NCBI GenBank assembly: GCA_902500995.1 | Contig: CABVSR010000006.1 | Coordinates: 62,001-126,000, forward strand | From: an uncultured Nitrospira sp. | Lineage (GTDB): Bacteria; Nitrospirota; Nitrospiria; Nitrospirales; Nitrospiraceae | Reading direction: 5' to 3' | Length of the DNA stretch: 64,000 nt | In this document: positions 1 to 64,000 of the stretch, piece after piece | How the letters are laid out: each line of letters begins with the position of its first letter | How positions within the stretch are numbered: position 1 is the stretch's first letter | The notes under the pieces: model-generated | Told to the model about the DNA's origin: nothing | Seen by the model: the letters and a program-made list of their open reading frames with translations, nothing else | Databases searched by the model: none | Program-made: the position numbers and the translations under genes

Positions 1-7
1 CTGACTC

Positions 8-646
8 TCATCGACGTTCGTACAAGAGTTCCAGCGCCGTGGCAAACCCGTTGAGCCGGCCCTGGCGAAACATCTCCTCCAGGCGGCCGCGCAGCGCGCG
101 AATCCCGCCTTCATCGCCCCGCGCCACCACCGCCTGGGACACCATCATTTGCACGGCCACTTCAAGGAGACGATGTTTGCGTTGCTCCATTTCCTGCGTG
201 ACAAACTCCTCCATCACCTCGGCCCCCCGCGCCACGACGATGGATTCCTTGAACGTGTCATACCCCTGGTGCAAAACCGTGCGTTCGCGGATGAGGGCGA
301 GTTCGGACTTGATCCGCGGCACCATTTTCATGAGGACGGCGAACAGTTCCTTTCGCCCCTCGTCGAACAGCTTCTTTTCCATTTCTTCGAGGATCAACGA
401 CGGATCGACGGTTTCCGCCCGCGTCTCCTCGCCCCAATGCAGGCGATCATAGGTGCGCCGGCTCTCCGGGTCTCCTAGGACCTCATAGGCAGAGTTGATC
501 TCACGGATCCTCTCCTCGGCGCGGCTGTTTTGTGGATTGCGATCGGGGTGGTGCTCGAAGACGAGCTTGCGGTAGGCTTTCTTGATCTCGTCGTCGGAGA
601 TGTCCCTCGACACCCCCAGGACGCGATAATAATCGACTCGCGGCAT
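8..646 (-). CDS. J-domain (DnaJ-like) co-chaperone
   Basis: A 212-residue protein with an N-terminal J domain at about residues 4-70. It carries the diagnostic HPD loop (EHHPDRN) and the usual YEVLGD helix. J domains stimulate the ATPase of DnaK-type Hsp70. The G/F-rich, zinc-finger and C-terminal substrate domains of true DnaJ are absent; residues 80-212 are a charged helical region I do not recognise, so this is a specialised J protein rather than the housekeeping DnaJ. The ATG at 646 is the only sensible start because the domain begins at once. It diverges from pxpB. A possible minus-strand -10 (TATAGT, 657-662) lies ten bases before the start codon, without a convincing -35. Confidence 0.88.
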
Positions 647-716
647 AATGCGCGGAACTATACCATGCCCGCTTGGCGCGCTTCACCCCGAGGATCAGCG
701 CCGCCTGCAACAGGTT

Positions 717-1409
717 ATGAACATGACTCCTCGTATGATCCAGCTTAGCGAGTCCGGAGTCACTGTTGAGTTCGGGGACACGATTGACCTTCACACGAAC
801 GAGCTGGTGTCGGCGTTTACCGCTGCGGTAGACCAGGCCGGAATTCCTGGGCTGATAGAAGTCGTTCCCGCCTACCGATCCGCAACCGTCTATTTTGATG
901 CGCTCCTCACCGATGCCATCACGATCATGGACAACCTGCGCGCATTGACCGTGAACATGGCAGTCGCGCCATCGCGTCCGTCCGTGACCCACACCATTCC
1001 CGTGTGGTATGGCGGCACAGCAGGACCGGACCTGGCCGAGGTGGCGGCGCAAGCCGGACTCACTCCCGAAGACGCCGCCGCGCTCCACGCCTCCGTGACG
1101 TACCGGGTGTTTATGCTCGGGTTCAGCCCGGGCTTCCCCTACCTGGGCACCGTGCCGTCTCCTCTCGCCGCGCCGCGCCTTTCGACGCCGCGCAAACAGG
1201 TCGCCGCCGGATCAGTGGGCATCGCAGGCACTCAGACCGGGATCTATCCCCAAGCCAGTCCTGGCGGCTGGCGCATCATCGGACGGACGCCGGTGCTGCT
1301 ATTCAGCCTTCACAGGCCCGCGCCGTTCCTGCTTGCTCCAGGCGACTTGGTGCGATTCGTGCCGATCGACGAGGAGGAATTTGCGGAGCTGACAGGAGAC
1401 CCGGCATGA
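717..1409 (+). CDS. pxpB: 5-oxoprolinase subunit B
   Basis: First gene of the three-gene pxpBAC operon. PxpABC is the widespread prokaryotic ATP-dependent 5-oxoprolinase that opens pyroglutamate to glutamate. The 230-residue product is of KipI/PxpB type and carries the family motif GFSPGFPYLG, followed by the RKQVAAGSVGIAG stretch typical of the carboxyltransferase-like fold. The frame is open upstream to 648, but similarity begins after ATG 717 (next ATG at 723), so I use 717; no good ribosome-binding site separates the two. Its stop overlaps the pxpA start by four bases (ATGA), implying translational coupling. Confidence 0.9.
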   Translation: MNMTPRMIQLSESGVTVEFGDTIDLHTNELVSAFTAAVDQAGIPGLIEVVPAYRSATVYFDALLTDAITIMDNLRALTVNMAVAPSRPSVTHTIPVWYGGTAGPDLAEVAAQAGLTPEDAAALHASVTYRVFMLGFSPGFPYLGTVPSPLAAPRLSTPRKQVAAGSVGIAGTQTGIYPQASPGGWRIIGRTPVLLFSLHRPAPFLLAPGDLVRFVPIDEEEFAELTGDPA

Positions 1410-2182
1410 CCCGGCCGCGCAGCATCGATGTGAATGGTGATCTCGGCGAAGCGGCGACGACAGAGCAACGGGATGCGGAAGCTCGCCTCATCCCCTACCT
1501 CACATCAGTGAATATCGCCTGCGGAGGGCATGCGGGTGATGCGGCACTGATGCGCAGGACCATGCAGCTGGCCCGGCAGTACAACCTGGCGATCGGCGCG
1601 CATCCGGGCCTACCGGACCGGGAATCACGCGGGCGCCGTGAACAGCCGCTGTCGCCGGCACTGGTGCGTGATCTCATCTGCTCGCAGGTGGGTGAGTTGA
1701 TGGCGATCGGTCAATCGGAAGGCCTCCGCCTCTCTCACGTCAAACCGCATGGGGCGCTCTACAATATGGCGGCACGAGATCAGGAGCTTGCGGATGCGAT
1801 CGCAACGGGAATCGCGCGGATCGACCGGCGCTTGATTCTCGTCGGACTAGCCGGCTCCGAACTGCTCGCCGCCGGAACGGCGCATGGGCTGAGGGTCGCT
1901 GCGGAAGGATTCGCCGATCGTGCCTACCAGGCCGACGGTCGCTTACTCCCCAGAACCGAGGCAGAGGCGCTCATCCATGATGACGCGACGGTGCTCGCAC
2001 GGGCGCAGTCACTGGTGGGCGATGACGCCGTGGCTGCCGTCGATGGATCATGGCTCCAACTTCACATCGATACACTGTGCCTCCACAGTGATACTCCCGG
2101 CGCCGTCCGACTCGCCCATGCGCTCCGGAAAATGTTCGATGACCGCGGGATCACCGTCAGGCGGCTCGATCATGCCCGTTAG
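1406..2182 (+). CDS. pxpA: 5-oxoprolinase subunit A (LamB/YcsF family)
   Basis: A 258-residue protein of the LamB/YcsF family, the PxpA subunit of 5-oxoprolinase. Family motifs are visible in order: DVNGDLGE near the N-terminus, NIACGGHAGD at about residue 35, and KPHGALYN at about 115. The frame is open much further upstream, but the motif-bearing protein begins at ATG 1406, which overlaps the pxpB stop (ATGA). The 3' end overlaps pxpC by 11 bases. Length and motif spacing are normal for the family, so function is assigned with confidence by family and by the complete pxpB-pxpA-pxpC set. Confidence 0.92.
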   Translation: MTRPRSIDVNGDLGEAATTEQRDAEARLIPYLTSVNIACGGHAGDAALMRRTMQLARQYNLAIGAHPGLPDRESRGRREQPLSPALVRDLICSQVGELMAIGQSEGLRLSHVKPHGALYNMAARDQELADAIATGIARIDRRLILVGLAGSELLAAGTAHGLRVAAEGFADRAYQADGRLLPRTEAEALIHDDATVLARAQSLVGDDAVAAVDGSWLQLHIDTLCLHSDTPGAVRLAHALRKMFDDRGITVRRLDHAR

Positions 2183-3137
2183 GCCACCGGTCATTCATGT
2201 CTTGCATCCCGGCCTGTTCACCACCGTGCAGGATCTCGGGCGCTACGGCTACCAGCGGTTCGGCGTGTCGGTGAGCGGAGCGATGGACTCCTGGGCACTC
2301 ACGGTCGGCAATCGCCTCCTCGGCAATCCGGATCGGGCCGCCGGGTTGGAGATCACGCTCCAAGGACCGGAACTCTTGTTCGAGCAGGCCCTCACGATTG
2401 CCGTGACCGGCGCGGACCTGTCGCCCACCAGCAACGGCCTCGCCATTCCCATGTGGACGGTGTTCGCGATGAAGGCTGGAAGCCGGCTGCAATTCGGTGA
2501 ACGGCGGCAGGGCGCCCGCGCGTATCTCACGGTGGCAGGAGGTCTCACCGGCCCAATGACACTCGGCAGCCTATCGACGCATGTGCGGAGCGGCTTGGGG
2601 GGACCGGCGGGACGAGCGGTGAAAAAATGGGATCAACTCCCTGTGGGACCAGTCATGCGAAGGTCCGCACAGACCTCTGAGCGTTCGATGCCGGAGGCCT
2701 ATCGGCCTCGGTACGTGCAGTCACCCACGGTCCGAGTCATGCAGGGCCCGCAATCCGAGCATTTTATGGATGAAGCATTTCGACGGCTGACCGAGAGTTC
2801 CTACCGGGTGACGAGCGAATCCGACCGGATGGGGTATCGTTTGCAAGGAGCGGAACTACCGCATCGCGCTTCGGCGGAGATCATATCCGAAGCAGTCTGC
2901 TGTGGAAGTCTTCAAGTCCCGTCAAACCGGCAGCCGATTCTCTTGATGGCAGACTGTCAACCGACAGGCGGCTATGCCAAGCTCGCCACGATGATCAGCG
3001 CCGATCGTTCTCTCGCCGCGCAATTAGCCCCGGGAGACAGCCTGTCATTTCGTATGATCAGCGCGCAGAAGGCATCTGAACTGTTTCGGTCATCCCGCGC
3101 CGAACTTGATCGCATCCTTCCTCCACACCGTTCATGA
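2172..3137 (+). CDS. pxpC: 5-oxoprolinase subunit C (biotin-dependent carboxyltransferase-like)
   Basis: A 321-residue PxpC/KipA-type subunit of 5-oxoprolinase. The family signature QDLGRYGYQRFGVSVSGAMD sits near the N-terminus; the later GGYAKLATMISAD block is the conserved C-terminal part. Although the frame is open from 1920, ATG 2172 fits the family start and lies just before the pxpA stop at 2182. Together the three subunits use ATP to hydrolyse 5-oxoproline, a damage product of glutamine and glutamate. A small stem (3140-3145 with 3157-3162) follows the stop but lacks a T-run. Confidence 0.92.
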   Translation: MPVRPPVIHVLHPGLFTTVQDLGRYGYQRFGVSVSGAMDSWALTVGNRLLGNPDRAAGLEITLQGPELLFEQALTIAVTGADLSPTSNGLAIPMWTVFAMKAGSRLQFGERRQGARAYLTVAGGLTGPMTLGSLSTHVRSGLGGPAGRAVKKWDQLPVGPVMRRSAQTSERSMPEAYRPRYVQSPTVRVMQGPQSEHFMDEAFRRLTESSYRVTSESDRMGYRLQGAELPHRASAEIISEAVCCGSLQVPSNRQPILLMADCQPTGGYAKLATMISADRSLAAQLAPGDSLSFRMISAQKASELFRSSRAELDRILPPHRS

Positions 3138-3233
3138 AGGAAGCCCCAGCAGCGGAGGCTTCGCGCACGAGCCCTTGCAGACTCTTCATGCGCGGCCTCA
3201 TCGATGGAAAAAAGCCTTTGATGGCCTGAGTCC

Positions 3234-3261
3234 TTGACATTGCCCTGAAGCGATCTATTAT
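3234..3261 (+). promoter_or_regulatory. Near-consensus sigma-70 promoter, leaderless spacing
   Basis: TTGACA at 3234-3239 is followed after 16 bases by TATTAT at 3256-3261. Seven bases separate the -10 box from the ATG at 3269, so transcription should begin at or within a base or two of the start codon. There is no room for a ribosome-binding site and none is seen. Confidence 0.75.
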
Positions 3262-3268
3262 TATCCGT

Positions 3269-3469
3269 ATGGACACCATAGTGACTCCTCGACAAATCAC
3301 CCACGATGAGAAAAAGGCGGCAGAGGCCGCTTTTGCTGGTCGCCCATTCAATCCCAAATGGTCTGACGCGGCTCGCATCGTCTACGACGGCCTTGTTGCC
3401 GCGATGGGGAAAGAGGCGCGTGCCGTCGATCGGCATGACGACCTCGAGCCGGTTGAGCCGCTGGCGTAA
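3269..3469 (+). CDS. Small conserved-looking hypothetical protein, probably leaderless
   Basis: A 66-residue acidic soluble protein with no signal peptide, membrane segment or recognisable domain. Residues 10-50 look helical (EKKAAEAAF, then WSDAARIVYDGLVAAM). The case that it is a real gene rests on the strong promoter immediately upstream (TTGACA, 16 bases, TATTAT) whose expected start site coincides with the ATG, and on the absence of another plausible target before 3727. I do not recognise a family. The following 257 bases to 3726 contain no gene I can support. Confidence 0.6.
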   Translation: MDTIVTPRQITHDEKKAAEAAFAGRPFNPKWSDAARIVYDGLVAAMGKEARAVDRHDDLEPVEPLA

Positions 3470-3726
3470 TCCCCCGCGCGACTGCTCCTCTGCGGAATTG
3501 CGCCGTGTCAGTCCGCTTCCTGACAGGCCCGCAATCAGATTCGCTCCTTCTTCGCCTCCACCATCAGGAACCTCCCCGAGTGTTTTCGTCGATCGCGACG
3601 CCCCGGTTTACGCACGATAGTCGAACCGTCGCCGCGCTGCTCCTTACCATGACCCGGATCCTATGTTCAGCCCAACAGCAAGGCCTTGGTCTGCTTGCAT
3701 CATCATTCTAACGGAGAGTATGGTGA

Positions 3727-4368
3727 ATGGAGGAAAGGAAGGATTCGCGGACGGATTGCTCCATGGCACATCAAGGCCACTCTTGCAGGCGACTCGCCAT
3801 CTGCACGATAGCCGGAATAGTCATGCTCGCGACCGGTTGCACCAAACTCACCTTTCACCCGGCGCCGGTTGTCCCGAGCAAATCACCGCTCCCCTACACC
3901 GCACAGGTGCAGTTGACGGCACTGGCCGCCCATATGGTGGAACCGGGAGCGACACTTCTGGCGAATCCGAATTTGCAAGACTCGGTGACACAGGCCACAC
4001 CCGTTCCCGGACTCTCGGCGCAAGAATGGACCGCCTCGATCACCGACTATGTGTCTGCTCGTCAGAGCTTCCGCAAGGTCGTGGAAGGAGGGCGGGCGGA
4101 TGTGATCGTGGCGTTGCGGATTTTCCTGTATATCGATCCCGGTGTCGGATTCAAGTTTAGACACACCTACATCGCGAAGACCGATGCGGCTCTGAACGAC
4201 CCCCGTAATGGGAGGACCCTCGCAACCTACACCGGTTTCGGCAAGGCATTCGGCTTTGTCTCTCGAGGCTCCAGGGAAGACGACGAAGGGCCGATCAACA
4301 AATCGGTGCAGGCGGCACTGAACGACGTGTTCAACAAGATCGAGACCGACAAGCGGATCCTCCCCTAG
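3727..4368 (+). CDS. Putative outer-membrane lipoprotein
   Basis: A 213-residue protein with an N-terminal hydrophobic stretch ending in a lipobox (LATGC, lipidated Cys about residue 38), so it should be exported and anchored as a lipoprotein. The n-region is long if ATG 3727 is used. A GGAGAG sequence about ten bases upstream supports 3727, but an internal ATG at 3763 would give a more typical signal peptide. The mature part shows alternating hydrophobic segments (TAQVQLTALAAHMVEPG; ADVIVALRIFLYIDPG) with no family I can name. The stop shares the CTAG at 4365-4368 with the stop of the convergent nucleotidyltransferase gene. Confidence 0.75.
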   Translation: MEERKDSRTDCSMAHQGHSCRRLAICTIAGIVMLATGCTKLTFHPAPVVPSKSPLPYTAQVQLTALAAHMVEPGATLLANPNLQDSVTQATPVPGLSAQEWTASITDYVSARQSFRKVVEGGRADVIVALRIFLYIDPGVGFKFRHTYIAKTDAALNDPRNGRTLATYTGFGKAFGFVSRGSREDDEGPINKSVQAALNDVFNKIETDKRILP

Positions 4369-7022
4369 CCCACACCGCGCTCCTCGATCAAGCGCTCGAC
4401 CAGCTCCCGTTCCTCCGCATCACTCGTCACTTCACCATCCAGCCTGGCCTGAGTCAATCGCTCCAGAATGGTGCGGTAACGGGGCCCGGGGCGCAAACCA
4501 AATGTCTTGAGCTCCGTTCCCGTCAGTGCCGGCTTCACGTGGCGATACGTCGTAAGGTACTGAGTCACGTGCCGCTTCGCGGTTTCGGAGGGAATCTTCG
4601 CGAGAAGGAACAACACACATTCCTCCGACAAGCTGCTCAACGTCGCGACCGTTTCCGAAGGCCGGAGCGGCGCGCGTCGGCTCAAGGTCCGGCACACGGG
4701 TTGGGTGAGGAATCGTGCCTGAGTGATCGCGCTCCGTTCCGCTTCGGTGAATGGGAATCGCCCGAGCATGTCACGGACGGCCTGATCCGGCAGGACTTCG
4801 GCGAGTGCCATGGCATAGACCAGCCACCGGTTGATGGGGTGATCGAGACAGGATAGCCGATACCAATCCAACGCCGCTTCCAGGTCGGTCACGCGTCGAC
4901 TCAATCGAGCCGACCAGGTCAGCTTGGGATGAATGAATCGCAACAGGTCGAGGTCGGCCAGACGCCGGACGGCGTGGCCGGGGGTACGCTCGGAAAAGAG
5001 CAACCGCAACTCATCCAACAGGCGATGGCCGGAGAGGCGATGGAACAGCTCCATCTTCACCGCGCCCTTGATCAACGCCGCTGTTTCCTTGCTCAGGTGA
5101 AAGTCGAATCGCAGCTCGAACCGGATGGCGCGGAAGACCCGCGTCGGATCTTCGACAAAACTCAGACTGTGAAGGACACGGATCAACCGCTCCTTCAAAT
5201 CGCGTTGCCCGCCGTAAAAATCGATGAGCCGGCCGAACGTGCGAGGCCTGAGCGCGACCGCCAACGTATTGATGGTGAAATCGCGCCGGTAGAGATCCTT
5301 CTTGATGGAACTTTGCTCCACCGTCGGCAAGGCCGTCGGATACTCGTAGTACTCGGTACGGGCCGTCGCCACATCCACCTTGAACCCGTCCGGCAGCAAC
5401 AGCACGGCCGTGCCAAACCGGTCGTGCGCCTTCACCCGGCCCGCGCGCTCCTTCGCGAACATTCGGGCAAAGGCAATTCCGTCACCCTCGACGACCAGAT
5501 CGACATCCAGATTGTCGAGGCCGAGCAACAGATCACGGACAAACCCTCCCACGACATAGAGATTCACGCCCAGCCGTTCCCCTAACTCACCTGCCGCCTG
5601 CAGCAAGTCATACACATGAGCCGGCAGCCGATCGCGCAGCAACCCTTTTAGTTCCCGCTTCCGTACGCCGCCGGGCGATTCCAGCCCCATCAGCGACTTC
5701 GGTTTACCGCGCGCCGCCGCCAGCACGTCGTCATGCAAACTGCGGAGCAAATCGGTCCGGGTAATGACGCCGATGGTTTTGCCGCCGGCCAACACCGGCA
5801 CGAAGCGCTGATTCAATTCGATCATGCGTGTCTCGATGTCATGAAACGGCGTGTCGGGCGACGCGGTGTATTGCCCGCTGCCGGCGAGATCTCCCACCAG
5901 CTGCGCTCCCAGCTGGTGAAACAACGCTTTCTGAACGATCTCCCGTGAAATCATGCCGACGTACAGGCCCTTTGCATCGACCACCGGCAGCACATTCACC
6001 CCGTAGGTGGTCATGGATCGTTCCGCCTCGCTCACCGTCAGATCCATGCCAATCGATTTGACGGGCGTGGTCATGACGTCGCGGGCCAACAACGTGGGGC
6101 GATACCGCTCGGTCAGCAGACGAGTCAGCTGTTCCTGCACTTCGACCAGCGTGCGGCCTTTGACGCTGGCCGCCGCCGCCACGGCATGTCCCCCGCCGCC
6201 GAATTCGCGGGCGATCCAGGCCACGTCGATCTCCGGCCTGCGACTCCGCCCGATGATCTGGATCTTTTCCTCCATCGCAATGGCCACGATCACGGCGTCA
6301 AATCCCTGCAGTTCCGCCAGGCGCTGAACCGCCTCGGCAAGGTCGCCCGTATAACGATCGTAGGCACTGGAGGCGACGAGAATTTTCCGGCCTTCCAGAT
6401 AGTAGATCTCGCCGGACTGAAGCAGGTCGTTCAGCAGCGCAATAAGATCCGGATCGAGCGGGTGTTGGAGCGTCTCCCCGACCCGATTCAAATCGGCACC
6501 CGCGCGCAGAACCAGCGAGGCCGCTTCCAGATCGCGCGGAGTCGTCGAGGGGTATGCGAGCGATCCTGTTTCTTCGTAGAGGCCTATCGCCAGCACGGTC
6601 GCCTCGGAGGCCGTGAGTGCCACCTGCTGCGCTTGCAGTCGCTCGATCAACAGCGTCACGGTGGCTCCTACCGGCTCAACATGCCGCTCCGTGACCATCG
6701 GCCAGGCCGAAGGCGCTGGATCGTCGCCGGCTCCATGGTGGTCGAACAGATGGACGGCCACATCCTTCCGTGCCGCCAGCACCTTCAGCGGACCGATCCG
6801 ATCGGGCTCTTGCACATCGACCAGAATCAATCGGCGCACCTGCTCGAGCGACACATCCTTGAGACGGCGGATGCCCAGGTCATTCTCGGCCAAAAAGTTT
6901 CGCACGGCCTCCTGCGCACCGCCTGGAAACACCAGGACGGCATCAGGATAGAGTTTTCGGGCCGCCACCATGGAGGCCAATCCGTCGAAGTCTGCATTCA
7001 GATGAGTCGTAATCAGATCCAT
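4365..7022 (-). CDS. DHH phosphoesterase / CBS / tRNA nucleotidyltransferase fusion
   Basis: An 885-residue multidomain protein. Residues 1-300 are a DHH-DHHA1 module (NADFDG at 9-14, DHHG at 94-97, GGGGH at 275-279). Residues 313-432 contain two CBS domains, which often bind adenylates. From about 455 comes a class II poly(A) polymerase/tRNA nucleotidyltransferase head with GGFVRD at 492-497 and the metal-binding DVD at 506-508, then the RNA-binding helical domain. Enzymes with this architecture act as A-adding or CCA-adding enzymes at tRNA 3' ends. Whether this one adds CC, A or CCA cannot be read with confidence. The DHH part suggests an additional phosphodiesterase activity (inference). 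ATG 7022 directly precedes the conserved N-terminus. Confidence 0.88.
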   Translation of the reverse strand: MDLITTHLNADFDGLASMVAARKLYPDAVLVFPGGAQEAVRNFLAENDLGIRRLKDVSLEQVRRLILVDVQEPDRIGPLKVLAARKDVAVHLFDHHGAGDDPAPSAWPMVTERHVEPVGATVTLLIERLQAQQVALTASEATVLAIGLYEETGSLAYPSTTPRDLEAASLVLRAGADLNRVGETLQHPLDPDLIALLNDLLQSGEIYYLEGRKILVASSAYDRYTGDLAEAVQRLAELQGFDAVIVAIAMEEKIQIIGRSRRPEIDVAWIAREFGGGGHAVAAAASVKGRTLVEVQEQLTRLLTERYRPTLLARDVMTTPVKSIGMDLTVSEAERSMTTYGVNVLPVVDAKGLYVGMISREIVQKALFHQLGAQLVGDLAGSGQYTASPDTPFHDIETRMIELNQRFVPVLAGGKTIGVITRTDLLRSLHDDVLAAARGKPKSLMGLESPGGVRKRELKGLLRDRLPAHVYDLLQAAGELGERLGVNLYVVGGFVRDLLLGLDNLDVDLVVEGDGIAFARMFAKERAGRVKAHDRFGTAVLLLPDGFKVDVATARTEYYEYPTALPTVEQSSIKKDLYRRDFTINTLAVALRPRTFGRLIDFYGGQRDLKERLIRVLHSLSFVEDPTRVFRAIRFELRFDFHLSKETAALIKGAVKMELFHRLSGHRLLDELRLLFSERTPGHAVRRLADLDLLRFIHPKLTWSARLSRRVTDLEAALDWYRLSCLDHPINRWLVYAMALAEVLPDQAVRDMLGRFPFTEAERSAITQARFLTQPVCRTLSRRAPLRPSETVATLSSLSEECVLFLLAKIPSETAKRHVTQYLTTYRHVKPALTGTELKTFGLRPGPRYRTILERLTQARLDGEVTSDAEERELVERLIEERGVG

Positions 7023-7141
7023 GCCGGCATTCTAGCAGGATCGAACAAATTGATTCAGGAGCAGGGCAGGAAGTTCATGTGACGTGATCCGCGATTGAGA
7101 GCGGTACCAACGCGAGGCAAGACGCATCGGGAGGAGTCAGA

Positions 7142-7179
7142 TCCACGCCGTCCACAGGACGACCTGTGGACGGCGTGGA
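7142..7179. repeat. Perfect 17-bp hairpin with ACGA tetraloop
   Basis: Bases 7142-7158 are perfectly complementary to 7163-7179, with the four-base loop ACGA (7159-7162). The stem is GC-rich and would fold strongly on either strand. It lies downstream of the minus-strand gene ending at 7272 and upstream of the gene starting at 7022. Neither side has a clear T-run, so it is not a textbook intrinsic terminator. It may act as a transcript-end stabiliser, a factor-aided terminator or a protein-binding palindrome. Confidence 0.75.
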
Positions 7180-7271
7180 GGCACCCGGCAAGAAGTACGA
7201 GCGCACATGCCGATCAAGTCGACGGCAGCCATCGGTTCACCTGCCGGCGAACATCGGCCGGAGTCGAACAC

Positions 7272-7589
7272 CTAGCGCTGCTGGCGGTCGTGCTTCTGGC
7301 GAGCAATGTGACCCGATGTGCGATCCTGGGCATGACGCAAGCGGGCGCGCTCCTTCTTCGTCACCACCCCGTCGGATTTCGCCTTGTCTTCCAAGTTATT
7401 GATGTGTTCCTGCTGATTGCTGAGGCGAGTGGCTTCGTGTGCGTTCAGTTGTCCGCTCGCAATACCTTGATCAATCCGCTTTTCCTGGTTCGCCTGTCGT
7501 TGGTCGATTCTGGGTGTCTCCGCCTGGGCCAACACCAACGACGGCACACACATCGACAACAAGGCCGCACTCATCATCACCTGCTTCAT
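7272..7589 (-). CDS. Small periplasmic charged helical protein
   Basis: A 105-residue protein with a clear Sec signal peptide (hydrophobic core, cleavage near VLAQA, about residues 22-23). The mature part is very polar, rich in Gln, Arg and Lys, and probably all helical (DQRQANQEKRIDQGIASGQ, then NNLEDKAKSDGVVTKKERARL). Similar small exported proteins of unknown role occur in many Proteobacteria, as far as I recall. The EF-hand-like spacing is not convincing. ATG 7589 is preceded by a G-rich ribosome-binding site (GGGGGG, about four bases upstream). The frame is open further upstream but has no better start. Confidence 0.72.
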   Translation of the reverse strand: MKQVMMSAALLSMCVPSLVLAQAETPRIDQRQANQEKRIDQGIASGQLNAHEATRLSNQQEHINNLEDKAKSDGVVTKKERARLRHAQDRTSGHIARQKHDRQQR

Positions 7590-7908
7590 ACATCCCCCCT
7601 TGGTTACCGTGAAGATCCCTGTCAGGCCTCTCAACGTACAAGGGCACCGGTAGGTTGACAACGAGTTTTGGATTTCCAGAACTGAGCCGACCATTGACTC
7701 TGCAGAGGCATCCCAGAAAAGCCTGGAGAGAACCGGCCGGGCAAAATTGAACAGATGTCGGCGTTTTCCACCCCTCCCGGCTCGCCGCAACCGTTCGAAC
7801 CGGATACAACCGGCACAAAAGCGAGTGATTCTTCACCTGCTTGCCGGAGGCATGGGGCTTGCTGAACTCGGTCTGCGACCGCAGCCGCCATTATTGAAGG
7901 AGGTATGT
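7590..7908. other. 319-bp divergent intergenic region
   Basis: This space separates two divergent genes for small exported proteins and must carry both promoters. A TTGACA at 7655-7660 points rightward but the -10 region at the right distance (around 7678) is poor. No small ORF with a ribosome-binding site, no terminator and no repeat unit is evident. Confidence 0.4.
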
Positions 7909-8322
7909 ATGAAGATCAGCGCTGAGTCCTCTCGACTGGCAATCGCGGTGGCGATTCTGGCCGCCATTGGCATCATCGCGGAGCCGGCCTCGGCAAAGGA
8001 AAAGGCCAAGAAAGAGCACCATCACTCGCATGCGACGACCACATCGGCCGCCGCGGCAGCCTCTCTGTTAGGGTCGGTGCCTGAGCCGTCATCGGCCCCG
8101 AAACCGGGACAGTATGACTCAAAACCTGGCGTCGCATGGAAGACGGTGGGCGGCACCGTCAAGGACATTCAGGGGGAAACCTATACGGTTGAAGATTACG
8201 ACGGCAGTCAGATGAAGGTGCGTGTCGGGCAGGGCACCAAGCATCTGCGAGGCAGCAAAAAAGTGGGGGACCGCATTCGGGCGGAGATTACGCACGGCGG
8301 CTTCGCCAATTCCATTCAGTGA
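7909..8322 (+). CDS. Small exported protein with a His/Ala-rich linker
   Basis: A 137-residue protein with a signal peptide (cleavage near PASAKE, about residue 29), then a Lys/His/Ala-rich linker (KKEHHHSH) and a compact C-terminal domain of about 60 residues (GGTVKDIQGETYTVEDYDG, ending in GDRIRAEI) that resembles a small beta-barrel such as an OB-like or SH3-like fold. The spacing VKDIQGETYTVEDYDG...VRVGQGTK is like periplasmic proteins that evaluate to stress or metal-related OB domains, but I cannot name a family. ATG 7909 follows a strong AAGGAGG ribosome-binding site (7897-7903); the out-of-frame ATG at 7905 is not the start. Confidence 0.75.
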   Translation: MKISAESSRLAIAVAILAAIGIIAEPASAKEKAKKEHHHSHATTTSAAAAASLLGSVPEPSSAPKPGQYDSKPGVAWKTVGGTVKDIQGETYTVEDYDGSQMKVRVGQGTKHLRGSKKVGDRIRAEITHGGFANSIQ

Positions 8323-8330
8323 CCCGGCGC

Positions 8331-8359
8331 AGAGGCCGGCCCTGTACAGGTCGGCCTCT
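8331..8359 (+). terminator. Hairpin downstream of the small exported protein
   Basis: AGAGGCCG (8331-8338) pairs with CGGCCTCT (8352-8359), and the loop itself contains a CCTGTACAGG palindrome. It lies just after the stop at 8322 and before the convergent stop at 8392, the position of a bidirectional terminator, but no T-run follows on either strand. Confidence 0.45.
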
Positions 8360-8391
8360 CGACCACTGCCGCCGGCTCGTTTCAGGAGCGG

Positions 8392-9129
8392 TTATTTCGC
8401 AGCCTGGGAAAAGCGGATATCGCCGTAATAGGCCACGGCACGCTCTTTCGTATTGTCCGTATCGGTCATGATCGCCACACCGTTGATGGCCGGCGGGTCC
8501 TCCCCGAACGCCGACCGATAGTCCTCGTACACATTTCGTTCCTCCTCCACCCAGGAGCCGGCCCGCGCTGCCCCGCTTTCCACGACGATCATCTTGGCGA
8601 AACTTGTGAACGCATTGTCCACGACCGTACCGACAGGGCTCTTGCTGTCCCAAATATAGTTGAGCGCGCCGATGGGGATGTCGCCGAACAGTGCCTGGCC
8701 GACCTTATATTTCAGTTTCTTTCCGACACTCACCTTATCCGGCTCATAGGCAAACGTGATGTAGAGGCGCGCCGGGTAGTCGTCGCCGTCCTTCCGGGTC
8801 ACGTCGCTCCGCTGCAAAATATTCTCGATTTTCCAACGCCAGCTGACAATCGGGTACTCACGCGGATCGATCGTCACGGCTTTGGTCAATCCCGAAGCGC
8901 CGGCATCGCTCACGGCCCTGACGACCGCGACCGATTGGTCTTTGACGACTTCGTAGTGCGTCTGCCGCTCGATCTTCTTAAACGTCAGCCTGCGCCAGCC
9001 ATCCGGCAACTCCGACCCTTCTGTGGCGGTAGAAAAGGTGCCCACGTCCAATTGTATGGGTGGCTGGGCGGTCCCGGTCACCGCGGTACTGGCCAGTGCG
9101 AGACAAACGATCGAGCAGACGCGTCTCAT
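8392..9129 (-). CDS. DUF3047 exported protein
   Basis: A 245-residue protein that resembles the DUF3047 family: a beta-rich domain with GLTKAVTIDPREYPIVSWRWKI and later YEDYRSAFGEDPPAINGVAIMTD. Function is unknown; the fold recalls carbohydrate-binding-like sandwich domains. ATG 9129 gives a signal peptide (RRVCSIVCLALASTAVTGTA). A TTG at 9156 would add nine residues and overlap the upstream reductase, so I prefer 9129. It lies seven bases after the MerA-like reductase stop and is the third gene of a TVP38/reductase/DUF3047 operon. A role in the same membrane or redox process is inferred from context only. Confidence 0.82.
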   Translation of the reverse strand: MRRVCSIVCLALASTAVTGTAQPPIQLDVGTFSTATEGSELPDGWRRLTFKKIERQTHYEVVKDQSVAVVRAVSDAGASGLTKAVTIDPREYPIVSWRWKIENILQRSDVTRKDGDDYPARLYITFAYEPDKVSVGKKLKYKVGQALFGDIPIGALNYIWDSKSPVGTVVDNAFTSFAKMIVVESGAARAGSWVEEERNVYEDYRSAFGEDPPAINGVAIMTDTDNTKERAVAYYGDIRFSQAAK

Positions 9130-9136
9130 ACTCCTG

Positions 9137-10705
9137 TCACCGCCGCAGCCATGCAAACAGCTTGGTCAGCAGCGCCTTGGTACGCGGAGTGAAGTGGGCT
9201 TTGCGCCAGAGATTGACGGCCTTCTTGATGACTTCAGCACGGGTCGGATAGGGATGGATGGTCGAGGCAATCGTCTTGGCGCCGGCCCCGGCCTTCATCG
9301 CCACCGAGACTTCGCTGATCAGGTCGCCGGCCCGCGCCCCCACAATGGTCGCGCCAAGGATCCTATCGGTCCCCTCCTGGATATGCAGACGAGCAAACCC
9401 CTCCTCGTCACCATCGAGAATCGCGCGATCGACCTCATCAAACCGGTACGTATAGGTTTCGACCTTCATGCCCTGCTGCTTCGCCTCCGCTTCATAGAGA
9501 CCGACGTGGGCGATTTCCGGTGTGGTGAAGGTACACCAGGGCATGTTCAGCGAATGTACGCTGGCATATCCCAATCCGAAGGGATGCGGAAACAGCGCGT
9601 TCTGAATGACGATCTGCGCCATGGCATCGGCGGCATGCGTAAACTTGAAGCGCGAACAGACATCACCGGCGGCATACACCCGCGGATTCGTGGTCTGCAG
9701 CCGATCGTTGACGGTGATCCCCTTGTCGTTGAATTCGACGCCGAGCGTTTCCAATCCTAGCCCTTGCACATTGGGCGCCCGACCCACGCCGACCAGAATT
9801 TCATCGACCGTCAGATCGTAGGGTCGCCCGTGAGAATCGACGATGAGCCGCTTGCCGCCGGGGACCTGTTCCACCCGGAGATCTTTCCCGCAACAGAGCA
9901 GGGTCACGCCGTCACGAGTCATCGACTGGTGCACGAGATCGGCCGCGTCGCGATCCTCATTCGGCAGGATGCCATGCATCGCTTCAATGAGTGACACGCG
10001 GCTGCCGAACCGCGCAAAAGCCTGTGCCAATTCGCACCCGATCGGGCCTGCGCCGATCACGCCGACGCGCGCAGGCAGGGTGGTGAGCGAAAAGACCGTT
10101 TCATTAGTGAGATATCCTGTCTCTTTCAAGCCCGGTATGGAGGGGGCGGCAGCCCTCGCACCGGTACAGACAGCCGCCTTGACGAAGGTGAGAGTCCGGT
10201 TGCCTGCCGAGCCTTCCACAACCACCGTCTCCTCGCCGGCAAACCGGGCCTGACCGATATAGACATCCACGCCCAATGCCTTGTAGCGATGCGCGGAGTC
10301 CACATGGCTGATTCTGGCCCGCAGCTGCCTCATCCTGGCCATGGCCGCACCGAAATCGTTGCTTGCCCCGTCCGGAATGTGGGCCCCGAATGCCTGAGCA
10401 TCGCGCACCTGTGCCCAGGCGTTCGCGGCGCGAATCATCGCCTTGGAGGGCACACAGCCGACATTGAGGCAATCGCCCCCCATCAGGTGGCGCTCGATGA
10501 GCGCCACCTTCGCGCCCACTCCGGCGGCAATGACCGCCGTGACTAATCCGGCCGTGCCTGCCCCGATCACGACGATGTTGTACCGGCCATCTGCTTCCGG
10601 GTTCACCCAGGCGGAGGGATGCACATTGGCGACCAGTTTTTGGTTGTGCTCGTCGTCCGGCAGAATGAGATGTTGACTCTCGGTAGCACTCACGGACGTC
10701 CCCAT
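9137..10705 (-). CDS. MerA-like FAD-dependent pyridine nucleotide-disulfide oxidoreductase
   Basis: A 522-residue group I flavoprotein disulfide reductase. It has an N-terminal FAD-binding GAGTAG (48-53), the redox pair GGDCLNVGCVPSK (Cys79 and Cys84), a central NAD(P)-binding GAGPIG, an AAGDV FAD motif, and a C-terminal IHPYPT motif matching the His-containing interface motif of the family. It lacks the N-terminal HMA metal-binding domain and the C-terminal Cys pair of true mercuric reductase, so mercury reduction is unlikely. Homologues are commonly annotated as mercuric-reductase-like and paired with TVP38 proteins, as here. The true electron acceptor is unknown. Confidence 0.88.
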   Translation of the reverse strand: MGTSVSATESQHLILPDDEHNQKLVANVHPSAWVNPEADGRYNIVVIGAGTAGLVTAVIAAGVGAKVALIERHLMGGDCLNVGCVPSKAMIRAANAWAQVRDAQAFGAHIPDGASNDFGAAMARMRQLRARISHVDSAHRYKALGVDVYIGQARFAGEETVVVEGSAGNRTLTFVKAAVCTGARAAAPSIPGLKETGYLTNETVFSLTTLPARVGVIGAGPIGCELAQAFARFGSRVSLIEAMHGILPNEDRDAADLVHQSMTRDGVTLLCCGKDLRVEQVPGGKRLIVDSHGRPYDLTVDEILVGVGRAPNVQGLGLETLGVEFNDKGITVNDRLQTTNPRVYAAGDVCSRFKFTHAADAMAQIVIQNALFPHPFGLGYASVHSLNMPWCTFTTPEIAHVGLYEAEAKQQGMKVETYTYRFDEVDRAILDGDEEGFARLHIQEGTDRILGATIVGARAGDLISEVSVAMKAGAGAKTIASTIHPYPTRAEVIKKAVNLWRKAHFTPRTKALLTKLFAWLRR

Positions 10706-10748
10706 GACCTTTCTTGCTCCGGGGCACCCTCCCGTCAGGGCGCCCTAT

Positions 10749-11465
10749 TCAAGCCGGTTTACCGGCGAACCGCTTGTACAGGATGGGCATCAGCGCCAGC
10801 AGCCCGAGGAGGGTAAACGCCATCAACACATTGGGAGAGACGATTTCCTTGAGCGAATTGATCGTACCCAGTTGGCGTCCCGCGTAGGCAAATACGAAAC
10901 TGCCGGGAATGATACCCAGGGATGTCGCCGCCACATAGGTTCCAACGTTGACCCTCGTTAACCCCGATACCATGTTGACCAGAAAAAACGGGAAGAGGGG
11001 AATCAAGCGCAGCGTGAGCAAATAGCTGAAGGCATTCCGGGCAAACCCTGCTTGAATGGCCCCCAGCCGGCTCCCGAATCGCCCCTCTACCCAATCTCGC
11101 AAAAGATAGCGCGCAACCAGGAACGCCAGCGTCGCTCCCACGGTCGCGCCGACATTCACATACAAGGTGCCCAGCAGGCTGCCGAAGAGAAATCCACCGG
11201 CAAGGGTCATGATCGCGCCTCCCGGCAAGGACAGCCCCACGACGGCGCAGTAGGCCAAGATGTAACCGGCAACGGCCGCCGGATAGTTGGCCTCCGTGAA
11301 CGCCAATAACTGATCCCGATTGGCCTTTAGCACCTCCAGCGAAAGGAATCGCCCGAGATCGAAATAGACAAACCCTGCCAGGGCAGCTCCCACGAGCAAG
11401 GCCAACCAGAGTTTGCCGCCACCCGCGCGGGCCTTGTTCAGTGACGTATCTATCGGAATGGTCAT
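10749..11465 (-). CDS. TVP38/TMEM64 (VTT/DedA-like) membrane protein
   Basis: An integral membrane protein with about five to six hydrophobic segments. It contains the VTT-domain signature: GLSLPGGAIMTLAGGFLFG, re-entrant-like G-rich stretches, and LRLIPLFPFFLVNMVSG followed by GIIPGSFVFAYAG. VTT proteins are linked to lipid scrambling or transport, but the substrate here is unknown. ATG 11465 starts close to the first membrane segment; in-frame alternatives are 11492 and 11516, none with a clear ribosome-binding site. It is first in an apparent operon with the MerA-like reductase (43-bp gap) and the DUF3047 gene. Confidence 0.86.
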   Translation of the reverse strand: MTIPIDTSLNKARAGGGKLWLALLVGAALAGFVYFDLGRFLSLEVLKANRDQLLAFTEANYPAAVAGYILAYCAVVGLSLPGGAIMTLAGGFLFGSLLGTLYVNVGATVGATLAFLVARYLLRDWVEGRFGSRLGAIQAGFARNAFSYLLTLRLIPLFPFFLVNMVSGLTRVNVGTYVAATSLGIIPGSFVFAYAGRQLGTINSLKEIVSPNVLMAFTLLGLLALMPILYKRFAGKPA

Positions 11466-11658
11466 CGGTGTCTGTGCTCCCGGCGGTATCATCGTGTCTG
11501 CCCGCGCCTGTGTCAATCGCCGTCACGCCTCGGCACTGTCCCGGGCACAGTCTTTCGCCCTCTCCCTCCCGGTTTTGCCTACCCGGCCAGACCTGTGCCT
11601 CAAGTGCAGGATGGCAACATCCGAAAGAACTCTTGATGCCAGGGGGTAAGTGGAGGTA

Positions 11659-11865
11659 ATGTCGATCCTGTACACAACGATTGATGTTTTGGATGCTGCC
11701 ATGCCGACGACTCATTCGGTTCCACAGCAGACACGTGCCTCGCACCCCGCTTACGAATCCGCTTTACACGTGTGGATGCGCCCCTGTCCCCAGTGCCAGT
11801 GCCGGCTGAAAAAAATTTCCCCAGAAGAATCATGGCATTGCGGCTGCGGCTGGCGCACGGAGTGA
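11659..11865 (+). CDS. Small zinc-ribbon-like hypothetical protein
   Basis: A 68-residue reading frame ending in a compact Cys-rich module: CPQCQCRL, then HCGCGWRTE, giving two CxC/CxxC-type knuckles about 20 residues apart, consistent with a zinc ribbon. GGAGG lies immediately before ATG 11659, but the spacing is very short; the in-frame GTG at 11650 and ATG at 11701 are alternatives. It overlaps no other supported gene. Existence is moderately supported by the ribbon pattern; function unknown. Confidence 0.45.
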   Translation: MSILYTTIDVLDAAMPTTHSVPQQTRASHPAYESALHVWMRPCPQCQCRLKKISPEESWHCGCGWRTE

Positions 11866-11901
11866 AGTGGTACAATTGAAGCAGATGAAGGGGGTGATGT
11901 C

Positions 11902-12051
11902 ATGGGACCGCTCTCGGTGCACGATATGAAAGGTGGATTCTTCCTCATCGCAAGTTTCGTGTTACTGGCCACCATTTGCGCCATTGCCGCGCTGGGCACG
12001 TTGATGCGCCCGCAACGCTGGTGCGAGCGCGAAACCAGACTACACGTTTGA
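11902..12051 (+). CDS. 49-residue single-span membrane protein
   Basis: A short reading frame encoding a short polar N-terminus, a strong transmembrane helix (FFLIASFVLLATICAIAALG) and a basic C-terminal tail (MRPQRWCERETRLHV). A GGGGGTG ribosome-binding site ends about five bases before ATG 11902. A possible -10 box (TACAAT, 11871-11876) lies at a sensible distance, though no good -35 matches it. The helix-then-positive-tail layout fits a small bitopic protein. No family recognised; the following 229 bases to 12280 hold no gene I can support. Confidence 0.45.
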   Translation: MGPLSVHDMKGGFFLIASFVLLATICAIAALGTLMRPQRWCERETRLHV

Positions 12052-12280
12052 CGGTCCTCGTAGCGGAGCCGCCGAGTGGTCTCACTTCTGTGCACCGCTT
12101 GGGATTGCCCGAACGAGTTGCACCCGATCCGCCACAGCTCCTTCTTTCGAATTCTCCCCGCGCAAAACAACTACAGGTTTTCCCGCAGACACGATGTAAG
12201 AGTCGTCTTCTTCCCGCTGCATACACCCGCCCTTGTCAGAACAGGTCGTCTTGCCCTACCCTGTCATCAGGGAGGCTGGA

Positions 12281-12925
12281 ATGGATCAGAACGAACGGTT
12301 GATCAAAACCAAGGAACAGTGGGCCAAGGCGCGCCGCGGCGGAGAAGAGCGGGAAGTATTTTATGAAGGGGACGATCGGCTGCCTCCGGGTCAGCATCTG
12401 GTTGAGACATGGCCGGTACTCGACCTGGGCCAGAAACCCGACATCCCGCTTCCCGAATGGAAACTCACGATCGGAGGCGCAGTCGCGGCGCAGGCAAGCT
12501 GGACCTGGGCCGATTTTTTGGCGCAGCCTCAGTTCAGGGACGTCTCGGACTTTCATTGCGTGACCTCCTGGAGCCGCTATGACAACGAGTGGGAAGGGGT
12601 CAGCTTCAAGCACCTCGTATCCGTCGTCCAGCCGCTTCCTTCCGCCCGATTTGTGCTGTTCAAATCCTATGACGACTACACGACCAATTTGCCGCTCAGT
12701 GCGTGCCTAGACGATGACGTGCTGCTCACCTACAAATGGAACGGCCGGCCGCTCACGAAGGAACATGGCGGCCCGGTACGCATGATTATCCCGAAGCGGT
12801 ACGCCTGGAAAGGCGCCAAATGGATCAAGGAAATCACCTTCTCGGATCACGACGAGAAAGGGTTCTGGGAGGTGCGCGGATACTCGAATACGGCTCTCCC
12901 CTGGCAAAATGATCGCTACGGATGA
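12281..12925 (+). CDS. Molybdopterin-dependent oxidoreductase (sulfite oxidase / MsrP-like)
   Basis: A 214-residue protein made almost entirely of the sulfite-oxidase-type molybdopterin-binding domain. The putative Mo-ligating Cys lies in DFHCVTSWSRYDNEWEGV. LPLSACLDDDVLL and HGGPVRMIIPKRYAWKGAKWI are typical of the YedY/MsrP catalytic-domain group. No Tat signal is seen at the N-terminus (MDQNERLIKTKEQW), so a cytoplasmic location is likely, unlike MsrP. ATG 12281 has a good GGGAGG five to eight bases upstream; longer reading from 12233 is not needed. It precedes the epimerase gene by 27 bases. Substrate unknown. Confidence 0.86.
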   Translation: MDQNERLIKTKEQWAKARRGGEEREVFYEGDDRLPPGQHLVETWPVLDLGQKPDIPLPEWKLTIGGAVAAQASWTWADFLAQPQFRDVSDFHCVTSWSRYDNEWEGVSFKHLVSVVQPLPSARFVLFKSYDDYTTNLPLSACLDDDVLLTYKWNGRPLTKEHGGPVRMIIPKRYAWKGAKWIKEITFSDHDEKGFWEVRGYSNTALPWQNDRYG

Positions 12926-12952
12926 GTCCTCCACGCACAGGCACGACGCCCG

Positions 12953-14053
12953 GTGAAATCCTCCCTCATACAGCGCATTGACATCTGGCCGGTCGATATT
13001 CCGGTCACCGATCCCTTCGTCGTGGCCACCGGCGCGCGCGTGACGGCCCAAAACATCTTCATGCGCGTGACCCTGCAGGATGGAACGCAGGGCTTCGGAG
13101 AAGCCGCGCCCTTTCCCGAAGTGGGAGACGAAGACCGAGATTCCTGCCTGACTGCCGCAAGGGAATTGGCTTCCGGCCTGATTGGACAATCTGCCGCAGA
13201 CTATGAAGCCCTCGCGGATCGCCTGACTGAACAGGCGCCGTCTTCTCCTGCCGCCCGATGCGGTTTGGAAACGGCCGTCCTCGATGCCTATTGCCGAACG
13301 CAAAGCATCCCGCTCTGGGAACTGTGGGGGAAAACCGGTGTCCGTGAGCGGGAGACCGACATCACCATCCCGATCTGCGACCTCGAAAAAACGCTCGCCC
13401 TCTCGCGCGGCTGGTATGCGCGAGGTTTCCGCCTGTTCAAAATGAAAGTCGGAACCGATGTGGAAGAAGACATTCGCCGCTTACAGGCCGTGCATGAGGC
13501 GCTGCCGGGTATCGGCTTCATCGGTGATGGCAATCAAGGCTTTTCCCGGGAGGACTGCATCCGTTTTGCCGGCGGGGTGAAACAGTTCGGAGGGCGGCTG
13601 GTACTCCTGGAACAACCCGTCATCCGGGACGACCTCGAGGGACTTCAAGCCATTCGGCACCTGACAGGCATTCCTGTGGCGGCCGACGAATCCGTCCGGT
13701 CCCTGCAGGATGCGCGTCGGGTCGTCGCCATGCAGGCCGCGGACTATATCAATATCAAGATCATGAAAACCGGAGTGATCGAGGCACGGCGCATCGCCGC
13801 GTTCACTCGTTCGGCCGGGCTCCGGCTCATGGTCGGCGGCATGCTCGAAACCCGCATCGCGATGGGATGTTCCTTCAGCCTGGTGCTGGGGTTGGGCGAC
13901 TTCAACGTGCTGGACCTCGACACCCCGCTTCTCCTCTCAACTGATCCCGTCATCGGCGGGTATCGCTACCATGGTCCACGCCTCCAACCCTGGCACGAAC
14001 CGGGGCTGAGCCTGCAGGTGTCTGTTCCCGCCGACTGTACCACCGTTCACTAA
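12953..14053 (+). CDS. Dipeptide epimerase (enolase superfamily)
   Basis: A 366-residue enolase-superfamily protein of the muconate-lactonizing/dipeptide-epimerase subgroup. The KxK motif is in LFKMKVG, followed by metal ligands in IGDGNQGF, LLEQPV and AADESV, and the second catalytic Lys in INIKIMKTG. The two opposing lysines are diagnostic for 1,1-proton-transfer epimerases such as L-Ala-D/L-Glu epimerase (peptidoglycan peptide recycling). Substrate specificity cannot be fixed from sequence alone. Start is GTG 12953, matching the beginning of the N-terminal capping domain. It probably shares a transcript with the upstream molybdopterin oxidoreductase. Confidence 0.87.
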   Translation: MKSSLIQRIDIWPVDIPVTDPFVVATGARVTAQNIFMRVTLQDGTQGFGEAAPFPEVGDEDRDSCLTAARELASGLIGQSAADYEALADRLTEQAPSSPAARCGLETAVLDAYCRTQSIPLWELWGKTGVRERETDITIPICDLEKTLALSRGWYARGFRLFKMKVGTDVEEDIRRLQAVHEALPGIGFIGDGNQGFSREDCIRFAGGVKQFGGRLVLLEQPVIRDDLEGLQAIRHLTGIPVAADESVRSLQDARRVVAMQAADYINIKIMKTGVIEARRIAAFTRSAGLRLMVGGMLETRIAMGCSFSLVLGLGDFNVLDLDTPLLLSTDPVIGGYRYHGPRLQPWHEPGLSLQVSVPADCTTVH

Positions 14054-14225
14054 TCGGGCCGCCTCCAAGACCTCGCGTCACTGGCCAATCTCCCTGCTGC
14101 AAGTTTCCGGAAATATTTTGCCGTTTTTCCACTTTTCTGAAAAATTAGCCTGAGGCAGCGTGGCTCCGCTGAGCGGACCACTTTTCTCACTGATGGCCAC
14201 CGTCCGTATCCGGGAGGAACGTCCC

Positions 14226-15032
14226 ATGCAATCAATGATCCCATACCCGCGACTCGCATCTGTCTGTACGCTCTGCTGGATGGTGGGAGGCGCGGCATTG
14301 ACGTTGGGAGGCTGCGTCTCGCAGCAGACCTATGACAGCGCCAGACATGAAGTGAAAACGCGCGCCGGCGAGCTGGCGCAAACGCAGGCCGATATCCATA
14401 CCCTTGAACAAGACCGGGACGCGACCCATCTGGCCAATCAGCGCGACGAACGCGCGCTCGCCGACCTGAAAAGCGAATTGAAAAAGATTCAGGCCTCGTA
14501 CGACCAACTCCACAAGGCGAATCAGGCTAAACTGGCGCTGCTCGAGCAGAACATTGCGACACTGCGTGCCCGACACCAGGCCATGCTGAAAGAGATCAGC
14601 GACACAAAACGGAATGAAAAACGGCTGGAAGCCCTGACCACCCTGCGCGAACGGACGATGGCGACGCCGTTACCCGGACCCCAGGCACAGGTCACGCCCG
14701 TCGACGCCGTTCAACAGGAGCCGCGCAGGGTCGCGGTGATTACTCCGGAACCCTCTGAGACAACTCCATCCTCGACGACGCCGATTCCCGCCGGAGCTTC
14801 CTCACCGGCGGCCCCTGCGCCGTCCATGACCTCAGCGCCGGCACCGGCCACTGCTCCCGCCGCGCCGGTGGCCGCAGCTCCGGCCACTTCGAACGCGCCG
14901 GCCAAAGTGGCCCACGCACCGGTCGCCCCACCGGCTCCACGCCCCGTACCGGCAACAGCTCCTCAGGATGACTCCTGGTTCTCAAGCGTGACAGGGTGGT
15001 TTTCTTCGTTGATCGATTGGCTCTGGGCCTAG
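14226..15032 (+). CDS. Coiled-coil lipoprotein with Pro/Ala-rich tail
   Basis: A 268-residue lipoprotein: signal peptide with lipobox LGGC (Cys about residue 30), then a long coiled coil (about 35-145, rich in Glu, Lys, Ala, Leu), an Ala/Pro/Ser/Thr-rich low-complexity linker of roughly 90 residues, and a short aromatic C-terminus (DDSWFSSVTGWFSSLIDWLWA). The layout suggests an outer-membrane-anchored protein spanning periplasm or peptidoglycan. The ending of repeated W/F residues may contact membrane. ATG 14226 has GGAGG eight bases upstream; reading from 14160 is not supported. The AT-rich stretch at about 14110-14155 upstream is the likely promoter region. Confidence 0.8.
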   Translation: MQSMIPYPRLASVCTLCWMVGGAALTLGGCVSQQTYDSARHEVKTRAGELAQTQADIHTLEQDRDATHLANQRDERALADLKSELKKIQASYDQLHKANQAKLALLEQNIATLRARHQAMLKEISDTKRNEKRLEALTTLRERTMATPLPGPQAQVTPVDAVQQEPRRVAVITPEPSETTPSSTTPIPAGASSPAAPAPSMTSAPAPATAPAAPVAAAPATSNAPAKVAHAPVAPPAPRPVPATAPQDDSWFSSVTGWFSSLIDWLWA

Positions 15033-15064
15033 CAGTTGAACCGGGTTGGTCTCGCCGGGGAGCC

Positions 15065-15286
15065 TTACGAAATTGCCCCGGCGGGGCTGAATCCATCTCC
15101 CCCCTCCTCGCATTTTTTGCAGTTTAACTCTGTGCCGAGAAACTTCTTCCGCCCTTCTTCCGTCAGCACCCACGGCCGGCTCGTCAGCGGCGGCTGATGA
15201 CGCACATGCTGGCCATGCCCGCATCGAAGGTCGGCGACCCAATGCCCCTCCTCATCCTGGTGATATCCGATAATCGATTGCAGCAT
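15065..15286 (-). CDS. DUF3565 small protein
   Basis: A 73-residue protein matching DUF3565 by its layout: IIGYHQDEEGHWVADLRCGHGQHVRH, then RPWVLTEEGR and a C-terminal CKKC. The single Cys with multiple His near the N-terminus plus the C-terminal CxxC suggest metal binding (inference). Function of the family is unknown. The longer frame starts at 15316, but ATG 15286 has a GAGGAG ribosome-binding site at normal spacing and begins at the conserved domain. Convergent with the upstream lipoprotein gene. Confidence 0.8.
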   Translation of the reverse strand: MLQSIIGYHQDEEGHWVADLRCGHGQHVRHQPPLTSRPWVLTEEGRKKFLGTELNCKKCEEGGDGFSPAGAIS

Positions 15287-15415
15287 CACCCACGCTCCTC
15301 GTAGTTGTTCGCGCACTCAACGGCGCATCTGCGCCTGCCGGAGATACCAGCGCCACAAACGACTATGGTACACTTCCGCGCCAACTAGAGTACCACGTTC
15401 TCCAGGAGGTCGCAG

Positions 15416-16315
15416 ATGGCCCAGTCGAAGTTTCGCATCGGCATCGTCGGGGTGGGACGCATGGGAGCCAACATGGCCCGCCGTCTTCACGACCTTACGT
15501 ATCAGATTGTGGCCGTTTACGACACCGAGGGATCACGCGCGCAGGCACTCGCCGAAGAACTCGGCTGCAGAGCCGTGTCGACTCCGGCCCAGGTCGCTGA
15601 ACCAGCCGATACCATCTTGACGGTGGTGCCGGATGATGCAGCCATGCGCCACATCTATGCGCCCAATACAGCTGACAGCTTACTTCGGCATGCGGATGAC
15701 CGGCTCTTTATCAATTGCGCGACCCTCTCGCCCGCTCTCCAGGCAGAAGTCCACCGGCTGGTGGAAGACCGGGGCGGCAGCAGCCTCGAAGCCTGTATGG
15801 CGAGCAGCATTCCCCAGGCCCGCCAAGGCACCCTCTATCTGATGTGCGGTGGGCGGCGGGAGGTATTCGAACGCGCAACCCCCTTGCTCAAGGACCTGAG
15901 CGCGCACCTGCGTTATATCGGACCAGCGGGCGACGCCGCTAAGGTAAAAGCGCTGGTCAATATGGTCATGAACGCCAACACCGCCGCCCTGGCGGAAGGC
16001 CTAGGCCTGGCATCGGCTCTGGAATTGGACCTGACCATGGTCCGCGACGTGTTTTCGCAGACCGGCGCCAACTCCCGCGTCCTGGAGACAGACGGCGAGG
16101 ACATGCAGCAGCGCGCGCATGACTGTTATTTTTCCGCCGCCCATGCCGCGAAGGATTCAGGGATCGCTTGCAGTCTGGCCGCTCAGGTCGGCTTGGACCT
16201 TCCTCTTGCGAAAGCGACGTATGATCAATACCGCCGGCTGATCACGATCGGCAAGGGCGAATGGGATAAGTCTGCGGTGGCGGAACTGACCTTCAAAGAG
16301 CGGCTGGCTCGCTGA
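15416..16315 (+). CDS. 3-hydroxyisobutyrate dehydrogenase-family NAD(P) oxidoreductase
   Basis: A 299-residue beta-hydroxyacid dehydrogenase. An N-terminal Rossmann motif (GIVGVGRMGANMARRL) is followed by the INCATLSP substrate-binding strand, the GGSSLEACMASS region where most relatives have DAPVSGG-type sequence, and the catalytic-Lys region KVKALVNMVMNANTAALAEG. The family includes 3-hydroxyisobutyrate, tartronate semialdehyde and succinic-semialdehyde-type reductases; I cannot choose between these. The altered DAPVSGG segment (LEACMASS) suggests a shifted substrate. ATG 15416 follows AGGAGG six bases upstream. It stands alone, between convergent and divergent neighbours. Confidence 0.88.
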   Translation: MAQSKFRIGIVGVGRMGANMARRLHDLTYQIVAVYDTEGSRAQALAEELGCRAVSTPAQVAEPADTILTVVPDDAAMRHIYAPNTADSLLRHADDRLFINCATLSPALQAEVHRLVEDRGGSSLEACMASSIPQARQGTLYLMCGGRREVFERATPLLKDLSAHLRYIGPAGDAAKVKALVNMVMNANTAALAEGLGLASALELDLTMVRDVFSQTGANSRVLETDGEDMQQRAHDCYFSAAHAAKDSGIACSLAAQVGLDLPLAKATYDQYRRLITIGKGEWDKSAVAELTFKERLAR

Positions 16316-16323
16316 CGATCTGC

Positions 16324-16788
16324 TCAGGGCTTTTCGAACGACCGCTCGGGCTTGACGGACGGCGGGAAAAACTTCCACCGTTTCTGGGCATCCACATCGA
16401 ACGAGCCCAAAAACGTCGACCGCCCCGCCAACGATTGAAACTCTACCAGGCGAATCCTGCAGCTCGTGCGATCAATCACCCGGGCATCATACTGTCCTAA
16501 TAGCGTAATCGCCCCGGACTCCTGCTCGTAGACATTGCGCCTTCCCGCATAACCCGTATCGGGAAACAACTCGGCCGTATCGGTACACCCATGAGGACCT
16601 TCCACCTGCAGTGTCAACCGGTAGCGCGACAAAAATGGATGGGTGGCGACACGCGTCACTCGCAGGCGAAGCCCGGCCGAAGGCACATCAGCCTCAGCCG
16701 GCTCGGGACGATCGCTGTTACAAGCCGTCAGGAGGAGGACCAGCCCCATCACCACCCAGACCGGTCCTCGTCCCTGCACCAGATTCAT
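16324..16788 (-). CDS. Hypothetical lipoprotein
   Basis: A 154-residue lipoprotein with lipobox LLTAC (Cys about residue 23). The mature domain is beta-rich with three Cys residues besides the lipid Cys region (GPHGCTD, RTSCRIR) that may form a disulfide. No family recognised. The ATG at 16788 overlaps the stop of the upstream GlcG-like gene by four bases (ATGA), so the two are translated from one transcript and may act together in the envelope (inference). Confidence 0.75.
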   Translation of the reverse strand: MNLVQGRGPVWVVMGLVLLLTACNSDRPEPAEADVPSAGLRLRVTRVATHPFLSRYRLTLQVEGPHGCTDTAELFPDTGYAGRRNVYEQESGAITLLGQYDARVIDRTSCRIRLVEFQSLAGRSTFLGSFDVDAQKRWKFFPPSVKPERSFEKP

Positions 16789-17333
16789 TTTGCGGCAGGC
16801 ATCTTTGAGGCCGCCCCGATGGCATCAAGCCCCGCCTCGGCACAGGCATCGTCCAGGTGAGTCCCCGGCGCGCCGCCGACGCCGATAGCTCCAATGACTT
16901 CACCGGCGATTTCGATGGGCAAACCACCGCCGACCATCAGAATGTTCTCGTTCATTTCGCGAAGTGCCTGCAAGGCCGGTTGCTTGGCGATCATCTCGGC
17001 CAACTCGGTCGTCGCCCGCCGCAAACTCGCCGCCGTGTAGGCTTTCTTTCTGCTGCTATCGACGGTATGGGGACCGGCGCCATCAGCCCGCAACATGGCG
17101 CGTAACACGCCGGCGCGATCTACGACAGAGGCGCTGACCCGGTAGCCATCCTTCTTGCAGACATCGAGCGCCGCCTGCACGGCCTTCCCGGCCAGCGCCG
17201 CCGGCAAGACCGACTCTTTCGGCAAATCATCCGCCGCATGCGCTCCTCCCAGCCATCCGGCGGCCATGAGCCCCGCGGCGAGGAGGCCGGCACATCCCAC
17301 CCCTCGACCAAACACCTGTATGCTTCCTGCCAT
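16785..17333 (-). CDS. Exported GlcG/HbpS-family (DUF336) protein
   Basis: A 182-residue protein: signal peptide (hydrophobic GCAGLLAAGLMAAGWLGGAHA, cleavage near residue 35) followed by a complete GlcG/HbpS domain. Conserved blocks include SVVDRAGVLRAMLRADGAGPHTVDSSRKKAYTA split as VVDRAGVL and SRKKAYTA, and the glycine-rich GGGLPIEIAGEVIGAIGVGG. Members include haem-binding HbpS and enzymes of unclear role; periplasmic location fits a haem or small-ligand sensor. The frame reads back to 17408; the GGAGG at about 17340 gives the best spacing to ATG 17333 (or 17336). Coupled to the lipoprotein gene by an ATGA overlap. Confidence 0.83.
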   Translation of the reverse strand: MAGSIQVFGRGVGCAGLLAAGLMAAGWLGGAHAADDLPKESVLPAALAGKAVQAALDVCKKDGYRVSASVVDRAGVLRAMLRADGAGPHTVDSSRKKAYTAASLRRATTELAEMIAKQPALQALREMNENILMVGGGLPIEIAGEVIGAIGVGGAPGTHLDDACAEAGLDAIGAASKMPAAK

Positions 17334-17569
17334 CATCAGCCTCCTTCGTGTCCCTGTCGTCAGCGACGCATCACCCACCGCTGCACCGCGCGAGCCTACG
17401 GGCATCACGCCGCTCTGTCAATACTGGGGTTCTTGTGATCGAGGGTGGATGCCGAGGTGTTCCGCGTCGGCAGAGACCGAGAATGGCCCGCGCATCACAG
17501 CGCTGATTCCGGAACAGACGAGAAGAGAACTTCGAGGCGAGCAGAACGGCAGACGGAAGTGATGGCCGC

Positions 17570-18076
17570 TTAGTAGATGGAAATGGGATGGATCACGGCA
17601 TCGGGGGTGCCGGGGCGATGCAATTCCTCAATCCAGACCTTGGCCTGCGCAACGTAGAAGGTGTAATCGCTTTCGGGGTAACTGTGCACCACGGCATGGA
17701 GGAGCTGCTCTGCTTCCTGCTCGCGCCCGGCGCTCAGGCTTGTTCGCGCCGCTTGCAACGTACAGGAGGCAGCCAGGGCTTTGGGATCAATCGTCGTACG
17801 AACCGGTTGTTTCGTGACAAACCGATCCAGGCTCTTGGGAACGTCGGGAGCGGGGACGGCATGGGTATCGGCAGATTGCTGCAGCTGTTTCGCCGCAGAC
17901 AGCACCGTTTCAACATCACCACTGGATTGGCAATGCCGATACAATTCCCACATCGACATCACAGATGGCGACCGCGGTGCCGCCGTGCGGGATGACGAGT
18001 CGAACACTTGGCAACCGGCCAAAAGGATTCCGGTCGCGACCAGCAGACAGGATTTGGTTCCAGCGGACAAAACCAT
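17570..18076 (-). CDS. Hypothetical lipoprotein with helical repeat-like C-terminus
   Basis: A 168-residue lipoprotein (lipobox LLAGC, Cys about residue 22). The C-terminal half, CTLQAARTSLSAGREQEAEQLL and YTFYVAQAKVWIEEL, reads like one or two TPR-type helix pairs, but I cannot count canonical repeats. It sits between the GlcG-like gene and the glycoside hydrolases with gaps on both sides, so it is probably its own transcript. Function unknown. Confidence 0.72.
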   Translation of the reverse strand: MVLSAGTKSCLLVATGILLAGCQVFDSSSRTAAPRSPSVMSMWELYRHCQSSGDVETVLSAAKQLQQSADTHAVPAPDVPKSLDRFVTKQPVRTTIDPKALAASCTLQAARTSLSAGREQEAEQLLHAVVHSYPESDYTFYVAQAKVWIEELHRPGTPDAVIHPISIY

Positions 18077-18216
18077 GAATGTATCCTTACCGGATCGATT
18101 CCAGCGCTGTCAACAATTTCACGGAGGAATTTACGGCAACGGATGCGGCGTAGGATTGAACCGTCACGACAATGACGACAGGTGGTCGTCAGTTCTGAGG
18201 CGTGGTGGACGAGAGA

Positions 18217-20202
18217 CTACGTAGAAGGCGCATGTGGGCGGCCGAAGCCCAGATCTTCGATGAGCGCGCGCAACGGCTCGGCCACCGACCAGGCTTGCGC
18301 GAAACAGCCACGGGAGCGGTGCGGATGCTGCCCGTCGAAAATTTCAGAAACCTGTCCCACGCAACCGTCGTCCAGGTGTTCGGACAATCCGTCGAGAAAC
18401 ATCCGCGCCTCGCGCAACACGGCCGGGCTCTCACCATAGGTCTTGACCCAGGCCGCCACGAAGGGCCCCAGAAGAAAGGGCCATACGGTCCCCTGATGGT
18501 AGGCTCCGTCCCGCGCGGAGATCCCGCCTTCATATGTCGCGCAGAATCGGATATCTTCCGGGGCCAGCGTGCGCATGCCCATGGGAGTGAGCAGGCGTTC
18601 TTTCAGGAGCTGCAAAATCTGCTTCGCCTGCGAATCGGTCACAAGCTGGTCATCCAACGACAGGGCAAAAATCTGGTTGGGGCGAAGGGACGCATCGTCC
18701 CCGGTCGGACCGTCCACGACGTCGAACAGATAGCCTCCGGTCCGATACCAGAAGCGCTCCCGGAATGAAGCAGTCGCACGAGTGCGGTCCTCCCGGCATT
18801 GCGCCGCATAGGCGGTCTCGCCGAATTGCTCCGCCAGTGACGCGGCCACCGCCAAGGCCCGCACCCACAGGGCTTGAACCTCCACCGGTTTGCCGTGCCG
18901 CGGCGTGACGACCCAATCTCCGATCTTGACGTCCATCCAGGTCAGTTGCACCCCATCGACTCCACCGGTGATCAGTCCATCTCGATCCATGCGAATCCCG
19001 AACCGCGTACCCTGCCGGTACCCGTCCAGAATCTGTCTGATCGCCGGCCAAGCGACCGCACGTACCGCAGCCAGGTCGCGGCTATAGTGCAGATATCGAT
19101 CCACGGCATGCACGAACCACAAGGAGGCGTCGATCGTATTGTACTCAGGCTGTTCGCCGATGTCGGGGAATCGGTTCGGCACCATCTCCATCGAGACGTA
19201 GGAGGCGAAGGCCTCGATCACCTGCCGCGCGACGTCATACCGGCCGGTCACCAGGCACAGACCCGGCAGCGCGACAAACGTGTCCCGCCCCCAATCGGCA
19301 AACCAGGGATACCCGGCGACCACTGTCTGCCGTGCCCCTCGCCGCGCCAGATAGCTTCCCGTGGCCGCCCACAGCCTGCGCGTCAGCGGATCATCGGCCG
19401 GGATGGATTTCACCATCTCCTCGCGGCGAACGCGCTCGGCCTCGATCGCATGCGTCACATCGAAGGCGGGCAGCGCCTCCGTGGTGAAGACCAGTTCCGC
19501 CGCGGCACCCGGGCTGAGGGAAAACACACATTCACCGGGCGACCACCAGTCCTCGATATGATCGAGCCCCCGTTCCTGCTCGACAGGATAGTGCACCTGG
19601 CGATACCAATCGGGGCCGTGATGGTATTGCCCATTCTGCCACGCGCGAACAGGGGGCAAGCCTTCATGCGGATGCCAGATGACCTGGCCTTCCGTGACCG
19701 TGGCCTCAGTCCTGATGCCCGCCTCCTCTCGCTGCGTCGCATGAAAGTCGCGGCCTGACAGCATCGGTCGGACACGCAACAACACCGGGGCCGGCGCCTC
19801 CCCCAGCAGACGCCACCGCACAATCACCAGATCGCGGCCGTGAAGGCACAAGAGTTCCCGCACCAGGCTGATGCCATGACCGGCATACTGCCACGTCGGC
19901 CAGGGATCGGCGGAAAAGGCTTCGCAATACTGGTACCCATCCGGATGGACGGCGCCGCTGTACAGATTCGTCGATAAGGGCATCGCCTGCCCGGCGACCT
20001 CCACGAATTCTTCCAGGTGGTTCACCAGAACGACGCGATCCACGGGCGGATGCCTGGCGACCAGAAGCAGGGCGTGGTAGCGCCGCGTATTGGCCCCGGC
20101 AACTGTGCCCGAGGCATATCCGCCGCGGCCATTCGTCTCCAGCCATTCCAGATTCAACGCCTGCTCCAGATCCTGGCACCGTCTTGCATCGATAGGCATC
20201 AC
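18217..20202 (-). CDS. Glycogen-debranching-type amylo-alpha-1,6-glucosidase (GH133-like)
   Basis: A 661-residue enzyme with an N-terminal glycogen debranching domain (LEWLETNGRGGYASGTVAGANTRRYHALL split as EWLETNGRGGYASGT and NTRRYHALL) and a C-terminal (alpha/alpha)6-barrel with WFADWGRDTFVALPG, YNTIDASLWFVHAVDRY and YEGGISARDGAYHQGTVW pieces typical of bacterial amylo-alpha-1,6-glucosidases. It likely removes alpha-1,6 glucose branches from glycogen or a related glucan. No signal peptide. It starts 11 bases after the stop of the large glucosidase gene, forming a two-gene operon. Confidence 0.87.
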   Translation of the reverse strand: MMPIDARRCQDLEQALNLEWLETNGRGGYASGTVAGANTRRYHALLLVARHPPVDRVVLVNHLEEFVEVAGQAMPLSTNLYSGAVHPDGYQYCEAFSADPWPTWQYAGHGISLVRELLCLHGRDLVIVRWRLLGEAPAPVLLRVRPMLSGRDFHATQREEAGIRTEATVTEGQVIWHPHEGLPPVRAWQNGQYHHGPDWYRQVHYPVEQERGLDHIEDWWSPGECVFSLSPGAAAELVFTTEALPAFDVTHAIEAERVRREEMVKSIPADDPLTRRLWAATGSYLARRGARQTVVAGYPWFADWGRDTFVALPGLCLVTGRYDVARQVIEAFASYVSMEMVPNRFPDIGEQPEYNTIDASLWFVHAVDRYLHYSRDLAAVRAVAWPAIRQILDGYRQGTRFGIRMDRDGLITGGVDGVQLTWMDVKIGDWVVTPRHGKPVEVQALWVRALAVAASLAEQFGETAYAAQCREDRTRATASFRERFWYRTGGYLFDVVDGPTGDDASLRPNQIFALSLDDQLVTDSQAKQILQLLKERLLTPMGMRTLAPEDIRFCATYEGGISARDGAYHQGTVWPFLLGPFVAAWVKTYGESPAVLREARMFLDGLSEHLDDGCVGQVSEIFDGQHPHRSRGCFAQAWSVAEPLRALIEDLGFGRPHAPST

Positions 20203-20213
20203 CGGTCTCCGCC

Positions 20214-22901
20214 CTATTCGCCTGACTGTTGAATCAATTTGGCCACCAGCCCGGTCCAGCCGGTCTGATGACTCGCGCCGAGACCCGCGCCGTTGTCGCC
20301 GTGGAAATATTCATAAAACAACAGCAGATCGCGCCAGTGCGGGTCCTGCTGGAACTTCTCCGTCCCGCCGTATACCGGGCGGCGGCCATCCGGTCCCCGC
20401 AAAAAGGTATGCGTGAGGCGGCGCGACAACTCGGCGGCGACCTCGGCCAGATGACGCTTTTGCCCCGATCCCGTCGGGTACTCGACGCGAAACGAATCGC
20501 CTAGAAAATAATGGAACTTCTGCAGCGATTCGATCAGGAGGTAATTGACGGGAAACCACACCGGGCCCCGCCAGTTCGAATTCCCCCCGAACAGGCCGTT
20601 GGAGGACTCCGCCGGTTGATAGTCGACGCACTGGCTGGTCCCCATCATCGAGAAGAGGTAGGGATGGTCCCGGTGATAGCGGGAGAGGGCGCGCACCCCG
20701 TGGGGGGAGAGAAATTCCTCCTCATCCAGCAGATACCGCAGCACCTTGGTCAAACGGTGGCGATTGACCAACGAGAGGAAGCGGCGCACGCCGCCGTCAT
20801 GCGATCGGGTTTCGATGTGCAGACTGAAATCGGGCCGGTTTTCGATGAACCATTGCATACGATGCTTAAACCGCGGGAGCTGGTCGATGAGTTCAGAATC
20901 CAATGTCTCCACGGCAAACAGCGGGATCAGCCCGACCATGGAACGGACTTTCATGGGAAACGTCTTGCCGTCCGGCAGGTGCAGCACGTCGTAAAAAAAT
21001 CCGTCTTCTCTGTTCCAGAGCTCGATCTTCGCGTCGCCGATATTGTTCATAGCCCGGCAGATGTAGACGAAATGCTCGAAGAACTTGCTGGCGACATCTT
21101 CGTAAGCCCGGTCGCCCCGCGCCAGTTCAAGCGCGATGGACAACATGTTGAGACAATACATGCCCATCCAGCTCGTGGCGTCCGATTGTTCGATCTGCCC
21201 GCCGGTGGGAAGCGGCTTGCTCCGGTCGAACACGCCGATGTTGTCCAACCCCAGAAACCCACCCTGAAAAATATTCTTCCCTTCGGCATCCTTGCGATTG
21301 ACCCACCAGGTAAAGTTCAACAACAGTTTGTGAAACACCCGCTGCAAAAACACCCGGTCGCCGGCGCCTTTGCGTTTTTTCTCGATTTTATACACGCGCC
21401 AGGCCGCCCAGGCATGCACGGGTGGATTCACGTCGCCTAAGGCCCATTCGTACGCGGGAATCTGCCCGTTCGGATGCATGTACCACTCGCGCAGCATCAA
21501 CACGAGCTGATCCTTGGCAAACCGCGAATCGACCAGCGCAATCGGCAAGCAGTGAAAGGCGAGATCCCAGGCGGCGTACCAGGGATATTCCCATTTATCG
21601 GGCATGGAAATGACGTCGGCATTGTAAAGATGCATCCAGTCGGCGTTCCGGCCGCGCAGCCGTTCGGGCGGAGGCTCCGGTCCAGCGGGATCCCCCTTGA
21701 GCCAGCGATCGACTGCATAGTGATAAAACTGCTTGCTCCAGAGGAGACCGGCGAAGGCCTGGCGCTGCACCAGGCGCGCATCGGCCGAAAGGTCGGAAGA
21801 CGCCAGATGGGCGTAAAACTCGTCGGCTTCCTTCAAGCGGTCGGCAAACACGGCGTCGAACGGCTCGGGATCGAGAGCCCCTTCAGCAGGTCCGTTGGTG
21901 AAGCGTGCCCGAATAGTGATTGCCTGGCCGGGCATGGTTGAGAATACGTAGCGAGCCGCCGCCTTGGACCCGATCCGGTCTGGATTCACCGCGCGCTTGT
22001 CTCCGCGTACGACGTATTCATTGATGCCGTCTTTCACATACCGCGCCCCGTCGGGATCGCCGTACAAGCGGCTGGTATTGGTTTCATTTTCCGTGAACAG
22101 CAGCTCTGGAGCGGCCTCACAAATCAATCGGCGCGGCCCATAGTAGTCATGGTCGAACTCGACGACGCCGGCATTGCCGCTCGATTCACCCTGGCGCATG
22201 CGCGGGCGGCGGACATCCAGTCCCCATGACCAGGTATTCCGGAACCAGATCGTGGGGAGGACCGTCAACTCCGCTGGGTCCGGGCCGCGATTGATCACGG
22301 TGATGCGCATCAGCACATCCTCCGGCGACGCCTTGGCATATTCCACAAAGACATCGAAGTACCGATCGTCATCGAAGAGACCTGTGTCGAGTAATTCGAA
22401 TTCCGGCTCCGTGCGGTTCCGGCGGCGATTTTCTTCGATCAGTCGGGTGTAGGGAAAGGCGGCCTGCGGATATTTGTAGAGGAACTTCATGTAGGAATGC
22501 GTGGGCGTCGAATCGAGATAAAAGTAATACTCTTTGCAATCCTCCCCGTGGTTGCCTTCGTTGCCGGTCAGGCCAAACAGCCGCTCTTTGAGAATAGGGT
22601 CGCGCCCGTTCCAGAGGGCCAGCGCGAGACAGATGAACTGGTGGCGATCGCAGATCCCCGCCAATCCATCTTCGTTCCAACGGTACGCCTTCGAGCGCGC
22701 ATGGTCATGGGGCACCGACTCCCAGGCCGTCCCGTAGGGACTATAGTCTTCGCGCACGGTCCCCCAGGCCCGTTCGCTTACGTATGGTCCCCAGCGCTTC
22801 CAGTGTTTCCGGCGCAGGTCGTCTTCATCGAGTCGCTGCTGTTCAGCTGATCGCGCTGATCCGGCCTCCCTGTCCTTCGCCGTGGACCTCGATTCAGGCA
22901 T
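20214..22901 (-). CDS. Large MGH1/GH63-type glucosidase
   Basis: An 895-residue protein of the bacterial GH63-related group with the mannosylglycerate-hydrolase-like (MGH1) fold. The N-terminal third is a beta-sandwich-like domain ([29 protein letters not shown]). The catalytic (alpha/alpha)6 domain includes [40 protein letters not shown] and [12 protein letters not shown]. Substrate is unknown; alpha-glucosides or glucosylglycerate-type solutes are possible. The open frame begins at 23009 but ATG 22901 is preceded by GGGGAGGGT and starts the conserved protein. First of a two-gene operon with the debranching enzyme. Confidence 0.85.
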
Positions 22902-23078
22902 ACCCTCCCCTTCTCGAACGCCGATGACGATCGAAACCGCGCCAGCATGCGCCCGGCGTCGAAAAGATTCAACCGAGATTCGCGGGAAATCGGAAGGCCA
23001 CTGTGCCAAGAGATACGGGTTTGCGGGCAGAGAAGAACGGGGAGAGGACGCAGAGGGAGGCCAACGGAAGCAGAATGC

Positions 23079-23264
23079 CTAGCTCCAGACGACGGTTTCC
23101 TGATTCATGAGATAGTCGATGACCTCGATGCTATCCCGTAATTGGAGCTGCGCCTGCTCAGACATGGGCAAAATTGCCCCCAGAAGCTTCCCGGACTCCA
23201 CCTCCGCCAGATTGGGAATCCCGTCGGTGCTGCGTTTTTCGAGATCGAATCGAAAGCTGGCCAC
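23079..23264 (-). CDS. Small hypothetical protein, GTG start
   Basis: A 61-residue acidic protein with no signal peptide or recognised domain: GIPNLAEVESGKLLGAILPMSEQAQLQL followed by a helical IEVIDYLMNQE. The GTG at 23262-23264 has GGAGG six bases upstream, which supports a real start. No neighbouring operon partner is close. The surrounding spaces (22902-23078 and 23265-23420) show nothing else I can call. Confidence 0.58.
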   Translation of the reverse strand: MASFRFDLEKRSTDGIPNLAEVESGKLLGAILPMSEQAQLQLRDSIEVIDYLMNQETVVWS

Positions 23265-23420
23265 GTCTTACCTCCAATCCCTTGTCGGTCGTAGTGCAGC
23301 AATTCTTGAGCCACACAGGAGCCTGTGGAATCCCTTGCTCACCATGAAGCATAGCATAGGGGTTCCACGGCCCAGAGAAGCCGGGCAGCCTCGCCGTCTA
23401 TTGCGCTTTCCGATTGAAGA

Positions 23421-24452
23421 TCAGTGTGATGCGCTCAGGGGCGGGAGCGCCCCGAGATAGGGAAAGGTACCGATTTTCACCAGGGAGGTGTCGGCCCGAA
23501 GCCTGAAATCATCGCGCGCGGTGTCAACGAAACCCGGGTCCACCGTCAAATCGGAATCAGGCTTGAGTTCGGGGGCCGGTTGGTTCGGGGTACCGGAACG
23601 GAGATAGTTGGAACCGGAGTTCTGCATGGCGTTGTAGGAGAAGAGGACCCGGCTCGAGCCTCCCACGACGAACCCATAGCTATTCAGGCTGACGATATTG
23701 CCCGAGGCTTCGTTTTGCGACGTGCCCAAGAAGGCGGCTCCTCCGCCGTTCTTGACGAACGTATTGCCGAGCAGAATGGCCTGCGCCTGATCGTTGACGA
23801 TCACGGCTTCAAACAGGCTCCTGGTGATGAGATTTCGTTCCAGCCGCACGGTGGATTTGCCCGCGACGCTGACGCCGTGATCGTTGTCGTGGATGAAATT
23901 CCCCCGCATGACAGCCTGGGAATTGGCAAATTGCACACCGGTGGTTTCGCTGCCCCCGATATCGCAATCCTCAATCCGCACATCCTCCACCTGCTGCGTA
24001 AAGAGCATGCCCTTCACCCGCGCATGATGAAAATGGATGCCGCGGCCGTTAAACATGCCCATCGCATGGCCGCCATGTTCATTGACGGTGATACCGGAGA
24101 TTTCGATGTTGGTCGCCCCATAGGGCCATTTGCCGATATGAAAGACGCCGACCCGCTCGCGACCCAGGATCGTCACCTGATCCATGCCCGCGCCGATCAA
24201 CCGCACATTTTCTTTACTGTGAATCGTCACATCCTCGGGATAGGCGCCGGGACGGATGAGGATGGTGTCGCCTTTTTTTGCGGCATCCACTGCTTCTTGA
24301 ATGGACCGATACTGGCCTGAGCCGTCCAGCGCCACGATCAACGGCGGCCGTTCAGCGGGAACCTCTTCGGCTCCTGCGGAAATCGCACTCAGCGAGACGA
24401 ATGCGGCACAGAGACATGCCAGCTGCAAGACCCACGAAGGACTCGTTTTCAT
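23421..24452 (-). CDS. Exported right-handed beta-helix protein
   Basis: A 343-residue secreted protein: signal peptide (cleavage near SAGAEE, about residue 28), then a pectin-lyase-like parallel beta-helix with recurrent short turns: SIQEAVDAAKKGDTILIRPG, ENVRLIGAG, VRIEDCDIGG, GVQFANSQAVMRGNFIHDNDHG shortened motifs typical of NosD/polysaccharide-binding (PbH1) repeats. Such folds serve as polysaccharide lyases, isomerases or adhesins; no catalytic set is obvious, so a binding or structural role is possible. ATG 24452 begins the signal peptide; the reading from 24581 is not needed. Divergent from coaE, whose promoter shares the short intergenic space. Confidence 0.8.
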   Translation of the reverse strand: MKTSPSWVLQLACLCAAFVSLSAISAGAEEVPAERPPLIVALDGSGQYRSIQEAVDAAKKGDTILIRPGAYPEDVTIHSKENVRLIGAGMDQVTILGRERVGVFHIGKWPYGATNIEISGITVNEHGGHAMGMFNGRGIHFHHARVKGMLFTQQVEDVRIEDCDIGGSETTGVQFANSQAVMRGNFIHDNDHGVSVAGKSTVRLERNLITRSLFEAVIVNDQAQAILLGNTFVKNGGGAAFLGTSQNEASGNIVSLNSYGFVVGGSSRVLFSYNAMQNSGSNYLRSGTPNQPAPELKPDSDLTVDPGFVDTARDDFRLRADTSLVKIGTFPYLGALPPLSASH

Positions 24453-24497
24453 AGGATGGTCATACAGCCGGCCATGGCGAGAAGTCAACCGCGCTCG

Positions 24498-24526
24498 TTG
24501 CGGGGACCGGCCCCCCGTGGTATCTT
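24498..24526 (+). promoter_or_regulatory. Promoter of coaE with leaderless spacing
   Basis: TTGCGG (24498-24503), a 17-base spacer and TATCTT (24521-24526) precede ATG 24535 by eight bases. The expected start site falls one or two bases before or at the ATG, and no ribosome-binding site is present. Confidence 0.5.
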
Positions 24527-24534
24527 CGCGCCCC

Positions 24535-25137
24535 ATGATCCTTGTGGGCCTCACCGGTGGAGTCGCGACCGGCAAAAGCACGGTGGCACAGATGTTTCAA
24601 CGCTGCGGGGCCTTCGTCATCGATGCCGATGCGCTGGCCCACCAGGTGGTCGAACCGGACAAGCCGGCCTGGCGCGCCATCGTCAAGACCTTCGGCAAGG
24701 CCGTCCTGAACCCCGACCGGACCATCAATCGCCAGGCGTTGGGAGCCCTTGTGTTCCGCAATCGCGCCAGCCTGCGCCGCCTGGAGCAGATCATTCACCC
24801 CCGCGTCGCGCGTGAACAGGCCAGACTCACTGCTCGGGCCAGGCGCAACGATTCGAAGGCTGTGGTCATCTATGACGTTCCTCTCCTGTATGAAGCGGGC
24901 ATCGACAAGCGTGTGGAGAAGGTCATCGTCGTCACGGCCGATCGCGAGACCCAGATCGCCCGCCTCAAAAAACGCAATGGATTCCCCCGCGCCGACGCCA
25001 TCCGGCGTATACGCAGCCAACTACCGCTGAGGCAGAAGGCTCGAGCCGCAGACTATCTGCTCGACGGCACAACGCCCCGCCCCCGATTGCTGGCGCAGGT
25101 CAAACGGCTCTATCGCGAACTAGCTGAGCGCGCCTGA
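24535..25137 (+). CDS. coaE: Dephospho-CoA kinase
   Basis: A 200-residue P-loop kinase for the last step of coenzyme A synthesis, phosphorylation of the 3'-OH of dephospho-CoA. Walker A is GLTGGVATGKST at residues 5-16; further family signatures are IDADALAHQVVEPD at about residue 29 and DVPLLYEAG at about 114. Length is normal. The frame is open upstream to 24301, but ATG 24535 immediately precedes the P-loop strand and sits at leaderless distance from a TTGCGG-17-TATCTT promoter. It is followed by trxB after 62 bases. Confidence 0.94.
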   Translation: MILVGLTGGVATGKSTVAQMFQRCGAFVIDADALAHQVVEPDKPAWRAIVKTFGKAVLNPDRTINRQALGALVFRNRASLRRLEQIIHPRVAREQARLTARARRNDSKAVVIYDVPLLYEAGIDKRVEKVIVVTADRETQIARLKKRNGFPRADAIRRIRSQLPLRQKARAADYLLDGTTPRPRLLAQVKRLYRELAERA

Positions 25138-25187
25138 CCTAGCGCGCCAAGGAGTCTCTTCGCTTTTCCCTCGCCGCGTCGGTGTGT

Positions 25188-25193
25188 TAGCAT
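25188..25193 (+). promoter_or_regulatory. Possible -10 element just before trxB
   Basis: TAGCAT lies six bases before ATG 25200 and there is no ribosome-binding site, so a leaderless trxB transcript is possible. The -35 region at the right distance (around 25165, TTTCCC) is weak, so this is tentative. Confidence 0.3.
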
Positions 25194-25199
25194 CCGCCT

Positions 25200-26120
25200 A
25201 TGCGCAATCTCGTCATCATCGGTTCCGGCCCCGCCGGCCTCACGGCGGCCATCTATGCCGCGCGAGCCAACCTGTCGCCGCTTTTGATCGAAGGCTGGCA
25301 ATCCGGCGGGCAACTCACGACCACGACCGAGGTTGAAAACTACCCCGGATTTTCCAAGGGCATCATGGGCCCTGAACTCATGAAGGACATGCGCGCCCAG
25401 GCCGAGCGATTCGGCACGGAATTTTTGACCGGGGATGTCTCAGCCGTCGATCTGTCGCAACGACCGTTTCGCCTGACCATCGATGGGGAGCAACGCGTGG
25501 AGGCAGGAGCGCTCATCTTGGCTACGGGCGCCTCGTCCATTCGTCTCGGATTGCCGAACGAACAGCGCCTGACCGGGTACGGCGTCTCGACCTGCGCCAC
25601 ATGCGACGGCTATTTTTTTCGCGGCCGGGACCTGGTCGTCGTGGGCGGCGGAGACAGCGCTGTGGAAGAGGCGACCTTCCTGACCAAATTTGCGCGCACT
25701 GTCACCATTGTCCACCGCCGCGACAAGCTGCGAGCCTCCAAAATCATGCAAGACCGCGCCATGAAGAACGAGAAGATTTCGTTCGCATGGAATTCCGTCC
25801 TTGAAGACATTCTCGGAAAAGATCTGGTCACCGGCGTTCGACTCAAAAACCTCGTCACCGGCGCCTCCACGGATCTCCCCTGTGCCGGCGTCTTCGTCGC
25901 CATCGGCCACCGCCCCAACACCGATCTCGTCAAGGGCCAATTGGAGATGGACCAGCATGGCTACATCCTCACGTCGCGCGGAACGGCCACCAATGTGGCC
26001 GGCGTATTCGCCGCCGGCGACGTTCAGGATGCGACATACCGGCAGGCCATTACCGCGGCGGGCTCCGGCTGCATGGCCGCCATCGACGCCGAGCGGTTTT
26101 TGGAATCGCGTGAAACGTAA
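25200..26120 (+). CDS. trxB: Thioredoxin reductase
   Basis: A 306-residue low-molecular-weight thioredoxin reductase: NADPH-dependent reduction of thioredoxin via FAD. It has the FAD-binding GSGPAG near the N-terminus, the redox-active CATC in [11 protein letters not shown], the second dinucleotide-binding [10 protein letters not shown], the HRRDKLRAS segment that favours NADPH, and the C-terminal AAGDVQD FAD motif. Length is normal. The last codons and the TAA lie inside the left inverted repeat (26108-26133) of the inserted four-helix-bundle element, so the insertion may have supplied the present 3' end. Confidence 0.94.
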
Positions 26121-26133
26121 AACGTGAAAGGTG
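26108..26133 (+). repeat. Left inverted repeat of the four-helix-bundle element
   Basis: Contains the run CGTAAAACGTGAAAGG and overlaps the trxB stop codon (26118-26120). Its reverse complement matches 26566-26591 at 24 of 26 positions. The arm itself is built of CGTGAAA-like units. Confidence 0.85.
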
Positions 26134-26157
26134 AAACGTTTCGCCCAAATCCCACAA

Positions 26158-26520
26158 ATGAACAAGCCCCACAAAAAGCTGGATGCCTGGACAACGGCCA
26201 TTGAATTGGCGCAACAAATCTATCAAAAGACTGACAGTTTCCCTTCCAAAGAGCAGTATGGTCTCACCAACCAGATCAGACGCGCAGCGATCAGCATCCC
26301 AAGCAACATCGCCGAAGGCGCAGCGAGGCAAACCAAGAGGGAGTTTGCTCAGTTTCTTCATATCGCGAAGGGCTCGCTCAGCGAACTCGACACCCAACTC
26401 GAACTCTCCGTTCGCCTTAAGTATCTCGGGTCGAGGGAGTGGACGACGTTGAATGACCTCCTTGAACGAGTCGACAAAATGATCAGCGGGCTCATCCGTC
26501 ATTTGGGAGCGAAATCGTGA
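26158..26520 (+). CDS. Four-helix-bundle protein (S23 / 23S rRNA intervening-sequence family)
   Basis: A 120-residue helical protein of the family named after proteins encoded in 23S rRNA intervening sequences. Signature elements are KPHKKLDAWTTAIELAQQIY, the QIRRAAISIPSNIAEGAAR core, and FAQFLHIAKGSLSELDTQL, each a helix of the bundle. The family assembles as a toroid-like oligomer and includes Avd of diversity-generating retroelements; molecular function of most members is unknown. The frame opens with GTG 26131 inside the left repeat, but ATG 26158 matches the family start. The gene lies entirely between the inverted repeats at 26108-26133 and 26566-26591. Confidence 0.88.
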   Translation: MNKPHKKLDAWTTAIELAQQIYQKTDSFPSKEQYGLTNQIRRAAISIPSNIAEGAARQTKREFAQFLHIAKGSLSELDTQLELSVRLKYLGSREWTTLNDLLERVDKMISGLIRHLGAKS

Positions 26521-26565
26521 ACTCCATATCTGGCTCCTTGTACAGGCACGTTTTCCTGCACCTCT

Positions 26566-26591
26566 TACCTTTCACGTTTTACCTTTCACGC
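26566..26591 (-). repeat. Right inverted repeat of the four-helix-bundle element
   Basis: Carries CCTTTCACGTTTTAC followed by another CTTTCACG unit, the reverse complement of the left arm apart from two mismatches. It lies directly before thiI and probably replaced that gene's original upstream sequence, as no normal ribosome-binding site remains there. Confidence 0.85.
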
Positions 26592-26597
26592 TGATTC

Positions 26598-27776
26598 ATG
26601 CATTGCGCGATCATCCACTACCACGAACTCGCCCTCAAAGGCCGCAACCGCGATTTCTTCGAACAGCGGCTCGTCCGCAACATCCGCCTGGCGCTCAAAG
26701 ATCTGAAGATCCGGCGGATCGAATCGCTGCAGGGGCGCATCCGCGTGACGATTCCCGATGACGTCATGCCGGCGCTGGTAGCCGATCGGCTCCGCCGCAT
26801 CTGTGGTGTCTCCAACTTCCTGCTCAGTGAATCCGTGCCGCTCGATCTGCGGGAGCCGGACCTGTCGGTCATCAAGCAGGCGGCGCAGCGCCAACTCGCT
26901 CAGCAGCCGTTCACCTCGTTTCGCGTGACGGCCAAACGCGCGGATAAACGCCTGCCCTTGACCTCGATGGATGTGGAACGCGAAGTGGGCGGCTTTCTGC
27001 ATGAAACCACGGGCAAAGCCGTAAAGCTGAAACAGCCGGATGTGACCCTCTATATCGAGCTCCTCACCAAAGAGGCCTATGTCGCGGCGAGGAAAATCCA
27101 AGGGCCCGGCGGCATGCCGGTCGGCACCAGCGGCAAGGTCGCCTGCCTGCTCTCCGGGGGCATCGACTCCCCCGTCGCGGCCTACCGGATGATCAAGCGC
27201 GGTTGCAAAGCGGTCTTTGTCCACTTCTCCGGCCGCCCGTTGGTCAGTCGCGCCTCAGAGGAAAAGGTCGAGGAGCTGGTCCGGCTGTTGACGGCCTATC
27301 AATACCATTCCAAGCTGTACATCGTGCCGTTCGGCGAGATTCAACAGGAGATCGTCGCGAATGCGCCGGCGCCGTTTCGAGTGGTCCTGTACCGGCGAAC
27401 CATGGTGCGGATTGCGCAGGAACTTGCGCGGCGGGAGGGCTGCTGGGCGCTGGTGACCGGCGACAGCCTCGGTCAGGTGGCATCACAAACGGCGGAAAAC
27501 TTGTCGGTCGTCGAGCACGCTGCGGAGATCCCGATGCTCCGCCCGCTCATCGGCATGGATAAGATCGAGATCACGGAACAGGCGCAACAGATCGGCAGCT
27601 TCACCACATCCATCGAACCCGACCAGGATTGCTGCAAACTCTTCGTCCCGCTCCATCCGAGCACCAGAACCAAGCCGGATGACATCCTTCGCATCGAACG
27701 CGGCCTGGAGATCAGCGCGTTCGTCAAGCGAGGGGTGGAAAAGGCCGAGCTGACGATCTTCACCTTTCCTTCGTGA
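26598..27776 (+). CDS. thiI: tRNA 4-thiouridine synthetase / thiamine thiazole sulfurtransferase ThiI
   Basis: A 392-residue ThiI: N-terminal ferredoxin-like region (HYHELALKGRNRDFFEQRL, the typical N-terminal motif), a THUMP domain to about 165 and an adenylating PP-loop domain with LLSGGIDSPVAAY at about residue 186. It makes 4-thiouridine at tRNA position 8 and can supply sulfur for thiamine. The C-terminal rhodanese domain found in E. coli ThiI is absent, as in many bacteria. ATG 26598 follows seven bases after the right repeat of the inserted element. The 3' end overlaps the convergent SRPBCC-like gene by 17 bases. Confidence 0.92.
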   Translation: MHCAIIHYHELALKGRNRDFFEQRLVRNIRLALKDLKIRRIESLQGRIRVTIPDDVMPALVADRLRRICGVSNFLLSESVPLDLREPDLSVIKQAAQRQLAQQPFTSFRVTAKRADKRLPLTSMDVEREVGGFLHETTGKAVKLKQPDVTLYIELLTKEAYVAARKIQGPGGMPVGTSGKVACLLSGGIDSPVAAYRMIKRGCKAVFVHFSGRPLVSRASEEKVEELVRLLTAYQYHSKLYIVPFGEIQQEIVANAPAPFRVVLYRRTMVRIAQELARREGCWALVTGDSLGQVASQTAENLSVVEHAAEIPMLRPLIGMDKIEITEQAQQIGSFTTSIEPDQDCCKLFVPLHPSTRTKPDDILRIERGLEISAFVKRGVEKAELTIFTFPS

Positions 27777-28359
27777 CCACATCGAGCGCCCGCTGCCGCA
27801 CGAGCCGGAAGTGCACCGTGAGCTCCCGTTCCATGGCCACGGCGATCAACCAATCGGGAATCATGATCTTCGGCTCGACCAGCAATTCGAACTCCGCTCT
27901 CGTCTGAGTTCCATCGCCCGCCGCTTGCAGCCGCCACTCCCGATGGTATTGTTTGAAATCGCCTCCTTTGAGATCAGTGACCAGCCCGCCCCCCGGCAAC
28001 ACCCGCGATTCGCACAGCAGTCGCTGTTCGCCGGGCAGGAGCGTGTGAGAAATATACAGGTCGGTCAAGACATATCCTTCGTGTTCCTCGACCTGCGCCA
28101 TGCGCATGCGAGTCTCGAACAACTCCGGCCACTTGCGGTATTCGGAGAGAATGGAGTGTAGAACGGACGGGGGGCCAGGAAACAGCAGCGTGGCCGTCGC
28201 TTTGACTCCCCCGTCCGGATCGGTCTGCACGAGGAGAGGACGAAGCAGATGGATCGACCCCACCTCGCCGGACCAGGAGTGAGCAGGCGCCAGCACGAAC
28301 ATCGCCAGGCAACCAATCAACGTTCCCAAAAACGACTTAGAGCCGAACATCACGCGCAT
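27760..28359 (-). CDS. Exported SRPBCC/START-like ligand-binding protein
   Basis: A 199-residue protein with a signal peptide (FLGTLIGCLAMFVLAPAHSWS) and a mature domain with the feel of the SRPBCC (START/cyclase) helix-grip fold: ATLLFPGPPSVLHSILSEYRKWPELF split as PSVLHSILSEYRKWPE, then GYVLTDLYISHTLLPG and FKQYHREWRLQ, ending in a long helix. Such domains bind hydrophobic ligands; the ligand is unknown. The frame opens at 28461, but ATG 28359 has GGGAG six bases upstream and begins the signal peptide. Convergent and overlapping with thiI by 17 bases. Confidence 0.72.
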   Translation of the reverse strand: MRVMFGSKSFLGTLIGCLAMFVLAPAHSWSGEVGSIHLLRPLLVQTDPDGGVKATATLLFPGPPSVLHSILSEYRKWPELFETRMRMAQVEEHEGYVLTDLYISHTLLPGEQRLLCESRVLPGGGLVTDLKGGDFKQYHREWRLQAAGDGTQTRAEFELLVEPKIMIPDWLIAVAMERELTVHFRLVRQRALDVVTKER

Positions 28360-28548
28360 CAGCCTCTCCCGATGAAACCGCCCCCCGGGAGCTGTTGTGT
28401 GGAATAAACGCCGGTTTCCATCGACGAGGTAAGAGATCGTTCCTGCTCGAAAGACGATCACTGACAGGCCGCTACCATGAGGCGCTGCCGAAAGAGGTCA
28501 CACGAGAAGTATACTCATTGACCGGCGCGAGTGCGAGGGGAGAGAGGG

Positions 28549-29310
28549 CTAGTCGGCGGAAGGACGGAAGACCAGCACCGCTCCGGCCGGCGCGCCTCGT
28601 TCGTCCTGAATGACCGTTGCACTGTCGTGAATCAGGGACTCGACTCCGTGACGGCCGATCAACAGCAAGGGCCGCGTGCTCCGGGTCGCGTCCCGCATCG
28701 GCTGCAACGCGGAAAGGGCGGGATTCACGAGCGGTGTGCGACGCTCTGCGTCCACGACGACCATGACATCCTGGATGGCTTTTCCGAGCGCATTCGGTTG
28801 AGACCAGCCGGTCAACACCTCCGCGGCCGGATTGAGCAAGGTCACCTTCCCTTGCGGATCGATCGTCACGACCGCATCCCGCATCGACTGCAAGACCGAA
28901 TCAAGCCAGCGGCCGCGTTGTTCGGCAATCCTGAATACCCGGTGACGAAAGAGGGCCAATTCAAGGGCCGCGCGCAAATCACTGCTCACGAAGGGTTTGA
29001 TCAGATACGCCAGCGGCAGCGTGTATCGCGCCCGCTCCAGCGTGTCCTCATCAGAGAACGCCGTCACATAGATCACCGGAATGCCATACCGCGAGTGAAT
29101 CGCGCGGGCGGTATCGATCCCATCGAGCGGCCCTTTGAGCTTGATATCCATCAGGATGAGATCCGGCCGGTGTTCCCCGGCCAATTCGACGGCCTCGCTG
29201 CCCGAATCCACCACACCGACCACGACATACCCCAGCGCACGCAGCTGGCGCCGGATGTCTTCAGCCACGACCGCTTCATCGTCGACGATCAGAATTTTTT
29301 CCTGCGCCAT
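28549..29310 (-). CDS. Response regulator with PAS output domain
   Basis: A 253-residue protein: N-terminal receiver (ILIVDDEAVVAEDIRRQL; phospho-acceptor Asp in LILMDIKLKG; conserved Lys in YLIKPF) and a PAS domain from about 135 (RWLDSVLQSMRDAVVTIDPQGKV split as WLDSVLQSMRDAVVTIDPQG). There is no DNA-binding or enzyme domain; such single-chain PAS regulators act through partner kinases or as relays. ATG 29310 directly precedes the receiver; upstream frame to 29472 is not protein-like. No kinase is adjacent, so it is probably an orphan. Confidence 0.86.
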   Translation of the reverse strand: MAQEKILIVDDEAVVAEDIRRQLRALGYVVVGVVDSGSEAVELAGEHRPDLILMDIKLKGPLDGIDTARAIHSRYGIPVIYVTAFSDEDTLERARYTLPLAYLIKPFVSSDLRAALELALFRHRVFRIAEQRGRWLDSVLQSMRDAVVTIDPQGKVTLLNPAAEVLTGWSQPNALGKAIQDVMVVVDAERRTPLVNPALSALQPMRDATRSTRPLLLIGRHGVESLIHDSATVIQDERGAPAGAVLVFRPSAD

Positions 29311-29624
29311 CGTGCCACCGGAGAAGGGCTGACAAAATCGGCATTCGCCCACCAGGGAGAGATGCCGGGCTGGATTCATGCACACCGATCCATACGCCGG
29401 GATGCTCACCGGGTCACGCAACTCGCATGCCACTCCCCCACCCCTGTGTTGGCACCAGGTTACGCCTCGCAAGGATCCTGCATTCCCGCCACCGGCGGTG
29501 ATTTTTGAACAATGTCCGGACAGGATCGGCAGAGACCGGACAAGAGTGGAGTGTCATTAAGCAGAGGGTTCGCTGCGGAAGCAGGCTGTGGTACCATGCC
29601 GCTTTTTACCGGAGGGTCTGTCTC
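29311..29624. other. 314-bp divergent intergenic region
   Basis: The space between the PAS response regulator (leftward) and the Cys-rich secreted protein (rightward). It holds both promoters. TACCAT at 29592-29597 could be a -10 for the rightward gene, but its -35 is poor. I see no ORF with a ribosome-binding site and no repeat. The rightward ribosome-binding site GGAGGG is at about 29611-29616. Confidence 0.4.
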
Positions 29625-29999
29625 ATGTATCGACTCGTGTGTGTAATCGGCATGATGCTCTTCGGCATGCAGGGCGCGCTCAGCGTCATGCCGCTCGACG
29701 CGCGGGCGCAAACACCCCCTGACTCTGCGGCCACCACCGAACACTCATGCAGTTTCGGCATGGCCAAAGGTGATCCCGCTCATCAGTGCCAGGTACCGAT
29801 CCCTTCCGGCTGTGTCATCGCGAACTTTCCCGGAACCGACAAACCCTGGACCACCGTGTCCAAGGCCGGCCGCACCTTCTGCGCGTTCGACAAGAAACGG
29901 ACGGACTGGAAAACCACCATTACCGGTCAGTGCACCAGATGCGATTCCAGCCACTGCACCGGGCAATTCATGGTGCGTTTCGAGTGCGCAAAACCGTAA
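29625..29999 (+). CDS. Secreted Cys-rich small protein
   Basis: A 124-residue protein with a signal peptide (cleavage near DARAQT, about residue 29) and a mature part carrying eight Cys residues (HSCS, HQCQ, SGCV, TFCAF, GQCTRCDSSHC, FEC), which could form four disulfides; the segment CTRCDSSHC is the densest. No known family. ATG 29625 follows GGAGGG eight bases upstream. Its stop TAA shares a base with the queG ATG (TAATG), so queG is translationally coupled to it. Confidence 0.75.
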   Translation: MYRLVCVIGMMLFGMQGALSVMPLDARAQTPPDSAATTEHSCSFGMAKGDPAHQCQVPIPSGCVIANFPGTDKPWTTVSKAGRTFCAFDKKRTDWKTTITGQCTRCDSSHCTGQFMVRFECAKP

Positions 30000-31030
30000 T
30001 GCCCCAGTCTCAGACAGCGCTGATCAAACAAGCCGCGCGCGATGTGGGTTTCGACGTGGTCGGCATCAGCCGGCTGCCGCACCAGCCAGAGCCGGACTCG
30101 AACCACCATACTGATTTTTCCACGACCCGGCTCCGTGACCGGCTGCAGGAATGGTTGCGGCGGGGATTCCATGCGTCCATGGCCTGGATGACACGGGATC
30201 CGGAACGGCGAGCCGATCCGGCCGTGGTCCTCCCAGACTGCCGCTCCGTCATTTCGGTCGGAATGAACTATTACACCGACCAGCGCGCCGACGAGCGCCC
30301 GGGAAACGGGCGGATTGCCCGCTATGCCTGGGGACTCGACTACCACAGACTCCTGGGTGACCGATTAACGCGCCTGTCTGAACGGCTCACCGTCCTGGCG
30401 CCGGAAAGCCGCCACCGCGCCTACGTCGATACGGGTCCGGTCATGGAAAAGGCCTGGGCTCAGCAGGCCGGCCTGGGATGGATCGGCAAACATTCCAATC
30501 TGGTCTCACCGGAGTTCGGTTCCTGGCTCTTGTTGGGAGAAATCCTCACGACCCTCGAATTAGAGCCGGACGAAGCCGGCACCGATCTGTGCGGCAGCTG
30601 CACGCTGTGCATCCAAGCCTGCCCGACAGGTGCCATCACCGAGCCCTACGTCGTGGATGCCCGGCGCTGCATTTCCTACCTGACCATCGAACTCCGAGGC
30701 AGCGAGCCCCCCATCTCCGACGAACTCCGGCGGGGAATCGGCAATCGGATTTTCGGCTGCGACGATTGTCTCGATATCTGCCCGTACAACCATCAGGCCG
30801 AACCGACCAGCGAGCCCGGCTTTCAGCCTACCCCGCTCACGCTCTCGCCTTCGTTGACCACCCTGAAGGAAATGAACGAGGCGACCTTCGCCGCCACGTT
30901 CGCAGGCAGTCCTATCAAACGCGCAAAACATGCGGGACTCCAACGCAACCTTTCCTGGGCGATGGACAGCGAGGTCAAGCCGGCCTCAACTCGCGCGCCG
31001 GCGCCGTCATCCAGCGGCGCCCCTCTCTGA
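29999..31030 (+). CDS. queG: Epoxyqueuosine reductase
   Basis: A 343-residue QueG, the cobalamin- and Fe-S-dependent enzyme that reduces epoxyqueuosine to queuosine in the tRNA wobble position. The N-terminal part has the RIARYAWGLDYH cobalamin-binding signature and the AYVDTGPVMEKAWAQQAGLGWIGKHS catalytic segment, given here as DTGPVMEKAWAQQAGLGWIG; the ferredoxin-like part has two clusters, CGSCTLCIQACPTG and GCDDCLDICPYN. Length fits bacterial QueG without the extra HEAT-repeat tail. Start at ATG 29999 overlaps the preceding stop (TAATG). Confidence 0.93.
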   Translation: MPQSQTALIKQAARDVGFDVVGISRLPHQPEPDSNHHTDFSTTRLRDRLQEWLRRGFHASMAWMTRDPERRADPAVVLPDCRSVISVGMNYYTDQRADERPGNGRIARYAWGLDYHRLLGDRLTRLSERLTVLAPESRHRAYVDTGPVMEKAWAQQAGLGWIGKHSNLVSPEFGSWLLLGEILTTLELEPDEAGTDLCGSCTLCIQACPTGAITEPYVVDARRCISYLTIELRGSEPPISDELRRGIGNRIFGCDDCLDICPYNHQAEPTSEPGFQPTPLTLSPSLTTLKEMNEATFAATFAGSPIKRAKHAGLQRNLSWAMDSEVKPASTRAPAPSSSGAPL

Positions 31031-31119
31031 CCTTCCCTCTGTTCCTGCTCCACCGATAGTGGTAGGCTACTCCTCAGGTCCTCGTGCATTCGGGGACCCA
31101 CTTCAGCGGTTGCACAACC

Positions 31120-32505
31120 ATGCACGCACCCACCCTCCTGATCGTCGACGATGAAGAACGCATGCGGCGTGTCTTTGAATTGGTGCTGAAACCCGCTGGG
31201 TATCAGCTCTTGCTGGCGTCTTCCGGGGATGAGGCCATCCGCATGCTGCAGGAGCATGACTCGCTCGACATGATCATCACGGACCTGCAACTGGGCACCC
31301 TGTCCGGCATGGACGTGCTGGAGGCCGCCCGCCAGCAGGTCCCGGATGTGCCGGTGCTCATCGTAACCGGGTACGGCACGGTGAAGTCGGCTGTCGAAGC
31401 GATGCAGAAGGGGGCCTACGATTACATCTCCAAGCCGGTGGACAATGAAGAGCTGAAAATCGTCATCGCCCGGGCGCTGCAAGTCCGCCAGCTCGCGCGG
31501 GACAATCGCACCCTGCGCGCAGGGCTGCACGAGCAGTTCGGATTCGACCGGATCGTGAGCGTCTCCAAAGAAATGGAGCTCGTGAAACGGCTCGCCAAGG
31601 AGGTGGCCCAGACCGATTCCACCGTGCTGATCACGGGCGAGAGCGGCACGGGCAAAGACCTGCTGGCGCGAGCGATTCACCTCGTCAGTCCGCGCGCGCA
31701 AGGTCCGATGGTGGCGCTGAACTGCGCCGGCATTCCCGAGCATCTGCTGGAATCCGAACTGTTCGGGTATGAGAAAGGCGCCTTCACCGACGCGAAAAAA
31801 TCCAAGCCGGGCCGCTTTCAACTGGCCGATCGCGGCACGCTGTTTCTCGATGAAATCGGCGAACTCAGCCTGACGGCGCAGGCCAAACTGCTGCGGGTGC
31901 TCGAGCAACATGTGGTGGAGCCGTTGGGCGGCGTGCGCAGTATTCCGGTGGATTTGCGCGTCATTGCCGCCACGAATCAGGAGTTGCCCGATCTCATCAA
32001 GGCCGGTCGCTTCCGCCTGGATTTGTATTATCGCCTGAATGTCTATCAGCTTCGCATGCCGCCCCTGCGCGAACGGCCGGAAGACATCGAACCCATCCTG
32101 ACTCAGTTTCTCGACCAGGCCCGCCGCGAACGCGGCAGCCGCATCAAAGGGATTGCGCCGGACGCATTGTCACTTCTGAAGCAATACCCCTGGCCCGGCA
32201 ATGTGCGGGAACTGCACAATGTCGTGGAATGGCTCACCATCACCTGCAAGCAAGACAGGATTCAGCCCGAGCATCTGCCGGCCTCGCTGACCGCCACAGC
32301 CCCACAGCCATCCGCGGCACCGGCCGGCGCACCGTCCCTGCTCTCTCTCGGGCTGTCGGTCGAAGAGGTAGAAAAAGCGATGCTGCAAGAAGCGCTGGCG
32401 AAGAGCGGCGGCAATGTTTCCGAAGCCAGCCGGCTCCTGAAAATCACCCGCAACACGCTCCGGTATCGAATGGCCAAACATAACCTGTCGCAGCCTCAAG
32501 GTTGA
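31120..32505 (+). CDS. NtrC-family sigma-54-dependent response regulator
   Basis: A 461-residue regulator: receiver (LLIVDDEERM; acceptor Asp in MIITDLQLGT; Lys in YISKPVD), sigma-54-interacting AAA+ domain (GESGTGKD Walker A, GAFTDAKKSKPGRF for the sigma-54 contact loop, LFLDEIGELS Walker B) and a Fis-type HTH (GGNVSEASRLLKITRNTLRYRM). GAFTDAKK replaces the more common GAFTGA at Gly-Ala, which may lower sigma-54 contact. Start is ATG 31120; GTG 31084 is an alternative. It is followed by its kinase gene with a one-base stop/start overlap (TGATG). Confidence 0.9.
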   Translation: MHAPTLLIVDDEERMRRVFELVLKPAGYQLLLASSGDEAIRMLQEHDSLDMIITDLQLGTLSGMDVLEAARQQVPDVPVLIVTGYGTVKSAVEAMQKGAYDYISKPVDNEELKIVIARALQVRQLARDNRTLRAGLHEQFGFDRIVSVSKEMELVKRLAKEVAQTDSTVLITGESGTGKDLLARAIHLVSPRAQGPMVALNCAGIPEHLLESELFGYEKGAFTDAKKSKPGRFQLADRGTLFLDEIGELSLTAQAKLLRVLEQHVVEPLGGVRSIPVDLRVIAATNQELPDLIKAGRFRLDLYYRLNVYQLRMPPLRERPEDIEPILTQFLDQARRERGSRIKGIAPDALSLLKQYPWPGNVRELHNVVEWLTITCKQDRIQPEHLPASLTATAPQPSAAPAGAPSLLSLGLSVEEVEKAMLQEALAKSGGNVSEASRLLKITRNTLRYRMAKHNLSQPQG

Positions 32506-34370
32506 TGCGCGCTGTACGGCGGACCGGCGGACTCCAGAGAAAATTTTTTATCGCGTTGTTGATCGTCGGCATCGTGCCAGGCATGGTTGCGCTCTGGGCG
32601 ACCTACCATTCCAGCACCGCCAGCCTGAAAGAGGCCATCGGTGAAGGGTTTCAGGAAATTGCGCGCTCCACCTCCATTCGATTGGCCGGCGCCGTCGATG
32701 ATGAAATCGATCGCGCAGCGCGACTGGCGCTCATCGTAGCCAATCGGCAAGAGCCTCTCCACGGACCTGCGACGAGCCCGATCAGCGCCCGCTACCTCCA
32801 CGAATGGGCGCAGGAATCCCGGCACTATCTGCGCGTCACGGTGGCCGATCACCAGGGCCGGGTCGTCGCCTCTACTGATCCCGCGCTTTCACGTGAACAG
32901 GCCGATCACACGTGGTGGAAAGAAGCCATGCAGGCCCCGCCCGGCGCGGCCTATGTGAGCAATGTCACCCATGATCCGGCCATCAACGACGCGATCTTCC
33001 ACGTCGCGGTTCCCATCGCGGATAAGACCGGAGGCTCCGCGACCGGCGCGATCGACCTCGTAATTCGCCACCAGCTCCTCACCCACCTGATCCTTCCTAT
33101 TCATATCGGCACGACCGGCCATGCCATGCTCCTGGATACGCAAGGGACGCCGCTCATTTGTCCGGTGCTGCCGCCGACCGCTCACCTCATTCCTTCGAAC
33201 CTGATGAACCGGTTGGCGCTCGACCATCCCTTATGGCTGGTAGCCGACGATGATGCGCATGGCGGCCGCGACGCCATCGTGGGTGCCTCGCCGGTTCGAT
33301 TCACCCATCCGTTGACCCCGTCCAGCCTGGACGGCAACCGGTGGTATGCGTTCGTTCGACAGGCTCCCGAAGAAACCTATGCGCCGATTTATTCGCTGCT
33401 GCTGTCGGTCGGCGTGATCGGCTTTGGCCTGGTCATCGCGCTGTCCGCCTTCGGCTTTGTCGTCGGCTACCGTATCGTGAAACCGCTCACCGCGCTCCAG
33501 CGGGAGGCCGAAGGATTGCGCCTCACGCTGGCCATACCCCGGACAGACCGCAGCGCCGAACCTGCCGCACCGCCCTTATCGCAGGAGTATCGTACCGGGG
33601 ATGAAATCGAAGACCTGGCCACGACGTTCAGCGCGATGCGGACGGTGCTGGAAGCCAATCTGCGTACCATCAGGTCGCAACAACATGAATTGATCCGGCA
33701 GGAAAAGCTGGCATCGGTGGGTCAACTGCTGGCCGCCCTGGCCCACGACCTCCGCAATCCCCTCGGCGTCATCCGCAGTTCCGCGCAAGTGGTCTTGGAG
33801 GGTCCGCAGGAAAAAGCCATCCGCCAGGAAATGGCCCGCTACATCATCGACGAAGTCGACAAACTCTCTCAGCGCCTGCACGACTTTCTGCGTTATGCGC
33901 GGCAGAAACCGCCGGACTTGGCCGCTTGCGCTGCGGAAGACGTGCTCCGTGCCGCCTTGAAACAATGGGAAGCGCAGGGGGGGCATGAACAAGTCCGGGT
34001 CGAGCGCCGGTTCGAGCGCGACCTGCCCCTGATTCGCATTGATCCAGAGCAGATCAAGGAAGCTCTGATGAATGTGCTGATCAATGCGCGGGAAGCGATG
34101 GGAGAAGGGGGAACCCTGATCCTGGCGACTCGTCGTGGCGAAGGACACACCGTGGAGATCGACGTGACCGATACGGGAAGCGGCATTGCCCCCGCCGATC
34201 TGGCGCGCATCTTCGAACCGTTTTTCACGACCAAGAACTATGGCACCGGCCTCGGCCTCACCAACGTCAAACGGCTCGTCGAAGATAACGGCGGAACCCT
34301 GGCCGTCACCAGCCGCCAGGGAACCGGAACCACCTTCACGCTACGTTTTCGCCCCGCGGCGGCAGGCTGA
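32505..34370 (+). CDS. Cache-domain sensor histidine kinase, partner of the NtrC-type regulator
   Basis: A 621-residue membrane kinase: transmembrane helix at about 12-32, a periplasmic Cache-type sensing region to about 290, a second helix at 296-320, a HAMP-like linker, HisKA with the phospho-acceptor His414 (ALAHDLRNPLG) and an HATPase domain (NVLINAREAM, DTGSGI, GTGLGL). The sensor part shares short blocks with the kinase at 42992-45298 (FQEIAR; TGHAMLLD against TGHMMLLD; DDDAHGG against DHDSHGG), so the two are probable paralogues. Tightly coupled to the regulator by TGATG. Signal unknown; Cache domains often bind small organic anions or amino acids. Confidence 0.9.
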   Translation: MRAVRRTGGLQRKFFIALLIVGIVPGMVALWATYHSSTASLKEAIGEGFQEIARSTSIRLAGAVDDEIDRAARLALIVANRQEPLHGPATSPISARYLHEWAQESRHYLRVTVADHQGRVVASTDPALSREQADHTWWKEAMQAPPGAAYVSNVTHDPAINDAIFHVAVPIADKTGGSATGAIDLVIRHQLLTHLILPIHIGTTGHAMLLDTQGTPLICPVLPPTAHLIPSNLMNRLALDHPLWLVADDDAHGGRDAIVGASPVRFTHPLTPSSLDGNRWYAFVRQAPEETYAPIYSLLLSVGVIGFGLVIALSAFGFVVGYRIVKPLTALQREAEGLRLTLAIPRTDRSAEPAAPPLSQEYRTGDEIEDLATTFSAMRTVLEANLRTIRSQQHELIRQEKLASVGQLLAALAHDLRNPLGVIRSSAQVVLEGPQEKAIRQEMARYIIDEVDKLSQRLHDFLRYARQKPPDLAACAAEDVLRAALKQWEAQGGHEQVRVERRFERDLPLIRIDPEQIKEALMNVLINAREAMGEGGTLILATRRGEGHTVEIDVTDTGSGIAPADLARIFEPFFTTKNYGTGLGLTNVKRLVEDNGGTLAVTSRQGTGTTFTLRFRPAAAG

Positions 34371-34373
34371 GCC

Positions 34374-34385
34374 TCTCAACCGTCG
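34374..34385 (+). repeat. 12-base direct repeat, copy 1
   Basis: TCTCAACCGTCG, identical to 34572-34583. The two copies bracket a segment of about 186 bases rich in GTGAAGCG-like units, so this may be a target-site duplication or a recombination relic. Confidence 0.6.
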
Positions 34386-34571
34386 CTCGTCGTTCGTGAA
34401 GCGTCGTTCGTCTCTCGTCCCAAGAAACGAGCCTTTCGCACAGAACTCCGCATATATAGTCCAACATAGACGGAGACGGCTTTGCTACCAGCCGAAATCG
34501 CCATGCCATCCCTGACGAGACCCGCTTCACGATTCACGCTTCACGGATGTTGAGCACGCCGCCGGCAGCCA

Positions 34572-34583
34572 TCTCAACCGTCG
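34572..34583 (+). repeat. 12-base direct repeat, copy 2
   Basis: TCTCAACCGTCG, the second copy of 34374-34385. Its last base is the first base of the large palindrome. Confidence 0.6.
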
Positions 34584-34711
34584 GGCAGGAGGCTCAAACA
34601 GGTCGTCCAGCAAGGCCGCAGCAAGCGAAGGGGCGAGGCGTACCCTCGCGGTACGTTGAGCCGCTGAGCGCCGCGAGAACGCCGCTAGCGGCCTGTTTCA
34701 GCCTCCTGCCC
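34583..34711. repeat. 129-bp imperfect palindromic repeat element
   Basis: The ends GGGCAGGAGGCTCAAACAGG and, on the other strand, GGGCAGGAGGCTGAAACAGG are inverted copies that match at 21 of the first 23 positions. The interior is GC-rich with further self-complementary parts (for example GCCGCTAGCGGC). It resembles, by recollection, a dispersed intergenic repeat common in Nitrospira genomes whose arms read like CTGAAAAAG and GTTGAGCC. It ends at the stop codon of the M48 gene. It is probably a non-autonomous (MITE- or REP-like) element. Confidence 0.7.
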
Positions 34712-35583
34712 TAGACGCGCTTGGTCATGCGCACGAACCGCTCCTGCAACAGCACGCCGGTGGCGGCCAGATGTTTACTTTGAATCGTGTTCTGCACGGC
34801 CTCGATACGCGCTGAAAAATTAGGATGGGTTTTAAATAAGGCGCGATCATCGCCCTTAGGCTCCCGCAAGCGCGCGAGCAAGCCCACATAGGCCTCCGCA
34901 TCGTAGCCGACCCGCGTCGCAAACACTTCGCCGACCACATCGGCTTCCGTTTCTTTCTCCTGATCCAGACCTTCATCGAGCAGCTTTTTCACCGCGCCGT
35001 CAATGACCGTTTTGAACGCCGCCGGATTGCTCGTCGCATACGAAAGTCCTGCTTCCGTGACACCCGCCAGGCGTTTGCTACGCTGAATGACATCGAGAAT
35101 GTGTTTCTGGCTCACATGGGCGATTTCATGACCCAGCACCGCGGCCAACTCGGCCTCGTTCCGGATCTGCTTGAGCAGACCACGCGTGACAAAGATGTAC
35201 CCGGCCGGCGCGGCAAAGGCGTTGATCGAGTCATGCTCCAGTATTGCCACGCGATAAGGAATATCGGGCCGGTCGGAGGTATTGGCGACCGCGCGCGCGA
35301 CCAGATTCACGTACCGAACGAGTTCCGGTTGATCGACGACTCCGCCATACCGTGCCACGACTTGCAAGGCCATGGCCTGGCCGATCGACACCTCCTCCTC
35401 GTACCCGATCGGCAAGAGACTCCCGACCACATTGCCGACGCCGTGAATCGCACCGGCCAGGCGGGGATTGCCGGATTTCCGCGCGATGTCTTCGCCGGCC
35501 CGCTGTATCTCCGCACAACCGGCCGCGCCCAACGCCAACAGGATCAGCGTTGCCGCCAGGCGATGATTACTTCGCATATTCAC
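34711..35583 (-). CDS. M48-family zinc metalloprotease lipoprotein
   Basis: A 290-residue lipoprotein: lipobox AAGC (Cys about residue 23), then an M48 peptidase domain with the zinc motif HEIAH (VLGHEIAHVSQKH) and the third ligand in the KETEADVVG helix. It resembles periplasmic quality-control peptidases such as BepA/YcaL, but without a TPR part. GTG 35583 is the best start because GGAGG lies five bases before it; ATG 35577 is too far away. It overlaps the upstream SH3 gene by 17 bases, so the two are one operon. The 3' end abuts the repeat element at 34583-34711. Confidence 0.9.
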   Translation of the reverse strand: MNMRSNHRLAATLILLALGAAGCAEIQRAGEDIARKSGNPRLAGAIHGVGNVVGSLLPIGYEEEVSIGQAMALQVVARYGGVVDQPELVRYVNLVARAVANTSDRPDIPYRVAILEHDSINAFAAPAGYIFVTRGLLKQIRNEAELAAVLGHEIAHVSQKHILDVIQRSKRLAGVTEAGLSYATSNPAAFKTVIDGAVKKLLDEGLDQEKETEADVVGEVFATRVGYDAEAYVGLLARLREPKGDDRALFKTHPNFSARIEAVQNTIQSKHLAATGVLLQERFVRMTKRV

Positions 35584-36079
35584 CGAGACCTCCCTCCCGC
35601 AAAAACTCTTCGACCTCCTGGTCGGGGATCTGATAGGCCGTCATGCGATCCACCGCGTCGCGATCCCGCGCAGAGACGCCGGCGCGATTGGCATACCCTT
35701 CGGAAGCCTTATCCAGTCCTCTGGCGCCGGCGGACGCCGTCGTGGCCGACGCATCGCCACCGCGCATACTCTGGCCGAGTTTGGCCAAGGTATCGTTGGT
35801 CCCCGACGGTTTGGACGACGCTGTCTTGTTGGCGAAGATCCATCCTTTGGCGCCGGCCGAGGTTTTGACCTCAACCCAATTGCCGTCACGCCCCACCACC
35901 TCCAATGCGTCGCCGAACTTGACGTTTCCCACGACGGCATCCAGCGACGTTTTCCCGGCGCGGAGTTGCGCCGTTCTGGCTTGCACGTAAATCGTTTCGG
36001 CCCAGGCCTCCGCCCCCCAGGCGAACAGACCGACGCCCAGCACGATCAGGGCCACTCGAAGCATTCGTGGTGGTCTCAC
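35567..36079 (-). CDS. Exported SH3-domain protein
   Basis: A 170-residue secreted protein: signal peptide (VALIVLGVGLFAWGAEAWAE) followed by a bacterial SH3 domain at about residues 29-90 (YVQARTAQLRAGKTSLDAVVG, GDALEVVGRDGNWVEVKTSAG, KGWIFANK) and a helical C-terminal tail. Such SH3 domains often bind peptidoglycan peptides. GTG 36079 with GGAGG five bases upstream is the favoured start; ATG 36064 is internal. It overlaps the M48 peptidase gene by 17 bases, suggesting that the SH3 protein guides or regulates that peptidase at the cell wall (inference). Confidence 0.84.
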   Translation of the reverse strand: MRPPRMLRVALIVLGVGLFAWGAEAWAETIYVQARTAQLRAGKTSLDAVVGNVKFGDALEVVGRDGNWVEVKTSAGAKGWIFANKTASSKPSGTNDTLAKLGQSMRGGDASATTASAGARGLDKASEGYANRAGVSARDRDAVDRMTAYQIPDQEVEEFLREGGLGEYAK

Positions 36080-36104
36080 AGCTGCCTCCTCTTCAACAGG
36101 GCTG

Positions 36105-38246
36105 CTACTTTGAAGTCATTTCATAGACGCCGTCCCAACCCGGGGACGGGGGCATCTGGCTGTAATCGGTGGCGCGTTCGAGATAGACCCGTGACGGGCC
36201 ATCAGACGGGTCCAGTGTCACCGCCTCTGAAAACCTGGCGCAGGCAGTCGCGAAATCCCGCTTCTTATACGCCGCTAATCCTTCCAGATACCTATCGATG
36301 CCAGGTCGCCTCTTCTCCTCGACCTGGCCCTTGCGGGCCAGCAGCTCAAAGACCACGACCGGGTCTTTTTTGCCCTTCACTCGTAGCAGATCGATCTCCC
36401 GCACTTCAACGTCGTTCTTGGCCAGTTCGGCCGTCCGCTGGCCGATCAAAATCAGCGTGTCGTAATATTTGCTGGCGCCCTCCAAGCGCGAAGCCAGATT
36501 CACGCTGTCCCCGGTCACCGTGTACTCCATCCGTTCTTCCGATCCCATGTTGCCGACGATGCAGGGGCCGGAATTAATGCCGATTCGAGCCCCGATCTCC
36601 GGCAGGCCTTCCTGCTTCCAGATCTGACGGAGCCGCGCCAATTCCGCCTGGCAATCCAATGCGGCATAACAAGCCAGCGACGCGTGGGTGGGATCGTTCA
36701 GGGGCGCACCGAAAAGGGCCATGATGCCGTCGCCGAGATACTTGTTCACATTGCCGCGGTGCTGGCGCTTGATGATGGTCGTCATCGCCGACAGGTACCG
36801 GTTCAACAACGTGACCAGATCCTCCGGCGACATCTTTTCAGAGATCGTCGTGAAGCCGGCGATGTCGGAGAAGAGAATGGAAATCTCCTTCTTTTCTCCG
36901 CCGAGCTTGATGGCCGCAGGATTCCGCATGATTTCTTCGACCACCTCAGCCGACATGTATTTGTCGAACGCCGCCCGCATGAGCCGGCGCTGCTTGCCTT
37001 CCGTGACATATTCGACGGTGGCGGCCGTGCCGAACGTCAGTGCCAAGGCCACTTCCGGGAACACCAGCTCCAACCACCACTCATGCCCGGCAAAGGCATG
37101 GGCCACCAATGCGTAGTACGCGACAGCCAGCCCGATCGTGACGCCGAATTTGACCGGATAGGAAGGGAACAACATGAAGGCCCCGGCCGACGCGAGGCAG
37201 AGCAGCATGAGGATCGAGAGCGAAAACCAGGCAGGAGCCGTCTGAAGGGCTTGACCGTGAAGCAGATTGTCCAACACCGCCATGTGGATGAGCACGCCCG
37301 GGGTGGCGGACGAAAATGGTGTCACGCGCAGGTCGTACAATCCGGCAGCCGTCCCCGCGACAAACACAATTTTGTCCTTGAACAGCGAGGCATCCAGATC
37401 CGCTCGTTCCCCTTTTTCTTGCTGCGCAAAGGCCTGCAGAACCCGTCCGATGGAATATTTCCCGGCATGGTAAGTCTGCTCCAAGGAGCCATGCCAATCG
37501 ATCAGCAGATTCCCGTTGGCATCGAGTGGAACGGTGCGGCTGCCGATGTGCATGCGGTCGCGCTTGACCGCAACCTGGCTTGCGCCCAACACATATTGCG
37601 CCACCGCCAGGGAGAGATGCGGCACAAGATTTCCATTCACCTGACCCACTAAGGGAACACGGCGCGTGGGTCCATCCGCGTCGGCAGACAGATTGATCAC
37701 GCCCAGTCCCTGCGTCTGCTGCGCCAGCACAGGAATCGGTAGTTTCACGCCTTCATGCCTGGCAGGCCAAGCCTGTTCGATATCGGCTCGCTCGAGCTTC
37801 ACCGTGGCACGAGCCTGTAGCTCGGCCGAAATCGGAGCGGGCTCGGCCTGAAACAACATCGGCAGGAAGACATTACCCGCCGCCTGCATGTCGTCGGCAA
37901 AGGATTGATCGAACTCTTCGGCATTCTCGTCCGGTTCGAAAAACATCACGTCGAAGACGACCGCCTTGGCTCCCGCCCTCTTGAGATACCGCACGACATA
38001 GCCGTAGCGGTCACGAGGCCAGGGCCAGCGCCCGAACGCTTCCAGACTGGATTCATCGATGGCCAGCAGCAAAAGATTTGAATCGGCCTTGGCAGGATCG
38101 GCATGCCGCCGGACGAGATGATCGAACGCCTTGAGTTCCACCACTTCGAACCACCGGGTCATGCGGAGCCCCGCCACGAGGGCGTAGACCGCCATCCCGA
38201 CGGCGAGCGCGGAGAAGATTTTTTTGGTTCGTGGAGACAATGGCAT
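36105..38246 (-). CDS. CHASE2-domain class III adenylate/guanylate cyclase
   Basis: A 713-residue membrane cyclase: one N-terminal helix, a CHASE2 sensing domain (about 35-330; LLLLAIDESSLEAFGRWPWPRDRY in short form DESSLEAFGRWPW), three membrane spans to about 415, then a class III nucleotide cyclase catalytic domain with ISILFSDIAGFT, GDGIMALFGAP and TVTGDSVNLASRLEG, and a short TPR-like tail. It should make cAMP (or cGMP) in response to a periplasmic signal. ATG 38246 is used; an upstream TTG at 38252 is also possible. It stands downstream of the SH3/M48 genes with 25 bases between. Confidence 0.9.
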   Translation of the reverse strand: MPLSPRTKKIFSALAVGMAVYALVAGLRMTRWFEVVELKAFDHLVRRHADPAKADSNLLLLAIDESSLEAFGRWPWPRDRYGYVVRYLKRAGAKAVVFDVMFFEPDENAEEFDQSFADDMQAAGNVFLPMLFQAEPAPISAELQARATVKLERADIEQAWPARHEGVKLPIPVLAQQTQGLGVINLSADADGPTRRVPLVGQVNGNLVPHLSLAVAQYVLGASQVAVKRDRMHIGSRTVPLDANGNLLIDWHGSLEQTYHAGKYSIGRVLQAFAQQEKGERADLDASLFKDKIVFVAGTAAGLYDLRVTPFSSATPGVLIHMAVLDNLLHGQALQTAPAWFSLSILMLLCLASAGAFMLFPSYPVKFGVTIGLAVAYYALVAHAFAGHEWWLELVFPEVALALTFGTAATVEYVTEGKQRRLMRAAFDKYMSAEVVEEIMRNPAAIKLGGEKKEISILFSDIAGFTTISEKMSPEDLVTLLNRYLSAMTTIIKRQHRGNVNKYLGDGIMALFGAPLNDPTHASLACYAALDCQAELARLRQIWKQEGLPEIGARIGINSGPCIVGNMGSEERMEYTVTGDSVNLASRLEGASKYYDTLILIGQRTAELAKNDVEVREIDLLRVKGKKDPVVVFELLARKGQVEEKRRPGIDRYLEGLAAYKKRDFATACARFSEAVTLDPSDGPSRVYLERATDYSQMPPSPGWDGVYEMTSK

Positions 38247-38370
38247 GAACAAGACGGGCTCGACCCTGTAATCAGCGAGCTATGGTACTGGAGAATGGGA
38301 AGGAGGGAAAGAGGCAACAGGGGTAGGTTCGATTGGATCGTCGCCGCTGGGAGTCTTTTTCATCACCGTG

Positions 38371-39987
38371 CTAAGGAGCGTCATTCGCGCAACGAAATCC
38401 CAACGTCGGCCCCCAGTAGGTCATCTCATCCCATCCACGATACCCGGCGCGCAATTCCAGCGGCCGCTCCAGCCAACTGCCGCCTCGCAACACTCTGAAG
38501 GTTCCGCGCAGAGGTCCTTGCGGGTCGCGGGCCGGCGAGCTGCGGTAAAAATCTTCCGCATACCAATCCTTCACCCATTCCGAGACCTGTCCGATCATGC
38601 CGGACACGCCATAGGGGGAGCGGGACGCCACCGGCATGCCTACCGGCTCGACACCGTTAGGGGACACCTTCCCATCCACCAGCATGCCCCGACTCTTCTG
38701 GATGACGTCGTCCCCGTTGCCCCAGGGATACCGTCGGCCGTCGATTCCACGCGCGGCCTTCTCCCATTCGGCTTCCGTGGGTAATCGTTTGCCGGCCCAC
38801 TGGCAATAGGTCCGGGCCTGCATCCAGGTCACATCGGTCACGGGGTGTTCAGCATGCTGGGGATCATCGAAGGCCACGCGCACCTTGGGCGGGAGGCAGC
38901 TCTCTCCTTGCACGCAGGCTCGATACTGCCCGTTCGTCACCCCATGTTGATCGATCCAATAGGAGCTGAGATACAGGCGGTGGAGCGGCCGCGCATCGGG
39001 CAGGCCATCCTCCATCCCCATCAGAAATTCCCCGGCCGGAATCAGCACCATTCCGACTGGAGGCGTCAGGCCTTGCTCCGACAGCCGTTTCACGGCCTCC
39101 TGCTGCTCCGCCTGCAGTTGAGCATTCACTCGATCAATGGCCTCCTCTCCGACTGCGGGAGGTGGGTCAGACGGTCGGGCCAACGGCGCCGGCACACGGG
39201 CCACCGACGGCTGCCCGGCCCGCAGCGAATCCCCCATCGATGGAACCGCGGCGGACTGGCTCGTGGCGCCCGGCGGGTCAGACATACGAATGGTGTCGAT
39301 CCGTACTGAGGTCCGCGCCATGTCCAGCACGGGATCCCCGGTCGGCTTTCCCTTCTTGGATTCTTTTTTGACCCTGCCGATCGCAGAAAAATCGAAATCG
39401 GGAATGTTGGCCAACAAGGGCGTGGCGTAACTGATCGGCACGGCAAACGCCATGCCTTCCGGCACAATCCCTGACGGATGCGTAAATTTCGTGGTGAGAA
39501 TCCCGACGACTTCGCCTTGCCGATTGAAGACTGCTCCGCCGCTGTTGCCCGGGTTCACCGCCGCGTCCACTTGAAACACCCGTTGCACGCCTCTGGTCCG
39601 CACGGCGGCCACATGGCCCCGGGTGATCGTGGTTTCGCGCAACCCGAACTGAAAGCCGACGGCAATCACCTCCTGATCCAGTTTTACGGCGCCGGCATAC
39701 CCCAGCGGGGCCTCGGATAGTCCCACCGTTTCCGCCTTCAAGAGCGCGAGGTCATGCTCCGCATCCACACTGACGACGACCGCCGGCGCCCGAAACTCTC
39801 CCGGCGTCACGATCGTAATCCGTTTGGCAGCCGCGATCACATGATGCGCCGTGAGCACATATCCATCATGATGCACGATGACGCCACTGCCCGCCGGTTT
39901 CTCAACGGGCAACAGCGCGCGCTCATTGGCATCCCCACGATCACCAGTGCCCAGGAGGATGACGACTAGAGCCAGAACGATCTTCAT
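38371..39987 (-). CDS. Trypsin-like serine protease fused to an FGE-sulfatase (SUMF1) domain
   Basis: A 538-residue exported two-domain protein. After a signal peptide (IVLALVVILLG) comes an S1 trypsin-like protease with His in YVLTAHHVIAA, Asp in DAEHDLALLK and Ser in NPGNSGGAVFN. From about 310 follows a formylglycine-generating-enzyme-type/C-lectin-like domain (MVLIPAGEFLMG, RLPTEAEWEKAARG, WGNGDD, RGGSWLERPLELRAGYRG, GFRC). The FGE part lacks sign of the usual active-site Cys pair region and may be a binding or scaffold domain. The start overlaps the upstream DUF3365 stop by four bases (ATGA). Confidence 0.87.
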   Translation of the reverse strand: MKIVLALVVILLGTGDRGDANERALLPVEKPAGSGVIVHHDGYVLTAHHVIAAAKRITIVTPGEFRAPAVVVSVDAEHDLALLKAETVGLSEAPLGYAGAVKLDQEVIAVGFQFGLRETTITRGHVAAVRTRGVQRVFQVDAAVNPGNSGGAVFNRQGEVVGILTTKFTHPSGIVPEGMAFAVPISYATPLLANIPDFDFSAIGRVKKESKKGKPTGDPVLDMARTSVRIDTIRMSDPPGATSQSAAVPSMGDSLRAGQPSVARVPAPLARPSDPPPAVGEEAIDRVNAQLQAEQQEAVKRLSEQGLTPPVGMVLIPAGEFLMGMEDGLPDARPLHRLYLSSYWIDQHGVTNGQYRACVQGESCLPPKVRVAFDDPQHAEHPVTDVTWMQARTYCQWAGKRLPTEAEWEKAARGIDGRRYPWGNGDDVIQKSRGMLVDGKVSPNGVEPVGMPVASRSPYGVSGMIGQVSEWVKDWYAEDFYRSSPARDPQGPLRGTFRVLRGGSWLERPLELRAGYRGWDEMTYWGPTLGFRCANDAP

Positions 39988-40760
39988 GGTTTGACCGGCA
40001 GTAGCACGCTGATCGCCCCGGCGTTTTGTCCCAGAACGAGGCCTTCCCGGGGATAGCCCATGCGATCGGCCACCCCTTTGGGCTCGCCATGACAATCCAG
40101 GCAATGCCTCGTCGCATACAACGGAAGCATCAAACGAAAGGACGCGCTATTGGCCGACATCTCGCTGATGACGGTTTCCCGGGGGTAGGCCGCATCGGCA
40201 AACGCTTCCAAGGCGCCCCGTTCGTACGCGTCCGGACGATTGGCGGGGTTTCGAGGGGCCAGCGAGGTTTGTTTCAGTCGCACACCGGTGTGCTCGGTAA
40301 ACCGGGCCGACACCCGTGCGCCGAATGCGGCGGGAATGAAGCCGGTAAATTCGTTCGCCTCGGGACTGAGTTTCCGGCGGACATCGACAATCACCTGCCT
40401 GCTGGTCTCGACCAACTCGCGGAGCAGCCGTTTGGTGCGCGGGCCCAGAGCCGTATGATCCAACTCTTGCAGGTCGATCCCCGCCCGGCCTCGGAACATA
40501 TCCAACAGTTGCCGTTCGAAGGCCTCCGGCGTGAGGCCCTTGCCCTGTGATTCAGCCAACAGGATTTGATTATCGTTGATGACCGCTCGGCCGGAATCGA
40601 GGAGCACGGCGAGCAGACGAGCGGTTTGTTCGAGTTCAAGAATCGTTTGGAAGGGAATCGATGACCGTTCGGATTGCTCACCCCCCGAGGTCGGCGAGCC
40701 GGCGGTCAGCGCCCCTCCTGCCAGGAGACATGCCACCATCCACGGCAGACGACGTCGCAT
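39984..40760 (-). CDS. DUF3365 (Tll0287-like) exported c-type heme protein
   Basis: A 258-residue exported protein with a signal peptide (WMVACLLAGGALTAG) and a Tll0287-like/DUF3365 domain. The covalent heme-binding motif is CLDCH (CxxCH) near residue 222, in a family whose members often serve as the sensory half of kinases or as cytochromes. Here it stands alone and is coupled by ATGA to the protease-FGE gene, so it may report redox or gas state to that protein (inference). ATG 40760 is preceded by CAGGGG; the frame opening at 40844 is not needed. Confidence 0.86.
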   Translation of the reverse strand: MRRRLPWMVACLLAGGALTAGSPTSGGEQSERSSIPFQTILELEQTARLLAVLLDSGRAVINDNQILLAESQGKGLTPEAFERQLLDMFRGRAGIDLQELDHTALGPRTKRLLRELVETSRQVIVDVRRKLSPEANEFTGFIPAAFGARVSARFTEHTGVRLKQTSLAPRNPANRPDAYERGALEAFADAAYPRETVISEMSANSASFRLMLPLYATRHCLDCHGEPKGVADRMGYPREGLVLGQNAGAISVLLPVKP

Positions 40761-40904
40761 GGGTGACCCCTGATGCGTTCGCGTTGCGGGCTGTAGGGAA
40801 CCGTGCGCTGCCGCCCGCTTGAGCCGGATGGCAGCGCACGTCATGTGAATCGTACGAGTCGCTCAGAAACAAGTCAAGGCGCGCAGATGCCACACCCTCC
40901 GTCC

Positions 40905-41414
40905 TCACTGATTGGGTTGAATATCGATCATCACATTATCCGCATCCAATTCGATCGTCACGGGCATGCCTTCCTGAATCACCGACAGCTTGCTGCCCGC
41001 CAGGGTATCCACCTCGAACCGTTCGAACCCTTCCGGAGTGGAGATCTGGATTTCGCCCCAGAAGGGATCGGCATAACGCACGCGGCCAGCCAACGTCTTA
41101 TGGTTGGCAAAATCTTCACCACCCGGTTTGGTCGCGTCCAACAGCACGTTGTTCAAATCGATCAGCAACCACACTTCATCACCGACACGCGCCTCATGCA
41201 ATCCCACACGATCCGCCTTATTGGGGCTGATCGTCCGCATTTGCAGCCCATAGGGAGTCTTCACAAACAACAGCCCGCTTTCAATCTTGGTAATTTGCCC
41301 GTTCACGGCCAGGTGCATGCCGGGTGAGAACACCTCTGAAGGTTCCGCCCCGGCCGGTACCAAGGGCCACAAGACTCCGATCAACCAGACAAGAAGGCAC
41401 GCCGTCCGCTTCAT
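40905..41414 (-). CDS. Small secreted hypothetical protein, trio member 1
   Basis: A 169-residue exported protein: signal peptide (LLVWLIGVLWPLVPAGA, cleavage near residue 23) and a predicted beta-rich domain of about 140 residues (MHLAVNGQITKIESGLLFVKTPYG, ITIELDADNVMIDI). The hydrophobic-to-acidic pattern recalls small barrel or sandwich proteins, no family known to me. GGAGG five bases before ATG 41414. It follows two other small secreted genes in the same direction, each with an almost identical ribosome-binding site (AAAGGAGG). Confidence 0.75.
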   Translation of the reverse strand: MKRTACLLVWLIGVLWPLVPAGAEPSEVFSPGMHLAVNGQITKIESGLLFVKTPYGLQMRTISPNKADRVGLHEARVGDEVWLLIDLNNVLLDATKPGGEDFANHKTLAGRVRYADPFWGEIQISTPEGFERFEVDTLAGSKLSVIQEGMPVTIELDADNVMIDIQPNQ

Positions 41415-41454
41415 GGCAACCTCCTTTCATATCTCTTACGATCCGCCGTTCTGC

Positions 41455-41844
41455 TCAGTAGCCCGGCTCACTGCCCGGGGCCGGTGGGACGGTAATGCCA
41501 TACTCCTGAATCGGGGTGATCATGACGGCAAAGTTGAACAACTCATCGGCCGCGACATCATGAATGCCCTGATCACGAGCGCGCAGCATTTTGAACCACT
41601 TCCCCATCTCGCTCTTCACTGTCTTGGTATCCCCGCGGTCGACCGCCTCTTTCACCGTTTGCAGTCGTTGGCTATAGGGCTCCCAATTTGAACCGGGGTA
41701 GCTGGTTTTATAGAAATTCAGTGACCCGTTGATCTCGTCGACCCAGGTCGACTGAGCCAACGCAGTCCCCATGAGCAACGCCACACCGAGGCACAATCCG
41801 AATAACAATGCGAAGAGACCATATCGTTTGGTCTGACTGTTCAT
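41455..41844 (-). CDS. Small secreted hypothetical protein, trio member 2
   Basis: A 129-residue exported protein: signal peptide (FALLFGLCLGVALLMGTALAQ, cleavage near residue 31) and a helical mature domain (LQTVKEAVDRGDTKTVKSEMGKWFKML, short form AVDRGDTKTVKSEMGKWF) with a Pro/Gly-rich C-terminus. No family recognised. AAAGGAGG seven bases before ATG 41844. Forty bases separate it from each neighbour of the trio, so all three are likely on one transcript. Confidence 0.75.
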   Translation of the reverse strand: MNSQTKRYGLFALLFGLCLGVALLMGTALAQSTWVDEINGSLNFYKTSYPGSNWEPYSQRLQTVKEAVDRGDTKTVKSEMGKWFKMLRARDQGIHDVAADELFNFAVMITPIQEYGITVPPAPGSEPGY

Positions 41845-41884
41845 GGTACGCCTCCTTTACAATGGAATGATCCTGAGGGAACTC

Positions 41885-42214
41885 TCAGAAAGAGACTGCC
41901 GATCGACTGTCTGACTCTCGAGCATTGTCCGCATCGGTCGTGTCAGGCGTCTTCAGCATGTTCATGTCCCCGCCGCCTGGGGATCCGGTGTCCGGCGCCA
42001 TCAGCGGCCGGTCGAACCCCTTTTCCAGATCGATCGCAGCAGGCTCGTGGGTTATCACTCCTCCTTCTGGGATCGCCTCCTGTTTCAGCGCGGGCGTCTC
42101 GATCATCTGATCAGGATGGATCACTTGAGCTGGAGCCTGCACCGCAAACGAGGCCAACCACCCCACCCCCAGAGCGACGAACAGCATGCGTCCTATATTT
42201 GATCCGTGTTTCAT
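41885..42214 (-). CDS. Small secreted hypothetical protein, trio member 3
   Basis: A 109-residue exported protein: signal peptide (MLFVALGVGWLASFAVQAPAQ, cleavage near residue 29) and a short, acidic, largely unstructured mature part rich in Pro, Asp and Gly (ending PDTTDADNARESDSRSAVSF). Low complexity makes homology searching hard. AAAGGAGG ribosome-binding site seven bases before ATG 42214; the frame continues to 42400 without support. The first gene of the trio on the minus strand, 151 bases after the NarL-type regulator. Confidence 0.72.
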   Translation of the reverse strand: MKHGSNIGRMLFVALGVGWLASFAVQAPAQVIHPDQMIETPALKQEAIPEGGVITHEPAAIDLEKGFDRPLMAPDTGSPGGGDMNMLKTPDTTDADNARESDSRSAVSF

Positions 42215-42365
42215 CCTCAGTCCTCCTTTACGAAGAATGAGCGCGTCACACCGCCACCAACCGCGGCACTCATGACTGTAGTGGAAGATAGAACCGAAGC
42301 CTATTGCCCGGGGGATGGATTTGGGCTCAACCCTTCGGGTGATACGGAAGACCGAGGCGTGGGCG

Positions 42366-43010
42366 TTACCCGTTGCCGAGGTAGGCGAGCACGGCTTCAA
42401 CCCGCCCGCTGACTTTCAACTTTTGATAGGTATGATGGAGATGCGTTTTCACGGTATCGAGGGAGACACACAGTTGATCGGCAATTTCTTTATTGCTTCG
42501 GCCGGCGGCCGCGCAAGCCAGAATTTCGCGCTCCCGATCAGTCAACAGAGACAGCCCCCCCGGATCGGACCCGCCCTGTTGGCTCGCCAGGGACGCGGCC
42601 CGTTTGGCAAAACCATCCGGCATGAAGGCCGAGCGTACCGGCTTGCCCTGGTAGGTGGCCCGGATGATCCGCAGGAACTCCTGATGATCGGCATCCTTCA
42701 AAATGTACCCGCAAGCGCCGGCCTGCACGGCGGCGACGATACGGGCGTCGTCGTCATGCACCGACAGCATCAGCACGCGACACTGCGGCACACAACCGCG
42801 AATCAACCGGGTGGCGGTAATGCCGTCCAAACGCGGCATATCGACATCCATCAACACGATGCGTGGCTGTTGCGCCACGGCGAGGTCGAACGCTTGCCGA
42901 CCGTCCATTGCCTCGCCGACGACCACAATATCCTCCTCATGCTCGAGCAACATCCGCAAACTCTGCCGGAACAAGCGTTGATCCTCGGCGATCAGGATGC
43001 TGATAGACAT
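42366..43010 (-). CDS. NarL/FixJ-family response regulator
   Basis: A 214-residue regulator: receiver (ILIAEDQRLF; acceptor Asp in IVLMDVDMPR; Lys in YILKDAD) and a LuxR-type HTH (LTDREREILACAAAGRSNKEIA, DTVKTHLHHTYQKL). It should activate or repress transcription at dimer sites when phosphorylated. The ATG at 43010 lies before the stop of the partner kinase, with a 19-base overlap, which implies coupling. The frame from 43115 is a shadow of the kinase gene. Genes 41414-42214 just downstream are possible targets (inference). Confidence 0.9.
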   Translation of the reverse strand: MSISILIAEDQRLFRQSLRMLLEHEEDIVVVGEAMDGRQAFDLAVAQQPRIVLMDVDMPRLDGITATRLIRGCVPQCRVLMLSVHDDDARIVAAVQAGACGYILKDADHQEFLRIIRATYQGKPVRSAFMPDGFAKRAASLASQQGGSDPGGLSLLTDREREILACAAAGRSNKEIADQLCVSLDTVKTHLHHTYQKLKVSGRVEAVLAYLGNG

Positions 43011-45298
43011 GACTGCTCCTGCCTGACCGGCAAGGCGACCGTCAAGACGGCTCCGCCCGTGCGACGATTGCCGGCCGTGATGCGCCCGCCATGGGCTTCG
43101 ACCACGAGTCGGCAAAAATGCAGTCCGAGGCCGCGGCCGATCCGATAATCCTGGCCGTCCTTCTTCCGGAAGAACAGCTCAAAGACATGCGGCACCTCAT
43201 CCGGCGCAATGCCTGGCCCTTCGTCCTCAATACAGATGGTCACTAAGGAGCCGGGGGTCGGCGGACCAAGCGCCGTGGCGATCGACTCTGAGCCCTCTTC
43301 CACCTGCAGCGTGACGGTGATGGTGCCCTGCGGCGGCGAGTACTTGAGGGCGTTGTGCAGCAGATTGATCAAGACGCGTTGCAGCCGCCGCCCGTCTCCC
43401 CACACCCACACCTCGTCCGGCGGTTTGCACACCGCAAACCGCACGCCCTGCGCTTCCGCCTCGAAACGAAAGAGCCGCAAGGTTTCATGCAGGAGCAGGC
43501 CTGCCGCTACCGGGGCGGTGCTCAGCGGGAGTCCCGAATAGTGTTCCTGATAGACATCCAACATGTCGTTGATCATCCCGAGGAGAAGATCGGTCGTGAA
43601 ACGCAGATCTTCCAGGCAGCGACGTGGTAGGTCCGGCGCCATCTCCGGACGACCGCTGAGCCATTCGAGCGTTTTCTTGATCCCCGCCAAAGGATTCCGG
43701 ATATCGTGCGCGAACATCGACGCAAATTGACTCAACGACGCGAGCCGCTCGGATCGGAGTAATTGTTGCTCGAGAGCTTTCTGCTCCGTCAAATCACGGA
43801 GTTGAACCATGATGGATTCGAGACGGCCGACCTTCGTGACCGGTACGCAGTCGATTTCCATCGTCAGTTCGCCTCCCGGCGTCGGCACTCGCATCACGCC
43901 TGCCGATACCTCCGCGCCCTTGTGGCGCACCAGCTTCAGCTGGGCCTGCAGACGGGTACGCTCAGGCTCGGCCACAAGGTCGGAAACCGACCGGTGCAGG
44001 AGCGTCGAGGCCGGTCGGCCGAGCGTCATCTCGCCGCGCCCGTTCACATCCTGGATCACACCGAAAGGATCGACCAGAATTTTGGTGTCGATCGAATGGT
44101 TCCAAAGCAGCCGGTAGTGTTCCTCAGAGGTGGTGAGGTCGAGATTCGCCTGCTCCAGCCTTCGAACATATTGCGCCTTCGCCTGTGACGCCTGGTCCAA
44201 GCGCTGAGCGAGTTCATCGAAACTGGTCGCAAGCGTATCGATCTCCTCAACCCCGCACAGCTGGTCAGCCGACGCCGCCGGAGCCGCGGCAGGGATTGCC
44301 CCACCGGCCATCTGGTTGATGCGCTGAATCAGCATCCCGATGGGCCGCAGGATTCGCCGTCCCAGCCGCCAGCGCAACCAGACAATAAACACGGTCGTGC
44401 CGATCCAGAAAGCAGCAAGTTTGCCCAGCAATGCCGCCAATGGCTCGAATGTCTCCGCCGGATCCTGCTGAACGAGGATGGACCAAGCCGGCACCTGTGC
44501 CACTTGTCCCGGGAGCACGACAGGGGCCATGCCGATGATGCCCCCCTGCCCACCGTGGCTGTCGTGATCGACCAGCGTCCATCGGGCAGCGGCGCCCCCT
44601 GTCCCCTGCCGGGTGACATCCGCCGGAAGCGGCGTATGGAGGTTGGGCGCGAGCACAGAACAGGCGAGGATGGCGCCCTGCTCATCCAACAGCATCATGT
44701 GGCCTGTTCGGCCGAGTCGGCTTCCCAGGATCGAAGACAGGATGCGATCCGTCCCGATGACGACCTTGAGCACTCCACGAACCGGCTCACTCCGCTCGCT
44801 GATCGGGACCGCCACTTCCCAATAGCCATGGCCCTCCTCGTCAACCGTAAGCGGTCCTGCCCACGAACGCCCCTCCTGCACCACAGTCGTCCACCAAGGC
44901 TGCCTGGTGTAAAACCCTCTGGTGGAGTCACTCACCCGGCCCCCGACCAGCTGCCCGTCCGCCCGGACGATGGCGAGTGCATGAAAATAGCGATGCTGCT
45001 CTTCACGCCACCGCTCAATGGGCCGGGCCGTCTCCGCCGACAGCACGGCGCCTTCCACGGAGGCACGAAGATCAGGAAGCGCGGCAAGCCGTTGCACCCA
45101 TTCTATTTCTCCGGCGAGCAACAAGGCGGCCTTGTCGGCGCTTTGGCGGGCGATTTCCTGGAAGGTGGTCCCGACAGTGGTCTGCAAGGATTGCCTGGCA
45201 TGCCAGTAGGCATACGCAAGCCCCACGGTGCCGGAGAACAGTCCCACGGCAAGCACTGACAGGGTAAACAAACTCTGAAGACTGACCCGCTGGCGCAT
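42992..45298 (-). CDS. Cache/PAS sensor histidine kinase, partner of the NarL-type regulator
   Basis: A 768-residue membrane kinase: helix at about 8-30, a periplasmic Cache-type region (about 35-290), a second helix at about 290-308, a HAMP linker, PAS at about 390-505, HisKA with His531 (MFAHDIRNPLAG) and an HATPase domain (LLHNALKYSP, DEGPGI, GRGLGL). Sensor blocks shared with the kinase at 32505-34370 suggest recent duplication. The kinase feeds a NarL-type regulator, unlike its paralogue, whose partner is NtrC-type. ATG 45298 is the start; the frame from 45388 is not protein-like. The 205 bases to 45503 show no gene I can support. Confidence 0.9.
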   Translation of the reverse strand: MRQRVSLQSLFTLSVLAVGLFSGTVGLAYAYWHARQSLQTTVGTTFQEIARQSADKAALLLAGEIEWVQRLAALPDLRASVEGAVLSAETARPIERWREEQHRYFHALAIVRADGQLVGGRVSDSTRGFYTRQPWWTTVVQEGRSWAGPLTVDEEGHGYWEVAVPISERSEPVRGVLKVVIGTDRILSSILGSRLGRTGHMMLLDEQGAILACSVLAPNLHTPLPADVTRQGTGGAAARWTLVDHDSHGGQGGIIGMAPVVLPGQVAQVPAWSILVQQDPAETFEPLAALLGKLAAFWIGTTVFIVWLRWRLGRRILRPIGMLIQRINQMAGGAIPAAAPAASADQLCGVEEIDTLATSFDELAQRLDQASQAKAQYVRRLEQANLDLTTSEEHYRLLWNHSIDTKILVDPFGVIQDVNGRGEMTLGRPASTLLHRSVSDLVAEPERTRLQAQLKLVRHKGAEVSAGVMRVPTPGGELTMEIDCVPVTKVGRLESIMVQLRDLTEQKALEQQLLRSERLASLSQFASMFAHDIRNPLAGIKKTLEWLSGRPEMAPDLPRRCLEDLRFTTDLLLGMINDMLDVYQEHYSGLPLSTAPVAAGLLLHETLRLFRFEAEAQGVRFAVCKPPDEVWVWGDGRRLQRVLINLLHNALKYSPPQGTITVTLQVEEGSESIATALGPPTPGSLVTICIEDEGPGIAPDEVPHVFELFFRKKDGQDYRIGRGLGLHFCRLVVEAHGGRITAGNRRTGGAVLTVALPVRQEQSCLSAS

Positions 45299-45503
45299 GG
45301 CGGCAGGCCATAGGAAGTGATTGCGGCTTGACCGGCAGCTCGGGCCAAGCAGTGTGTGCGGCCCGGCTGAGCCCCGGCCCAAACGCAATGTGGGTTACGT
45401 CATGTCACACTCCACACAGCATGGTTGCTTGAGGTGATCCGCAAGCAGCACCCCTTCAGCATACAAAACTTCCGGCATCGAACATAGCCCCCCGGCCACT
45501 GGT

Positions 45504-47936
45504 CTATCGCAACTGGACAATCGTCACGCCGTCGCCCCCTTCTGCGCGGTCGCCCGGCCGGAAGGTCACGACATACGGCGAGGCCTTCAGGTACTCGCGC
45601 AAGGCACTTCTCAGCTTTCCCGTTCCATGCCCGTGGATGATGCGCACAAACGGGCTCCCGCCCAGAACGGCGCGATCCAGACCGGCAACCACCACATCCA
45701 AGGCATCATCGGCTGCCTGACCGCGCACATCCAAGGTTTCCTGGATGTCCTCAGAGGCCAACGTCTGGCTGGGTCGCCTTGAGGAACCGGCAGTCGTTTT
45801 GACCGGCACCGGCGGTTCCGGCTGCCGATTTCTGCGGCTACCTGTCAGACTCCCCACATTGGCCAATATTTCACCCTCGCCGACTTTCAGACGCACGCGC
45901 TTTTTGCCCTGGGGACTTTCGAGCAACGTCCCCGTCATGCCCAGCCCGACCACTTCAACCGCATCTCCGATGGAGAGCTGATCGACGGACACCGGCTCTT
46001 CCGACTCTCCAACCTCGCGCCGGACCGCCTGTTCCAATTCGACCAAGCGGGCTTTGGCCTCTTTGGCCTTGAGCAGTTTTTGATCGCGCTTCAGATCGTC
46101 CATCGTGGCTTGTACCGCGGCCCTGGCCCGTTGAAACTCCTGCGATAACTTTTTCTTCAACCCCTGCCGCTCATCCCGTTCGGACTCCTGCAGCAAGGCC
46201 AGCAACTCCTGCGCTTCGCGAGCAGCCTGTTCGGCCGCCTGCCGGGCGGCAGTCGCCGCCGTCAGGTCATCGGTGAGTCGCCGTTGTTTGTCCTGCAGAT
46301 CACTGAGCAGTGTCTCCAGCAACCGGTTGTCACCTTGCAGGCGCGCGCGGGCATCCTCCAGCAGCGACTGATCCATCCCGAGACGCCCGGCAATTTCGAT
46401 TGCAGCCGAGCCGCCCGGTTGCCCTTGGATCATCCGGTAGGTCGGCGAAAGGGTATCGAGATTAAATTCCACGCTCGCATTGGCGAAGCCCGGCCTGTCT
46501 TGGGCCAGGCCTTTCAACAGACTGTAGTGGGTCGTGGCCACCACCTTCGCACCAGCCTCCGCGAGCCGGCAGAGGAGCGCACTCGCGAGCGCCGCGCCTT
46601 CGGCCGGATCGGTGGAGGTCACCGGCTCATCCAACAACACCAGCGCCCGACCGGGAGGCAGCGGCATCCTGTCGCGGCCAGGCTCTGACCCCTCGGATAC
46701 TTCGTTCAATAACTGCACCATCTGTGTGATGTGGGCCGAAAAGCTGGACAGGTCGCGCGCCAGATCCTGCGCATCGCCGATGTCCGCGTAGACCGAGGGA
46801 AAGACCGCCATCTCTGACTCCGGGGCGCAAGGCAGGTGCAAGCCGCAACGGGCCATCAGCGCGAACAGCCCGAGTAACTTCAAGATCACGGTCTTGCCGC
46901 CCGTATTCGGGCCGGAAATGATGAGCACATGCACCGCTTCATCGAAGGCGAGGTCATTCGGCACGACCTGATCCTTGGTGACCACCAGAAACGGATGCCG
47001 AGCCTGCGTAATGACAATGCGCCCCTGATCATTGAGACGCGGGGGCGAGGCTTGGAGACGTTGGCTCAGACCAGCTTTGGCCGAGATGGCATCCAACCGG
47101 CCGAGCAGTGCCACACTCCCGGCCAACGCCGGTTGATGAGGCGCCACCAGCGCCGACAGTTCGCGCAGGATTCTGCGTACCTCGCGTTCGACATCCAGGT
47201 CCACGACTTTGATGGAGTTATTGAGATCGACGAGTTCGCGAGGCTCCAGAAACAGCGTGGCGCCGCTGGACGACACATCGTGCACGATGCCCGGCATCCG
47301 GCCCTGCATCTCGGCCTTGATGGGGACCACGTAGCGCCCTTCCCGCTGGGCAAAATACCGTTCTTGCAACACTTCTTCATACCGCCGCGAATGCAGGATC
47401 TGTTCGAGCCGGTGCCGCATCTGCTGCTTGAAATCATTGGCCCGCTGGATCAACCGGTGCAATTCCGGGCTGGCCGATTCACGGATGGATCCGTCGGGAT
47501 CGATGGCGGCGTTCAGCGCGGCCGTCAGCCGGCGATACTCCGCAATCGGTCCCAACTGGGCGGCCATGGCGCCGACGGTCGGCGCGGCGGCCTGATGACG
47601 GAGCAGATACCGCTGAACCTCCACGATCAGATCCAACACCAACGCGATATCCCTCAGCTCTTGCGCCTCCAAACAGGCGCCTTTCGCCACTCGCCCCAAC
47701 CAGGTGGTCACGTCGGGAAATCGCAGGACGGGGAAGGGATCCACGTTGGCCCGCAGGCGCAGCATGTCGGAGGTTTCCTCCTGGCGGAGCCGGGCCTGCG
47801 CGACGTCCCGCTCCAATTCCATGGCTCGGCATTGCTCTGCGCCGACGGTCGATTGGGCATAGGTTGCCACCAGATCCAACAATTTGGCCCATTCCAACAC
47901 CTTACAGGCCTCAGCCTGGAGTCTTTCAGATTGCAT
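45504..47936 (-). CDS. mutS2: MutS2 family endonuclease/ATPase
   Basis: An 810-residue MutS2 protein, which acts in suppressing recombination or rescuing stalled ribosomes rather than mismatch repair. A MutS core with Walker A GPNTGGKT (about 343-350) is followed by a long coiled coil and a C-terminal Smr nuclease-like domain (LDVRGQAADDAL, RIIHGHGTGKLR). The Walker B segment reads DEPVTSTDP (about 437-445), while most MutS2 proteins have DELGAGTDP-like sequence, so two usually conserved glycines are replaced. GTG 47939 and ATG 47936 are adjacent candidates; GGAG is placed for 47936. Confidence 0.93.
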   Translation of the reverse strand: MQSERLQAEACKVLEWAKLLDLVATYAQSTVGAEQCRAMELERDVAQARLRQEETSDMLRLRANVDPFPVLRFPDVTTWLGRVAKGACLEAQELRDIALVLDLIVEVQRYLLRHQAAAPTVGAMAAQLGPIAEYRRLTAALNAAIDPDGSIRESASPELHRLIQRANDFKQQMRHRLEQILHSRRYEEVLQERYFAQREGRYVVPIKAEMQGRMPGIVHDVSSSGATLFLEPRELVDLNNSIKVVDLDVEREVRRILRELSALVAPHQPALAGSVALLGRLDAISAKAGLSQRLQASPPRLNDQGRIVITQARHPFLVVTKDQVVPNDLAFDEAVHVLIISGPNTGGKTVILKLLGLFALMARCGLHLPCAPESEMAVFPSVYADIGDAQDLARDLSSFSAHITQMVQLLNEVSEGSEPGRDRMPLPPGRALVLLDEPVTSTDPAEGAALASALLCRLAEAGAKVVATTHYSLLKGLAQDRPGFANASVEFNLDTLSPTYRMIQGQPGGSAAIEIAGRLGMDQSLLEDARARLQGDNRLLETLLSDLQDKQRRLTDDLTAATAARQAAEQAAREAQELLALLQESERDERQGLKKKLSQEFQRARAAVQATMDDLKRDQKLLKAKEAKARLVELEQAVRREVGESEEPVSVDQLSIGDAVEVVGLGMTGTLLESPQGKKRVRLKVGEGEILANVGSLTGSRRNRQPEPPVPVKTTAGSSRRPSQTLASEDIQETLDVRGQAADDALDVVVAGLDRAVLGGSPFVRIIHGHGTGKLRSALREYLKASPYVVTFRPGDRAEGGDGVTIVQLR

Positions 47937-48072
47937 CACGCTCCGACCACCGGTTGTCGTAGGAAAAGCAGACTCTACCCGACCACCAAGGCCGAGGCAA
48001 GGCAGCCCGGCGAGCGAAGAGTTTCCCGGCCCCTGTGGCCGATATCACCCGCTCTCCCGTGTTTTTGTATGC

Positions 48073-48101
48073 TTGACACGCAGAAAGTCGGTCAGTACTA
48101 T
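48073..48101 (+). promoter_or_regulatory. Strong sigma-70 promoter of the gap operon
   Basis: TTGACA (48073-48078), 17 bases, TACTAT (48096-48101). The transcript should start near 48108, leaving about 45 bases before the gap ATG at 48153. Unlike several others here this is a leadered promoter. Confidence 0.7.
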
Positions 48102-48140
48102 CGCCCCTGACTGACTCAGTTCAACCCGCTTCATTCTTGA

Positions 48141-49160
<1,020 letters not shown>

Positions 49161-49257
49161 CAGGCGTCACGCACGACACGCTTTTCTGACGTGCAGCACC
49201 GGCCGGAGCTGCCAGCGACCGGCGCGGGACACACCAGAAGAGGAGTGAGGATCTGCC

Positions 49258-50457
49258 ATGAATATTCGCAAACGGATTATCGAGGACGTGCAACTTCGCG
49301 GCAAACGCGTGATTATTCGCGCCGACTACAACGTGCCCCTTGATGATTCCTTGCAGATCACCGACGACACCAGGATTCGATCGACGCTGCCCACCATCAA
49401 CAGGGCCGTCGATGAGGGGGCGAAAGTCATCCTCTGCTCGCACCTCGGCCGTCCAAAAGGCAAATTTGATCCGAAGTTCAGCCTGACGCCGGTCGCGAAG
49501 CGACTGCAGCGGCTGCTCGGCAAGGAAGTGGTGTTTGCGCCGGACTGCATCGGCTCGGCCGTCGAGGGTCTGGTCGCCAAGATGCAACCCGGCGATGTGA
49601 TGTTATTGGAAAATCTCCGCTTTCATCCCGAGGAGGAAAAGAACGACGAAGGATTTTCCAAGGCGCTGGCTTCACTCGCCGACGTGTATATCAATGACGC
49701 CTTTGGTGCCGCCCACCGCGCCCATGCCTCCACCGTCGGCATTACGAAATATATTCCCGAAGCGGCGGCCGGGTATCTGCTCAAGAAAGAAATCGAATAC
49801 CTGGAAGGAGCGGTGGAGAATCCCGTACGGCCGTTTGTCGCTATTTTAGGCGGCGCCAAGGTCTCCGGGAAAATCGGCGTGATCGAGAATCTGGGCAAGA
49901 AAGTCGACAAGGTCATCATCGGCGGAGGCATGGCGTTTACGTTTTTGAAGGCCATGGGCCTCGAGATCGGCCAGTCACTCGTTGAAAACGACATGCTCGA
50001 CTTCGCGAAGGGAGTGCAGGACCACGCCTTCGCGAGCGGCGTGAAATTCTACCTTCCCGTGGACTGCGTCGTCGCAGCCGGCCGCGAGCCCGGAGCCGAG
50101 ACGAAGATCGTTCCGGTTCAGGAAATTCCCAAAGGATGGTATGGACTGGACATCGGCCCTGCATCCGTCAAATTATTCTCCGAAGCAGTCCAGGATGCGA
50201 AAACCATTCTGTGGAATGGCCCCATGGGCATGTTCGAAGTCGACGCGTTTGCTAGAGGCACCCTTGCCATGGCCCATTCCGTCGCCAACGCATATGCGTT
50301 GACTATCGTCGGAGGAGGCGAAACCGCCCTGGCCATTCACCGCGCCGGAGAGTCTGAAAGCATTTCGTTTATCTCCACCGGTGGCGGCGCGGCGCTGGAA
50401 TTGCTCGAGGGAAAGACGCTGCCGGGCCTTGCCGCGCTTCCGAATCGCGCAGAATAA
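49258..50457 (+). CDS. pgk: Phosphoglycerate kinase
   Basis: A 399-residue PGK. RADYNVPLD and the Arg-containing SHLGRPKG substrate-binding stretch are in the N-domain; GGAKVSGKIGVIENL and the C-terminal GGGETALAIHRAG nucleotide-binding segments follow. Transfers phosphate between 1,3-bisphosphoglycerate and ADP. Length is normal; a GAGGA ribosome-binding site precedes ATG 49258. Second gene of the central carbon cluster. Confidence 0.96.
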   Translation: MNIRKRIIEDVQLRGKRVIIRADYNVPLDDSLQITDDTRIRSTLPTINRAVDEGAKVILCSHLGRPKGKFDPKFSLTPVAKRLQRLLGKEVVFAPDCIGSAVEGLVAKMQPGDVMLLENLRFHPEEEKNDEGFSKALASLADVYINDAFGAAHRAHASTVGITKYIPEAAAGYLLKKEIEYLEGAVENPVRPFVAILGGAKVSGKIGVIENLGKKVDKVIIGGGMAFTFLKAMGLEIGQSLVENDMLDFAKGVQDHAFASGVKFYLPVDCVVAAGREPGAETKIVPVQEIPKGWYGLDIGPASVKLFSEAVQDAKTILWNGPMGMFEVDAFARGTLAMAHSVANAYALTIVGGGETALAIHRAGESESISFISTGGGAALELLEGKTLPGLAALPNRAE

Positions 50458-50492
50458 CGACAACGTCCGCCCTTCCTCGCTATTGAGGCCTC

Positions 50493-51272
50493 GTGAGAAC
50501 CCGATACATCATCGGCAACTGGAAGATGAATAAGACCGCCACCGAGGCGGGGGCGTTCGTACGCCGCCTCATGCAGGAACTGCCTGCTAGCGATGGCATC
50601 CAGGTCGGTTTTGCGCCGCCGTTTACCGCACTGCATGCAGCCCGTGAAGCGCTCGGCTCGACATCCACCTTGCTCCTCGGTGCGCAGGATCTCTATTGGG
50701 AGGAGAAAGGCGCCTTCACCGGTGAAGTGTCGGGAACCATGCTGAAAGACCTGGGCTGCCGATTTGTTCTGGTCGGTCATTCGGAACGCCGGCAATACTT
50801 CGGTGAACAAGACAGCTGGACGAATAAGAAAGTGCTGGCGGCGCTCCGGAACGGACTCCAACCGGTTCTCTGTGTGGGCGAAACGCTTCAAGATCGCGAG
50901 TCAGATCAGATCGACCTGGTCATCCAACGACAGCTTCGCGCCGGGCTGGCCGGCATCGAAGCGCAGAGTCTCGAAACCATGGTCATCGCCTACGAACCAG
51001 TGTGGGCGATCGGCACTGGGCGAGCGGCATCACCGGAGCAGGCGGTGCCGGTGCATCGCTTGATCCGCGGAACCATGAATGAATTGAGCGGATCCGAGGC
51101 AGGACAGCGAGTTCGGATTCTGTATGGAGGGAGCGTCACCCCGCACAATCTTGCCGACTTCCTGGCTTCTGAAGAAATCGACGGCGCATTGGTCGGCGGG
51201 GCTTGTCTAGATCCGGTCTCTTTTGCTACACTCGCCAAAGTTGCCATCGGGTCCAAACCCACCACGGCCTAA
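50493..51272 (+). CDS. tpiA: Triosephosphate isomerase
   Basis: A 259-residue TIM barrel. Signature residues are NWKMN with the catalytic Lys, VGHSERR with the catalytic His, AYEPVWAIGTG with the catalytic Glu and YGGSVTP. Interconverts dihydroxyacetone phosphate and glyceraldehyde-3-phosphate. Start is GTG 50493 with GAGG four bases ahead, directly before the RYIIGNWKMN strand. Third gene of the cluster. Confidence 0.96.
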   Translation: MRTRYIIGNWKMNKTATEAGAFVRRLMQELPASDGIQVGFAPPFTALHAAREALGSTSTLLLGAQDLYWEEKGAFTGEVSGTMLKDLGCRFVLVGHSERRQYFGEQDSWTNKKVLAALRNGLQPVLCVGETLQDRESDQIDLVIQRQLRAGLAGIEAQSLETMVIAYEPVWAIGTGRAASPEQAVPVHRLIRGTMNELSGSEAGQRVRILYGGSVTPHNLADFLASEEIDGALVGGACLDPVSFATLAKVAIGSKPTTA

Positions 51273-51280
51273 GATTCAAC

Positions 51281-51634
51281 ATGTATACACTGCTCATCAT
51301 CGTTCATGTCATCGTCTGCCTGCTCATGATCGGGGCCATTCTGCTGCAATCCGGCAAGGGGGCTGAAATCGGAGCGGCCTTCGGCGGTTCCAGCCAAACC
51401 GTGTTCGGCAGCCGGGGACCGGCAAACTTCCTGAGCAAGTTCACGGTCATCACCGCATTTGTCTTCATGTTCACGTCATTGTCTCTGGCGATTATCGCGA
51501 AGGATCGCAACTTTTCTTCCACGGTCATTGACTTGAACAAGAAACCTGCGGCCACAACCCCGAGCGCGACACCGTCTGAGTCCGCGACGCCACCGGCCAA
51601 AGATTCGCATTCTTCCAACGAAGCCTCCCACTAA
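51281..51634 (+). CDS. secG: Protein translocase subunit SecG
   Basis: A 117-residue SecG: two transmembrane helices (LLIIVHVIVCLLMIGAILLQ and FTVITAFVFMFTSLSLAII split as short segments) around the conserved QSGKGAEIGAAFGGSSQTVFG loop, then a Ser/Thr/Pro-rich tail. It supports SecYEG pre-protein export. It follows tpiA by eight bases without a ribosome-binding site of its own, so translation coupling is likely. The 227 bases beyond it to ilvE hold a hairpin (51710-51738) but no gene I can support. Confidence 0.92.
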   Translation: MYTLLIIVHVIVCLLMIGAILLQSGKGAEIGAAFGGSSQTVFGSRGPANFLSKFTVITAFVFMFTSLSLAIIAKDRNFSSTVIDLNKKPAATTPSATPSESATPPAKDSHSSNEASH

Positions 51635-51709
51635 GCTTCCCGGTTCACCTCTCTTTCGAAACGATCCACGCCGATCAACCGGAATAACACGCCTCGCCTG
51701 GAAAGCGGT

Positions 51710-51738
51710 GCTGTGCGGTTATTTAACCAGGCCGCAGC
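51710..51738. other. Hairpin downstream of secG
   Basis: GCTG(TG)CGG at 51710-51718 can pair with CCGCAGC at 51732-51738, with a GGTTATTTAACC palindrome inside the loop. No T-run follows, so termination is possible but unproven. Confidence 0.35.
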
Positions 51739-51861
51739 CCATCGCAGCAGGAAAGAAGATCTCTGGAGGGAGTCAGTTCGTGAGCGAAACGCTATCGCGA
51801 GACTCAACCGGCAGGCCTGATATTTCTGCCAAGAAAACGAGAGGATACACTGGATCGACTG

Positions 51862-52776
51862 CTAGACGGGAGTCAGCCACTGCCGGTGAGCGGCGTCGGT
51901 TCCGCGCACCACGTCAAAAAACGCCTTCTGTAATGCCTGTGTGATCGGCCCCGGTTTCCCGCTTCCGATGCGACGCTGATCAATTTCCGTCACCGGGGTG
52001 AGTTCGGCTGCCGTCCCCGTCACGAACACTTCCTCGGCCACATACATTTCATCACGCGTGAATCGCTCTTCGACCACGGGAATGTTTCGCTCTTTTGCCA
52101 GCTGAATGATGGAATTGCGCGTGATGCCTTCCAGAATCGAAGTGAGCGGCGTCGTCTTCAAGAGGCCACGTCGCACGATGAAGACATTTTCGCCCGTTCC
52201 CTCGGCCACATACCCTTCCGGATCGAGCATGATCGCTTCATCGTACCCGTCCGCTTTGACTTCGCGCTTGGCGAGGATCGAGTTCACATAGTAACCGGAG
52301 ATTTTCCCGCGAGTCATGGACACATTGACGTGATGGCGCGTAAATGAAGAGACTCTGGCGCGAATGCCTTTCAGCAACGCCTCTTCCCCCAGGTACGTGC
52401 CCCATTTCCACGCAGCGATACTCACCTTGATGGGATTCTCGCCCGGATACAACCCCATGGCACCGTACCCGATATAGACGAGCGGGCGGATGTAACAGGC
52501 TTCTAATCGATTCACCCTGACGGTTTCGACAATGGCTTCGGTCAATTGCTTGCGGTCGTAAGGCATCTCGATGAGGCCGATGTGCGCCGACTCAAATAAT
52601 CGATCCACATGCTCAGGCAGCCTAAAAATGGCCGACCCGTTGCTACCTTTATAACAACGGATGCCCTCGAACGCCGCCAAACCATAGTGGAGGGAGTGTG
52701 TCAGCACATGGACCTGCGCCTCAGCCCAGGGCACAAACTTGCCATCCATCCAAATTTTTTCGCTGGCTTGCAACAT
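51862..52776 (-). CDS. ilvE: Branched-chain amino acid aminotransferase
   Basis: A 304-residue class IV PLP aminotransferase: N-terminal GLAAFEGIRCYKG; conserved YIRPLVYIGYGAMGL; the PLP-binding lysine in GYYVNSILAKREVKADGYDEAIMLD; and EGTGENVFIVR and TGTAAELTPVTEID in the C-domain. It forms the last step of Leu, Ile and Val synthesis. Start ATG 52776 has no ribosome-binding site, and a TTGACG-18-TATTAT promoter lies seven bases ahead, so the transcript is probably leaderless. Convergent with secG. Confidence 0.94.
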   Translation of the reverse strand: MLQASEKIWMDGKFVPWAEAQVHVLTHSLHYGLAAFEGIRCYKGSNGSAIFRLPEHVDRLFESAHIGLIEMPYDRKQLTEAIVETVRVNRLEACYIRPLVYIGYGAMGLYPGENPIKVSIAAWKWGTYLGEEALLKGIRARVSSFTRHHVNVSMTRGKISGYYVNSILAKREVKADGYDEAIMLDPEGYVAEGTGENVFIVRRGLLKTTPLTSILEGITRNSIIQLAKERNIPVVEERFTRDEMYVAEEVFVTGTAAELTPVTEIDQRRIGSGKPGPITQALQKAFFDVVRGTDAAHRQWLTPV

Positions 52777-52783
52777 GCGCGGG

Positions 52784-52813
52784 ATAATACCAGCGGCTCG
52801 CAACGAGCGTCAA
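52784..52813 (-). promoter_or_regulatory. Promoter of ilvE with leaderless spacing
   Basis: On the minus strand TTGACG (52813-52808), 18 bases, TATTAT (52789-52784); then seven bases to the ATG (52776-52774). No ribosome-binding site fits between -10 and ATG. Confidence 0.65.
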
Positions 52814-52920
52814 GACAACAGCGCCGCAGGCCGATCGACGGTCTTGTCGCACCTCGTCTTCTGAATGCCCGCCGTCGCCCCGCCTTGCCCTTACCGCTTC
52901 GTCACAGTCAGAGCAACTTC

Positions 52921-52948
52921 TTGACACTCTCTCCGAGCCTATGATAAA
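52921..52948 (+). promoter_or_regulatory. Promoter of the rplU-rpmA-obgE cluster
   Basis: TTGACA (52921-52926), 16 bases, GATAAA (52943-52948). The transcript should start near 52955, about 28 bases before the rplU ATG at 52983, which has a GAGGAGAAGG ribosome-binding site. Confidence 0.6.
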
Positions 52949-52982
52949 CACCCACGTTCTGCTGACGAGGAGAAGGACGCAC

Positions 52983-53297
52983 ATGTACGCTATTATCGAG
53001 ACAGGCGGAAAACAGTATCGAGTGGAAACAGGGACCGTGCTCCAGGTAGAGTCCCTCCCGGGCGATGTCGGCCATTCCGTGCAGATCGACAAGGTTCGAC
53101 TGCTGAATGGTGATAACGGATTGGTGATCGGCCAACCGGTCGTCGCCGGCGCGCACGTCACGGCGGAAATCATCCGCCAGGGACGCACCAGATCCATCAC
53201 GGTCTTTAAGAAACAACGCCGGAAGAATTATCGGCGAACCAGAGGCCACCGGCAGGGCTTTACGCAGCTGCGGGTCACTGAGATCGCAACCAAGTAA
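52983..53297 (+). CDS. rplU: Ribosomal protein bL21
   Basis: A 104-residue L21 of the large ribosomal subunit. Typical features are MYAIIETGGKQYRVE at the start and the RRKNYRRTRGHRQGFT C-terminal stretch. ATG 52983 has a strong ribosome-binding site; the ORF's earlier ATG at 52941 lies inside the promoter region. Starts the usual rplU-rpmA-obgE cluster. Confidence 0.96.
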   Translation: MYAIIETGGKQYRVETGTVLQVESLPGDVGHSVQIDKVRLLNGDNGLVIGQPVVAGAHVTAEIIRQGRTRSITVFKKQRRKNYRRTRGHRQGFTQLRVTEIATK

Positions 53298-53318
53298 CGA
53301 CTCGAAGGAGAGTTTGCC

Positions 53319-53582
53319 ATGGCAACAAATAAAGGCGGCGGTTCGACAAGAAACGGCCGCGACAGTAACCCGCAATACCTCGGCGTGAAAGCCTACGGCG
53401 GCGAGACGATCAAGGCCGGCTCCATCATCGTGCGCCAACGCGGAACGAAGTTTTTCCCCGGCCTCAACGTGGGCCTTGGTCGGGATCACACCCTCTATGC
53501 CTACGTCGCGGGTGTCGTAAAATTCGAAGGCGGCCGCGGCAGGCAGAAGGTCAGCGTCTATCCGGTGACGGCAAAGGCCTGA
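53319..53582 (+). CDS. rpmA: Ribosomal protein bL27
   Basis: An 87-residue L27. The highly conserved start ([20 protein letters not shown]) and the later [18 protein letters not shown] and VKFEGG are visible. No Firmicute-type N-terminal cleavage extension is present. AAGGAGA ribosome-binding site at normal spacing. Confidence 0.96.
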
Positions 53583-53705
53583 TCCCTCCACTGCCCCAAC
53601 CCTGTTCCCCGGAATACAGGCCCTTCGCTTAGGCAGCACCCCCATGATCCGGCGAATACGCTATACTGCAGTTTCTGAATAAACGCCGCCGGGTGGCTCG
53701 CTGCG

Positions 53706-54737
53706 ATGTCTACATTCGTCGATCAAGTCCAAATCCTGGTCAAAGCCGGGCACGGCGGCAATGGCGCCTGCAGCTTTCGCCGGGAGAAATTTGTCCCCCG
53801 CGGCGGCCCGGATGGCGGCGACGGCGGCGACGGCGGTAACGTCATCGTCGAGGCCACCACTCGCCTCAGCACTCTCCTGGATCTCCGGTACCAAAAACAT
53901 TACGAAGCGGAACACGGCGAAGTCGGCGGCGGGAGCAACTGCCATGGGCGCCGCGGCGCCGATGTGCTGATTCCTGTCCCGGTCGGCACCATCGTCCTCG
54001 ATGAGAATACGCAGGAACTCCTGGCCGATTTGACCGTGGATGGCCAGCGGTGCGTCATTGCCAAGGGTGGAACGGGGGGCCGCGGTAACACGCAATTCGC
54101 GACCTCCACCAACCGCGTACCGACTCAGTTCGAACCTGGCACGCCGGGCGAGGAACGCCTTCTTCGCCTCGACTTGAAACTCCTGGCCGATGTCGGATTG
54201 GTGGGCTATCCGAACGCCGGAAAGTCCACGTTCATCGCCGCCGTTTCTGCGGCACGCCCCAAGATCGCCGACTATCCTTTTACGACCCTCACCCCCAACT
54301 TGGGTGTCGTCCGGTCGAGCGAGGAACACAGCTTCGTCATTGCAGACATCCCCGGGCTGATTGAAGGGGCCCATGAAGGGAAGGGCCTCGGCTTTCAGTT
54401 CCTCCGGCACATCGAGCGCACCAGCCTGTTGATCCATGTGATCGATATTTCCGAGTGGGCGACCGACGAGCCGGTCGCAAGCCTCACTGTCATGCGCCAT
54501 GAACTGTCGGCCTATGATGAGGCCCTCGCCGCGCGCCCCTTTGCCGTAGTGGGTACGAAACTCGACGTCAAAGGCGATGGAGAACGGCTCGAACAGCTTC
54601 GGAAGTATTGCCGGCGACGCAAGATTCCTTTTTTTGCCATTTCAGCTGCCACGCGAGAAGGGCTGGACGAGTGCATACGCTACATGGGCCAGCAGGTGGA
54701 ACTGCTCCGGAAAACCCCGTGCGAGACGAACTCCTAA
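53706..54737 (+). CDS. obgE: Obg family GTPase
   Basis: A 343-residue Obg/CgtA GTPase acting in large-subunit ribosome assembly and stress control. The glycine-rich Obg fold is at the N-terminus (GGNGACSFRREK, GGPDGGDGGDGG); the G domain has G1 GYPNAGKST, G2 TTLTPN, G3 DIPGLIEGA. The G4 element reads TKLD in VVGTKLDVKG instead of NKxD, a replacement of the Asn seen in some Obg proteins. The C-terminal OCT domain is absent. The proB start lies 19 bases before its stop. Confidence 0.94.
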   Translation: MSTFVDQVQILVKAGHGGNGACSFRREKFVPRGGPDGGDGGDGGNVIVEATTRLSTLLDLRYQKHYEAEHGEVGGGSNCHGRRGADVLIPVPVGTIVLDENTQELLADLTVDGQRCVIAKGGTGGRGNTQFATSTNRVPTQFEPGTPGEERLLRLDLKLLADVGLVGYPNAGKSTFIAAVSAARPKIADYPFTTLTPNLGVVRSSEEHSFVIADIPGLIEGAHEGKGLGFQFLRHIERTSLLIHVIDISEWATDEPVASLTVMRHELSAYDEALAARPFAVVGTKLDVKGDGERLEQLRKYCRRRKIPFFAISAATREGLDECIRYMGQQVELLRKTPCETNS

Positions 54738-55840
54738 AACAAGCGAGACGCGTCGTCATCAAGATCGGGAGCAGTCTGGTCGCGTCACGCGAATCCGGGC
54801 TGAGCACCGAGCGCATCGAGCGTCTCGCGGCCGAAATTGCCCGGGTACGGGCCCAGGGGCGTGAAGTGCTGGTGGTTTCGTCGGGCGCAGTCGTCTCCGG
54901 CATCAAAAAACTGGAGCTGCGCGAGTACCCCAAGAGCCTGCCGGTCAAACAGGCCGCTGCCGCGGTGGGCCAGAGCCTCCTGATGTGGGCCTACGAGAAG
55001 GCGTTCGAGCGCCTCTCGCTGCGGGTGGCGCAGGTGCTGTTGACCCATGGAGACCTCGCGGATCGCCGGCGATTTCTAAATGCTCGCCACACCTTAACTA
55101 CGCTGATCAAATTCGGCGTCGTCCCCATCATTAACGAGAACGACACGGTGGCCGTCGAAGAGATACGTGTCGGGGACAACGATACGCTGGCAGCCCAGGT
55201 TGCCCACCTGGTGGATGCCGACCTGCTGGTCATCCTGTCGGACGTCGACGGACTCTTTACCGCGGACCCTCGCAAAGATTCCCAGGCCACGCTGATTCCG
55301 CTGATTCACGAGATCACGGCGGACATCGAGCAACGCGCCGGCATGTCCTCCACGTTCGAAGGCACGGGCGGCATGGCGACGAAAGTCCGCGCCGCCAAAA
55401 AAGTCGGCGAATATGGCGTGGCAACCTTGATCTTGAACGGGACTCGCCCAGATCTACTTCCGGGCGTGTTATCCGGTCAACCGGGCGGCAGCCTGTTTCT
55501 CGGGCGGGAACGGCGGATGAACAGTCGAAAACACTGGATTGCGTTCACGTTGCGCCCCCGTGGGCACCTGCAATTGGATCAGGGCGCCGTCGAGGCGTTG
55601 GTACGGAACGGCAAAAGCCTGCTGGCCTCCGGCATCCGCGACATCACCGGCGACTTCGAGGCGGGCGACCCAGTGACCTGCGCCGGACCTGACGGGAAAG
55701 AATGCGCCAAGGGCCTGGTGAATTTCTCCTCCACGGTCCTGACCCGCATCAAGGGCCTGAAGACCGCCGACATTCAAAAAATCCCCGGGCTCCAGGAGTA
55801 TGAGGAGGTCATTCACCGAGACAACCTGGTGATCCTGTAG
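54719..55840 (+). CDS. proB: Glutamate 5-kinase
   Basis: A 373-residue ProB: amino-acid kinase domain (VVIKIGSSLVA, VVSSGAVVSGI, INENDTVAVEEI) followed by a C-terminal PUA domain (from about 290, with QLDQGAVEALVRNGKSLLASGI in short form GAVEALVRNGKSLLASGI). It phosphorylates glutamate, the first step of proline synthesis. GTG 54719 is the best start, 19 bases inside obgE. No proA follows; its partner must lie elsewhere. The length matches the standard PUA-bearing ProB. Confidence 0.95.
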   Translation: MRDELLKQARRVVIKIGSSLVASRESGLSTERIERLAAEIARVRAQGREVLVVSSGAVVSGIKKLELREYPKSLPVKQAAAAVGQSLLMWAYEKAFERLSLRVAQVLLTHGDLADRRRFLNARHTLTTLIKFGVVPIINENDTVAVEEIRVGDNDTLAAQVAHLVDADLLVILSDVDGLFTADPRKDSQATLIPLIHEITADIEQRAGMSSTFEGTGGMATKVRAAKKVGEYGVATLILNGTRPDLLPGVLSGQPGGSLFLGRERRMNSRKHWIAFTLRPRGHLQLDQGAVEALVRNGKSLLASGIRDITGDFEAGDPVTCAGPDGKECAKGLVNFSSTVLTRIKGLKTADIQKIPGLQEYEEVIHRDNLVIL

Positions 55841-55935
55841 CGGCTCGGATTCGGACGCCGCCACGGCAGGGGCCGCCCCTCGCAGGGCTGTCCTCCATGA
55901 TGACCATCACGTTGGCGAGTTGAACCGGAGCCGGC

Positions 55936-56616
55936 ATGCGTCTAGGCCTCTTGGGCGGCAGTTTTAATCCGATCCACCGGTGCCATCTCTCGATTGCACA
56001 GGCGGCACAACGACTTCTGCCTCTGGATCGGGTGCTGTTTATTCCGACCGGAGACCCTCCGCACAAACAACCAGGCACTCTAGCCCCCGCTCACCATCGC
56101 TATCGCATGGTCCAACTGGCGATCCAGGATGAGCCTGCCTTCGCCCTCACAGACATTGAAATCCGCCGTTCCGGCAAGTCCTATTCGATCGACACGGTCC
56201 GTGCGCTTCACGCGCAATACGGGTCTGGCACCGCGCTGTTTTTCCTCATCGGCCTAGATGCATTTATCGACCTTCCCTCATGGAAGCAAGCCGACCAGCT
56301 GCTTGATCTCTGCCAATTCGTGGTGATTTCACGGCCTTTCACAAGTTTTCTGCAAGTGGCCTCAATGCCTGTCTTTTCCGGTGTGCCCACAGATGAGTTG
56401 CGCGCGCTCGATGAAGGACGACAAGAGCGAGCAGACGTGCCCATCCGAAACGGCCGGGCCCTGACATGCTTGAGGCTGCCGCCTTGTGACAGTTCCGCGT
56501 CGGACATCAGAACACGCATTGCCGATGGCCGCCCTCTGGCAAATCTGTTGCCGCCCCTGGTCGAATCCTATATACTTCGCGAGGGGTTATACAGGGAGGA
56601 CAGTGAGCGTCTCTGA
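55936..56616 (+). CDS. nadD: Nicotinate-nucleotide adenylyltransferase
   Basis: A 226-residue NadD: nucleotidyltransferase signature GGSFNPIHRCHL near the N-terminus (the usual GxFdPxHxGH; here RCHL replaces xGHL), and the downstream SSSxIR-like element SASDIRTRI. Adenylates nicotinic acid mononucleotide in NAD synthesis. GGAG lies about six bases before ATG 55936. It overlaps rsfS by 14 bases. Confidence 0.93.
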   Translation: MRLGLLGGSFNPIHRCHLSIAQAAQRLLPLDRVLFIPTGDPPHKQPGTLAPAHHRYRMVQLAIQDEPAFALTDIEIRRSGKSYSIDTVRALHAQYGSGTALFFLIGLDAFIDLPSWKQADQLLDLCQFVVISRPFTSFLQVASMPVFSGVPTDELRALDEGRQERADVPIRNGRALTCLRLPPCDSSASDIRTRIADGRPLANLLPPLVESYILREGLYREDSERL

Positions 56617-57025
56617 AACAAAAGCCAAAGCTCTCGCGGTGGCGGCCGCCATCTTGGACAAGAAAGCCACCGATGTCCTGATCCTGCATATCGCCAAGCT
56701 GACCTCTATCGCCGACTACTTGGTCATCGGTTCCGGAGAGTCGGAACGCCAAGCACGGGCGATCGCAGACCATGTCGGCGATGTGCTCAAGGCCCAAGGG
56801 CACCCGCCGCTCAGTATTGAAGGCGCATCGTCTGCCAAGTGGGTCGTCATGGACTTTGGTGACGTCATCGTTCACATCTTTCAGAAGGATATTCGCGAAC
56901 ACTACGCCCTCGAACGACTGTGGGGCGACGCAGGACAGGTCAAGCTGCCAGAAGAGCGCGCGGTAAAAGTGGCGCCACCGGCACGACCAACGGCCCGTCC
57001 TGCTCGCACCCGGAAACGGGTCTAG
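56603..57025 (+). CDS. rsfS: Ribosome silencing factor RsfS
   Basis: A 140-residue RsfS (Iojap) that binds L14 to block subunit joining. Family pieces: AAAILDKKATDVLILHIAKLTSIADYLVIGSG split as LDKKATDVLILHIA and IADYLVIGSG, WVVMDFGDVIVHIF, and YALERLWGDA. GTG 56603 follows GGGAGG; a C-terminal Pro/Ala/Arg tail extends the usual domain. It overlaps nadD and lies one base before the TPR gene. Confidence 0.92.
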   Translation: MSVSETKAKALAVAAAILDKKATDVLILHIAKLTSIADYLVIGSGESERQARAIADHVGDVLKAQGHPPLSIEGASSAKWVVMDFGDVIVHIFQKDIREHYALERLWGDAGQVKLPEERAVKVAPPARPTARPARTRKRV

Positions 57026-57026
57026 C

Positions 57027-58427
57027 ATGTTTCGGCTCCTCTCGACGATTTTCCTCGTCAGTGTCGGCATCTTTCTCTATAGCTATTTCCGCGAGCTGAA
57101 CCCGGGGACGATTACGGTCCGGGCCAGTCCGACGGCCCTCTTTGAGCTCAGTCCCGTCTCATTAGTGCTGTTCTCGATGGCCCTGGGGGCCACGCTGGTC
57201 GCCCTCATTGTCACGGTCAAGGAAACCTCGCACGTCTTCATGAATTGGCGCACCAATCGCTTGGTTCGCCGCAAAGAAAAGGTGGACGCGCTCCACCGCG
57301 ATGGAACTCATGCCTTCATGTCCAAGCGGACAGCCGATGCCGTGAGCCTGTTTGAACGCGCCCTGGTCATCGATCCCAATCGCACCGATTCGTTGTTGTG
57401 GCTCGGGAATATTTACCGCTCCGAAAGCAACTTCACGGAAGCCATCCGGCTCCACCAACAGGCTCACCGGATTGAAGAACGGAATGTCGAGGTGCTACTC
57501 GAACTGGCCAAGGATCTGGAAGGCGCCCGGCGGTATGAAGAAGCGCTCCAGACCCTGCAGAACATCCTCCGCATCGAACCGGATAATCTGATGGCCCTCA
57601 TCCGCAAACGCGATTTGCAGATCAGACTGGAAAAATGGAGCGATGCGCTCGAGATCCAACACCGGCTGGTCAAGGCGAACCTTCCCGACAGCGAGCGGCG
57701 GGCCGAGGCCAATCTGTTGTTGGGCTGTATGTATGAGGTCGGCCGGCAACTTCTGGAACGGGGGCACCCCGACAAGGCCCGCCGGTATTTCAGGGGCGCG
57801 ATCAAGAAGGATCGCACCTTCCTTCCCGCCTATATCGGGATCGGGGAAATCCTGGTCCGTGAAGGCAAAATCAAGAACGCGGTTGAAATTCTGAAGAAGA
57901 TTTACGCCAAAACGCGCAGCGTGATCATCCTCCATCGCCTGGAAGAACTGTTTCTCGAGTTGGGTGAGCCCGACGAGATTATTCGTGTCTACCAGGAGGC
58001 ACTCCAGCAGGACCCCCACAATACCGTGATCCAGTTTTATCTGGGGAAGCTGTACTACCGGCTCGAAATGGTGGACGAGGCGTACGACGTGCTCTCAACC
58101 TTGGACGGCACGCAGGAACAGCTGGTCGATTATCATAAGATCATGGCCAATTTGTATCTGCGCAAACAGCACATGGATGAGGCGGTGGGAGAACTGAAGA
58201 AAGCCCTGGGTTTCAAGAAACGCGTCGTTGTGCCTTACCAGTGCACACAGTGCCATCACGAGTTGGCCGAATGGTCCGGCCGCTGCCGGCGGTGCGGTCG
58301 CTGGAATACCTACGTCGCCCTTCCGTGGAGAGACAATACCAAGTCCGCTGCCGATCAGGACGGGCCGAGCGGACGATTACCTGCCGTCCCCTACCAAGGC
58401 ATTGCATCTCCGTTTGAAACCGTGTAG
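57027..58427 (+). CDS. LapA-like membrane segment fused to a LapB-like TPR protein
   Basis: A 466-residue protein: two N-terminal hydrophobic spans (LLSTIFLVSVGIFLYSYF and SLVLFSMALGATLVALIV) with the intervening layout of LapA (DUF1049), then about seven TPR-type repeats with the DALHRDGTHAFMSKRTADAVSL and FERALVIDPNR patterns typical of LapB, and a C-terminal metal-binding CTQC/CRRC ribbon (about residues 402-425). LapA and LapB are two proteins in E. coli that control LPS synthesis through FtsH and LpxC; here one chain joins both. It starts one base after rsfS. Confidence 0.82.
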   Translation: MFRLLSTIFLVSVGIFLYSYFRELNPGTITVRASPTALFELSPVSLVLFSMALGATLVALIVTVKETSHVFMNWRTNRLVRRKEKVDALHRDGTHAFMSKRTADAVSLFERALVIDPNRTDSLLWLGNIYRSESNFTEAIRLHQQAHRIEERNVEVLLELAKDLEGARRYEEALQTLQNILRIEPDNLMALIRKRDLQIRLEKWSDALEIQHRLVKANLPDSERRAEANLLLGCMYEVGRQLLERGHPDKARRYFRGAIKKDRTFLPAYIGIGEILVREGKIKNAVEILKKIYAKTRSVIILHRLEELFLELGEPDEIIRVYQEALQQDPHNTVIQFYLGKLYYRLEMVDEAYDVLSTLDGTQEQLVDYHKIMANLYLRKQHMDEAVGELKKALGFKKRVVVPYQCTQCHHELAEWSGRCRRCGRWNTYVALPWRDNTKSAADQDGPSGRLPAVPYQGIASPFETV

Positions 58428-58525
58428 GGTTTCCACCGCCCTTTTCTTTTCACAGACCAAACCTCAACCGCGAGTGCGCCGATTGTGGAGCAGCGGCCGG
58501 TCTGTCTTTTCGAGGAGTAGCGTGC

Positions 58526-59554
58526 ATGACTGATTTCACGATCCTGGCTGACAAGGCCTTGCAGGATGAATTGCTGACCCGGGAGGAATGCCTCGCCGTA
58601 TTAAATGCCCCGAACGACCGGTTGCTCGAACTCCTGCAGGCCGCCTTCAAGGTCCGCAAGCGCTATTTCGGCAAGACCGTTCGCCTGCAAATGCTCCTGA
58701 ACGCGAAAAGCGGCGCCTGCCAGGAAGACTGCGGCTACTGCTCGCAATCGTCCGTCTCGACGGCTCCCATCGAGCGATATGGCTTGCTGGCCCAAGAGCA
58801 AATGGTGACCGGCGCGCGCCGCGCCGCGGCAGCCAAGGCCCAACGGTATTGCATCGTCATCAGCGGCCGCAGCCCCTTGGACCGGGAGATTGCCGATATC
58901 GCTTCGGCGGTCCGGTCGATCAAGCAAGACATTCCGATCCAAATCTGTTGTTCCTTAGGCCTGCTCAATGAGCGCCAGGCAAAGGACCTCAAAGCAGCCG
59001 GCGTGGATCGCATCAATCACAATTTAAATACGAGCGAAGCCTATCACGCGGAAATTTGCAGCACGCATACTTTTCAAGACCGGCTGGCCACAATTCGCCA
59101 TGCCAGAACGGCCGGCTTGGAGATCTGCTCGGGCGGCATTGTCGGGATGGGAGAAGGCGATGAGGATTTGATTGATCTGGCCCTTGCCCTGCGGGAGGTC
59201 AAACCGGATTCGATTCCGCTCAACATGCTGCATCCGGCCTCCGGCACTCCGCTGGAACATTGCACGCCCTTGACCCCGCAGCGGTGCCTGAAAGCGCTCT
59301 GCCTCTTCCGATTCCTGCACCCACGGACGGAGTTGCGGATCGCCGGCGGCCGCGAGCACAACTTACGCAGCCTGCAGCCCTTGGCGCTCTATCCGGCCGA
59401 TTCCGTCTTCGTGAACGGCTATCTGACCACGCCCGGCCAACCGGCCGCAGAAGTCTGGCGTATGATTGAAGATCTGGGATTCGACATTCAGGTGGACACA
59501 CCGGCACCAGGGACTACTCCGGCGACAGAACCAGCTGTCGGCCTTCATTCATAG
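58526..59554 (+). CDS. bioB: Biotin synthase
   Basis: A 342-residue radical-SAM enzyme that inserts sulfur into dethiobiotin. The CQEDCGYC cluster motif with the flanking NAKSGACQEDCGYCSQS stretch, the SGG and NLNTSEAYHAEICSTHTF signatures (in short form NTSEAYHAEICSTH) are all present. ATG 58526 has GGAG eight bases upstream. The 3' end overlaps the convergent permease gene by 10 bases. No other bio gene lies in the window. Confidence 0.95.
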   Translation: MTDFTILADKALQDELLTREECLAVLNAPNDRLLELLQAAFKVRKRYFGKTVRLQMLLNAKSGACQEDCGYCSQSSVSTAPIERYGLLAQEQMVTGARRAAAAKAQRYCIVISGRSPLDREIADIASAVRSIKQDIPIQICCSLGLLNERQAKDLKAAGVDRINHNLNTSEAYHAEICSTHTFQDRLATIRHARTAGLEICSGGIVGMGEGDEDLIDLALALREVKPDSIPLNMLHPASGTPLEHCTPLTPQRCLKALCLFRFLHPRTELRIAGGREHNLRSLQPLALYPADSVFVNGYLTTPGQPAAEVWRMIEDLGFDIQVDTPAPGTTPATEPAVGLHS

Positions 59555-62211
59555 CGAAGTCCTTCCACCAAGGGTTGTCTGGCGGCCCAGCGGGCCGGCC
59601 AGAACCCGGCGACGAGCGCGGCCACCAGGGCCAAGGCGGCCACCCCCGCAATCAAGCCGAATGGCCAGGAAATCTGGATCGTCCAACCGAACGACTGCCG
59701 GTTGATCACCCGGATTAAGATGAGCGCGAGGGCGCACCCTCCGACCAATCCCATCCCGGTCCCCAGCAACCCCAGATAGCTGGCTTCCCACAAGATCAGG
59801 GCGGTGATCTGCTTCCGGCTGCTGCCCAATGCCTGCAGGGTGGCCAATTCACGGCGCCGCTCTACAACCGACGTGACCAACGTGTTGATGATCCCCAGGG
59901 TCGCGATGATCACGGCGATGGCCTCCAGTACATACGTCAACGTAAAGGTCCGGTCAAAAATTCGAAGAATTTCCTGGCGCAACTCTGCATTGCTCAAAAC
60001 CGTCGGCATCAGATTCCCTGCGGAGGCTTGCGCGAGGGTGCCGAGAATCGCCGTCCGGGCTCTTGCCATGTCTGCGCCCGATTCGACATAGATGGGAAAT
60101 ACCGTGACCCCCTCATCGTTCCACCATTGCCGGTATAAGGAACGATCAATGACGATCTTTCCTCCGTCGGTGGCATAATCATAAAACACCCCCAGCACTT
60201 CTAAAGACTGTTGACCCTTGGGCGTTACGAGAGACACCCGGCTTCCGCGACCCATTCCCAGGCGATTCGCGACCACCTCTGAAAGAATTGCGCCTTCTCC
60301 GGCCGCGGCGCGGGCCAGGATTGCCGCAGACTCTCCTTCAACGAACAGATAGCGGCTCCGGGTCGCATGGAGAGCCAGATCCCTGGACACCAGCGCAACC
60401 GGCTGTCCCTGTAAGTCGATGCGCAGATCGCGGTACGTATCGACCGCCGACACAAGCTGCGCCCCTGCCAATCGGGATCGCCAGGCGCCGGGCAGTGTGG
60501 GGCTTGACGCGCCGTTACGCACAGCATGCGGCCACCCGGCGGGAGCGACGATAAAATCGGCCATGACCGTCTGATCGATCCAGATTTCCACGGTGTCTCG
60601 AAAACTTCGAATCATTACCAGCACCCCGACCATAATGGCGACGCCCACGAGAAACGCCGACACCGTCACGGCATTTCGCCCCATCCCACGACTGGTCTGT
60701 TCGCGGGCGATATGCCGAATAGTCCCTCCTAAGGTCGGCGGCGGCGAAAGCACGCTCAACCCCCGCGTGCGACACAGGCGTTGTATGAGGCCGGGGACCA
60801 GGCAGGACAGGCCTGCAAGAAGGCAAAAGGTGGCCACATAACCGAACACAGGGACGCCGCGGATGGGACCGGCGAAGGCGCTCCCACAGGCAATGAGCAA
60901 CAGAAGCCCTCCCGCTTGGCCCAACCGCGCCGTGCGGACTCGCTGAGCGACATCGTATTCACCGGGCGCCAACGCCGCGACGATCACCGTGCGTCCGGCA
61001 TCGAGACTCGGCCCGAGAGCTCCCAGCACCGATACCCCGCTCCCGATCAACACGGCTTCAACCAGCCACAGGCCCGCCCCGGGTGGAAAACCGAACGCTC
61101 CGCCGGCAGGAGGCATGGGGGCGTAGAGGTCATGGATGGTCCGACCGACCAGCGCGACAAGCACATCGCCCAGCAACAAACCGAGCAGGCCCCCCAAGAG
61201 CCCGCCGGCCACGCCGAACACGCCCGCCTCCGCCAAAAACAAGGTGACCACCATTGGTTCCGACATGCCAATCGCGCGCAGAATTCCCACTTCTCGCCGC
61301 CGCTGCGCTACCGTAAAAGACACCGTGTTGTAGATGAGAAAAATTCCGACGAGCAGTCCGACCATGCTCAAGACCGAGAGATTCAATTGAAAAGCACGCA
61401 CCATCGACTCGACCTGCTGGCTGCGCTGGATGGGGCGGCGCACCGTGACAGCCGGAGGCAACACCCGTCCGATCGCTTCCGCCACCTCCTCGACCGATGT
61501 AGCCGGCAAGGTCACGACGTCGATGCGATCGAGACGACCGATGAGTCCGAACGTCCGCTGGATTGCCGCGATATCCATCACCGCCAGGCGATCCCAGGGG
61601 GAAGACGCACCAGGACGGCGGCCCATCACTCCGATAATCGATACCGTGACCTGCTGGTCCCCGCTGTGCAGCGCCAACTGAGCCCTTGGTGCGAGGCCCA
61701 ACTCCGACGCAAGAGCCTGGCCCACCAGCAAGCAGTTGTTCGCCAGCAGGTCATCCAATGCGACGTGGCCACGGGCCTGCTCTCCGGCGTCAGAGGAAGG
61801 TAGGAGGCGTCCTCCGTCGGAACTCAACTCCTCCAATAAGTCCAGGCCAAGAATCGAAAACGACTGCCGCTGGGTCCTGCCATCCGTGACTTGCACTCCG
61901 ACTTCCAGCACCGGCCGAGCCGATCCGACGCCGGGTACCGCCCGCACGACGGAGATCAGGCTTTCATCGAGACCGGATTCTCCCGCCGACACTTCAAGCG
62001 TGACCGGGCCAGCGACGGTCAAGACGGACTCTTCAAAAGACCGCAAGACTTCGACGTTGGCCGTCTGCACCGCGATCGTCGCCGCGACCCCGAGTCCAAC
62101 GCCGAATAGAGTCAACGCGGTCCGACCGGGATGAGTGGACAAATGTGTCCACCCCAGATGCGCGCAGACTTTGAATAACGCGGAGTGGATCAACGACATC
62201 TGCATGCCCAT
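59545..62211 (-). CDS. ABC exporter permease of the FtsX/LolC type
   Basis: An 888-residue permease with two FtsX-type halves: an N-terminal helix, a periplasmic MacB-like domain, membrane spans (FLIYNTVSFTVAQRRREVGILRAIG signature shortened to VAQRRREVGILRAIG), a second helix cluster, another soluble region (RSRYLFVEGE), and a C-terminal VVERRRELATLQALGSSRKQI block. The REVGILRA and RELATLQA motifs are the cytoplasmic coupling sites of such permeases. It is likely to pair with the ATPase at the window end (63676 onward), two genes away. ATG 62211 is used; internal ATGs at 62205 and 62199 are also possible. Confidence 0.9.
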   Translation of the reverse strand: MGMQMSLIHSALFKVCAHLGWTHLSTHPGRTALTLFGVGLGVAATIAVQTANVEVLRSFEESVLTVAGPVTLEVSAGESGLDESLISVVRAVPGVGSARPVLEVGVQVTDGRTQRQSFSILGLDLLEELSSDGGRLLPSSDAGEQARGHVALDDLLANNCLLVGQALASELGLAPRAQLALHSGDQQVTVSIIGVMGRRPGASSPWDRLAVMDIAAIQRTFGLIGRLDRIDVVTLPATSVEEVAEAIGRVLPPAVTVRRPIQRSQQVESMVRAFQLNLSVLSMVGLLVGIFLIYNTVSFTVAQRRREVGILRAIGMSEPMVVTLFLAEAGVFGVAGGLLGGLLGLLLGDVLVALVGRTIHDLYAPMPPAGGAFGFPPGAGLWLVEAVLIGSGVSVLGALGPSLDAGRTVIVAALAPGEYDVAQRVRTARLGQAGGLLLLIACGSAFAGPIRGVPVFGYVATFCLLAGLSCLVPGLIQRLCRTRGLSVLSPPPTLGGTIRHIAREQTSRGMGRNAVTVSAFLVGVAIMVGVLVMIRSFRDTVEIWIDQTVMADFIVAPAGWPHAVRNGASSPTLPGAWRSRLAGAQLVSAVDTYRDLRIDLQGQPVALVSRDLALHATRSRYLFVEGESAAILARAAAGEGAILSEVVANRLGMGRGSRVSLVTPKGQQSLEVLGVFYDYATDGGKIVIDRSLYRQWWNDEGVTVFPIYVESGADMARARTAILGTLAQASAGNLMPTVLSNAELRQEILRIFDRTFTLTYVLEAIAVIIATLGIINTLVTSVVERRRELATLQALGSSRKQITALILWEASYLGLLGTGMGLVGGCALALILIRVINRQSFGWTIQISWPFGLIAGVAALALVAALVAGFWPARWAARQPLVEGLRYE

Positions 62212-62230
62212 TCGTCCGACAGTCCAGTAA

Positions 62231-62259
62231 TTGTTTTTACAGATTTACCCAGGTATGCT
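62231..62259 (+). promoter_or_regulatory. Sigma-70 promoter of the LuxR-HTH gene
   Basis: TTGTTT (62231-62236), 17 bases, TATGCT (62254-62259). The expected start lies near 62266, about 32 bases before ATG 62298. Confidence 0.5.
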
Positions 62260-62297
62260 AAGATTACTTTCAGTAGAATTTGGGGTACATAATCTTT

Positions 62298-62633
62298 ATG
62301 GCACTACGCAAACGACCTCAAGCAAAGAAATCCTCCAAGGCCGCCAAAGCTGCTCCCGCAGCGAAGAAACGAAAGCCCGTCAGGTTGTCCAAGGCTGCGC
62401 CGGTGCGCGCCAGACGCTCAGACGGACTGACTCCCCGTCAAAAAGAAATTTTGAAATTGGTGTCGCAAGGAAATACCAACCGCGACATCGCTCGCCGTCT
62501 GGATATCAGCGTGCGAACGGTTGAGGTACACCGGTTTAATCTGATGAGGCGGTTGAAGGTCCGCAACGTGGCCCAACTGCTCCGCCAGGCACTGCAGCAG
62601 GGATTCCTCCCCAAGAACTTCGCATTCAGATAG
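62298..62633 (+). CDS. LuxR-type HTH protein with a histone-H1-like basic tail
   Basis: A 111-residue DNA-binding protein. Residues 1-45 are a Lys/Ala/Arg-rich, disordered tail (KKSSKAAKAAPAAKKRKPVR) like the basic arms of histone H1 or bacterial H1-like proteins; residues 46-111 are a LuxR/FixJ HTH (LTPRQKEILKLVSQGNTNRDIA, RTVEVHRFNLMRRL). There is no receiver or ligand-binding domain. The tail may give non-specific DNA affinity. ATG 62298 is used, since the earlier frame to 62280 starts with TTG. A strong terminator follows (62650-62678). Confidence 0.87.
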   Translation: MALRKRPQAKKSSKAAKAAPAAKKRKPVRLSKAAPVRARRSDGLTPRQKEILKLVSQGNTNRDIARRLDISVRTVEVHRFNLMRRLKVRNVAQLLRQALQQGFLPKNFAFR

Positions 62634-62649
62634 TCCGACCGAACCTCGC

Positions 62650-62678
62650 GTGGCGCGGAACCCCCGCGCCACTTCTTA
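62650..62678 (+). terminator. Intrinsic terminator of the LuxR-HTH gene
   Basis: GTGGCGCGG (62650-62658) pairs perfectly with CCGCGCCAC (62664-62672) around the loop AACCC and is followed by TTCTTATA. It ends the rightward HTH gene and lies at the 3' end of the convergent pyrD. Confidence 0.75.
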
Positions 62679-63602
62679 TAACTCCTTCAACCGGCCCCGA
62701 TAGTCGTCCATCGTTCGCCCCCCGCGAGAAACGAACTCCGCCGCCAATTCACGCTCCAGGCGCTCGAAGACTCCCAGGCCTTGTTCGACCAGTACCGTGC
62801 CCACCTGAACAGCCGACGCCCCGCAGAGAACATGCTCAAAGGCATCGATGCCCTGGACGATTCCGCCGGTCCCGATGATCGGTATGCGCCCGCCAAGCAG
62901 TTTCCAAAAGGCGCGCACATTCGCCAACGCCACAGGCTTGATCAAAGATCCGCCTAAGCCCCCGAATCCGCCCTTGGGTTTGATGACCGGAGTCTCGCGC
63001 GCCGGATCGATCACCAGGCCGTTGCCGACGGAGTTGATCAGATTCAGATAGTCCACCCCGCAACGACCGATGACTTCCGCCATCACCGCATGGTGAGCCG
63101 GATCAAAGTAGGGCGGCAGCTTGACGCCCATCGGAACCGTAATGAGCGGCCGTACCCGTTTCAGGAGCCGTTCGGAATCGACCGGGTCATAGGCGATCTG
63201 GGGCTTACCGGGAATATTCGGACAGGACAGATTCACCTCGATGAGATCGGGTTTCGCCTGATTGATGGCTCGCGCCATGGTGAGAAAATCGTCTTCGCAG
63301 AGACCGGCGATGCTGGCGATGACCGGCTTGCCGAACTGTTTGAGCTCCGGGATGAGCTCCGCATAGGCCAGATAGCCGAGGTTCGGAAGCCCCATCGAGT
63401 TAATCGACCCGCCGGAAAATCCGTAGTAGCGCGGCTCAGGGTTGCCGGTACGCGGTTCGACCGTCATCGATTTCGTCACGATGGCGCCGGCCCGCGAACG
63501 TCCGAGGGCCAGCAGCTCCTCGCGGGTCATGCAGAGCGCGCCAGACGCGTTCATGAAACAGCTGGGAAAGCTGACGCCCGCAATGGTCATACTGAGATTC
63601 AT
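62676..63602 (-). CDS. pyrD: Dihydroorotate dehydrogenase, class 1A
   Basis: A 308-residue FMN enzyme of pyrimidine synthesis. Class 1A features as in Lactococcus PyrDA are visible: NASGALCMT, SGGSINSMGLPNLGY, catalytic Cys in VNLSCPNIPGKPQIAYD, LPPYFD, VNSVGNGL-type block (LINSVGNGL), IKPKGGFGG and IIGTGGI. Class 1A enzymes are soluble homodimers that use fumarate as electron acceptor, unlike the quinone-linked class 2 or the NAD-linked class 1B (which needs PyrK). No pyrK is adjacent. ATG 63602 starts the family N-terminus. Confidence 0.9.
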   Translation of the reverse strand: MNLSMTIAGVSFPSCFMNASGALCMTREELLALGRSRAGAIVTKSMTVEPRTGNPEPRYYGFSGGSINSMGLPNLGYLAYAELIPELKQFGKPVIASIAGLCEDDFLTMARAINQAKPDLIEVNLSCPNIPGKPQIAYDPVDSERLLKRVRPLITVPMGVKLPPYFDPAHHAVMAEVIGRCGVDYLNLINSVGNGLVIDPARETPVIKPKGGFGGLGGSLIKPVALANVRAFWKLLGGRIPIIGTGGIVQGIDAFEHVLCGASAVQVGTVLVEQGLGVFERLERELAAEFVSRGGRTMDDYRGRLKEL

Positions 63603-63675
63603 ACCGATCTTTTCTCCTCTCCATCACGAACGGACCCAAGGCTACGTATGCGGACCATACATCGCCCGCTCGAAT

Positions 63676-64000
63676 TCAGTGCGTGATACGATTCACCAAC
63701 CGCCCGTCTCGCATGTGCCAGACATAATCCGCGGCTTCGGCCGCGCTGTCGCTGTGCGTCACCAATAATACGGAATGACCGAACCGTTGGGGCAATGTGC
63801 GGAAGAGACTCACGATATCGGCGCCTTGCTTGGAATCCAGGTTGCCCGTCGGCTCGTCCGCCAGAATCAGCCGGGGACGATGCACGATCGCCCGGGCGAT
63901 AGCCACCCGCTGCTGCTCTCCGCCGGACAATTCACTGGGCCGGTGCGACCGGCGCGCCTCCATACCCACTGCCAGCAACACCTCATCGATCCGGTCCGCA
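63676..64000 (-). CDS. ABC transporter ATP-binding protein (LolD/MacB type), 5' end outside window
   Basis: Only the C-terminal part is present; the frame runs open to the right edge, so the start lies beyond 64000. Visible parts are the ABC signature [18 protein letters not shown], Walker [14 protein letters not shown], and the H-loop [13 protein letters not shown]. The sequence is typical of the LolD/MacB/FtsE group that powers FtsX-type permeases. The large permease at 59545-62211 lies on the same strand two genes away, so the pair probably form one exporter. The ATPase frame ends at 63676, 74 bases before the pyrD ATG at 63602. Confidence 0.9.

Follow-up and report, generated by a model that had tools for sequence, protein, structure and literature searches.

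A conserved DNA element suggests control of three unnamed exported proteins by an adjacent two-component system in Nitrospira

Genes of the locus

Three small open reading frames, P3, P2 and P1, run on the minus strand from 42214 to 40905 of the window (the whole 64,000-nucleotide stretch of DNA analysed here), as they had been delimited in the first-pass annotation. P3 (41885..42214, 109 aa) encodes a predicted exported protein, acidic and of low complexity, whose aromatic C-terminus is conserved; P2 (41455..41844, 129 aa) a predicted exported helical-bundle protein, the most widely kept of the trio; and P1 (40905..41414, 169 aa) a predicted exported all-beta protein of one unit, whose relatives in the same family include two-unit proteins of ~320 aa. 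The P3/P2 and P2/P1 gaps are 40 bp each. A codon-usage gene caller trained on the neighbouring genes called all three, placing the P3 start internally at 42187.

The matching ribosome-binding sites noted earlier for the trio are present: AAAGGAGG occurs four times in the 64 kb (both strands), and three of the four are at the P1, P2 and P3 starts. If the starts set by the gene caller are used, 2 genes out of 55, P1 and P2, have it in front, and P3 joins them only from its first ATG. Among genus orthologues the exact AAAGGAGG is found for 17/22 P1, 3/21 P2 and 0/21 P3 genes, and GGAGG for 18/22, 21/21 and 21/21, respectively, although the choice of starts favoured such sites. By inspection, the N-termini of all three proteins read as Sec type I signals, in agreement with the signal peptides proposed before, and all three proteins score below the Pfam and NCBIfam cut-offs, as expected of proteins described as having no recognisable domain.

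The NarL-type pair said to precede the trio lies directly upstream on the same strand. The NarL/FixJ-type response regulator (42366..43010, minus strand) is above the Pfam cut-offs for both Response_reg (91.4 bits) and GerE (69.1 bits). The histidine kinase (42992..45298, minus strand) has a Cache-like periplasmic part followed by HAMP, PAS, HisKA and HATPase_c; PAS, HisKA (40.3 bits) and HATPase_c are above cut-off, HAMP is below it (21.4, cut-off 25), and the periplasmic part matches dCache_1 at 33.0 bits (E 5.8e-8), under the cut-off of 45. The HisKA_3 domain of NarX/NarQ-type kinases was not found in this kinase by Pfam at E ≤ 1, and a comparison of its periplasmic part with the PDB gave only a chance match (E 0.35).

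Behind P1 follow two further minus-strand genes. The first (39984..40760) encodes a Tll0287-like, heme-c Cache protein (PF11845, 80.7 bits, cut-off 24.1) whose translation carries the CXXCH heme motif as CLDCH, for which heme attachment is predicted. The second (38371..39987) encodes a predicted exported fusion of a trypsin-like protease with an FGE-sulfatase domain, both above cut-off in the one protein (Trypsin_2, 111.2 bits; FGE-sulfatase, 178.4 bits).

Structures and relatives of the three proteins

AlphaFold2 models agree with the earlier description of P1 as beta-rich and P2 as helical; the disordered, acidic type given to P3 is read from composition only. The P2 model (pLDDT 82) has helices at residues 34-48, 55-70, 73-89 and 96-109, and the P1 model is all-beta at low confidence (pLDDT 64). 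Nothing usable was obtained from profile searches of PDB sequences with P1 (best E 0.083) or P2 (best E 0.017), the Foldseek list for the P1 model was noise (best E 0.47), and no PDB match to protein P0005 reached E ≤ 0.01. We rejected TOBE (PF03459) for P1, its best Pfam score of 14.9 bits being under the cut-off of 22.3. FIMAH (PF22888) gave no Pfam match in P2 and scored 16.1 and 16.9 bits in two distant P2 paralogues, below the cut-off of 24.8.

The best structural match to P2 is the four-helix bundle of the GH92 mannosidase NnGH92 (PDB 7nsn, PMC10167667), with a VIA-align Z of 9.4 over 85 residues at 2.6 Å and a Foldseek probability of 0.95 (E 0.68). The two share 13% identity, and P2 stands alone whereas the NnGH92 bundle is, as far as the excerpted source describes it, a domain of the mannosidase. 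VIA-align Z values below 13 are common among helical bundles, and the best Z of P2 against its Foldseek matches, 9.4, lies in the range that unrelated bundles give.

Of the 34 P3-like proteins gathered, 33 have Phe or Tyr as the last residue, and a stretch of the type acidic-xP-M/L-xxP-acidic is common to most of them. The lone protein with a different end comes from locus L126 and probably does not belong to the group. P1 has relatives in the same genome (L002-L006) and in many family genomes, a large share of them carrying a pair of P1-like units in ~320 aa; the named close relatives are from Nitrospira, including Candidatus Nitrospira defluvii.

Distant P2 relatives with Cys and His sit in clusters with cupredoxin-like proteins. 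In L146 (G104), L147 (G012) and L156 (G030, near 3.81 Mb) several such relatives are interleaved with cupredoxin-like proteins, and a gene for a PAS-LuxR-type regulator is found near the clusters of L147 and L156. The one cupredoxin-like protein from such a cluster that was searched reaches 17.2 bits for Cupredoxin_1, below the cut-off of 27.

Gene order across the genus and family

Within the genus the locus has the order MutS2, kinase, regulator, P3, P2, P1, Tll0287-like and trypsin-FGE, with some loci cut by contig ends; the heme-c and protease genes are thus members of the trio's conserved neighbourhood. The trypsin-FGE gene keeps its place in most loci reaching that far, and genes for a CHASE2-cyclase and an SH3 protein follow it in most genus loci that extend to them. 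Orthologues of the kinase, regulator, P2, P1 and heme gene are found in the same 23 of 29 genus genomes, and P3 and the DNA element described below in 22 each, P3 being one short because the contig of G092 starts inside P2. For the other six genomes, the element and orthologues of the kinase, regulator, trio and heme gene are absent at the cut-offs, and distant relatives of the genes are present. These six may represent one lineage, so they should not be taken as six independent losses; the genomes are related, and the counts given here are therefore not independent. The cut-offs for the regulator and heme gene are visible gaps in the score lists, those for the kinase (1e-80) and P3 (0.001) are search cut-offs, and those for P1 (1e-46), P2 (1.1e-27) and the element (1e-3) were set by judgement, with counts made by hand.

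Across the 147 family genomes, matches at E ≤ 0.001 were found for P1 in 123 (including distant two-unit relatives), P2 in 66 and P3 in 24. Orthologues of the regulator number 81 (E ≤ 8.2e-66; next matches at 4.2e-42), of the kinase 47 (E ≤ 1e-80) and of the heme gene 46 (E ≤ 4.6e-74; next at 1.4e-55). The P2 profile matched 23 of 245 phylum genomes at E ≤ 1e-5, every one of them in the same family.

In other genera the regulator is followed, with varying completeness, by a longer second P2-type gene (~163 aa, with a cysteine pair at its C-terminus) and by P3-like, P2, P1, heme and protease genes. P1 and P3 are absent or strongly diverged in some genera that keep the kinase, regulator, P2 and heme gene, and in several genomes without P1 the kinase, regulator, P2, heme gene and protease still stand in order. 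The trio had been expected to recur as a set, and a search of other genomes bears this out: the order kinase-regulator-P3-P2-P1 is kept throughout the genus and partly in other genera, and its members co-occur instead of being scattered.

A membrane protein of 316-325 aa lies upstream of the kinase, regulator or P3-like gene in loci of other genera (L124, L125, L127, L128, L130, L208, L210, L211, L213, L214 and L217); the one searched (L128) has no Pfam match. The upstream protein of 317-324 aa matches a 282-aa protein of a cupredoxin cluster at E 0.005 over 36 residues, a match that leaves kinship unproven.

A double dyad ahead of P3

Alignment of 20 sequences of the gap between the regulator and P3 revealed a conserved 45-bp block with diverged flanks. 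This element consists of two inverted copies of an 18-bp dyad, dyad 1 upstream (42326..42343, minus strand) and dyad 2 (42303..42320, minus strand), with centres ~23-25 bp apart. By profile comparison, dyad 1 aligned with inverted dyad 2 has a mean identity of 0.60, and the next best placement reaches 0.39.

A −10-like hexamer, TACAGT (42275..42280, minus strand), lies downstream of dyad 2, with dyad 1 centred ~55 bp before it, and belongs to the candidate promoter of P3-P2-P1. All 58 copies counted, which are related to one another, have TAnnnT behind the AT of dyad 2, at 22 bp (n = 46) or 23 bp (n = 12); when the downstream bases were shuffled 1000 times, no 4-bp window contained more than 10 copies. 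The 58 leave out the second L125 copy, the L167 copy (7 mismatches) and the elements of L212 (G016) and L220 (G096), the latter two being neither behind a regulator nor ahead of a P-type gene. No −35 box was seen before P3 in the element copies compared, and a generic promoter scan is silent here because it requires one. If the hexamer is the −10 box, with its first base at about −12 of an estimated transcription start, the dyads would lie near −43 and −67. In L126 near 6700-7140 (G012), direct repeats with CCGCCGGTTCAACCAAAGGTTGG occur between the regulator and P2.

Inverted repeats of this kind can be drawn as hairpins, and the two halves could pair in two ways in an RNA attenuator or other leader structure. 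We consider this reading very improbable: no Rfam match was found in 38000-46000, and the −10 hexamer stands at a fixed spacing downstream, which would put the element outside the transcript of that promoter. An operator, bound as DNA, remains the preferred reading.

Distribution of the element and the regulator

A profile of 40 module copies of the element (R1) finds one strong site in its own genome (E 9.5e-12), the next match (E 0.135) being a 28-bp partial one. At E ≤ 0.01, R1 has matches in 62 of the 147 genomes of the family; in the phylum it matches 26 of 240 genomes at E ≤ 0.001, 24 of them in the family and two outside it with weak, partial matches. By hand count, 54 family genomes carry the element at E ≤ 1e-3, and 53 of these have a regulator orthologue, the exception being G016; in G096 the regulator and the match lie apart. 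Tested against the regulator (81 genomes with, 66 without), the element gives a nominal Fisher p of 4.6e-18, a value that ignores kinship. The remaining 28 of the 81 regulator genomes lack an R1 match at E ≤ 1e-3, a search whose strict filters lose weak matches. Among the 20 of these that were read, 14 have a dyad 1 close behind the regulator that beats all 200 shuffles, and 6 do not.

In other genera the element recurs ahead of the first gene after the regulator, and extra copies occur. Copies outside the training set precede long P2-type genes away from the kinase and regulator in G058 (E 4.6e-12), G075 (E 4e-11) and, more weakly, G077 (E 1.1e-5), a cluster with P1 first in G027, and the second cluster gene in G079, G119 and G002. 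At L218 (G027), the kinase, regulator and element are followed by MauG-type, Rieske and Rieske_3/molybdopterin oxidoreductase genes, with no trio.

A different regulator might bind the element, which would then lie behind the present regulator gene through gene order alone. Four genomes seem to favour this, in that, at the cut-offs used, P2 and the heme gene persist in G103, and P2, P1 and the heme gene in G019, G031 and G011, with neither regulator nor element. We nevertheless hold it to be improbable, since the element lies directly behind the regulator gene even in genomes without trio and kinase, nearly every genome with the element carries the regulator, and the recognition helix of the regulator, in the sequences compared, is nearly invariant over the same genera. 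Binding by the adjacent regulator therefore remains the reading we prefer.

The locus could also be a chance neighbourhood, in which a two-component pair happens to adjoin the genes of three exported proteins that are unrelated, as the absence of any named sequence family common to the three might suggest. This we regard as hardly credible: it is contradicted by the order and co-occurrence across the genus and beyond, and by the common operator.

The element in a sister genus

The regulator is found in 36 genomes of the sister genus g6, one per genome, at 54-67% identity. The element still lies behind its gene, with neither kinase nor P2-P3 alongside. In the family genome searches, g6 had no kinase orthologue at 1e-80 and no P3, and P2 was limited to distant matches in single genomes; several g6 genomes have P1 relatives (41-47% identity) away from the regulator.

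In 20 of 29 g6 loci, the next gene encodes a membrane protein of 39-45 aa with one hydrophobic segment, in a frame that has a ribosome site and lies 163-192 bp behind the regulator stop (L208-L211, L213-L217, L221-L225, L227-L230, L232 and L234). This count comes from reading the listed frames, in which the microprotein was not found at the other 9 of 29 loci; a strict automated pattern finds it in 5 of 29. The operator is thus kept while the gene that follows it differs.

A separate promoter for the heme gene

The gap between P1 and the heme gene contains a predicted σ70-type promoter, TTGACT-N17-TACGAT (40849..40877, minus strand), which differs from that of P3. TTGACTT-N16-TA(C/G)nAT is present in 22 of 22 genus loci, and 10 of 11 stretches from other genera have TTGACTT and TAnnnT with that spacing (1 base longer in one of them), the eleventh ending right behind TTGACTT. 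In the leader, a hairpin (40803..40839, minus strand) shows two-sided changes in 8 of 12 pairs over the 22 genus loci. Its support is this covariation, as in the one sequence folded it is not unusually stable for its composition (z −0.5). A hairpin of different sequence precedes the heme gene in other genera, as judged by eye only.

Because the heme gene has this separate conserved promoter, P3-P2-P1 is predicted to be a transcription unit of its own, although some read-through from P1 into the heme gene may occur. An animal-haem-peroxidase-like gene follows trypsin-FGE in genus g10 at L166 (An_peroxidase, 214 bits, the only one tested), and similar frames are present at L165, L171, L172, L173 and L177 of g10.

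The contrast between the two promoters bears on the direction of control. The regulator might bind the element and repress the P3-P2-P1 promoter, dyad 2 covering the place of the −35 box; its centre is ~31 bp ahead of the −10 hexamer and so overlaps that region. There is, however, no −35 box to cover in any of the P3 copies compared, and as the heme promoter in the same loci has TTGACTT, the missing −35 is not a habit of the lineage. Promoters without a −35 box usually need assistance, and a pair of sites placed like these is typical of activation. Repression is accordingly the unlikely alternative, and the regulator probably acts as an activator.

Discussion

The conserved element ahead of the trio suggests control by the two-component system next to it. 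That the three genes are co-regulated through the neighbouring regulator had been offered as an inference in the first-pass annotation, and it gains sequence support from a conserved operator and promoter between the regulator and P3. Because the operator follows both the regulator gene and P-type genes independently of each other, we think it very likely that the trio is regulated by this regulator through the operator. The locus thus appears to be a lineage-specific two-component regulon of unnamed exported proteins, as read from comparative sequence analysis.

In the mechanism we propose, the kinase would sense a periplasmic condition through its Cache-like domain and phosphorylate the NarL/FixJ-type regulator, as is usual for these families. 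Dimers of the regulator may then bind the two inverted dyads, ~43 and ~67 bp before the transcription start, and activate the −10-only promoter to give a single P3-P2-P1 unit; here the operator is supported by conservation and activation would follow from the promoter layout. The three proteins would be exported by virtue of their signal peptides. The heme-c Cache and protease-FGE proteins, with what conservation indicates is a constitutive-type promoter of their own, would act in the same compartment as the trio. Taken as a whole, a dedicated two-component switch for a set of periplasmic proteins seems to us a likely reading, with somewhat less confidence than the regulatory link itself.

What the set responds to is a more tentative matter. 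The trypsin-FGE neighbour and the peroxidase-like gene of g10 point to the envelope and oxidants, and a periplasmic redox or envelope-stress response is possible, if rather doubtful. The accessible part of a 2026 preprint assigns a redox-type role to stand-alone Tll0287-like/sCache_heme proteins and describes strong NO binding in a tested sCache_heme form fused to signalling parts (PMC12889525). The heme neighbour shares with the stand-alone form described there the domain, the CXXCH motif and the lack of a fused signalling part, and, unlike the sCache_heme proteins in that text, it is encoded in a fixed setting that also includes a kinase, the trio and a protease-FGE protein. A bolder and improbable proposal is that P2 and P1 are periplasmic accessory proteins which, with the heme-c Cache protein, report redox state or NO load to the kinase, P3 being a disposable messenger that an envelope protease, for instance trypsin-FGE, reads through its conserved aromatic C-terminus. 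If true, the lineage would have a periplasmic signalling system of its own, built from protein families that, in the sampling used here, have no known relatives beyond the Nitrospira family.

A gene cluster that contains a two-component system and unknown proteins, NITMOv2_3614-3631, appears in the excerpted text of PMC12342949. A literature search of open-access text found no paper on a Nitrospira regulator-operator pair.

In soils and wastewater, Nitrospira drive the oxidation of nitrite, a reaction that takes place in the periplasm; to our knowledge, little has been established about periplasmic sensing and regulation in these bacteria. The locus opens a practical way into a so far unexplored periplasmic response of nitrite-oxidizing Nitrospira, with a regulator for which the genome has just one strong predicted site and with three unnamed families of exported proteins.

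Two-component systems of the NarL/FixJ type that control a neighbouring operon include FixLJ, MctSR and NarXL. The system described here resembles them in its receiver and GerE output domains, in a regulator that adjoins its predicted target, and in an inverted-repeat operator ahead of a σ70-type promoter. It differs from NarX-type kinases in carrying HisKA, with HisKA_3 not listed, and from all of these systems in three respects: its operator is a double inverted dyad, its predicted targets are exported proteins of no named family, and the same operator precedes a membrane microprotein in a sister genus.
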